Below the pieces are notes generated by a model. It was not told where the DNA came from, did not search any database, and saw nothing but the letters and a program-made list of their open reading frames with translations. A DNA stretch of 30,974 nt, taken from the IMG/VR virus record IMGVR_UViG_3300030419_005252, positions 1-30,974 of that record. The stretch is one strand, 5' to 3'. Source of the stretch: a virus. A program made the position numbers and the translations under genes. This document shows, in pieces, positions 1-30,974 of this stretch (positions are counted from its first letter, which is position 1; every line of letters starts with the position of its first letter).

Positions 1-350
1 TAGAGTATTTCTTAAAGGATGATGCTAAGGATGATCCATTACTTACATATGATCGTGTAAGATTGATGGGTATCGATCCTGAACCTATGAAGGAACAAGC
101 ACTCATCATTAATTTTGAGTTGCAATCCTTGTTTACCCTTATGGGTATTGACCTTGTTGATTTTAAATTGGAGTTTGGTTACGATGCTCACGGCGATTTA
201 TTCTTGGCTGATGAACTATCACCTGACAACATGCGACTCTGGAAAAAGGGAACAAAAGAGAGATTCGATAAGGACCTTTTTAGAAAAGATGAAGGAGACA
301 TAGTAGAGGCATACAAATATATACTACAGAAGCTTAGACAATTTACATGA
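1..350 (+). CDS. purC: SAICAR synthetase (PurC), C-terminal part
   Basis: The reading frame is already open at the window edge (first full codon at base 3) and stops at 348-350, so only about the last 115 residues are present. The C-terminal segment LADELSPDNMRLW is the signature of phosphoribosylaminoimidazole-succinocarboxamide synthase (consensus close to LADEISPDxxRLW). It is followed by the usual acidic end with FRKDEGD and a terminal helix. The enzyme joins aspartate to CAIR using ATP in de novo purine synthesis in the cytoplasm. A second purine gene, purN, lies 3.3 kb downstream on the same strand, so the phage carries at least two steps of the pathway. The 5' end lies outside the window and cannot be judged. 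An ATG at 63 is internal, because the family sequence continues upstream of it. Confidence 0.9.
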   Translation, partial: EYFLKDDAKDDPLLTYDRVRLMGIDPEPMKEQALIINFELQSLFTLMGIDLVDFKLEFGYDAHGDLFLADELSPDNMRLWKKGTKERFDKDLFRKDEGDIVEAYKYILQKLRQFT

Positions 351-360
351 GGAGACTTCT

Positions 361-564
361 ATGCACGGATCATTAGAACCAGAAGAACACGTTTGGCGTG
401 AGAATCCTTTTTGGGGTGAACCAACTCCTACTGACGTGTGGGATGACATGAAGAAACTTGACTCTCTTTATGAAGAATTGTTATGGGATCATCGAGACAA
501 ACTTGAGTTTGCAATTGAAGGTAATCATATTACTATTAGAAATAAATCTAGAGAAGGTAGGTGA
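361..564 (+). CDS. hypothetical protein, 67 aa
   Basis: This small acidic, Trp-rich protein is not a family I recognise. The ATG is preceded by a good ribosome-binding site (AGGAG at 351-355) that sits just after the purC stop, so it is probably translated from the purC message. The N-terminal half is rich in Glu, Pro and Trp (HVWRENPFWGEPTP). The C-terminal half looks helical and then basic. No membrane segment or catalytic motif is visible. Confidence 0.6.
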   Translation: MHGSLEPEEHVWRENPFWGEPTPTDVWDDMKKLDSLYEELLWDHRDKLEFAIEGNHITIRNKSREGR

Positions 565-621
565 TCTTTTCCTAACATTTAAAAAAATCAAGTCCGTTAA
601 ATACATTTTTAAGAATCTACT

Positions 622-1287
622 ATGAAAATCTTTTTAGACACTGCTGATGTGGGTGCTATTAGTTCTGGGTGGAAGACAGGATTAATTGATGGTATCACAA
701 CTAATCCTACACTCATTAGGAAGAGTGGTAGAAACCATGAGGATGTATATCAAGAGATTAAAGATATAGGTCTTACTGATATTAGTATGGAGGTTATTGG
801 TAGTAAGGAAAATATGATCTCTGAAGGAAAGAGGTTGCATAAGAAGTTTGGTAAGGTTGCTACTATTAAAGTCCCTTGTACACCAGACGGTCTACGTGCC
901 TGTAAGGATCTTTCCGAGTATGGTATAAGGGTTAATGTCACATTAATCTTTAGTCCCTCACAGGCGATCCTGGCCGCTAAAGCAGGAGCAGCATATGTTT
1001 CACCCTTTGTGGGTAGAGTAGATGATAATTCCTTTGGTGGGTTATGCCTTATTAAAGATATTGCTAATGTATATGCTAAACAGAATTGGGACTCTACTGA
1101 AATACTAGGTGCTTCTATTCGAGGAGTGAGGGATGTTGGTAGAGCATTTGAATATGGTGCTAACATTTGTACCATACCACCAGGAGTATTTGAAGGTATG
1201 TACAAGCACATTCTTACAGAGAAAGGTTTACAACTTTTTGATAAAGATTATGCAGAAACTATTAAAGATTTGGAGGCAGGAAAGTGA
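622..1287 (+). CDS. talC: transaldolase-like protein TalC
   Basis: At 221 residues this matches the short transaldolase/fructose-6-phosphate aldolase family. The TIM-barrel motifs are in order: FLDTAD (4-9, Asp6), GITTNPTL (24-31, Asn28), the Schiff-base lysine Lys83 in IKVPCT, then VNVTLIFS, YVSPFVGR and a GASIRG segment near the end. Cyanophage TalC is known as an auxiliary metabolic gene that draws host carbon into the pentose phosphate pathway, giving NADPH and ribose for nucleotides. That fits its place beside purC, purN, glutaredoxin and thyX. Its GTG-started neighbour overlaps its stop by 4 nt. A 57-nt gap precedes the gene, with a weak late-like TTAAATA box at 597-603. Function in the phage is taken from the family, not shown here. 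Confidence 0.95.
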   Translation: MKIFLDTADVGAISSGWKTGLIDGITTNPTLIRKSGRNHEDVYQEIKDIGLTDISMEVIGSKENMISEGKRLHKKFGKVATIKVPCTPDGLRACKDLSEYGIRVNVTLIFSPSQAILAAKAGAAYVSPFVGRVDDNSFGGLCLIKDIANVYAKQNWDSTEILGASIRGVRDVGRAFEYGANICTIPPGVFEGMYKHILTEKGLQLFDKDYAETIKDLEAGK

Positions 1288-1529
1288 CAATTAGAAACTT
1301 CACAGTCTTTTCTAAAGATGGTTGTCCTTACTGTTCCAAGATACAAGAGGTGTTGAAGTTAGCTGGTTTAAATTATGTCACTTATAAATTAGGTAAGGAC
1401 TTTGATAAGAAAAGTTTCTATGGTGAGTTTGGGGAAGGTTCTACATTTCCTCAAGTAACAATGAATGGAAAGAAACTTGGAGGTTGTACTAATACAGTCC
1501 AGTATTTACAGGAGCAACAACTGGTCTAA
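1284..1529 (+). CDS. glutaredoxin
   Basis: An 81-residue thioredoxin-fold protein with the dithiol active site CPYC at residues 14-17, the TFP cis-proline loop (Pro56) and the C-terminal GGCTN segment that binds glutathione. These three motifs in this spacing define a class I glutaredoxin. It begins with GTG at 1284, which overlaps the talC TGA. A purine-rich GGAGG at 1273-1277 serves as ribosome-binding site, so the two genes are translationally coupled. In T4-like phages the glutaredoxin (NrdC type) is the electron donor for ribonucleotide reductase, the likely role here. No reductase gene lies in this window. Confidence 0.93.
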   Translation: MTIRNFTVFSKDGCPYCSKIQEVLKLAGLNYVTYKLGKDFDKKSFYGEFGEGSTFPQVTMNGKKLGGCTNTVQYLQEQQLV

Positions 1530-1533
1530 TGCC

Positions 1534-1890
1534 ATGTCGAATAATTTCGAAGAAGTATATTATGTTCTAGAGGAGTCTCTAGAACTTGCCTTTAAAGGTC
1601 AGTTCGTGATAAAATTGTATGAATATTTTCAATCAAGAGGAGTAACTAAAGTAGAAGCAGATGAATTTCTTAAGAGTTCTACTGCTCATGAGATTGGTTC
1701 TCTTATTGTTGAACTTAACGAATACATTAAAGGAGGTATTGACAGCGAACATAAGCAATTGAGGGAGGCATATCATCATATCCCTAAACCTCAAGCAAGA
1801 AAGATAAGAGATTATCTTTCATGTATACTAGAAGATGCAGTGAGGTATAGTGATGACAAAAAAAGAGGAAGGAAACGACGATCTAAATAA
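1534..1890 (+). CDS. hypothetical protein, 118 aa, helical
   Basis: I chose the ATG at 1534 (MSNNFEEVYYVLEE), four bases after the glutaredoxin stop, rather than an in-frame ATG at 1465 that would overlap glutaredoxin by 65 nt. The predicted protein is mostly helical, begins acidic and ends with a strongly basic tail (DDKKRGRKRRSK), which could contact nucleic acid. I do not recognise a family. The next small gene begins inside its last codons (1853), typical of the packed layout in this region. Confidence 0.65.
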   Translation: MSNNFEEVYYVLEESLELAFKGQFVIKLYEYFQSRGVTKVEADEFLKSSTAHEIGSLIVELNEYIKGGIDSEHKQLREAYHHIPKPQARKIRDYLSCILEDAVRYSDDKKRGRKRRSK

Positions 1891-2029
1891 AGACAAACCC
1901 GAAATCAATAAGGGTGTTGAATTACTATTAAGAAATAGGAGGAAGAAACCAAAGACTAAAACATTCCAAGTCAAGTTTTCTTTTTTCAAGAGAGAGATTA
2001 CTTTTTACCTGGACATTCAAAAAAAATAA
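1853..2029 (+). CDS. small basic hypothetical protein, 58 aa
   Basis: This ORF starts MTKKEEGNDDLN at 1853, inside the end of the previous gene, and stops at 2027-2029. The first third is acidic, the middle very basic (RNRRKKPKTK), and the end alternates hydrophobic and charged residues like one or two beta strands (FQVKFSFFKREITF). It fills the only space between its neighbours and has no interrupting stop, so I think it is real. I cannot name its function. There is no strong ribosome-binding site, so coupling to the upstream gene is likely. Confidence 0.55.
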   Translation: MTKKEEGNDDLNKDKPEINKGVELLLRNRRKKPKTKTFQVKFSFFKREITFYLDIQKK

Positions 2030-2047
2030 TCTCCTGGGAGGAACATC

Positions 2048-2293
2048 ATGCTACAAGAAGTAACACCTTATATTGTTTTCTTTAGTGCATTTGCTATAAT
2101 TGCTACGTTTGTGATAGGATTCTTTACAGGATGGATTGTTAACAATGTAGTCGGACAGTTCCTCAACAGACCAACTCCTTTCACTGTTCACCCAGAAATG
2201 TTTGATGAGAATGGTCAACTTATCCCCGATGAAATCGTAGCCCTAAGATTTGAAAATGACTATGACACCAACGAAGAAGACGACGACGAGTAG
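2048..2293 (+). CDS. small single-span membrane protein, 81 aa
   Basis: A strong ribosome-binding site (GGGAGG at 2036-2041) precedes the ATG. Residues about 8-34 form one long hydrophobic segment (IVFFSAFAIIATFVIGFFTGWIV), followed by a hydrophilic tail with HPEMFDENGQLIPDEI and a run of acidic residues at the C-terminus. Short N-terminus plus acidic cytoplasm-type tail suggests an inner-membrane protein with its C-terminus inside, but orientation is inference. No lysis function can be assigned: there is only one span and no holin-type dual start. The next gene overlaps its acidic tail. Confidence 0.7.
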   Translation: MLQEVTPYIVFFSAFAIIATFVIGFFTGWIVNNVVGQFLNRPTPFTVHPEMFDENGQLIPDEIVALRFENDYDTNEEDDDE

Positions 2294-2771
2294 AAAAAAA
2301 CCTGTCGTCAAGAGAGTTAAACTCCCACCAAATCCTTTTATCCATGAGATATTTGAACTCGTAGGAGAGCAGAGGACTAAGGCAAAGAGAGTTGAAATCT
2401 TAAAAGAGTATCGTGATGACTCTGTAACTGCTGTATTGATTTGGAACTTTGATGAGAGAGTTCAGTCTGCAGTACCAGAAGGAGAGGTTCCATATAATCC
2501 CAATGAAGTACCAGTAGGAACAGATCATACTTCATTGAGGAGAGAGTGGAAGACGTTGTACCATTTCATTAAGGGTGGTAATGATACTCTTAGTAGTCTC
2601 CGTAGAGAGTCGATGTTTATTCAGTTACTTGAAGGTCTTCATCCAAAGGAAGCAGAAATTATTTGCCTTATTAAGGATAAAGATTTGGAATCTGTATATC
2701 CTAAAGTTACTTTGGATGTAGTGCAGCAAGCATATCCTGATATAGCATGGGGTGTAAATAGAGGATCATGA
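2262..2771 (+). CDS. DUF6433-like phage protein, about 169 aa
   Basis: The product begins MTPTKKTTTSRKK with a basic, disordered-looking tail, then a helical body (FIHEIFELVGEQRTKAKRVE, then a second part with FIKGGNDTLSSLRRESMF and LLEGLHPKEAEIICLIKDK). The body resembles a protein of unknown function that is widespread in T4-like marine phages (DUF6433, from memory of the family). In-frame ATGs at 2250 and 2256 also exist. All start inside the acidic tail of the preceding membrane-protein gene. The ATGA at 2768 couples it to the next gene. Its role is unknown; the pattern of helices and basic residues is compatible with nucleic-acid or protein binding. Confidence 0.75.
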   Translation: MTPTKKTTTSRKKPVVKRVKLPPNPFIHEIFELVGEQRTKAKRVEILKEYRDDSVTAVLIWNFDERVQSAVPEGEVPYNPNEVPVGTDHTSLRREWKTLYHFIKGGNDTLSSLRRESMFIQLLEGLHPKEAEIICLIKDKDLESVYPKVTLDVVQQAYPDIAWGVNRGS

Positions 2772-3130
2772 CAGAAGAAGTTAAAGAAGAAACAAAAGTC
2801 GCACAGAAACCAGAGAAACCAAAGAAATCTATATGGTCCTCTGATGAAAGGAAAAATATATCAAGTTATGGGTGCGAATTACTTATAGAAGATGCAAGTA
2901 AAGAGCAGGTAAATGAGAGACAACTTCCAACTGATACTATGATAATATCATATAAGTTTGAAGATAAATTACATCAAGATTTGTGTCGAGGTCCAAGAGT
3001 TAATATCTTTGATCTTTATTATGATAAATTCGGTAAGGATTCCATTCAGAAAATAGACTATGGTCATGGAACTATTAATCCAAATCAATGGGGATATAAA
3101 GCACCTCAGAAAAAGAAAAGGAGAAAGTAA
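2768..3130 (+). CDS. hypothetical protein, 120 aa
   Basis: The start overlaps the preceding stop as ATGA, and the stop overlaps the next start as TAATG, so it sits in one translationally coupled run. The first 25 residues are a Lys/Glu/Pro-rich tail; the centre has a folded-looking part (CELLIEDAS, TMIISYKF, NIFDLYYDKFG); the end is highly basic (PQKKKRRK). I do not recognise the family. The arrangement in a cassette of small proteins between talC and purN suggests an early or middle-phase function. Confidence 0.65.
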   Translation: MTEEVKEETKVAQKPEKPKKSIWSSDERKNISSYGCELLIEDASKEQVNERQLPTDTMIISYKFEDKLHQDLCRGPRVNIFDLYYDKFGKDSIQKIDYGHGTINPNQWGYKAPQKKKRRK

Positions 3131-3405
3131 TGAGTGATGATCTTCTTAAAGCACAAGTAAATGCTCTCATCAGAGATGAAATTCAAGATGTCATCAATGA
3201 TTATGTTGACCATAGAGATTCTGCTGATGGTGGAGGAGTTGGTTTTGTTAAGGCAGCAGAAGAGGATCAGTTAAAAGTTAATATATCTAATGCTGAAGTA
3301 GAGAAACTTATTAAAAAGTATAAGAAGATTAAACGTAGTGAGAAATCTAATCTTAATCAAGTAAAGAAACTTGGTCTTGTTGATAAAAATGGGAGGCCAT
3401 TATGA
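3130..3405 (+). CDS. hypothetical protein, 91 aa
   Basis: A small charged protein starting MSDDLLKAQVNALIRDEI. It is predicted largely helical, with a glycine-rich break (DGGGVGF, about 33-39) and a Lys-rich second half (KKYKKIKRSEKS). Starts on the last base of the previous stop (TAATG) and ends in an ATGA overlap with the next. No family recognised, no membrane segment or catalytic motif. Confidence 0.6.
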   Translation: MSDDLLKAQVNALIRDEIQDVINDYVDHRDSADGGGVGFVKAAEEDQLKVNISNAEVEKLIKKYKKIKRSEKSNLNQVKKLGLVDKNGRPL

Positions 3406-3698
3406 GTAAACCTGTACCAGGTAGTTACATAGACACTCAGGGTATGGGTGCTCCAATGTCTCCTGAAGATGCAAAGAAAGCACAGAAGCAGGAATATAAA
3501 CCTGCTATTGTTAAACCTAGAAGAATTCTTACTCCTACAGATGTTATGGAGTTAAAGATTCTTATTCATGAAGTATTGGATGAGAGAGAAGGTAATTTTC
3601 ATTATACATCTTACTTTGATACTGAACAGTATAAGCATCCAGTAACAGAAGAGGAACCAGAGTATACACCTCACTATAAACCTACATATTACCAATGA
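3402..3698 (+). CDS. hypothetical protein, 98 aa
   Basis: Coupled by ATGA overlaps to both neighbours, with a ribosome-binding site GGGAGG just upstream (3391-3396). The N-terminus is Pro/Gly-rich (SKPVPGSYIDTQGMGAPMS), a helix follows (LTPTDVMELKILIHEVLDERE) and the C-terminus is Tyr/Pro-rich (YTPHYKPTYYQ). Unrecognised. The Tyr-rich tail looks disordered and may be an interaction peptide; that is only an impression. Confidence 0.6.
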   Translation: MSKPVPGSYIDTQGMGAPMSPEDAKKAQKQEYKPAIVKPRRILTPTDVMELKILIHEVLDEREGNFHYTSYFDTEQYKHPVTEEEPEYTPHYKPTYYQ

Positions 3699-4243
3699 AA
3701 TTAGGCGTTATGTGCTCTGGAAATGGTACAAATTTCGAGAACATTGTGCGTACTTGTAGAGAGGATGAAGTTGTGTTGATGATATACAACAGAAAGGATT
3801 GTGGAGCAGCAAAAAAAGCATTGAAATTTGGTATTCCTTGTGCTCATATCTCTAGTAAAGAAGAGGCTAGAATTATTAATGAGTTTCATTGGGCAGGAGT
3901 GGATCTTATTGTCATGGCTGGATGGATGAGAATTGTTAGTAAGAGGTTTGTTGAGGCATTTCCTGGTAAAATTATAAACATTCACCCATCTTTACTTCCA
4001 AAACATAAGGGGTTGAATGTAGTTCAAAGAGCAATGGATGCTGGTGATACTGTTGCTGGATGTACAGTTCATTATGTTACTGAAGAACTTGACTCTGGTG
4101 ATATAATATTACAAGCAGAAGTTCCTATTCTACCTGATGACACTGTTGAGTCATTAACAAAAGCAATTCAAAGACTGGAGTATTCTATTTTACCGGAGGC
4201 AATTAAGTATGTTAAGCAAAGACAGCAGGTTGAGAGTTGTTGA
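3695..4243 (+). CDS. purN: phosphoribosylglycinamide formyltransferase (PurN)
   Basis: At 182 residues it is slightly shorter than the usual 190-210. The N-terminal nucleotide-binding loop is CSGNGTNFENIV (7-18). The catalytic triad of the family is intact: Asn95 and His97 in INIHPSLLP, and Asp133 in EELDSGD. These match Asn106, His108 and Asp144 of the E. coli enzyme. It transfers a formyl group from 10-formyl-tetrahydrofolate to GAR in de novo purine synthesis. Start overlaps the preceding stop (ATGA at 3695), with no clear ribosome-binding site, so coupling is likely. With purC upstream it would relieve purine shortage during phage DNA replication. Confidence 0.95.
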   Translation: MKLGVMCSGNGTNFENIVRTCREDEVVLMIYNRKDCGAAKKALKFGIPCAHISSKEEARIINEFHWAGVDLIVMAGWMRIVSKRFVEAFPGKIINIHPSLLPKHKGLNVVQRAMDAGDTVAGCTVHYVTEELDSGDIILQAEVPILPDDTVESLTKAIQRLEYSILPEAIKYVKQRQQVESC

Positions 4244-4415
4244 GATTGCTTGCAAGATTAGGTTGGGTAGGGAGGTTTCCTTGACAGAAATGATATGGTA
4301 TAATAAAATGATAGAAAATAATGGCCACGCCAGAGGCATCCATGAGAGAACAGTTATTAAAGGCTCTTTTAGCTCACGCTACTGGGGAAATCGAAAAACA
4401 CAAGGCGAATGTTGA
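4209..4415 (+). CDS. small hypothetical protein, up to 68 aa
   Basis: It starts inside the end of purN and overlaps the next gene by 95 nt. Residues 6-46 look like a real protein (a helical RLRVVEIACKIRLGREVSLTE segment split by a Trp-containing WYNKMIENN and ending HARGIHER). The remaining residues (SSRYWGNRKTQGEC) look like noise from the overlapping gene. Either the gene truly runs on in an overlapping frame, or it once ended near 4360 and lost its stop. A promoter-like pair of boxes lies inside it. Function unknown. Confidence 0.45.
   Translation: MLSKDSRLRVVEIACKIRLGREVSLTEMIWYNKMIENNGHARGIHERTVIKGSFSSRYWGNRKTQGEC
4281..4309 (+). promoter_or_regulatory. sigma70-type promoter candidate
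   Basis: TTGACA at 4281-4286 and TAAAAT at 4304-4309 are separated by exactly 17 nt. That is a perfect -35 and a 5/6 match to the -10. Transcription would begin near 4316, just upstream of the next small gene. It lies inside the 4209 ORF, so the match could be chance, but four promoters in this window share the same geometry. Confidence 0.5.
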
Positions 4416-4542
4416 AGTTTACTTGACTCATCCTGTGGGTATTGGTGAGCATTCTGATATCACTGAAGCAATTCAGATTGAGTTGGACAAGATCGCACGT
4501 TACCATGATCAGGTACAGGTTGTTAAGACTTATTTCAAATAA
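4321..4542 (+). CDS. conserved cyanophage-type small protein, 73 aa
   Basis: The body (REQLLKALLAHATGEIEKHK, VEVYLTHPVGIGEHSD, IQIELDKIARYHDQVQVV) reads as a compact helical protein of a type I associate with T4-like cyanophages; its function is unknown. Two starts are possible: ATG at 4321 (MATPEAS) with no ribosome-binding site, or ATG at 4342 with AGAGG at 4332-4336, 5 nt upstream. The upstream promoter candidate would start RNA near 4316, which favours 4342. I list the longer form. A 6-bp hairpin (ACTGTA/TACAGT, 4549-4568) follows the stop but has no T-run, so it is not a clear terminator. Confidence 0.8.
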   Translation: MATPEASMREQLLKALLAHATGEIEKHKANVEVYLTHPVGIGEHSDITEAIQIELDKIARYHDQVQVVKTYFK

Positions 4543-4573
4543 GTTAAAACTGTATCAAAGACTACAGTATTGG

Positions 4574-4602
4574 TTGCATATATAGAATATATGTGTTATT
4601 AT
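4574..4602 (+). promoter_or_regulatory. extended -10 promoter candidate before the riboswitch
   Basis: TATTAT at 4597-4602 is a 5/6 match to the -10 and is preceded by TG at 4594-4595 (extended -10 form). A weak -35, TTGCAT at 4574-4579, lies 17 nt upstream. RNA would begin near 4609, exactly where the riboswitch-like element starts. The position is the best argument for it; the -35 box is poor. Confidence 0.45.
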
Positions 4603-4610
4603 TAACACAT
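4591..4610. repeat. perfect 20-nt palindrome with 4-nt centre
   Basis: ATGTGTTA (4591-4598) and TAACACAT (4603-4610) are exact inverted repeats around TTAT. The palindrome covers the candidate -10 box and ends at the predicted RNA start. That is the position of a repressor operator. If transcribed from further upstream, it would instead be an 8-bp hairpin directly before the aptamer. No T-run follows, so it is not a standard terminator. Confidence 0.55.
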
Positions 4611-4660
4611 CGTTCACCCGCAAGGGCGCAAGTAAGTCGCGGAACGGAGCGTTCATCCCT
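4611..4660 (+). promoter_or_regulatory. glutamine riboswitch-like RNA (Downstream-peptide type)
   Basis: This GC-rich block in AT-rich DNA resembles the glnA/Downstream-peptide glutamine aptamers known from cyanobacteria and their phages. CGTTC (4611-4615) can pair with GAACG (4642-4646) as the closing stem. Inside are CCC-GCAA-GGG (4617-4626), a GNRA-type hairpin, and the conserved-looking core CGCAAGTAAG (4627-4636) followed by GCGGAACGGAG. A small ORF begins at 4661, as the class name implies. GAACG can also pair with CGTTC at 4650-4654, forming a competing hairpin whose loop holds GAG of the GGAG (4646-4649) ribosome-binding site. The two states exclude each other, so translational control by glutamine is a reasonable reading. 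The match is from memory of the family; a covariance search would settle it. Confidence 0.8.
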
Positions 4661-4819
4661 ATGATACCCATCCTTCTAGCATCAACTCTTTCTTGCTCTG
4701 ACGCTGAATCTCTCATAGAGAAATTCAACGGGAGAAATGTTCCTCAAGAACAGAAGGTTGAGTTGATTGAGGTTGTTAAAACCAATACAGAAGCTGGGTG
4801 TTGGGACGCAAACGACTAA
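4661..4819 (+). CDS. riboswitch-controlled small peptide, 52 aa
   Basis: The ORF starts 6 nt after the last pairing element of the riboswitch-like RNA. The product is MIPILLASTLSCSDAES followed by a charged helical part and a C-terminal CWDAND. The first 12 residues are hydrophobic but have no leading positive charge and no canonical lipobox, so I do not call a signal peptide. Two cysteines (12 and 43) could pair. The possible ribosome-binding site GGAG (4646-4649) is 11 nt from the ATG and lies in the switching region. This fits the 17-100 residue peptides known behind Downstream-peptide RNAs, whose function is unknown. Confidence 0.72.
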   Translation: MIPILLASTLSCSDAESLIEKFNGRNVPQEQKVELIEVVKTNTEAGCWDAND

Positions 4820-4860
4820 AGGAACGGGCCTTAAAATCCAATTACTTTAGGAGTATCACA

Positions 4861-4989
4861 ATGGCAAAAGTAACCTACCGTGGTGTTACATATAACACCG
4901 ATGACAAGCAAACTTGTCAGAAGCAAGTCTCTGAACTCACATACAGAGGCATCAAGCATACGGAAGAAAAAGTCGTATGTGCAAGGTAA
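4861..4989 (+). CDS. DUF4278-like small protein, 42 aa
   Basis: The short product has two TYRG motifs (residues 5-8 and 27-30) of the YRG type found in DUF4278 proteins, which are mainly cyanobacterial. Ribosome-binding site AGGAG (4849-4853) lies 7 nt before the ATG, so I use 4861 and not the upstream in-frame ATG at 4798. Two cysteines (19 and 40) are present. It shares the riboswitch transcript, 41 nt after the 52-aa peptide gene, and is followed by a strong terminator. Function unknown; the family link supports a cyanobacterial host. Confidence 0.8.
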   Translation: MAKVTYRGVTYNTDDKQTCQKQVSELTYRGIKHTEEKVVCAR

Positions 4990-5011
4990 GTTCGACTTAC
5001 ATATACGTTTT

Positions 5012-5042
5012 AAGAGGAGGGTATTGACCCTCCTCTTTTTTT
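5012..5042 (+). terminator. rho-independent terminator
   Basis: GAGGAGGG (5014-5021) and CCCTCCTC (5028-5035) form a perfect 8-bp stem, extended by two A-T pairs, with a 6-nt loop and a run of seven T. It ends the riboswitch and DUF4278 transcript. It is the clearest terminator in the window. Confidence 0.93.
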
Positions 5043-5052
5043 ATATTATAAT
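5024..5052 (+). promoter_or_regulatory. sigma70-type promoter with its -35 in the terminator
   Basis: TTGACC at 5024-5029 (5/6) and TATAAT at 5047-5052 (6/6) are 17 nt apart. The -35 box is made of the loop and the first bases of the 3' arm of the terminator hairpin. RNA would start near 5059, 13 nt before the next ATG, leading into the 52-aa protein and thyX. Confidence 0.75.
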
Positions 5053-5071
5053 TAGTGAGAAAAGAAATCAA

Positions 5072-5230
5072 ATGAACAAAGCAAAATTAAAAGTTTTAGT
5101 TCGAGCTCTTAAAGAGATTGTTGATGAACTGGAGTCGGAGATTTATTCTGATCCAGATGCATATACAGATTCTGATTTCTCTTCACCATCACCAGATTAT
5201 GATGAGGTTTTCGAAGACGATGACGGTTAA
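5072..5230 (+). CDS. small acidic hypothetical protein, 52 aa
   Basis: It begins MNKAKLKVLVRALKEIVDEL, a basic-to-amphipathic helix, then turns very acidic with Asp/Ser/Pro-rich stretches and ends EVFEDDDG. It is the first gene after the terminator/promoter and its last codons overlap the thyX start by 11 nt. I know similar small proteins from cyanophages but no function. A DNA-mimic-like acidic character is visible, without more support. Confidence 0.7.
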   Translation: MNKAKLKVLVRALKEIVDELESEIYSDPDAYTDSDFSSPSPDYDEVFEDDDG

Positions 5231-5855
5231 ACTTATAAGTGTTACTCCTGATGCAGAGAAGCACATGGCATATGTGGCTCGTGTTAGTAATCCTAAGAAT
5301 CAGGACAATGAAAAGTTTGCTGGACTATTAAAGTATTGTATTAAGCATGGTCATTGGAGTGTATTTGAGCAAGCATATATGACCCTAGAAATTAATACTA
5401 CTAGAGGATTAGCAGCACAGATATTACGTCATAGATCATTTACTTATCAGGAATTCTCACAAAGATATGCTGATGCTAATTTGTTGAGTGAAAAGATACC
5501 TCTTCCAAAACTAAGGAGACAGGATGTTAAGAATCGTCAGAACTCTACTGATGATATAGATCCTTTTATTGTACAGAAATATGAGATGTTAATGGGGGAA
5601 CACTTTAAATCATCGATGGAACTCTACAATAAGATGCTTGAAGATGGTATAGCAAAGGAGTGTGCAAGGTTTGTTCTTCCTTTGTCTACACCTACACGAA
5701 TTTATATGACTGGTTCGTGTCGTTCTTGGGTTCATTATATTAATCTACGTTCTGCACATGGAACTCAGAAAGAACATATGGATATTGCAGATGCTTGTAG
5801 GGGAGTTTTTGTAGAACAGTTCCCTGCAGTTGCAGAAGCCCTTGATTGGGTCTAA
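5220..5855 (+). CDS. thyX: flavin-dependent thymidylate synthase ThyX
   Basis: The ThyX motif is present at residues 70-83 as RHRSFTYQEFSQRY (consensus RHRxxSxxxxSxRY; Thr replaces the first Ser), together with the conserved C-terminal part with SCRSWVHYINLR. ThyX makes dTMP from dUMP using methylene-tetrahydrofolate, FAD and NADPH. I start at ATG 5220 (MTVKLISV), giving 211 residues, close to the family size. The longer in-frame ATG at 5118 would run through the previous gene and give a non-protein-like N-terminus. It overlaps the preceding gene by 11 nt and probably shares the promoter at 5024-5052. It complements purN and talC in nucleotide supply. Confidence 0.95.
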   Translation: MTVKLISVTPDAEKHMAYVARVSNPKNQDNEKFAGLLKYCIKHGHWSVFEQAYMTLEINTTRGLAAQILRHRSFTYQEFSQRYADANLLSEKIPLPKLRRQDVKNRQNSTDDIDPFIVQKYEMLMGEHFKSSMELYNKMLEDGIAKECARFVLPLSTPTRIYMTGSCRSWVHYINLRSAHGTQKEHMDIADACRGVFVEQFPAVAEALDWV

Positions 5856-5881
5856 ATAAAATCACATAACTTTATATTGAT

Positions 5882-6139
5882 ATGCCAACATACCCTGTTA
5901 TTAATCTAAAAACTAAAGAGAAGAAAGAACTCTCTATGACAATGAAAGAGTATGATCAATGGAGAAATGATCCTGAGAATGCTGATTGGGATAAGGATTG
6001 GCAAGCAGGTGTTGCTGCTACTCAGGAGATGTTTAAATGGACAGGAGAAGCAGCATCTAGTGGTTGGAATGAGGTGTTAGATAGAGCATCTAAACAACCT
6101 GGTGCTAATGTCCGTAAAAACCGCGATTACAGTTTTTAA
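5882..6139 (+). CDS. conserved small phage protein, 85 aa
   Basis: The product starts MPTYPVINLKTKEKKELSM, has a central EYDQWRNDPENADWDKDW and ends with SSGWNEVLDRASKQPGANV. Its start recalls the MPTY opening of FmdB-like zinc-ribbon proteins, but the cysteines of a ribbon are absent (no Cys at all), so that function is not supported. I associate the form with marine T4-like phages near phoH. A TCTAAATA box at 5851-5858, 7/8 to the late consensus, overlaps the thyX stop. Confidence 0.75.
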   Translation: MPTYPVINLKTKEKKELSMTMKEYDQWRNDPENADWDKDWQAGVAATQEMFKWTGEAASSGWNEVLDRASKQPGANVRKNRDYSF

Positions 6140-6141
6140 GT

Positions 6142-6897
6142 ATGCCACGTAAAAAGAAAACGGATCAACCAATTGGGGTCGGGATGACCGCGAAGCAGAT
6201 GAAGAGAAAGAAACCTATTAACGCAGATATGATGAGGGAGATTGAACCCCTCACAGAGAATCAAAAACGTTTATTTGATTCTTATTCTAGTGGTAAGAAT
6301 ATAGTTGCTTATGGTGCAGCAGGTACTGGTAAGACCTTTATTACTTTGTACAATGCTTTGTGTGATGTTTTGGATCCAGAGACACCTTATGAAAAGATTT
6401 ATATTGTAAGATCACTTGTCTCTACTAGGGAGATTGGATTTCTTCCAGGTGATCATGAGGATAAGTCTTGGCTTTATCAGTTACCTTATAAGGCAATGGT
6501 AAAGTATATGTTTGAGATGCCTACAGATGCAGACTTTGAAATGCTTTATGGTAATCTTAAAGCACAGGAGACCATTTCATTTTGGAGCACTTCTTTTATA
6601 AGGGGTACAACTTTTGATAAAGCAATTATTGTTGTAGATGAATATCAGAACTTGAATTTTCATGAACTTGATAGTATAATGACAAGGGTTGGTGAGAGTT
6701 CTAAGATTATGTTCTGTGGAGATGCTACCCAATCAGATTTAGTTAAACAGAATGAGAGGAATGGTATCATAGATTTTATGAGAATTCTTCGTCTCATGTC
6801 TTCTGTTGATTTGATTGAATTTGGAGTGGAAGATATTGTTCGCTCTGGATTAGTCAAAGAATATCTTCTTGCTAAATTGGAAATTGGGGCTATGTAA
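6142..6897 (+). CDS. phoH: PhoH-like ATPase
   Basis: It has Walker A GAAGTGKT at 58-65 and Walker B IIVVDEYQN at 162-170 (Asp166-Glu167), followed by CGDATQ as the sensor-type motif. The 251-residue length and single P-loop ATPase domain fit the phage PhoH family. The first 35 residues are a Lys-rich extension. PhoH is common in marine phages and related to the phosphate-starvation regulon in bacteria. Its biochemical role is unsettled (RNA-related NTPase activity has been proposed). It begins 2 nt after the previous stop and ends in TAATG with the next gene. Confidence 0.95.
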   Translation: MPRKKKTDQPIGVGMTAKQMKRKKPINADMMREIEPLTENQKRLFDSYSSGKNIVAYGAAGTGKTFITLYNALCDVLDPETPYEKIYIVRSLVSTREIGFLPGDHEDKSWLYQLPYKAMVKYMFEMPTDADFEMLYGNLKAQETISFWSTSFIRGTTFDKAIIVVDEYQNLNFHELDSIMTRVGESSKIMFCGDATQSDLVKQNERNGIIDFMRILRLMSSVDLIEFGVEDIVRSGLVKEYLLAKLEIGAM

Positions 6898-7607
6898 TGT
6901 CTAACAAGAAAGTATATTATTTTGGGATTGATTGTCCTGGTGATTCTCTTGTTAGACAAACAGTTAATGAGGATTATGTTTATTCAAAATGTCCTGTGTA
7001 TCAACACAGACAGAATAGAATATTCGTAGCATATTCTCCTATTGATTTTGAAGTTAAAGTTGAGAGGACACCTGGATCAGGTGATAACTACATCACTTGT
7101 GAAGATCCAGACTTATTGGAGTTTGATGATGAGTATCTTCACGGACCAAAACCAGTTCTTCAATTAAAGACTGCAACGTTTTTATTTTGGACAGAAGATG
7201 ATGATGTTTGGTTTGAATTTTATGATCATCCAATGACAGCATTGAAGAATAATTTTATTGCTGTTGGTGGATTGTTTAATTTATCTAACTGGACAAGAAC
7301 ATCAAGTCTTGCATTTACAATAGTTGATGAGACTAAACCAGTTGTTATTAAGAAAGGAGATCCTCTTTGTAGGATATGTTTCCATTCACCTAACTTAGGA
7401 GATGGTATTGTTCTTAAGGAAGAGAAGAGTTCTAAAATAATCAAAGAAGTAACTTCTAAGTATGAAAAGAAGCAGAAAGCTGGTTGGGATAGTCAAGAAT
7501 GGAAAGGGAAGTTATTTTCTAAAACAGATAAAGAAAGTAAATGTCCTGTAAGTTTTCTATTTAAAAAGAAGAAGTCTAATCTTGGATTAGTAAGGGGATT
7601 CCAATGA
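6897..7607 (+). CDS. conserved hypothetical protein, 236 aa
   Basis: A beta-rich looking protein with many aromatic residues (KVYYFGIDCPGD, ATFLFWTEDDDVWFEFYDHP, NLSNWTRTSSLAF, DPLCRICFH) and a Lys-rich C-terminal part. It may belong to a family of unknown function seen next to phoH in marine phages (something like DUF6065), but I cannot confirm this. It overlaps phoH by one base and the nuclease gene by four, so it is part of the same translated run. No catalytic motif is evident. Confidence 0.72.
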   Translation: MSNKKVYYFGIDCPGDSLVRQTVNEDYVYSKCPVYQHRQNRIFVAYSPIDFEVKVERTPGSGDNYITCEDPDLLEFDDEYLHGPKPVLQLKTATFLFWTEDDDVWFEFYDHPMTALKNNFIAVGGLFNLSNWTRTSSLAFTIVDETKPVVIKKGDPLCRICFHSPNLGDGIVLKEEKSSKIIKEVTSKYEKKQKAGWDSQEWKGKLFSKTDKESKCPVSFLFKKKKSNLGLVRGFQ

Positions 7608-8287
7608 ATTTTATACATCATAATCATCTTGGTGATATTGAATTAGAAAAGAAAGAGACTCCAGGTTGTAGACTCTATCAACTTCCTAGTGGAGACTGGG
7701 TTCCATCTATTACATCAGTAACATCGTTTTATAACAGACAAATCTTTATTAATTGGAGAAAGAGAGTTGGTATAGAAGAAGCAAATCGTATTACAAAGAA
7801 GGCAACAACCCGTGGAACAGATTTTCATGAAGCTGCTCAGGCATATTTGGAGAATAGAGATTTGGTGTGGGAGGATTACCTTCCTGCTACTAAGTTTATG
7901 TTCCATCATGCTACTCCATATCTGGACAAGATAAATAACATACACGCTATAGAAAGGACTCTCTACTCCGATTACTATGGACTTGCGGGTAGAGTTGATT
8001 GTATCGCTGAGTATGAAGGCGAACTAGCGGTGATAGATTTTAAGACATCAGAAAAAATTAAACCTGAGAAGTGGTTGGAAAACTATTTCGTTCAGGAGAT
8101 GTTTTATGCAGCAGCGTACTATGAGTTAACTGGTATCCCTGTTAAAAAATTAATTACTTTGATGGTAACTCCTGCAGGGGAAGTCAAAGTATTTGACAAA
8201 AGAAACAAAGGGGATTATATTAAACTATTAGTACGGTATATAAAAGAATTTGTTAGTCACAATACTGGGTCAGAGCATGGAGAATGA
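7604..8287 (+). CDS. PD-(D/E)XK nuclease, RecB/MGME1-like
   Basis: The order of motifs matches this exonuclease group: RGTDFHEAAQAY (70-81, with His75), a Glu at 118, GRVDCIAEY (129-137, Asp132) and the core VIDFKTSE (143-150) with Asp145 and Lys147. The last two provide the metal-binding Asp and the catalytic lysine. At 227 residues it is a single-domain nuclease without a helicase part. In T4-like cyanophages such enzymes lie near the replication/recombination genes and are likely to process DNA ends or degrade host DNA; which one cannot be read here. A promoter for gp33 lies in its last 100 bases. Confidence 0.88.
   Translation: MNFIHHNHLGDIELEKKETPGCRLYQLPSGDWVPSITSVTSFYNRQIFINWRKRVGIEEANRITKKATTRGTDFHEAAQAYLENRDLVWEDYLPATKFMFHHATPYLDKINNIHAIERTLYSDYYGLAGRVDCIAEYEGELAVIDFKTSEKIKPEKWLENYFVQEMFYAAAYYELTGIPVKKLITLMVTPAGEVKVFDKRNKGDYIKLLVRYIKEFVSHNTGSEHGE
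8193..8221 (+). promoter_or_regulatory. sigma70-type promoter candidate for gp33
   Basis: TTGACA at 8193-8198 (6/6) and TATATT at 8216-8221 (5/6) with a 17-nt spacer, inside the end of the nuclease gene. RNA would start near 8228, 49 nt before the gp33 ATG. The geometry is identical to the gp32 promoter. Confidence 0.65.
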
Positions 8288-8534
8288 ACTAGAAAAGGCA
8301 TTCGAGAATAAGTTCTTTTGCCCTTCACGATTTGCACAAGAGATTGAGAGTATGGTGCAAACTCATGAGGACATGAACTATATTGATGCCATAGTTTCAT
8401 TCTGTGAAATTAACTCTATTGATTTAGAGTCAGTACCTAAACTTATATCTAAACCTCTTAAAGAAAAAATTAAATACGAAGCACAAGAGTTAAACTTTTT
8501 GAAGAGAACTTCACGGGCTAAATTGGTTTTTTAA
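8277..8534 (+). CDS. 33: late-transcription co-activator gp33
   Basis: The 85-residue product has the segment MNYIDAIVSFCEINSIDLE (about 38-56) followed by VPKLISKPLKEKIKYEA and LNFLKRTSRAKL, which fits gp33 of marine T4-like phages. T4 gp33 (112 aa) bridges the RNA polymerase beta flap and the gp45 clamp, together with sigma gp55, for late transcription. I choose ATG 8277 (MENELEKAF) and not 8250. The order nuclease-33-x-59-x-x-32 resembles the T4 33-59-32 order. It overlaps the nuclease gene by 11 nt and has its own promoter candidate. Confidence 0.85.
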   Translation: MENELEKAFENKFFCPSRFAQEIESMVQTHEDMNYIDAIVSFCEINSIDLESVPKLISKPLKEKIKYEAQELNFLKRTSRAKLVF

Positions 8535-8544
8535 TTCCATAAAT

Positions 8545-8588
8545 GGGCGAAAAAATTTCCAGCAAAAAAATCACCCTATTACTTTTTT
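8545..8588 (+). repeat. intergenic motif, copy 1 (CAGCAA-N10-CTATTACTTTTTT)
   Basis: A run GGGCG-AAAAAA, then CAGCAA at 8560-8565 and CTATTACTTTTTT at 8576-8588. The same boxes with the same 10-nt spacer occur at 26125-26153. Each copy stands directly before a small gene. TATAAT at 8588-8593 overlaps the next ATG and has no -35, so this copy is not an obvious sigma70 promoter. Confidence 0.6.
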
Positions 8589-8591
8589 ATA

Positions 8592-8789
8592 ATGACTACG
8601 ACAACTGAATTGATACACTGGAGACTTCAAGCATTGCTACGTGAACATAACTTTCCTGACTTGGAGTATCTTGGTGAGCGTCCTAGTTATAAAACAGGTG
8701 AGAATGTTCCTTGGTATCGTATAGGAGGAGCAGAAGTTCCTGTGGATGCTATTACAGAACTTGAAGCAGAAGAAGATGATGCCAGCTGA
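8592..8789 (+). CDS. small hypothetical protein, 65 aa
   Basis: The product begins MTTTTELIHWRLQALLREHNFPDLEYL and ends with an acidic tail (ELEAEEDDAS). The middle has a short beta-like WYRIGGAEVPVDA. It sits between gp33 and gp59 and overlaps the gp59 start by 14 nt. No ribosome-binding site is visible upstream, only the repeated AT-rich motif. Unrecognised family. Confidence 0.65.
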   Translation: MTTTTELIHWRLQALLREHNFPDLEYLGERPSYKTGENVPWYRIGGAEVPVDAITELEAEEDDAS

Positions 8790-9372
8790 TGCTTATAGAT
8801 GCTATCTTGCGATGAAGAATCACTTCACCAAGGATAAGTATGATTATATAAAGTACAGAGGTAAGGTAAGGGCGACTAACGAAGCCTTTTATAAGAGGAA
8901 GGATAGATTTTGGTTTGAAAAGTTCGCACGTCAGAAAACTGATAAAGAAATAGAAGAATTTTTTGTTGCTAACTTTACATCTTGCTCTGATCCAGAATCA
9001 TTATGGATAGGGGAGATGATAAAGGATGGAGAGGAAAGATATATTGATTGGCAGAAGAAGGTACAATCATTATCATATATTTTTAAGGAAGAGTCGGAGA
9101 GTTTGTTTATTAATAATAAGGTTGATGATGTATTTGATTGTAGTAAAGGTCATCCTATAGTATTGAAAAAGTTTTTAGGCGGAAATATAAGCTTGGAAAC
9201 TTTGGTAATCTATGATAGAATATTCGGGTATACTAAAAACTTTGATAAGAAGTTACAGGACCCAGTGTGGGAAACCGTCAGTAGAAGAGTGAGAAAATAT
9301 TCACCCTTCATAAATATTGATGTATACCGTTATAAAAACATCTTGAAGGAGGTAGTCATCCATGGCTCTTGA
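8776..9372 (+). CDS. 59: helicase loader gp59
   Basis: The 198-residue protein (MMPADAYRCYLAMKNHFTKDKYDY) fits the T4 gp59 family (217 aa). It has the N-terminal YRCYLAMKNHF helix followed by DYIKYRGK, then the F.ANF segment and a C-terminal KYSPFINIDVYRY. gp59 binds forks and gp32-coated ssDNA and loads the gp41 helicase. Two adjacent ATGs (8776, 8779) are possible; the in-frame ATG at 8746 would add residues encoded in the preceding gene. The gene for its partner gp32 lies 0.6 kb downstream. Confidence 0.88.
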   Translation: MMPADAYRCYLAMKNHFTKDKYDYIKYRGKVRATNEAFYKRKDRFWFEKFARQKTDKEIEEFFVANFTSCSDPESLWIGEMIKDGEERYIDWQKKVQSLSYIFKEESESLFINNKVDDVFDCSKGHPIVLKKFLGGNISLETLVIYDRIFGYTKNFDKKLQDPVWETVSRRVRKYSPFINIDVYRYKNILKEVVIHGS

Positions 9373-9559
9373 GAATAATGAAGTCCTTGAAAATTTAAAA
9401 AGTCAATTGAAAGAGGTTTCAGAACAGTATGAAAATCTTGCTACTACTCGTTTGAAATTGCTTGGTGCAATTGATGTACTTGAGCAAATTGAAGGTAGTA
9501 AGGAAGAGACAACTGAAACTGGAACAGTTGAAGTAGTGGAGAATGAAGGAGACGAATGA
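9362..9559 (+). CDS. small coiled-coil protein, 65 aa
   Basis: It has an excellent ribosome-binding site (AAGGAGG at 9346-9352) inside the end of gp59. Residues 3-45 form one amphipathic helix with heptad-like hydrophobics (VLENLKSQLKEVSEQYENL, then LKLLGAIDVLEQI), so a coiled-coil dimer is likely. The C-terminal 20 residues are acidic. It ends in ATGA overlap with the DUF1825 gene. Function unknown; the place suggests a replication-related accessory. Confidence 0.75.
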   Translation: MALENNEVLENLKSQLKEVSEQYENLATTRLKLLGAIDVLEQIEGSKEETTETGTVEVVENEGDE

Positions 9560-9888
9560 GTTTCTTTAACTCTGATATAGTTCGAGCAGAAATGACTGAA
9601 ATTCAGGAACTCCAAGAGGAAATTTATGAGCAAGTCATGAAGTTTCCTTATATGAATAATACTGACAAGGTATATCATATTGACAAACTGGAGTCACTTA
9701 TTGAGAAGCAAAAAATTATGTATGCTAGGTTGAGTTTATCTGACGATCCTCAGGCCAAGCAAATGAAAAAAGAAATCACTGAGTCTGCTGCTATGATGGG
9801 TCTTCCCAAAAATGTTGATATGAATATCATCTGGAGACAGATGGCAGATATGATTGGTTTAATGAAACAACAGCTTGACATCTCCTAA
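9556..9888 (+). CDS. DUF1825 family protein, 110 aa
   Basis: The start MSFFNSDIVRAEMTEIQELQ, the central MNNTDKVYHIDKLESLIEKQKIMYARLSLSDD and the following MKKEITESAAMMGLP match the DUF1825 family, which is otherwise a cyanobacterial family of unknown function. It is helical throughout. Its presence between gp59 and gp32 supports a cyanobacterial host and probably reflects old transfer from host to phage. Coupled to the previous gene by ATGA. The end of its coding region carries the -35 box of the gp32 promoter. Confidence 0.85.
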   Translation: MSFFNSDIVRAEMTEIQELQEEIYEQVMKFPYMNNTDKVYHIDKLESLIEKQKIMYARLSLSDDPQAKQMKKEITESAAMMGLPKNVDMNIIWRQMADMIGLMKQQLDIS

Positions 9889-9903
9889 AATTAATCCTAA
9901 AAT
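9875..9903 (+). promoter_or_regulatory. sigma70-type promoter for gp32
   Basis: TTGACA at 9875-9880 (6/6) and TAAAAT at 9898-9903 (5/6), spacer 17 nt. RNA would start near 9910, leaving a leader of about 39 nt with GAGG at 9935-9938 ahead of the gp32 ATG. Only gp32 and the convergent gp53 lie downstream, so this would be a dedicated promoter for the ssDNA-binding protein. Confidence 0.75.
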
Positions 9904-9948
9904 AACAAAGTACCACAAGCCAAATCTAAAAAATCCGAGGTAATCCGA

Positions 9949-10839
9949 ATGTCTTTCGCAAGTCTAAAGAAGCAGTCTTCGCTTGGTTCGTTGACTGCTA
10001 AGTTAGTTAAAGAAGTAGAGAAAACAAATAATGCTGGTGGAGGTGGGGATGACCGCCTCTGGAAACCAGAGTTAGATAAAACTGGAAATGGTTATGCCGT
10101 TATCCGATTCTTACCTGCACCCGATGGAGAAGAAATCCCTTGGGCAAAACTATACTCCCATGCCTTTCAAGGTCCTGGTGGTTGGTATATTGAAAATTCT
10201 TTGACCACAACAGGTGGTAAAGATCCAGTCTCTGATTACAATAGAGAACTCTGGAACAGTGGTAATGAATCAGATAAGGATACTGTTCGTAAACAGAAGA
10301 GAAAGTTATCTTATTACAGCAACATCTATGTTGTTAAGGATCCAACTAATCCTCAGAATGAGGGTAAGGTCTTTCTGTTTAAGTATGGTAAGAAGATCTT
10401 TGATAAGGTCATGGAAGCAATGCAACCTGAGTTTGAGGATGAGACTCCAATCAATCCTTTTGACTTCTGGCAAGGTGCAAACTTCAAGTTGAAGATCGTT
10501 AAGAAGGATGGATTCTGGAACTATGATAAGTCAGAGTTCGATTCACCATCACCACTTCTTGAAGATGATGATGCACTAGAAGCATTATGGAAGAAAGAGT
10601 ATTCACTCACAGCAGTAACTGCTCCAGATCAGTTCAAGTCTTATCAAGATCTTGAGAAGCGTCTGAAGTATGTGCTTGGTCAGAAACCTGCTCAACGTCG
10701 TGTTGTTGATGAAGAGTTAGAAGATGAGAGTGAAGGTCGTTCTTATGCAGCTGCTGAGAAAGTAGTGACCCAAGCAACTACATCCTCATCAGATGAAGAT
10801 GATGCTCTGTCTTACTTCCAGAAACTCGCAGAGAGTTAA
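9949..10839 (+). CDS. 32: single-stranded DNA-binding protein gp32
   Basis: At 296 residues it is close to T4 gp32 (301). The N-terminal basic part with SLKKQSS and LTAKLVK resembles the cooperativity domain. The OB-fold core follows (YAVIRFLPAPDG, PWAKLYSHAFQGPGGWYIEN, FLFKYGKKIFDKV, PFDFWQGANFKLK). The C-terminus is acidic (DEELEDESE, SSDEDDALSYF) and is the usual docking site for partners such as gp59. The zinc-binding residues of T4 gp32 are not conserved: there is no cysteine in the whole protein, with Ser84 and the DPVS segment (92-95) where T4 has cysteines. Its stop shares TTAA with the convergent gp53 stop. Confidence 0.95.
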   Translation: MSFASLKKQSSLGSLTAKLVKEVEKTNNAGGGGDDRLWKPELDKTGNGYAVIRFLPAPDGEEIPWAKLYSHAFQGPGGWYIENSLTTTGGKDPVSDYNRELWNSGNESDKDTVRKQKRKLSYYSNIYVVKDPTNPQNEGKVFLFKYGKKIFDKVMEAMQPEFEDETPINPFDFWQGANFKLKIVKKDGFWNYDKSEFDSPSPLLEDDDALEALWKKEYSLTAVTAPDQFKSYQDLEKRLKYVLGQKPAQRRVVDEELEDESEGRSYAAAEKVVTQATTSSSDEDDALSYFQKLAES

Positions 10840-11507
10840 CTATAAAGTCTGATATCGTCAGCACGTTTCAAGGTTTCACTCACGAACTGAGTGGAACCTT
10901 CTTTGTATACCATCATTTCTTCTAAGTCATCAAAGACTACACTTAAATACATCGGTTTGATTAAATATATGCGTCTTTTTTCGTTGTTTATATTTTCTTC
11001 ATATTCATAGTTGGTAACTGCTCTGGATATTGGGTTAACAACTACTTGTTCATCTGTCATTGGTTCATGATAACTTACACTTTGTGCTGCACTAACTTGA
11101 ACACCTTTAGGAAAGATTATTACACCAGTAGTATCTTTAACTTCATTTGATTCATAATGATGTATTTCATTTAATTTTTCATCAGTCCCATACTTATCCA
11201 ATAGGTATGTTTCAAATGATTGTTGGGACATTGGCCATTCATTATAAAGATTAATAACATTATTTGATATCATAACTACCCAATCCAATTGGGCATTTCC
11301 ATATATTTTGAAGGCAACATTGTCGGGACGATCATCCCCTTCAATATTATATTTTTCAAAGACAGTTAAGTCTTGAAAGATATCCTCTCTTAGTTTTCCT
11401 TTTTTGAAAAGGTTTTTTACTTGTGTGTAGTTTGAAAGATACCGACCATCCTTGGTTCTATTAACGTATTCAAAGTCTGGTAAGTTACGGAAGTATTCGT
11501 TAGCCAT
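10836..11507 (-). CDS. 53: baseplate wedge protein gp53
   Basis: The 223-residue product starts MANEYFRNLPDFEYVNR and has the gp53 segments YLSNYTQVKNLFKKGKL, GDDRPDNVAFKIYGN and LDWVVMISNNVINLYNEWP. T4 gp53 (196 aa) joins wedges around the hub and holds the baseplate rim together. The start is 1 nt from the gp48 stop on the same strand, so the two are co-translated. It is the last gene of the minus-strand block. Its stop codon overlaps that of gp32 on the other strand, with no terminator visible between them. Confidence 0.92.
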   Translation of the reverse strand: MANEYFRNLPDFEYVNRTKDGRYLSNYTQVKNLFKKGKLREDIFQDLTVFEKYNIEGDDRPDNVAFKIYGNAQLDWVVMISNNVINLYNEWPMSQQSFETYLLDKYGTDEKLNEIHHYESNEVKDTTGVIIFPKGVQVSAAQSVSYHEPMTDEQVVVNPISRAVTNYEYEENINNEKRRIYLIKPMYLSVVFDDLEEMMVYKEGSTQFVSETLKRADDIRLYS

Positions 11508-11508
11508 A

Positions 11509-12942
11509 TCAGTAACCTATAGATGTGTCGGTGTTTTGATCAATTTTACTATAATCATCATTGTAGACTGGTTCTAGTTCTTGGAAGGAGAATTGAATTT
11601 CATATGAAATCATTGAAGTATCTTCATAAGTTGCATAGTTTCCATCGGGAGTATAGTTAACATTAAATCCTGTTAGAGCACACTCTTTTATTCTTGGGAG
11701 GAATTCGTGTTCTCTTTTACTAGTACCAGTTAACCATTGAAGTTTGTATGTGTTTGGTGATTTTAAAAACAATCGACTCTCTGTTCTTTGAGCAGACATT
11801 GATTGTTTAAACATTCTAATAATTTTTTTCACCATTACACTTTCTTCTCTATCTCTAGGACTCATTCTATATGTGAAAGCAAATGGTCTTGGTACTGGAG
11901 CATTAAAAAGTAACTCCATATTTGGGTTTATAATTTTTCCTGTCTTTCTTGTTAGTATATTTTGGTTAGTTGCAGATTTAGTAAAGACACCTGCTAGTCC
12001 TTGCTTTACATCTGCATTATCAGAACCTGCTGCTGTTTTAATAGCATCTCTTACTCCTGCTTCTGCTTTTTTTAGATCACCACTCTCTATGGTATCAAAT
12101 GCTAGGTTTGCAACAGCAAGATCAACCGGATTCATAGTATCAGCACCCCAACTAACTGAGTTTTGATCTCCCACTCCACCTGGAACTGGTAATACTACTG
12201 AACCAATGATTCTAGATGTAAAGGATGCTCTATCATTTAGTTTATATTGATTTTTTTGAATTTGTCTGGGTGAATATTTTAGGACTGATATTGATAATCT
12301 ATCTTGACCTCTGTTATTTTTTAATGTTGTTGGATAATAAAGTGGTAATTTATTGCTACCGTTTGTTCCATATGCTTCTCTTGTTTTTACTTCTTGTTTG
12401 AAAGCTTCTTGTAGAGATGTCATTCTGACTCGATTACCAGAAGGCCCTTGGTCAATAGGGTTTCCTTGGTTTCCTGAACCTTGACTTCTCATTATTTCTC
12501 TCATAGCACCTGCTTGAGAGCCTAGACCAAAATCTTTTCCAAAATCAGATGTTCTAAAACTTTTTGCTATTGATGTTGCTGCATTAGCATTGACTTGAGA
12601 AGACATAGTACTTTTTCTGTCTTGCAAGTCTAACCAACCAGCATCAGGCATAACAAATCCCAGATTTGTTGCGGCATCATCTTTATAACTTCTAGTCCAG
12701 AGACCACCAGCACCTGGTCCTCTTGTTGCTGAAGTAGTCCATGTTGCACCTGTACCACCACCCATAATTCCCTTATCAATTGCGATAAGGTCATTTTGTA
12801 TGTTGGTTGTAAAAGAACCTGGAGTTGGCTGACCATTAGCACCTTCAGACCACACAGAAAGTGTCCTAAATGCAAGTTGATATTCTGTTCCGTCTGCTTT
12901 TTTGTAGGTTCTTACAAAAGCTGGTGAAGCTGCTTGTCCCAT
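11509..12942 (-). CDS. 48: baseplate tail-tube cap gp48
   Basis: The long product (477 aa, T4 gp48 is 364) has the gp48-type C-terminal half: NMELLFNAPVPRPFAFTYRM, SVMVKKIIRMFKQSMSAQ, FLKSPNTYKLQWLTG, and a last strand with ISYEIQFSFQELEPVYNDDY. The N-terminal 250 residues are glycine/serine-rich and look like an inserted or extended structural region. gp48 sits on the hub and starts the tail tube with gp54. A 12-nt gap separates it from the upstream gene; an AATAAATA box (12956-12963, minus strand) lies just before the start. Confidence 0.9.
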   Translation of the reverse strand: MGQAASPAFVRTYKKADGTEYQLAFRTLSVWSEGANGQPTPGSFTTNIQNDLIAIDKGIMGGGTGATWTTSATRGPGAGGLWTRSYKDDAATNLGFVMPDAGWLDLQDRKSTMSSQVNANAATSIAKSFRTSDFGKDFGLGSQAGAMREIMRSQGSGNQGNPIDQGPSGNRVRMTSLQEAFKQEVKTREAYGTNGSNKLPLYYPTTLKNNRGQDRLSISVLKYSPRQIQKNQYKLNDRASFTSRIIGSVVLPVPGGVGDQNSVSWGADTMNPVDLAVANLAFDTIESGDLKKAEAGVRDAIKTAAGSDNADVKQGLAGVFTKSATNQNILTRKTGKIINPNMELLFNAPVPRPFAFTYRMSPRDREESVMVKKIIRMFKQSMSAQRTESRLFLKSPNTYKLQWLTGTSKREHEFLPRIKECALTGFNVNYTPDGNYATYEDTSMISYEIQFSFQELEPVYNDDYSKIDQNTDTSIGY

Positions 12943-12954
12943 ATATAAGACTTT

Positions 12955-13356
12955 TTATTTATTTAGGATGAATTTTGCATAAGGTATGGCCATGAGGTCA
13001 TCAAGTTCATTCCACTGTACAATATATAATTGACCTGCCAGTTCATTCCAGGTGTAGTTCCTGGATTTTTGCCAGTGAAAGTTGAGTCCTTTGAAACCCC
13101 ATTTCTCTAATGCTGTACAAGCAATGAGTGGGTGTTGGTCATATGTTTCTCCAGGAGTCTTTGCATTATAAACAAACGTATAGAACCTACCTACTTCAGG
13201 TATAGGTGTAACAGTATCATTTAATAGTTGCATAATTTCTAACATCATATCTTCAGGGTCGTTGGTTCTAAGGTTTATATCATTTCCTATGATTCTATTT
13301 TCATTTTTATCAAATTTTTCATCAAATACGAATTCTTTACCAGGAGAGTATTTCAT
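12955..13356 (-). CDS. hypothetical protein in baseplate cluster, 133 aa
   Basis: An aromatic-rich, folded-looking protein: RFYTFVYNAKTPGETYDQHPL, EKWGFKGLNFHW, SRNYTWNELAGQLYIVQWNELDDL. It is coupled to gp4 by a TAATG overlap (13356) and followed by gp48, so a virion or assembly role is likely. I do not recognise a T4 counterpart. No transmembrane part, no known catalytic motif. Confidence 0.75.
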   Translation of the reverse strand: MKYSPGKEFVFDEKFDKNENRIIGNDINLRTNDPEDMMLEIMQLLNDTVTPIPEVGRFYTFVYNAKTPGETYDQHPLIACTALEKWGFKGLNFHWQKSRNYTWNELAGQLYIVQWNELDDLMAIPYAKFILNK

Positions 13357-13799
13357 TATCTTATACCCAATTCTTGTTCTGTTATAATTTTAAATTCAAT
13401 ACGATTGTCTTTACAAAATTCAGATGCTGCTTTCCACTTTGCTTGATTAACAGCATAGGTTTGGCATTCATAAATATATGATTTTGTTACTTTCTTTCTT
13501 GGTTTGGGTGGGAGAGTTTGTTTTTTTGGTTTGACTTCAACTACATATGTTTTAATTTTATTATTGGTTTCTTTTACTTTAATAAGGAAGTCTGGATAGT
13601 AACGATGTACTTTGTTATCTTTAGGAGAAACATATGGTATATTGATTTCTTCTGATGCCCAAGAGATTACATTATCTTTTCTATCAGCCCACTGACAAAA
13701 TTTTCTTTCCCAACTACTTCTACAGATAATATTGTTAGGATTACCGTTATATTTCTGTGGATTTAATGGTTTGTACCGACTCTTAATACTTTCTGCCAT
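13356..13799 (-). CDS. 4: head completion protein gp4
   Basis: The 147-residue protein matches T4 gp4 (150 aa). It begins with a RYKPLNPQKYNGNPN segment, then SSWERKFCQWAD (Glu31), HRYYPDFLIK (Asp70) and YVVEVKPKKQ (Glu88, Lys90). Those residues form a PD-(D/E)XK nuclease-like constellation known for this family. gp4 seals or finishes the filled head before the tail joins. It is the first gene of the minus-strand block and lies 34 nt behind a perfect TATAAATA box. Confidence 0.9.
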   Translation of the reverse strand: MAESIKSRYKPLNPQKYNGNPNNIICRSSWERKFCQWADRKDNVISWASEEINIPYVSPKDNKVHRYYPDFLIKVKETNNKIKTYVVEVKPKKQTLPPKPRKKVTKSYIYECQTYAVNQAKWKAASEFCKDNRIEFKIITEQELGIR

Positions 13800-13832
13800 T
13801 ATCTTGCATACATAATATATAAGGTCAAATAA

Positions 13833-13840
13833 TATTTATA
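13833..13840 (-). promoter_or_regulatory. late promoter TATAAATA, minus strand
   Basis: On the minus strand, bases 13840 to 13833 read TATAAATA, identical to the T4 late promoter box. RNA would start near 13826 with a leader of about 27 nt to the gp4 ATG at 13799. It lies in a 42-nt divergent gap. A TATATAAG box at 13817-13824 may serve gp54 on the plus strand. Confidence 0.7.
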
Positions 13841-13841
13841 A

Positions 13842-14663
13842 ATGGCTACCATCAGACCAAGAAGAAGATCTCTTTCAGAAGTCAAAGCTAAACTATTAAG
13901 TCCTGCTACTACATCTCATTTCCAAGTGATGATTGGGGACCCTAGACAGGCGCGTGACTTTGCTGGGGGAGAGTTTACTACGTATCTTGCTAGACAGGGA
14001 CTTACAGAATTAAATCGTGGTGGATTGCCCAGTGAGAAGAGAGATAAATTAAACTTGATGTGTTCAGATACATCTTTACCTGGATCAAATTTTGCAACGA
14101 CTGAATTGTTGAATGATTATACTGGTATTACTGAAAGACATGTACATCGTAGAGTATTTGATGATCGTATTGATTTAACTTTTTATTGTGACGCAGTAGA
14201 GTATTTACCAATTAGATATTTTGAAGCATGGATGCAGTATATTGGGAACGAAAAGAGAGATAATCATAGTGAAGAATTTTATTATAGGATGAGATTCCCT
14301 CAGATGTATAAAGGATCTCTAGAGATAACTAAGTTTGAAAAAAATATTGAGGAAAGATTTAGAAGGGTAAATCCACTTACATATACCTTTATAAATGCAT
14401 ATCCTATTTCAATAGCATCAATGCCTGTTACATATGATGCGTCTTCTCTTTTAAAATGTACTGTTTCCTTTACTTATTCTAGGTATAGTACAACACCTGC
14501 TAATCATAACGCATCAGATCCAGTACTTAATGCTCCTGGTCAAGCACAATTTAATTTTGCATCGTTTGCTGGTGGATTAACTAATATGGCTGTTGATAGA
14601 TTAACTAGGAATGATCTCTTAGGAGATATTGCAGGTGGTGTAGTAGAAGGTTTACTACGTTAA
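13842..14663 (+). CDS. 54: baseplate tail-tube initiator gp54
   Basis: The 273-residue product starts MATIRPRRRSLSEVKAKL and has DRIDLTFYCDAVEYLPIRYFEAWM and the C-terminal NPLTYTFINAYPISIASMPV, which is the typical tail-tube-protein-like fold segment (T4 gp54 is 320 aa). It sits on the hub with gp48 and nucleates gp19 tube assembly. It is transcribed divergently from gp4. The end (TNMAVDRLTRNDLLG) is shorter than in T4. Confidence 0.9.
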   Translation: MATIRPRRRSLSEVKAKLLSPATTSHFQVMIGDPRQARDFAGGEFTTYLARQGLTELNRGGLPSEKRDKLNLMCSDTSLPGSNFATTELLNDYTGITERHVHRRVFDDRIDLTFYCDAVEYLPIRYFEAWMQYIGNEKRDNHSEEFYYRMRFPQMYKGSLEITKFEKNIEERFRRVNPLTYTFINAYPISIASMPVTYDASSLLKCTVSFTYSRYSTTPANHNASDPVLNAPGQAQFNFASFAGGLTNMAVDRLTRNDLLGDIAGGVVEGLLR

Positions 14664-14706
14664 GAAAACCTGTATATATAATACTACTGATTTGTATTAG
14701 GATATT

Positions 14707-15429
14707 ATGCCTTTACCAAAAATTGCGACACCAACTTATAGTTTGGTGTTACCATCTACTGAAAAGGAAATAGATTATAGACCTTTTCTTGTTAAAGAAG
14801 AGAAATTACTTGTAATTGCTTTGGAAAGTGAAGACACGAAGCAGATTACAAATGCTATTAAGGCAGTCATTAAAGCATGTGTGCTTACAAAAGGAATTAA
14901 GGTAGAGAATCTTCCCACTTTTGATATTGAATATTTGTTTCTTAATATAAGAGGTAAATCTGTTGGGGAAGAACTTGATGTTAATATTATTTGTCCTGAT
15001 GATGAGGAGACTCAAGTACAGGTTCAGATCGATTTAGATGACATTAAGATTAATAAGAGTGAGGATCATACTAATAAGATTCAACTTGATAAGAACCTTA
15101 TGATGGAAATGAAGTACCCATCATTGAATGAGTTTATTAAAAACAATTTTGATTTCCAAGAAGGAAAGAATCAAATGGATCAATCGTTTGATTTGATTGC
15201 TCAATGTATTGATAAGATTTATACAGCGGATGAAGTTTGGGTAGCATCTGATTGTACAAAGAAAGAGGTGAATGAGTTTCTTGAGTCAATGAATTCATTA
15301 CAGTTTAAACAGATTGAAGAATTTTTTACAACTATGCCCAAGTTATCTCATACAGTTAAGGTTAAAAATCCTAGTACTGGAGTTGAAAGTGAAGTAGTAT
15401 TGGAGGGTTTAGCGTCTTTTTTCGCCTAG
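14707..15429 (+). CDS. 26: baseplate hub assembly protein gp26
   Basis: A 240-residue protein (T4 gp26 is 208) with the family opening MPLPKIATPTYSLVLPST and YRPFLVKEEKLLVIALES, the helix pair TNAIKAVIKAC and LPTFDIEYLFLNIRGKSVGE, and a final region with CIDKIYTADEVW and LQFKQIEEFFTTMPKLSH. It belongs to the T4-like baseplate hub proteins (PF12322-type). It helps assemble the central hub. A TATATATAATA stretch (14673-14683) with a -10-like TATAAT lies upstream and could be its promoter. Confidence 0.88.
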   Translation: MPLPKIATPTYSLVLPSTEKEIDYRPFLVKEEKLLVIALESEDTKQITNAIKAVIKACVLTKGIKVENLPTFDIEYLFLNIRGKSVGEELDVNIICPDDEETQVQVQIDLDDIKINKSEDHTNKIQLDKNLMMEMKYPSLNEFIKNNFDFQEGKNQMDQSFDLIAQCIDKIYTADEVWVASDCTKKEVNEFLESMNSLQFKQIEEFFTTMPKLSHTVKVKNPSTGVESEVVLEGLASFFA

Positions 15430-15431
15430 CG

Positions 15432-15614
15432 ATGGTGCATATGAATCTGGAGAACTACTTCAGACTCAATTTTGCTTTGATGCAGTACCATAAATACAGC
15501 TTAACAGAGATTGAAAATTTGATGCCTTGGGAACGAGACATCTATGTTGGTTTATTAAAACAGCATCTCGAAGAAGAGAGACTGAAACAACAACAAGAAC
15601 AAAGTAATGCCTGA
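15432..15614 (+). CDS. 51: baseplate hub assembly catalyst gp51
   Basis: The short protein reads LENYFRLNFALMQYHKYSLTEIENLMPWERDIY, as in gp51 of cyanophages; T4 gp51 is a 249-residue hub assembly catalyst not found in virions, so this is a reduced version of the domain. ATG at 15441 (MNLENYF) is an alternative start, because neither ATG has a good ribosome-binding site. It follows gp26 immediately, as in the T4 order 26-51, and overlaps the next gene by 8 nt. Confidence 0.8.
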   Translation: MVHMNLENYFRLNFALMQYHKYSLTEIENLMPWERDIYVGLLKQHLEEERLKQQQEQSNA

Positions 15615-17214
15615 AGCACTGCCACCAGCATCGACAACTAGAAGAGGAGTAGATCCATCCAAATTTATGGGTTCATCTTTTGCAGCTGGTAAGCAGTTAG
15701 AGAAGAGGGTTGAAACTAATGAGAAGAAGATAACAATATTAAAAAATATTCTGAAGATGCGTCAGCAATCTCAGAATATAGGTAAGACTCTTGATGGTAT
15801 TCAAGAATCTGTTGCTGCTATAGCAGAGACGACAGATCTTCAATATCAACATGATTTGGACGAGAAAGAAGATAATAGACTTGCTACTGAAAAATCGGAT
15901 GCTAAGAAGAGAGAAACTAAATTAGAAAAAGTAAGTAGTACTGTAGCCAAAGGAACAGAGAAGATACTTGCTCCAGTTAAAGGTTTCATGCAGAAGATTG
16001 GAGACTTTTTATTAAAAGTTCTTCTGGGTGCAAGTGTTATAAAGATGATGGAATGGTTTGGGAAGAAAGAAAATACGGAGAAGATAAGTAGTCTATTCAG
16101 ATTCCTTAAGGATTGGTGGCCTGCTATAGTTGCTGGACTCATAGCATTTTTGCCAGGATTATTGGGTCCTGCGGGAGTAATTATAGGTGTCATTGCATTG
16201 TTAGCTTGGGCTATACCTAAAATTATTAATGCTGTGAAGTCTGTTTTTGGGATGGGTAAAGATGCGGATAAGATTATAAGTAAGGAGGGATCTAATCTTA
16301 ATAAAGAACTTAAAGAGGGATCTAATATTCAGAAGCAGAGTAAGGATTTAGATAAGGAAATAAAACCTATTGATACTGGTGAAATTAAGGAAGTTAAATC
16401 AGAAACAACAGATGATGCTCCAAAAGGTACTCAACCTACTGGAGTTTTACCAGAACAATTACAAGATCTTCAACAACCAGAACAGAAGTTTAATGAGGGT
16501 GGGGTTGTACAAGGTCCTGGTGGTGTAGATAAAGTACCTGCAAGATTATCTGCAGGAGAGTTTGTGATGAGTAAGGGTGCGGTGCAGAAGTATGGTGTTG
16601 ATACTCTTGCTGGAATGAATGCTGCTGGTAAGGGAACTAATCAACCAATTAATGGTGCATATAATGGTGGTGGTTTAGTTGATCTAAGTAATAATCATTC
16701 TAGTGTTGATAATCGTAGTCATACAACAAAAATATCTGGTATTAATGTTGATCGTAGTGTTGATGTTCGACCCACTCAGAGTATACTTCCATATGAAGGG
16801 AAAGAATATCATAAAAAATTCCAGTTTGGTGGTAAGGTAACAGGACCTGGTGGTGAAGATAAAGTTCCTGCGAAATTAACAGCAGGTGAATTTGTAATGA
16901 GTAAGAGTGCTGTTAAAGCATTTGGTGCTAATACTTTTGCTGCTATGAATGCATCTGGTGGAGGAACTAATGTTCCACTTGAACGTCATTATGCTGGTGG
17001 TGGATTTGTAGCACCTCCATCTTCAAATGAAAGAATGAATCCTCCTTCTCCTCCATCTTCAAAAGGATCAAGAGTTAAAGTAGTACCTATTACAGTACCA
17101 TCTGGTGGTGGAGGTCCTTCTGGAGGAGCTCCTGTTGGGAAGACTATACCTCCCTTTAGCGTAAGGACAGGTGGTGGAACAAATAAAGAAGAAGTTTTGG
17201 GGATAAGAAGATAA
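15607..17214 (+). CDS. tape-measure-like tail protein, 535 aa
   Basis: Residues 28-125 are highly charged and helical (coiled-coil-like). A hydrophobic helix pair follows (about 126-205: GFMQKIGDFLLKVLLG, WPAIVAGLIAFLPGLLG, ALLAWAIPKIINAV). The C-terminal half contains two 64-residue repeats with GPGGxDKVPAxLxAGEFVMS, a motif common in phage tape-measure proteins. The end is Ser/Gly/Pro-rich. Position after gp51 and before a gp27-like gene matches the T4 27-28-29 zone, so a gp29 or gp28 counterpart is likely. I cannot say which. It shares one hydrophobic module with the next gene product. Confidence 0.7.
   Translation: MPEALPPASTTRRGVDPSKFMGSSFAAGKQLEKRVETNEKKITILKNILKMRQQSQNIGKTLDGIQESVAAIAETTDLQYQHDLDEKEDNRLATEKSDAKKRETKLEKVSSTVAKGTEKILAPVKGFMQKIGDFLLKVLLGASVIKMMEWFGKKENTEKISSLFRFLKDWWPAIVAGLIAFLPGLLGPAGVIIGVIALLAWAIPKIINAVKSVFGMGKDADKIISKEGSNLNKELKEGSNIQKQSKDLDKEIKPIDTGEIKEVKSETTDDAPKGTQPTGVLPEQLQDLQQPEQKFNEGGVVQGPGGVDKVPARLSAGEFVMSKGAVQKYGVDTLAGMNAAGKGTNQPINGAYNGGGLVDLSNNHSSVDNRSHTTKISGINVDRSVDVRPTQSILPYEGKEYHKKFQFGGKVTGPGGEDKVPAKLTAGEFVMSKSAVKAFGANTFAAMNASGGGTNVPLERHYAGGGFVAPPSSNERMNPPSPPSSKGSRVKVVPITVPSGGGGPSGGAPVGKTIPPFSVRTGGGTNKEEVLGIRR
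16489..16680 (+). repeat. 64-residue protein repeat, copy 1
   Basis: Residues 295-358 of the 535-aa protein. It aligns without gaps to copy 2 (16819-17010); about 40 of 64 residues are the same by my count. The best conserved part is GPGGxDKVPA and AGEFVMSK. Confidence 0.85.
16819..17010 (+). repeat. 64-residue protein repeat, copy 2
   Basis: Residues 405-468 of the 535-aa protein, exactly as long as copy 1 (192 nt). The copies are 138 nt apart. Between them is a His/Asp/Ser-rich linker. Divergence at the DNA level suggests an old duplication. Confidence 0.85.
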
Positions 17215-17215
17215 G

Positions 17216-19231
17216 ATGGCAGTAGATAGTAGTAAACTTTTAGACAGAGACATAGGCATCAGTAAGGGTGCTCATATTTCAGCACCTCAAGTGAAGATGT
17301 TGAAAGTTGTTAATGTAAAACTTAAAGATGTTAGTGGAAATTTAAAGGATAATTTAGTCTTATCTAAAACAAGATCAGCATTAAAAAAGAGGAGACTGGA
17401 AGAAGAAAGACGTAGAAAAAGAGAGAAGGAACTAGAAGGAAGAAATAAAAAAGGTGGCGGATTAAAACTTCCAGGAACAGGATTTGTTAGTAATGTGATG
17501 GATGGAATTCTCAAAGTTCTTTTGGGAATGGTTGTTGTTAAGGCATTGGATTGGTTAAAGAATCCTGCTGTGATGAAGTTTATTAAATGGGCTGCTGTTG
17601 TAGGTAAAGTTATTCTGGATGTTGCTGGTTGGGTATTGGTTGGATTTGTAAATCTTGTTGATTGGGGTTATAAACTTTATGATGGTGCAGCAGAATGGAT
17701 AAAGAATAATGTTGGTGAAGAAGCCCTTGAGAAGTTTAAAACTTTTACTGGTAATTTAAAGAATCTGATTAATGGATTTTTTGTATGGAAATTACTTGGT
17801 GAGAAAATATTTAAATCGATAGTTAGTCAAGCGAAATTTTTATTTAATGCTATAAGAACAATTATTAGAACAGCATTTAATATTGCTAGAAATGCTTTAA
17901 AACAAGGAGCAAGGTTTCTTAACTGGGTAACTCGTGGACGTGCTGGTAATTTAGCTAAGAATATATTGGGTAAAGGTAAAGGATTTTTAAGGGGAGCTGG
18001 TGTTGGTGCAAGAAGATTTATGGGTCGGGGTGGAAGACAATTGCTTAAACGTGGTGGTAATATTTTCAGGGGTGGAACTAGTATAATGAAGAGAGGTGCA
18101 GGTAAGGTTTTAAAACGGGGTGCATTAAAATTATTTGGTAAGACATTTGTAAAGACTGCTGGTAAAATATTTGGAAGGATACCTATTATTGGTCCGTTAA
18201 TTGTAGGTATTGTATCTTTAATGTCTGGGGAACCATTAGGTCAGGCATTATTTAAAACTTTTGGTGCTGCAATAGGTGGAATGTTAGGTACATTTATACC
18301 AGTTCCTGTTCTTGGTACGTTGTTAGGTGAAGCAGTTGGTGTTTTTGTTGGCGATTTGTTATATCATTTAATCATTAAGAGAGATCCTAAAGCAGCATTG
18401 AAACTGTTTGGTGATACGATGAAGGGTATTTTTAATGCAGGTAAGGCAGTTGTTAATTGGATATTTGGTGGAGGGTTGTTTAATCTGTTAAAGCAGGGTG
18501 GTAGTATGCTCATGAGATTTGGAAAGTGGATATTCTTTGAGGCAATACCGTGGGCAGCGAAAAAGATTGGTGGTATAGGAAAGATAATTGGAGAGTGGCT
18601 TGGTGCGGGAATGACAAGATGGGTTGATACTTTTCCATCATTTGAGGTTCCTAATGTAGGAATTCAAGATTTATTATATAAAATAATGGATGCCACATGG
18701 CCTAAATGGGTGACTGATATTAATGTACTTGGTTGGAAACCATTTGGTAATCTTGAAGGTGAACCTATTTTTGCGTGGATAGCCGGACAGAGACCAGAAT
18801 GGTTAGAAGGTCTTCCAAGGTTACCTAGAGTCTTGGGTTGGATGTGGCAAGGACTTCCTCTACTTAAAAATCTTGTAGATGATAATGGGGAAGTGAAAAG
18901 AATTCCTAAGATCTGGAATCTTTTTAATCCCATGTTTATGATACCACATACAAAGAATGCTTTATTTCCTGGTGTTGCTGGTGGTAGTACTGGTGGTGAT
19001 AGTAATGGAGGAGGATCTTCTATTGGTTCTAGTACTCCTAAAGATGCTGCCTCTGATGTATCGGAATCAGCATCGTATGAATCTGGAGAAGGAACTGAAG
19101 TTATTGTTCCAATAAGTATACCAAAATCAAGTACTCCTGTTATTTCTAAATCTGAATCTGGAGGTGCTTCACTTATTATTGCGGGTGGTAGAGGGTCAGA
19201 TCCAACAAGTGTTTTATATATGGGTAAATAA
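17216..19231 (+). CDS. large membrane-like tail/hub protein, 671 aa
   Basis: The N-terminal 80 residues are very basic and helical (LKKRRLEEERRRKREKELEG). Next come long hydrophobic stretches (about 89-160, then FGRIPIIGPLIVGIVSLM and a Gly-rich part with AAIGGMLGTFIPVPVLGTLLG to about residue 395), a Trp-rich part, and a Ser/Gly-rich tail. The pattern of hydrophobic, Gly/Lys-rich segments fits a tape-measure or DNA-injection protein carried inside the tail. It begins 1 nt after the previous gene and is followed by the gp27-position gene. I have no firm family; a gp28/gp29-type role is inference. Confidence 0.65.
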   Translation: MAVDSSKLLDRDIGISKGAHISAPQVKMLKVVNVKLKDVSGNLKDNLVLSKTRSALKKRRLEEERRRKREKELEGRNKKGGGLKLPGTGFVSNVMDGILKVLLGMVVVKALDWLKNPAVMKFIKWAAVVGKVILDVAGWVLVGFVNLVDWGYKLYDGAAEWIKNNVGEEALEKFKTFTGNLKNLINGFFVWKLLGEKIFKSIVSQAKFLFNAIRTIIRTAFNIARNALKQGARFLNWVTRGRAGNLAKNILGKGKGFLRGAGVGARRFMGRGGRQLLKRGGNIFRGGTSIMKRGAGKVLKRGALKLFGKTFVKTAGKIFGRIPIIGPLIVGIVSLMSGEPLGQALFKTFGAAIGGMLGTFIPVPVLGTLLGEAVGVFVGDLLYHLIIKRDPKAALKLFGDTMKGIFNAGKAVVNWIFGGGLFNLLKQGGSMLMRFGKWIFFEAIPWAAKKIGGIGKIIGEWLGAGMTRWVDTFPSFEVPNVGIQDLLYKIMDATWPKWVTDINVLGWKPFGNLEGEPIFAWIAGQRPEWLEGLPRLPRVLGWMWQGLPLLKNLVDDNGEVKRIPKIWNLFNPMFMIPHTKNALFPGVAGGSTGGDSNGGGSSIGSSTPKDAASDVSESASYESGEGTEVIVPISIPKSSTPVISKSESGGASLIIAGGRGSDPTSVLYMGK

Positions 19232-19248
19232 AGAAGAGGTAATAGAAT

Positions 19249-20637
19249 ATGGCACAACCACTATCCACTAAAGCATCTGATCCATCTCTTCCATTACGGG
19301 TTGATGTAACATCTAATAGTGATCCGCAGAAGTCTGTTGGATTGGTAAACGGATTTGTTCGCTTAACATATTATGAAAGTATTTTACAAGATTCAATAAA
19401 AGTTAATTATATTTTTGCTGATACTGGAAATTCTATTGATCAAAAATCTGTTGTGGAAGGTCTACCTTTGGTTGGAACTGAAGATGTTTTGTTAGAGATT
19501 GAAGATAATAATAAGAAGAGAATCAAGGTGAATTTAAATGTTAATAAGGTAACTCCGATCTATGAAGATACTGGGAAGAGTATGGTGAATCTATCTTTAG
19601 TTTCTGAAGAACTTATTCGTAATGAGGAAGGAAGTGCAAGAGTCATTCATAGATATGATGGAAAAATTTCGGATCATGTTACATCTATCTTGGAGAAGAA
19701 TTTAAAGGTCAAAAGGGGGAAGAAATTAAAACTAGAGAACATAGAAGAAACCAAAGGTGTTTATAATTTTTTAGGAAATGGACGCAAACCTTTCTATGTT
19801 TTGAACTATCTTTCCAAGTCATCTAGTCCTATGACTGGTAAGAAGGATGAGTCTTATACAGCAGGATTTCTTTTCTTTGAGACATCAGAAGGATATCATT
19901 TTAAATCTATAGATAAATTATTTGCTCAGAAACAAAAGAAATCTTTCGTTTATAATGAGTCTACTGATGCAAATGTGGGAATTCCTGCGGGTTATGACGG
20001 CAAAATACTAGAACAAACTTCAGATAATGCTATTGATGTGCAGGAAAAATTGAAAATGGGAGCTTACAAAACTAAATTAGTTTTATTTGATCCATTCAAT
20101 TGTAAGTATGAAGTTATTGAAAAGGGTGCTAGTGAACCAGATCCCTCTGATGCGGATAGTAAGAGAGATATAACTAAAGGATTAACTCTTGCTGGAAAAG
20201 GTCTTCCAGTACTTAATAAAAAGTTTGATAATAAATTTACTCGAACAACCTATATGATAGTTGATACTGGTTCTCTTCCTACTGGAAAATATAAACCAGG
20301 AAGTGAAGGGAAAGATGATGATCAAGTAAGCAAGAATGATCAACCGAATTTTGAAGCACAAATAACTCTTAATCAAGCAATCCGTAGATATAATCAAATG
20401 TTCTCTGGGATGCAAGAGATTACGATTGCTGGGGATTTTAGTTTACATGCAGGTGATGTAATATTTGTTGATCTTCCTGCGATTAAACCTGAAACTGATG
20501 ATACAGTAGATAGGCAAACAGGAGGTCTATATATTATAGCCGACTTATGCCACTTAGTGACCGCCGATGGAACCTGGACTAAATTAAATTTGGCAAGGGA
20601 TTCATTCGGAAGAAAAGGTAACCACAGTACTAGGTAA
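19249..20637 (+). CDS. putative baseplate hub protein (gp27 position), 462 aa
   Basis: A mostly beta protein: VRLTYYESILQDSIKVNYIF, LLEIEDNNKKRIKVNLNV, YNFLGNGRKPFYVLNYLS, YTAGFLFFETSEGYHFKSID, and a late QEITIAGDFSLHAGDVIFVDLP. The order of two beta-barrel-like parts and the LFFETSEGYHF segment resembles hub proteins of contractile tails (gp27/gpD-like). Its place directly before the gp5-like gene supports gp27. T4 gp27 is 391 residues. The identification rests on position and fold impression, so it is tentative. Confidence 0.65.
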   Translation: MAQPLSTKASDPSLPLRVDVTSNSDPQKSVGLVNGFVRLTYYESILQDSIKVNYIFADTGNSIDQKSVVEGLPLVGTEDVLLEIEDNNKKRIKVNLNVNKVTPIYEDTGKSMVNLSLVSEELIRNEEGSARVIHRYDGKISDHVTSILEKNLKVKRGKKLKLENIEETKGVYNFLGNGRKPFYVLNYLSKSSSPMTGKKDESYTAGFLFFETSEGYHFKSIDKLFAQKQKKSFVYNESTDANVGIPAGYDGKILEQTSDNAIDVQEKLKMGAYKTKLVLFDPFNCKYEVIEKGASEPDPSDADSKRDITKGLTLAGKGLPVLNKKFDNKFTRTTYMIVDTGSLPTGKYKPGSEGKDDDQVSKNDQPNFEAQITLNQAIRRYNQMFSGMQEITIAGDFSLHAGDVIFVDLPAIKPETDDTVDRQTGGLYIIADLCHLVTADGTWTKLNLARDSFGRKGNHSTR

Positions 20638-20643
20638 TCTATT

Positions 20644-20901
20644 ATGACACACGATTTAGACCACGAAGTCTACATTGATCCTAAGGATCATAAAGAACAT
20701 ATTAATCATGGTATATTGGAGTATACTGAAGAAGATTTAAAAACTGCTCATGCATATTATGATGAGTATCATAAGGGTGAAGAGATAGATCCCAGTGATG
20801 CAAAGATTAATGATTATCATACAAGACATCAAGATCAGCACTTAGAAGTCTATTGTGAGAATCACCCAGATGCATTTGAATGTAGAGTATACGACGAGTA
20901 A
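20644..20901 (+). CDS. His/Asp-rich small protein, 85 aa
   Basis: The product is strongly acidic and histidine-rich (12 His in 85 residues, for example YIDPKDHKEHINHG and YHTRHQDQHLEVYCENHP). Such composition could bind a metal ion. I associate it with cyanophages in this location between hub genes, function unknown. Only 6 nt from the previous stop and followed after 6 nt by the gp5-like gene, so it belongs to the hub operon. Confidence 0.8.
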   Translation: MTHDLDHEVYIDPKDHKEHINHGILEYTEEDLKTAHAYYDEYHKGEEIDPSDAKINDYHTRHQDQHLEVYCENHPDAFECRVYDE

Positions 20902-20907
20902 TAATTT

Positions 20908-23031
20908 ATGGAAGGAACCTCACTTTTTAATCCTGGATTTATAGGCGGCAGTTTTATATGGTGGATTGGCCAGGTTGCTGATGATTCTTCATGGAGAATA
21001 AATCTTTCAGAGAAACAATTTGAGGATCCAAAAGCTGGGGTTCCTGGTTGGGGGTATCGATATAAGGTACGTATTATAGGTCATCATGATAAAGATGAGG
21101 CGATCATACAATCTGATCAACTCCCTTGGGCTCAATGTATGTACCCAGTTTGGGGTGGTGGTCAAGGTGCTACTTACATGACTCCAGGAATTAAACAAGG
21201 AATGTTTGTTTTTGGTTTCTTTATGGATGGCCAGGACATGCAGGTTCCTGTTATTATGGGTGTGCTTGGTAATAATGCTAAGACAAAGTTGGAGAGGAAG
21301 ACTGGAACAGAAGATTCTGGTGAGAACTTTACTCCACAAAGTTTTTATTCTAAGAATGAAGATGAAGAACCAAATGAACAGAAGAAACTTAAGGATGCTA
21401 ATTTAGCAACTAAAAATAGTAATCTATCACAAGAATCAACTGATGCAGTTCATCAAAGAACAGCAGCAGACAAGAAGAAAGATGTAATATTGGATAGAAA
21501 ACATGCATTAGCATGTCCAGATCCAGATAGACAATCCGATATAAAAAATATTAATACAGTAGTAGAGACTCTTGGTGAGAAGATACAATCTTTTACTGAG
21601 GCACAAAAATCTCTTGAAGGTGCAGGAGGATTACCTATTGTTCAATCTAATAAAGATATTAATGCAGCTATTGAGGAATCTTCAAAAGAAATATCAAAAT
21701 ATATGAAAGGTATTATGGGTCAGGTGCAGCAGTTTACGACGAATGAATTTAATGAAAAGTCTATGCCTATGCTGAATCTTGCAGTCCCTTCATATAAAAA
21801 TAAAATAATGGAGGATCAGATTGCTGGATTGGAGAAACTTGCTTGTATGTTTAATGGTCTTGCTGGTTCTGGTCTAGCTGCATTAATTGCTGCAGCATTG
21901 AAGAATGCTTTTAAGAGAAAGAAGAAACAATCACAACAAAATGCTGCTAATGTAGCTGCAGCACAAGCACCTGTTGGAGTTCCTGCAGAACAGGCTGTAG
22001 CACCTGTACCTGAACTTGATAGTCCAGGTTCTGAGTTTGCTCCACCGTTACCACAGGATGGATATTATTCACCAACTCCTCTTTGTTCTACTGAAGAATT
22101 GGTTGGTGAGATATTAGGGGAGAATATTAATACTATTATGACTGGATTTGATGATGCTTTACTTCCTATGGTTCTTACAACGAATGAGTCTTTAGGTGGG
22201 AGTTCAACGGAGTCTGGTTCAGGGGGAGAATCATTTCTTGCGACAGATATTAATGAGGATAATGTTCTTGCATCATTAGATTCTGGTCATCTTGTTACTC
22301 AGATGTCATCTAATATCGCAGATGGTTCTGGGGTTCCTAATAATATAATTGGAAATATAACTAATTCATTTATAACTGGGGATTATTCTACAGGATTAAC
22401 AAATCTTTTCTTCCTTGCTGGAAAGGATACTGCTACATATCAAGGTGCAGTTGCTGATGTTGTTGAGATGCTTAAGAAGGGTGATATTATTGGTGGATTT
22501 GGTGCTGCTGCTGGTATATTGGGTGCTAGTCAAGGTTTAATGAGTGGTAGTGGTATGGTTTTTGATGCTATTGCTTCAGGGAATACATCTGAACTTGTTA
22601 ATAGAGTTGGAGAACTTGCATCAGGATATCCTAATATTTTAAATTCAATTTTAGGTAAAGGATCATCTCTTGCTGGTCCAATGACTGGAGGTGGTATTGG
22701 TGCATTGGGTGGAATGAATTTTGATATTGCAGCAGCTATGGGATTTGTTAAGACAATTACAAAGTCTTATGATTGTGATCCACCACCAATATGTTCACCA
22801 AATGATACTCATACTATGCAGGGTGGGGGTCAGTCAGCTGATCAACCAAGTAATGCTACTGCTGCACAGGCAGCAGAAAAAACTGCTGATAATCGAAGAA
22901 GATATAGTAGTGGTAGAACTAGTATGTCTAGTGCAGAGAAGAAGTCCTTGATGGATGTGAGTAGACCAATTAAACGTAAGTTTAAGTTACCTGCATCTAG
23001 GAAATCTGATTTAAATTCTAATATAGCGTAG
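20908..23031 (+). CDS. 5: baseplate hub protein with gp5 OB-fold, 707 aa
   Basis: Residues 12-125 match the gp5 N-terminal OB domain: FIGGSFIWWIGQV, RYKVRIIGHH, LPWAQCMYPVW, KQGMFVFGFFMDG, PVIMGVLGNN. In T4 gp5 this domain is followed by a lysozyme and a beta-helix. Here I find no T4-lysozyme-like motif; instead come Asn/Gln-rich, helical and Ala/Gly-rich parts (with hydrophobic FGAAAGILGASQGLM), then a Cys-rich DCDPPPICSPNDT and a basic end. The spike-like beta-helix seems to be in a separate gene at 24058. So it is a gp5-type hub protein with rearranged domains. Confidence 0.8.
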   Translation: MEGTSLFNPGFIGGSFIWWIGQVADDSSWRINLSEKQFEDPKAGVPGWGYRYKVRIIGHHDKDEAIIQSDQLPWAQCMYPVWGGGQGATYMTPGIKQGMFVFGFFMDGQDMQVPVIMGVLGNNAKTKLERKTGTEDSGENFTPQSFYSKNEDEEPNEQKKLKDANLATKNSNLSQESTDAVHQRTAADKKKDVILDRKHALACPDPDRQSDIKNINTVVETLGEKIQSFTEAQKSLEGAGGLPIVQSNKDINAAIEESSKEISKYMKGIMGQVQQFTTNEFNEKSMPMLNLAVPSYKNKIMEDQIAGLEKLACMFNGLAGSGLAALIAAALKNAFKRKKKQSQQNAANVAAAQAPVGVPAEQAVAPVPELDSPGSEFAPPLPQDGYYSPTPLCSTEELVGEILGENINTIMTGFDDALLPMVLTTNESLGGSSTESGSGGESFLATDINEDNVLASLDSGHLVTQMSSNIADGSGVPNNIIGNITNSFITGDYSTGLTNLFFLAGKDTATYQGAVADVVEMLKKGDIIGGFGAAAGILGASQGLMSGSGMVFDAIASGNTSELVNRVGELASGYPNILNSILGKGSSLAGPMTGGGIGALGGMNFDIAAAMGFVKTITKSYDCDPPPICSPNDTHTMQGGGQSADQPSNATAAQAAEKTADNRRRYSSGRTSMSSAEKKSLMDVSRPIKRKFKLPASRKSDLNSNIA

Positions 23032-23042
23032 AGGATATAGTA

Positions 23043-24047
23043 ATGCCAATAACACCAACTGCCTTTGAAAATATTAAGTTAGGATATATCCATGAAGATG
23101 ATGGATATGTTAAAGGACTTTCTGTTGCAGAAGCAAATGACTATGCAGAGTTATATCCAGATACTCAGTTTATTTTTATTGATGGTGATGGAGAAGTTAG
23201 ATTCTTGGATATTAGTGGAGTAAATCAACTTACACCGAAAGATTTATTAAGGTCAGATCAATGTGATACCTCAGATAAACCCTGTGGTCCTCCAGTTCTT
23301 AAGTTTTTTGGTGGGCATGGTGTAGGAGCAAAAGCAAATCCAGTTGTAGATGTTCATGGTAATTTGATTGCTGTTGATCTTGTTGATGGTGGTTTTGGGT
23401 ATACATCTCCTCCACAAGTACAAGTAATTGATCCTTGTAAAAATGGAAGTGGTGCTGTACTTCAAACTATATTAGGTACTGGTAATTTAACTGGTGTTGT
23501 TGTAAAAGTTATTGTTTTTGATAGTGGAAATGGTGGATACCTTCCTCCAGCAGCAACTACTACTACATATCCTGCTCTTCTTACTATTACTGATGTAGTA
23601 GTAAAGGATCCTGGTATTGGATATAATTGTGGTGTAGATAAGTTGACTGTTACTCCAAGTAATGGTACAGTATTATCTTATAAGTGTGATCCTTTTGGGA
23701 AGATTAAAAAGGTAACTGTTACTAAAGGAGGTAATTTCACCGAACTTCCACGAATAACTATGGACACTGAGACTGGTTTCAATGCTAAGTTTACTCCTGT
23801 CTTTGATATTATTCGTGATCCTGAACCACAGACATCAAGATCGTTTACTCAAGAGGAACTTATTCAGGTCTATGATTTAGTTGGTTTAAATCATAATGGA
23901 TATGTTGGTGGAAAAGAATATTATGGTAATGTTTATTTCATTGATGGTATAAAGTATGCAGGTACTGATTCCAATAATGGAACTGATGTTAGAGTGTATG
24001 ATACCAGGGAAGAGAGTAGTCTTGCTCCTACAGATCAACTCCAATAA
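23043..24047 (+). CDS. virion structural protein with beta repeats, 334 aa
   Basis: Three related beta units are visible: NLIAVDLVDGGFGYTSPPQVQ, VVVKDPGIGYNCGVDKLTV and KKVTVTKGGNFTELPRITM, each with a strand, a Gly turn and a strand. The N-terminus (TAFENIKLGYIHEDDGYVKG) and the C-terminus (YYGNVYFIDGIKYAGTDSN) are other folded parts. It lies between the OB-fold hub and the beta-helix gene, so it is probably a tail/baseplate component. The repeat type is common in cyanophage virion proteins. It has ribosome-binding site AGAGG at 23029-23033. Confidence 0.75.
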   Translation: MPITPTAFENIKLGYIHEDDGYVKGLSVAEANDYAELYPDTQFIFIDGDGEVRFLDISGVNQLTPKDLLRSDQCDTSDKPCGPPVLKFFGGHGVGAKANPVVDVHGNLIAVDLVDGGFGYTSPPQVQVIDPCKNGSGAVLQTILGTGNLTGVVVKVIVFDSGNGGYLPPAATTTTYPALLTITDVVVKDPGIGYNCGVDKLTVTPSNGTVLSYKCDPFGKIKKVTVTKGGNFTELPRITMDTETGFNAKFTPVFDIIRDPEPQTSRSFTQEELIQVYDLVGLNHNGYVGGKEYYGNVYFIDGIKYAGTDSNNGTDVRVYDTREESSLAPTDQLQ

Positions 24048-24057
24048 ATATTGAACT

Positions 24058-24645
24058 ATGACTAAGAAAGTTAATTTTTGGACACAAGTAATAAGCACCA
24101 TGAATGGTCTCATTCAGTTTGGTGCTATAAGTCCTAAGGAAGATGTTACTTCTAGTTTTGAAATCAAAGCTATGGATGGTAGACATTTCTTCTGTATGGA
24201 AGAGGATGGTGAACGTGAAGGATGGACTACTATGAATTGTCCTGGTGCAATGGTAGTTCATACTGGAGAGGACTTAGTTAAACCACCAGCAGAAGGTGAA
24301 GAACCATCACCTGGAATCTGTGAGAAAGAATCCTTTGTAGTTGTTGCTGAAAATGGGGACATCCAATTGAAAGCAGCTAATGGAAGAATTCGTATTGAAG
24401 GGAATGATATTGAGTTTGTTGCAACAGGTAACGCTCCTCATGGTGTTTTCTGGGCAAAGGCAAATGAAACCATTAAACTTGACTCAAAGAATATTACAAT
24501 AGATGGTAAGCAATCAATTAAATTACAATCACCTCTTACTAACATAACTGGTGCTATGACTCAAATATTTTCAGGATTAATTTATGGGGTAACTGCTGCA
24601 ACTGCTGCAAAAGTATTACCTATACCAGGAAAAATGAAACCGTAG
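24058..24645 (+). CDS. beta-helix spike-like baseplate protein, 195 aa
   Basis: Residues about 93-165 show short alternating strands and turns (VVVAENGDIQLKAANGRIRI, EGNDIEFVATG, TIKLDSKNITIDGKQSIKLQ). This is the pattern of the triple-stranded beta-helix at the C-terminus of T4 gp5 and other tail spikes. A short hydrophobic helix ends the protein (MTQIFSGLIYGVTAATAAKV). Since the OB-fold protein at 20908 lacks such a helix, this may be its spike made as a separate subunit. An AATAAATA box overlaps the previous gene's end (24043-24050). Confidence 0.65.
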   Translation: MTKKVNFWTQVISTMNGLIQFGAISPKEDVTSSFEIKAMDGRHFFCMEEDGEREGWTTMNCPGAMVVHTGEDLVKPPAEGEEPSPGICEKESFVVVAENGDIQLKAANGRIRIEGNDIEFVATGNAPHGVFWAKANETIKLDSKNITIDGKQSIKLQSPLTNITGAMTQIFSGLIYGVTAATAAKVLPIPGKMKP

Positions 24646-24654
24646 GAGGATAAG

Positions 24655-25440
24655 ATGGCATTTTCAATGGACGAAACTTGGATCTATGGTGGACAACTTA
24701 TTGTGTCTGCACCATTTATAGTTCCACAGGCTTTGGGAGTAGGACCAGCAAAGATAGATCATTCTGTTTATATTCAGGGACCACTTCAAGTTGGTCAAGC
24801 AGGATCTTACGGTTCTGCTGATGCTACAGTAATGATTGGTCCTAATGGGACTGTTAGTACTCCTGATTCTTTGTATATAAAAGGTAATAAGACTCAAGAA
24901 GGTGATACCTTACAGACTGGTAATAAAGTTCATAACGGTGATAAAACTCATAATGGTAATTTAATTACAAGTAATTTAAAAAGTTGTACTGGTCAAAGTT
25001 GTAGTTGGTCTGGTAGTACAATTAATGTACAAGGATGGAAGGGATTTGATATTCAACATCCCTCTAAGGAAGGTCATAGATTACGACATATATGTTTAGA
25101 AGGCCCAGAAGGTGCGATTTACTATCGTGGAAGGACAAATGAGAAGGTAATTGGATTGCCTTCTTATTGGAAAGATTTGGTTGATCCTGCATCAATTACA
25201 GTAAGTTTAACCCCAATTGGAGCACATCAGGATATTATTGTGAAGAGATGGGATGATGAATTCATATATCTTCAAGCACAAGGGGGATTACCTATTAATT
25301 GCTTTTTCCATGTATTTGGTGAGAGAATTGATGGAGAAAGACTTATTCCAGAATATGAAGGAGAGAGTCCTGAAGATTATCCAGGAGATAATACACAGTA
25401 TTCAATTGCTGGTTACCACTATGATAGGAGGACATTGTAA
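24655..25440 (+). CDS. fibre-like virion protein, 261 aa
   Basis: It has a strong ribosome-binding site (AGGAGG, 24645-24650). Residues 30-130 are strand-rich with repeats like GNKTQEGDTLQTGNKVHNGDKTHNGN. The C-terminal half (GFDIQHPSKEGHRLRHICLEGPEGAIYYRG to FFHVFGERIDGE) resembles a domain that ends several phage tail-fibre proteins. I do not see an S74 chaperone motif. It is likely part of the baseplate rim or a short fibre. Overlaps the next gene by one base. Confidence 0.75.
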   Translation: MAFSMDETWIYGGQLIVSAPFIVPQALGVGPAKIDHSVYIQGPLQVGQAGSYGSADATVMIGPNGTVSTPDSLYIKGNKTQEGDTLQTGNKVHNGDKTHNGNLITSNLKSCTGQSCSWSGSTINVQGWKGFDIQHPSKEGHRLRHICLEGPEGAIYYRGRTNEKVIGLPSYWKDLVDPASITVSLTPIGAHQDIIVKRWDDEFIYLQAQGGLPINCFFHVFGERIDGERLIPEYEGESPEDYPGDNTQYSIAGYHYDRRTL

Positions 25441-25619
25441 TGAAATGGTATAGTTATCTTGATGATTCAACGACTGAAGGAGCAGAAGTTTTAGCAGCTG
25501 CTATTGAGAATAATGTGGGCATTAGTTCGGCTATTAATGGAGTTAAGATTTCTGTAGATGGAGATCAGTTAAAGTTTACTGTTGCGGGAGTTGGATCTAC
25601 CAGCTTGACACTCTCATAA
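25440..25619 (+). CDS. small hypothetical protein, 59 aa
   Basis: The start MKWYSYLDDSTTEGAEVLAA is coupled to the preceding gene by TAATG and has AGGAGG at 25426-25431. The second half is beta-like (INGVKISVDGDQLKFTVAGVG). Real coding is likely because the coupling and ribosome-binding site are good. It looks like a small virion accessory protein. Its last codons contain the -35 box of a promoter. Confidence 0.7.
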   Translation: MKWYSYLDDSTTEGAEVLAAAIENNVGISSAINGVKISVDGDQLKFTVAGVGSTSLTLS

Positions 25620-25633
25620 TATAGTGTTATATT
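25605..25633 (+). promoter_or_regulatory. strong sigma70-type promoter with extended -10
   Basis: TTGACA at 25605-25610 (6/6), spacer 17 nt, TATATT at 25628-25633 (5/6) with TG at 25625-25626 (extended -10). RNA would start near 25640 at a TGTTGAG/CTCAACA palindrome (25639-25654), directly before the structured region. It is an early-type promoter within late structural genes. Confidence 0.78.
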
Positions 25634-25656
25634 GTATTTGTTGAGAGCTCAACATA

Positions 25657-25824
25657 GGGAGTGACTGAATAATCTTTCTGGCAAATGCTGGATAAGGTGA
25701 TGAGACACAGGTGGTGCTGCTCCGAAAGGAGAATCGACTTACCAGTCGGGTCTCAGGCAGAGATGTAAAATTTACTACTGTAGTAATGCCCGTCTCTTGT
25801 TGGTAAACAGGAATCCAACCTCCC
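25657..25824 (+). ncRNA. structured RNA candidate or 5' leader, 168 nt
   Basis: GGGAG (25657-25661) pairs with CTCCC (25820-25824) and closes a domain. Inside are TGAGAC/GTCTCA (25701-25706/25750-25755), enclosing CTCC-GAAA-GGAG (25720-25731) and CGACT-TACC-AGTCG (25735-25748). Then follow AGAGATG/CGTCTCT (25759-25765/25791-25797, one G-U) around TTACTA-CTG-TAGTAA (25772-25786), and GTTGG/CCAAC (25799-25803/25815-25819). TCTGGC/GCTGGA (25677-25682/25687-25692) fits with G-U pairs. TTACCA (25739-25744) is complementary to TGGTAA (25801-25806), a possible pseudoknot or alternative pairing. It may be a riboswitch-like leader of the gene at 25848 or a free RNA. manA and wcaG motifs are known from marine phages, but I cannot assign this to either. 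Confidence 0.65.
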
Positions 25825-25847
25825 ACACAACTATTTTGGAGATTTTT

Positions 25848-26078
25848 ATGGAAGAAAATCTAAGACCTGATCTAGGAGAAGATAATATTGAGTATGAAGA
25901 TGAAGAATATTTAATGAAGTGTGTGGTTGATCCTACAAAGAAAACGTTTTACTTATACTCTAGCGAAGGTGATACAAAGAAGGTAGAGTGTGATGATACT
26001 GAGCAGTTTATGAATGTATTGAAGTTAGTACGTGCTACTTGCCCAGAAGATAGGTTAACTTATACAAATCCTCTTTAG
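25848..26078 (+). CDS. acidic small protein behind structured RNA, 76 aa
   Basis: Ribosome-binding site GGAG (25838-25841) lies 6 nt before ATG 25848, so I do not use the in-frame ATG at 25797 inside the folded region. The first 25 residues are very acidic (ENLRPDLGEDNIEYEDEEY). Then come CVVDPTKKTFYLYSSEGDTKKVEC, like a beta hairpin with two Cys, and a helix with FMNVLKLVRATC. I do not recognise the family. It would be the gene controlled by the upstream RNA. Confidence 0.75.
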   Translation: MEENLRPDLGEDNIEYEDEEYLMKCVVDPTKKTFYLYSSEGDTKKVECDDTEQFMNVLKLVRATCPEDRLTYTNPL

Positions 26079-26108
26079 CCAGGGAAAATCGACTTTTTAT
26101 TCCAAAAA

Positions 26109-26153
26109 AGACGGAAAAAAAACTCAGCAATTTTTTGACTCTATTACTTTTTT
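26109..26153 (+). repeat. intergenic motif, copy 2 (CAGCAA-N10-CTATTACTTTTTT)
   Basis: An A-run, CAGCAA at 26125-26130 and CTATTACTTTTTT at 26141-26153, with the same boxes and spacer as at 8560-8588. TTGACT at 26135-26140 lies in the spacer, but no good -10 follows at 17 nt. An AATAAATA box (26156-26163) follows, close to the next ATG at 26168. Confidence 0.6.
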
Positions 26154-26167
26154 GAAATAAATAAAAT

Positions 26168-26347
26168 ATGGATATTAAACTATGGTACTCTAAACGCATG
26201 AAGCAATGGCGTTGGACATTGCTGGATAAGGAGATGCAAAGACAAGAATCCGGTCAGAGGTATGATCTTCGTGAAGCGATGAATGATATTGCCACTACCG
26301 TAGAGTATATGGTGGAAACTCATAAATATGAGGGACAAAGTGATTAA
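26168..26347 (+). CDS. small conserved-looking protein, 59 aa
   Basis: It starts MDIKLWYSKRMKQWRWTLLD and continues with helical RYDLREAMNDIATTVEYMVE. I know this type of short Trp-rich protein from cyanophages, without function. It has AATAAATA at 26156-26163 upstream and is followed directly by the perfect late box TATAAATA. Confidence 0.78.
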   Translation: MDIKLWYSKRMKQWRWTLLDKEMQRQESGQRYDLREAMNDIATTVEYMVETHKYEGQSD

Positions 26348-26355
26348 TATAAATA
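26348..26355 (+). promoter_or_regulatory. late promoter TATAAATA before fibre genes
   Basis: A perfect match to the T4 late box begins right after the stop codon of the previous gene. RNA would start near 26362 with a 17-nt leader to the ATG at 26379. Confidence 0.7.
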
Positions 26356-26378
26356 TCTAAAAAAGTATGTAAGTACAC

Positions 26379-26891
26379 ATGGGCATCATAATTCAAGGCA
26401 CACAAGATGTCATTAAGGCCGTCGATGGTAGTCTTACTGTTGAAGGAGACTCTAGTAATTACACGGGAATTGTAACTGCTGCAGGTGGATTCAAGGTAGG
26501 AACTGCTATTAGTATCGGTCAATACTCTCCAGGTAATGCAACATTCTCAGGAATTGTTACTGCTGGTAGTTTTGTTGGTGATGGTTCTGAATTGACTGGT
26601 GTTGCTGCTGGTGTCTGGACAGAAGACTCTGTTGGTGTTTCTACAATTAAGGTTGCTGGTATTAATACTACTGGTGCAAAAGGAACTGCTACTGGTGCTG
26701 CTACCTCAGAAGGTGCTGCTCAAGTTCATGGTAACCTTTCTGTATATGATGGTTTTGTAATGACAGATCAGGTAATTGATAAACATCTTACATTACCTGC
26801 AGGAAAGAATGCAATATTAGTAGGTCCTGTACAAGTTGCTTCAGGAATTGGGGTTACTGTGGAAGCAGGATGTACTCTACTTATAGCATAA
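26379..26891 (+). CDS. tail-fibre-like structural protein, 170 aa
   Basis: A strand- and glycine-rich protein with repeats of the kind YTGIVTAAGGFKVGTA, TFSGIVTAGSFVGDGSELTGV, as seen in cyanophage tail-fibre parts. Its C-terminus (LTLPAGKNAILVGPVQVASG, VTVEAGCTLLIA) is a short beta-rich tip seen in several fibre proteins. It follows a perfect late promoter and stands before the long fibre gene. Confidence 0.75.
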   Translation: MGIIIQGTQDVIKAVDGSLTVEGDSSNYTGIVTAAGGFKVGTAISIGQYSPGNATFSGIVTAGSFVGDGSELTGVAAGVWTEDSVGVSTIKVAGINTTGAKGTATGAATSEGAAQVHGNLSVYDGFVMTDQVIDKHLTLPAGKNAILVGPVQVASGIGVTVEAGCTLLIA

Positions 26892-26917
26892 ATACAAAAA
26901 ATAGGATTATCTGATAA

Positions 26918-29827
26918 ATGGCTAATTTACAGGTTGGTGTTGCTGGAAATGGAACCGTCACGGTAGGTGCAGGTGCATCAGTACATTCTCCTGCAAGTAA
27001 TGAACTGACGTTAGGAACAAATAATGCAGAAAGACTTCGCATCACAGGAATTGGTTCAGTTGGTATAGGAACCTTGGCTCCTCATGAGGCACTTCATGTT
27101 TATCACGCTACTGCTAATGGGGTAGCACAGTTTGAGAGTGGAGATGCAACTACTTGGATTGGTTTTAGAGATAGTACATCCACTTATCCTAATCTACCTA
27201 ACATTGGATGTGTAGGAGATGATTTTAGATATAAATCTGGTGGCACTGAAAGACTTCGCATCGACTCAAGTGGTAATATTGGTATCGGAACTGATAATCC
27301 AGGAGTAAAATTAGATGTCCGTGGTGTTGTTAATATAGAAACAGATGATAATAATGCATTTAATATTATTGATACTACTGCTTCATTTAGACCTTCAATT
27401 AATTTTAAGAAGAATGATAGTGGTACTGTATCAACATTGATGCAGGTAAGAGCAGAAGGTACGGATGGACTTGATATAAAAGATGGTTCTGGTAATAGAA
27501 GACTTCGTATCACACCAGCAGGTAAAGTTGGTATCGGAACTGATAATCCAGGTTCATTGTTACATCTTTGGAGTAGTGGTCCTCAACTTCAATGGACAGA
27601 TTCTGATGATAATTCCGATTGTAAAATCAGATATAATAGTCCAAATTTGATAATTGAATCAGATTCTAATGGTGAAGCAGCTGATAGTGTGATTTCATTC
27701 AGAATTGATGGATCAACAGTTTCTAGTGAAAAAGTTCGCATCAACTCAAGTGGTAAAGTCGGTATCGGAACTGTTGATCCATCACAAATATTACATATTC
27801 ATGATGCTAATCCAATCATTCAATTTACAGATACGAATGGATTAGGTTCGAGAATAAATGCAGATAATGGTAATTTGTATTTTGATACTCATAATCAAAA
27901 TCGTGATGTTGTTTTCAGAGGTGGAAATTCATCAACAGATGAAGTTGCAAGAATAACTGGTGATGGAAAAGTCGGTATCGGAACTAATAATCCAGATCAT
28001 AGTCTACACGTTTTTAAAGATGGTGGTGATTCTGTAATTACAATTGAATCCACAGGCAATAATAATCATTCCGCACTTGAATTTTTCCGCACATCATCTG
28101 GTGGAGATAGTAAAGGTGCAGGATCAATTTATGTAACTGGTGATACGAGCAGCTCTGTAGCAAAAATGAAGTTTGGTGTTGCTCAAAATATTGGTCATGG
28201 CACATATCCAAGAATGACCATTGAAGGTCAATATGGTAGAGTTGGTATCGGAACTGAAAACCCTACTGCCCCTCTTGTTGTAAGAAGTTCTGATAATACT
28301 TTAGGAATTTTAACAAGCACTTCAAATGGTGCAAATCTTGATTTATGGGATAATGATACACAGTCTCGTATTCGTACAGTAGATGGAAGATTACATTTAT
28401 ATGCTGATCTTGAAAATGATGTTGCAAATAGTTCAATAAGATTTTTTGTAGATTCTACTAATGAAAAACTTCGTATTATAGGAGCAGGTATTTCAGTAAC
28501 AGGAGAAGTCGCAGCATCACAAGACTATCCAAATCAACGACCATCAGTAGATTTTAATTTTGTATCAGTCAAGAAATTAGATCCAAGATTTATATATCGT
28601 CACACTGGGCCTGCATCATACACTGATGAGTTTGGTATTGTTGTATTGGTTGGTAGTAATACTCCAAGATTTGACCATAATCCAACAACAAGAGAGTGTA
28701 AAGGATTATTAATTGAAGAGTCTAGAACTAATTTACTTCCATATTCTACTGATGTTGTAGATAACACAAATTGGGATAGAGCTGGTGTTTTAACTGAAAA
28801 TACTACAGCAGTTACAGCACCAGATGGATCCTATGATGCCATTGCACTTCGTGATAATGGTGCTAATAGTCAGCATACTTTGTATGATGATGTTGCTATT
28901 AGTGATATTACTGACGTATATACTTCATCCTGTTGGATTAAAGCAGGATCAAAAAGTTTTGCAGAAATTTTCTGCAATGGTACTGGTTCTAATGGTACAG
29001 TTACAATTGCATATAAATTTAATTTAAGCACTGGAGCAGCAACATATACTGGTAGTGGTGGATTCGAGAGTGGAACTTCGGCAATTGCTATAGAATATCC
29101 AAATGGATGGTGGCGTTGTTCTGTGACATGTGATGTTTCTGATAGTGCGTCTGGTTCTGGAACATTTAGATGGCACGTCAGACCAAGAGAGGATGGTTCT
29201 GGAAATTATCAAGGTGATGATAGTATTGGAATATATGTCTGGGGTCTTCAGTTAGAAAAAGGAACTTTTCCAACTTCTTATATTCCAGGATCATCAACAG
29301 GTGGAACTGCAACTCGTGGTCAGGGTTTTGCAGTAATTGATGGTGAAGAATTATCTGATTTTTATAATCCAAATGCATCAACAGTAATATGTCAATTTGA
29401 TACAAGTAATTGGATGACTTATAATTTCCAAAGGTATGAAAGAATATTTTGTTTTGGTAATCTTAATAATGAAGATGAAGCGGTGGAGGTGTTTAAATCA
29501 AACACTAGTGCTACTGAATTGAGGTGGAGAATACGTTCAGGTGGTTCAAATGTATTGGGTGCAGCAAATATTACTTATTCTCCAAATCCCACACCAAAAT
29601 TTGGAATGGCATGGCAATTAAATGATGGAGGAGTATGTGTTGATGGTGGTACGGTAGCTGGTACAACTGATAGTGGTATTCCAATACCATCTATTACACA
29701 ATTATCTTTAGGTAATTCATGTATAGAGAATAATTCTAATGGTCATGGATACAATGGATGGATTAGAAGATTTACTTATTATCCAATCAAAGTGTCAGAT
29801 GCACAATTGGTCACTCTAACATCATAA
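26918..29827 (+). CDS. large tail-fibre protein, 969 aa
   Basis: The first half has six units centred on (V/I)GIGTxxP at residues 49, 122, 205, 282, 353 and 443, mostly preceded by an ERLRI- or VRI-type strand and followed by a LHV- or LDV-type strand, spaced 71-90 residues. Similar repeats occur in many phage fibres. From about residue 545 a different region begins with SVDFNFVSVKKLDPRF, DHNPTTRECKGLLIEESRTN and ends with YVWGLQLEKGTFPTSYIPG and a concanavalin-like last part; such domains often bind sugar. It likely contacts the host surface. A CATAAATA box (26887-26894) lies before it. Confidence 0.8.
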   Translation: MANLQVGVAGNGTVTVGAGASVHSPASNELTLGTNNAERLRITGIGSVGIGTLAPHEALHVYHATANGVAQFESGDATTWIGFRDSTSTYPNLPNIGCVGDDFRYKSGGTERLRIDSSGNIGIGTDNPGVKLDVRGVVNIETDDNNAFNIIDTTASFRPSINFKKNDSGTVSTLMQVRAEGTDGLDIKDGSGNRRLRITPAGKVGIGTDNPGSLLHLWSSGPQLQWTDSDDNSDCKIRYNSPNLIIESDSNGEAADSVISFRIDGSTVSSEKVRINSSGKVGIGTVDPSQILHIHDANPIIQFTDTNGLGSRINADNGNLYFDTHNQNRDVVFRGGNSSTDEVARITGDGKVGIGTNNPDHSLHVFKDGGDSVITIESTGNNNHSALEFFRTSSGGDSKGAGSIYVTGDTSSSVAKMKFGVAQNIGHGTYPRMTIEGQYGRVGIGTENPTAPLVVRSSDNTLGILTSTSNGANLDLWDNDTQSRIRTVDGRLHLYADLENDVANSSIRFFVDSTNEKLRIIGAGISVTGEVAASQDYPNQRPSVDFNFVSVKKLDPRFIYRHTGPASYTDEFGIVVLVGSNTPRFDHNPTTRECKGLLIEESRTNLLPYSTDVVDNTNWDRAGVLTENTTAVTAPDGSYDAIALRDNGANSQHTLYDDVAISDITDVYTSSCWIKAGSKSFAEIFCNGTGSNGTVTIAYKFNLSTGAATYTGSGGFESGTSAIAIEYPNGWWRCSVTCDVSDSASGSGTFRWHVRPREDGSGNYQGDDSIGIYVWGLQLEKGTFPTSYIPGSSTGGTATRGQGFAVIDGEELSDFYNPNASTVICQFDTSNWMTYNFQRYERIFCFGNLNNEDEAVEVFKSNTSATELRWRIRSGGSNVLGAANITYSPNPTPKFGMAWQLNDGGVCVDGGTVAGTTDSGIPIPSITQLSLGNSCIENNSNGHGYNGWIRRFTYYPIKVSDAQLVTLTS

Positions 29828-29833
29828 TAAATA
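29826..29833 (+). promoter_or_regulatory. late promoter-like box AATAAATA
   Basis: 7/8 match to TATAAATA, overlapping the fibre gene's stop and 20 nt upstream of the next ATG. AT-rich DNA gives such matches by chance, so the position is the main support. Confidence 0.45.
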
Positions 29834-29853
29834 TCACAGGAGAGAAATAACTA

Positions 29854-30974
29854 ATGCCTAATCTAGTCGGAATCGGAAATAGTCAAGTACCAACCAACGC
29901 AATGTTGGGTGGATTGGCATATCAGGATCCTGCTCATGCTAATTTAACTGAAGTAGAGATAGAAAATATTGCTGCTATTAAAGCACAGATTGATCAAACT
30001 GCAGTTTCTAGTGGTGGAAGTGTTTTCGTATATGATACTAGAAAGGATTCTGATGGTGGTGCATGGAGAAAGAGATGTGATCATACCTCATGGTATAATG
30101 AAGGTGTAAATGAATTTAGAGGTCATCGAAAAGAATTTCCTGCTGTTGCCGTGTTGGTGATAGAGAATAGTGGAACTAGACTTACCATCTATGATGGTGA
30201 TGATCCAAATATGCCAATGTGGATGATTATTCCAACCATTGCTGGACAACAGAATATGATTGCTGGTTTTAATGATCATGATCTAATAACTGTAACAGCA
30301 TTAAATGGTATTATACTTGTTGGTACTAGTCCTTCTTGGAATCATGGTAATATTATTAAAGTTAATTTCATAAAAGATGATGCTGTTGCAATTTGTCATA
30401 CTAATGATAAAAAGTGGACTGGTGGAATTATAAACAGAAATACTGATGATTATTGGCAAGATATTGGTTCAGGACATTATATTGTAACCAATCATGTCAA
30501 TGATGTAGCAATGGGTGTACTGCCAAATGCACCAATTGATGATGATACTGGACTTCCAAAACCTACGATTGCTGTTGCGACTGCTGGTGGTCTGAGTGTT
30601 ATTACGGATAATGGGAGAGTTTGGGATATGTGGCCAACTGGTTCATCAGTTCTTCCTGTTAACCAAATTTATTTCACCAAATCAAATAATCTTGCTTTTA
30701 CACACAACGCTTACTGGATAAATTATTACCCAATTCCATATCGTGATACATCTTCAACTTATTGGAATAGTCTTTCTAATTTTATAGGAAGATTTACAGA
30801 TACTGAAAGAGATTGGGCTACTAATGGCATTCCCATTAATGTAGGAGCAAATGGTATTACAAACTTCTTAGAAGATAGAGCAATCGGACATACAAATGGT
30901 GTAGATATAATTGACATAAATGAAGGAGGACTTTTAGGTTCTGGAATGCACTGTGGAATAGCAACTGATTTTAA
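29854..30974 (+). CDS. VrlC-like/tail-fibre protein, 5' part
   Basis: The frame is open from ATG 29854 to the window end (373 full codons). Ribosome-binding site AGGAG lies at 29838-29842. The protein begins MPNLVGIGNSQVPTNAMLGG and has GSVFVYDTRKDSDGGAWRKR, FPAVAVLVIENSGTRLTIYDG, then a long beta-rich, propeller-like part (IVTNHVNDVAMGVL, GGLSVITDNGRVWDMWP). This resembles cyanophage VrlC-type virion proteins, likely part of the adhesion apparatus. The C-terminus is outside the window. Confidence 0.75.
   Translation, partial: MPNLVGIGNSQVPTNAMLGGLAYQDPAHANLTEVEIENIAAIKAQIDQTAVSSGGSVFVYDTRKDSDGGAWRKRCDHTSWYNEGVNEFRGHRKEFPAVAVLVIENSGTRLTIYDGDDPNMPMWMIIPTIAGQQNMIAGFNDHDLITVTALNGIILVGTSPSWNHGNIIKVNFIKDDAVAICHTNDKKWTGGIINRNTDDYWQDIGSGHYIVTNHVNDVAMGVLPNAPIDDDTGLPKPTIAVATAGGLSVITDNGRVWDMWPTGSSVLPVNQIYFTKSNNLAFTHNAYWINYYPIPYRDTSSTYWNSLSNFIGRFTDTERDWATNGIPINVGANGITNFLEDRAIGHTNGVDIIDINEGGLLGSGMHCGIATDF

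Follow-up and report, generated by a model that had tools for sequence, protein, structure and literature searches.

The DNA analysed here, referred to as the window, is the whole 30,974-nucleotide stretch of IMG/VR virus record IMGVR_UViG_3300030419_005252. On its plus strand, a sigma-70-type promoter is followed by a structured RNA and by a small protein-coding gene, with the following features:

25605-25633 (+): sigma-70-type promoter, with TTGACA, a 17-nt spacer and an extended -10 element, TG-T-TATATT; expected transcript start at about 25639-25641 (from sequence, 11/12 matches)
25639-25829 (+): manA RNA, RF01745, full length (covariance-model match)
25639-25654 (+): 5' hairpin UGUUGA-GAGC-UCAACA, located where transcription is expected to start (Rfam consensus structure)
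25657-25661 (+): closing helix P1, 5' strand GGGAG (Rfam consensus structure; covaries in relatives)
25777-25784 (+): hairpin loop region with CUGU (in ACUGUAGU), proposed loop-loop partner of ACAG (sequence comparison)
25807-25810 (+): loop sequence ACAG, last hairpin, proposed partner of the CUGU loop (sequence comparison)
25820-25824 (+): closing helix P1, 3' strand CUCCC (Rfam consensus structure; covaries in relatives)
25838-25841 (+): GGAG, ribosome-binding site for the 76-aa gene (from sequence)
25848-26078 (+): 76-aa protein of unknown function with domain DUF7294 (PF23966, phrog_662; domain match)

A covariance-model search identified positions 25639-25829 (+) as a full-length manA RNA (Rfam RF01745), matching model positions 1-192 of 192 with 185.9 bits (E = 1.5e-50), against a gathering score of 55.2 bits. 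This was the sole Rfam 15 match across the whole window, and the model starts about 5 nt 3' of the -10 box. The initial annotation had put the locus forward as an undescribed system, a claim that fails now that the RNA proves to be catalogued, and had itself named manA among the families to be searched. It was right that the RNA is structured, with GGGAG and CTCCC enclosing 168 nt, and right about the link to cyanophages, manA being an RNA of marine cyanobacterial viruses. Its boundaries hold for the enclosed part and miss the 5' hairpin, which belongs to the RNA; its statement that the region has no open reading frame holds for the plus strand, and a mechanically called frame occupies 25614-25826 on the minus strand. 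The folding energy of the window RNA is unremarkable taken alone (z = -1.0; 31 of 200 shuffles fold equally well), but it is the covariance-model match that settles the identity. The window contributes one unexceptional copy to an RNA family already known.

Weinberg et al. (2010, PMC2864571) described manA in marine metagenomes and in T4-like cyanophages, and considered it likely to be cis-regulatory and probably a riboswitch; Rfam labels it cis-regulatory. Later work lists it in further cyanophages (PMC9964418). The portions of the manA literature that we found report no ligand and no test of function, and the terms "non-coding" and "ncRNA" are absent from the main text of a light/dark infection transcriptome of phage P-HM2 (PMC5082946).

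Helix covariation was assessed in a 64-sequence alignment of relatives, leaving out the 5' hairpin, which is variable and poorly aligned. Several Rfam helices show two to six standard pair types with hardly any breaks, among them a 7-bp helix (columns 146-152/179-186) with up to six, so that the stems display the many compensatory changes for which the initial annotation had proposed to look. In P1, relatives have AT in place of GC at the base of the helix and UA in place of AU within it, and the helix is found as GGGUG/CACCC in 18 distinct sequences. Some 80 positions of the alignment are near-invariant, and the unpaired ones are strongly conserved. Pairing between the CUGU loop (within 25777-25784) and ACAG (25807-25810) is preserved in 64 of 64 aligned sequences, and 200 distinct sequences carry the CUGU/ACAG pair. 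A scan aimed at loops without the initial C, in which the profiled set gave AUGU loops only among the matches listed, found ACAU as the partner in 63 of 67 distinct sequences with AUGU loops and ACAG in none. By this comparison the proposed loop-loop contact covaries from CUGU/ACAG to AUGU/ACAU, and it may be the pseudoknot that the discoverers of manA drew tentatively, with a question mark (PMC2864571). The pseudoknot suggested at first from the window sequence, TTACCA with TGGTAA, was rejected: its outer pairs are standard in just 10 and 46 of the 64 sequences, its four inner pairs hardly vary and so provide no covariation in the core, and it competes with a GUUGG/CCAAC hairpin.

Every element of the promoter proposed in the initial annotation is present, with TTGACA at 25605-25610, a 17-nt spacer, TG at 25625-25626 and TATATT at 25628-25633. 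Scored as matches out of 12 to TTGACA-17-TATAAT, it reaches 11/12; over the 18 kb scanned no sigma-70 match is better and just one other equals it, and that one lacks an extended -10 element. Among relatives, 293 distinct upstream flanks were scored; in 285 a promoter of at least 10/12 lies immediately 5' of manA, compared with 8 of 1090 shuffled flanks and 21 of 925 upstream control windows. Judged by sequence, manA has its own promoter at its 5' end, as a stand-alone RNA gene would, and the sigma-70 type of this promoter suggests early expression. In 84 of the 293 upstream flanks (about 1 expected from shuffles), a terminator hairpin overlaps the promoter, with TTGACA falling in its loop and 3' arm and its U-tract serving as the spacer. 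This overlap, seen for example in loci L041, L009 and L050, forms a combined stop/start element, at which upstream transcripts would stop and manA transcripts would start in one place. The window copy has no terminator hairpin around its -35 box.

The relatives were gathered in several searches. A distant DNA search matched 38 phage records, with one match lying only outside the RNA, and a second query gave 42. Pattern scans of IMG/VR returned at least several hundred manA loci, and an nhmmer profile found 431 manA elements in 450 fetched loci; these counts are among the matches listed, and the scans are pattern-biased, so that they describe a sample rather than the whole population. Forty-nine loci end within manA, a pattern to be expected where a sequence common to many population contexts interrupts assembly. 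Twenty of the 42 records are named as Prochlorococcus phages, with more assignable by host, and most manA isolates infect Prochlorococcus; Synechococcus T4-like phages are far commoner in the collection than Prochlorococcus ones, and blastn may miss divergent copies. A strict pattern applied to 84,980 bacterial species genomes, which may miss true bacterial copies, gave 11 matches, only three of which pass Rfam. All three lie in cyanophage-like DNA (L251, L252 and L255, labelled Flavobacteriales, Prochlorococcus and Gammaproteobacteria), and bacterial manA was rejected; those bins therefore contain phage sequence. Several annotated hypothetical proteins that overlap manA (PHM1_121, PHM2_011, PHM2_012, SSSM5_127 and S-TIM4 ORF_135) are probably spurious genes.

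The 3' side of manA carries signals of several kinds. In the 308 distinct downstream flanks, a U-tract follows CTCCC within 18 nt in 157 cases, a terminator hairpin lies within 125 nt and ahead of the next gene in 104, and a tRNA gene comes after P1, as a rule 5-20 nt away, in 19. These tRNAs are mostly Gly or Asn, and ARAGORN additionally called two Tyr. At least one of the three signals is present in 210 of 308 flanks, compared with 23-33 of 281-303 at control offsets (8-11%); the other 98 have no termination signal ahead of the next gene. In substance the window belongs with the latter, since it was scored as having a U-tract solely through a TATTTT ahead of the ribosome-binding site, which is unconvincing as a terminator. 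A motif [AC]TAAATA, which we take to be the T4-type late promoter, occurs within 100 nt downstream in 80 of 308 flanks, against about 20 in shuffles and 5-21 at control offsets; because of this enrichment, the next gene seems in many cases to have a promoter of its own.

Another downstream element, a conserved hairpin AGACCUAAGAUGCAACUC-loop-GAGUCGGGCAGAUGGUCU, lies behind manA in 83 of 308 flanks (e.g., L053:3490-3530) and is absent from the window. When IMG/VR was scanned for this hairpin alone, 36 new loci were obtained among the matches listed; manA is directly upstream in 35, and the remaining one is broken off at a contig end. The outer stem of the hairpin changes from GACC/GGUC to AACC/GGUU and its inner stem covaries too; a comparison of the hairpin with Rfam gave no family with a meaningful score.

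In the window, the gene spacing is as described in the initial annotation: 13 nt separate the end of CTCCC from GGAG, which is followed by the ATG of the 76-aa gene at 25848, 24 nt past the final base of CTCCC. The CUCC of P1 (25820-25823) can pair with the GGAG (25838-25841) in a weak 4-bp stem of -3.2 kcal/mol. Because the DUF7294 gene comes so close behind, manA could serve as its leader here. In the first sample, a DUF7294 gene stands directly behind manA in only three distinct flanks.

The position of manA differs from phage to phage. Exactly one copy is present in each of 12 complete phage records, at differing sites:

after psbA/ferredoxin: P-SSM7
after regA: P-SSM2
after gp23: S-TIM4, MED4-213, P-HM1, S-SSM5, metaG-MbCM1
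after pstS: P-SSM3, P-SSM4
after the NAD synthetase gene adjoining nrdB: P-TIM68
before talC: P-RSM6
before gp32: P-HM2

Mechanically called downstream reading frames fall into 40 unrelated clusters; with the tRNAs and the reciprocal empty sites described below, they do not amount to the consistent association with one gene set that marks a riboswitch. Some neighbours recur above the expectation for random placement, gp32 in 33 and talC in 23 of 190 flanks, and two fragments, L104 and MH319758, show two copies or places. The clearest relocation is between P-HM1 (NC_015280) and P-HM2 (NC_015284), which belong to one species and have reciprocal filled and empty sites between flanking genes identical in kind. 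P-HM1 carries manA with its own terminator between gp23 and a small gene and has none before gp32; P-HM2 carries it between a ferredoxin-oxidoreductase gene and gp32 and has none after gp23. The start region of the gene after gp23, CTAAATAA...GGAGG, is the same with manA (P-HM1) and without it (P-HM2), and in P-HM1 the late-type promoter sequence of that gene is retained 3' of the manA terminator. At the site before gp32, P-HM1 has a promoter-like sequence as in P-HM2, but lacks manA. Neither neighbour therefore needs manA in cis, though each phage keeps one.

An own start signal and, often, an own stop signal suggest that in T4-like cyanophages manA as a rule forms a self-contained RNA gene. 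Its promoter and copy number stay constant as its neighbour changes, whereas a cis-acting switch should follow its target; a discrete RNA is therefore favoured, and manA is probably an independently transcribed RNA that would act in trans instead of switching the adjacent gene. Host sigma-70 polymerase would initiate at the promoter directly 5' of manA, and the transcript, about 190 nt long, would be closed through P1 and locked in shape by the loop-loop contact. Its 3' end would form close to P1, whether at the U-tract, at a terminator of its own or by cleavage where a tRNA follows, and the discrete RNA might then have a protein, other RNAs or a small molecule as its binding partner. Where a gene lies immediately behind, as in the window, read-through would add a role as 5' leader. 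Several findings count against a trans-acting RNA: a promoter and terminator would also be seen in a transcription-attenuating riboswitch, 98 of 308 flanks and in substance the window have no stop signal, gp32 and talC recur, the fragments L104 and MH319758 show two copies or places, and manA is treated as cis-regulatory both in Rfam and by its discoverers.

The strongest rival is the one first proposed, that manA sits in the 5' leader of the neighbouring gene as a metabolite riboswitch, in which either P1 and the U-tract terminate transcription, the aptamer lying inside the terminator, or P1 frees the ribosome-binding site. The published classification (PMC2864571), the conserved unpaired positions, which resemble a binding pocket, and the U-tract right behind P1 in about half of the flanks agree with it, as does the CUCC/GGAG pairing in the window, and the HMP-PP riboswitch is a precedent for the terminator-embedded aptamer (PMC6478431). 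Against it stands a single copy per genome beside unrelated genes, tRNAs and structural genes, while gp32 and the gene after gp23 manage without manA. Sequestration of the ribosome-binding site by CUCC was rejected as a general mechanism, since CUCC is lost in the 18 sequences with GGGUG/CACCC, and so was attenuation by a terminator competing with P1, since the complementarity of terminators to the manA 3' end is not above chance (observed 5.28, permuted 5.50). P1 may itself be the terminator stem, in a riboswitch that would regulate whichever gene stands behind it. We regard a riboswitch as rather unlikely; of the two options offered by the initial annotation, a free regulatory RNA agrees better with the comparative data, the riboswitch-like leader being also the published guess. 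A ligand-free alternative, considerably less probable still, treats promoter and manA as a portable 5' leader unit that would drive strong early transcription and shield or activate whichever mRNA or tRNA follows. The promoter and 5' hairpin do accompany manA to many sites, and the start of a gene or tRNA is often less than 50 nt away, but a plain stabiliser needs neither some 80 near-invariant positions nor a covarying loop-loop contact, and a full terminator precedes the next gene in a third of the flanks (104/308). The ordinary folding energy might have suggested a chance arrangement of promoter and helices in AT-rich phage DNA, an idea of negligible probability that the match to a curated RNA family and the clear covariation in relatives already refute.

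Taken as a whole, the reading that manA is a single-copy, independently transcribed, site-moving phage RNA that acts in trans in infected marine picocyanobacteria, and that about one-quarter of the sampled flanks carry an undescribed 3' hairpin peculiar to manA, is advanced tentatively. The window copy is routine; the family's arrangement merits follow-up. The comparison gives a new way to ask what this orphan riboswitch candidate does: by seeking a discrete RNA together with its partner, and not a metabolite sensed for a neighbouring gene. P-HM1 and P-HM2, two phages of Prochlorococcus MED4 set apart by a natural relocation of manA, offer cultured material for such tests.

Among known systems, the wcaG, PhotoRC-II and glnA RNAs are likewise structured and are listed with manA in cyanophage genomes (PMC9964418); unlike manA, they have no match at the gathering score in the window. 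The HMP-PP (thiS) riboswitch, described as having a terminator-embedded aptamer (PMC6478431), is alike in that its closing helix may double as a terminator, as P1 with the U-tract might in many manA copies. It differs in having another fold, and manA has no known ligand and no consistent target gene. The closest counterpart is the manA family itself, RF01745, to which the window corresponds at all 192 positions, with the same helices and the same cyanophage setting, and whose own promoter, frequent terminators, single copy per genome and changing neighbours ill suit the label "cis-regulatory."
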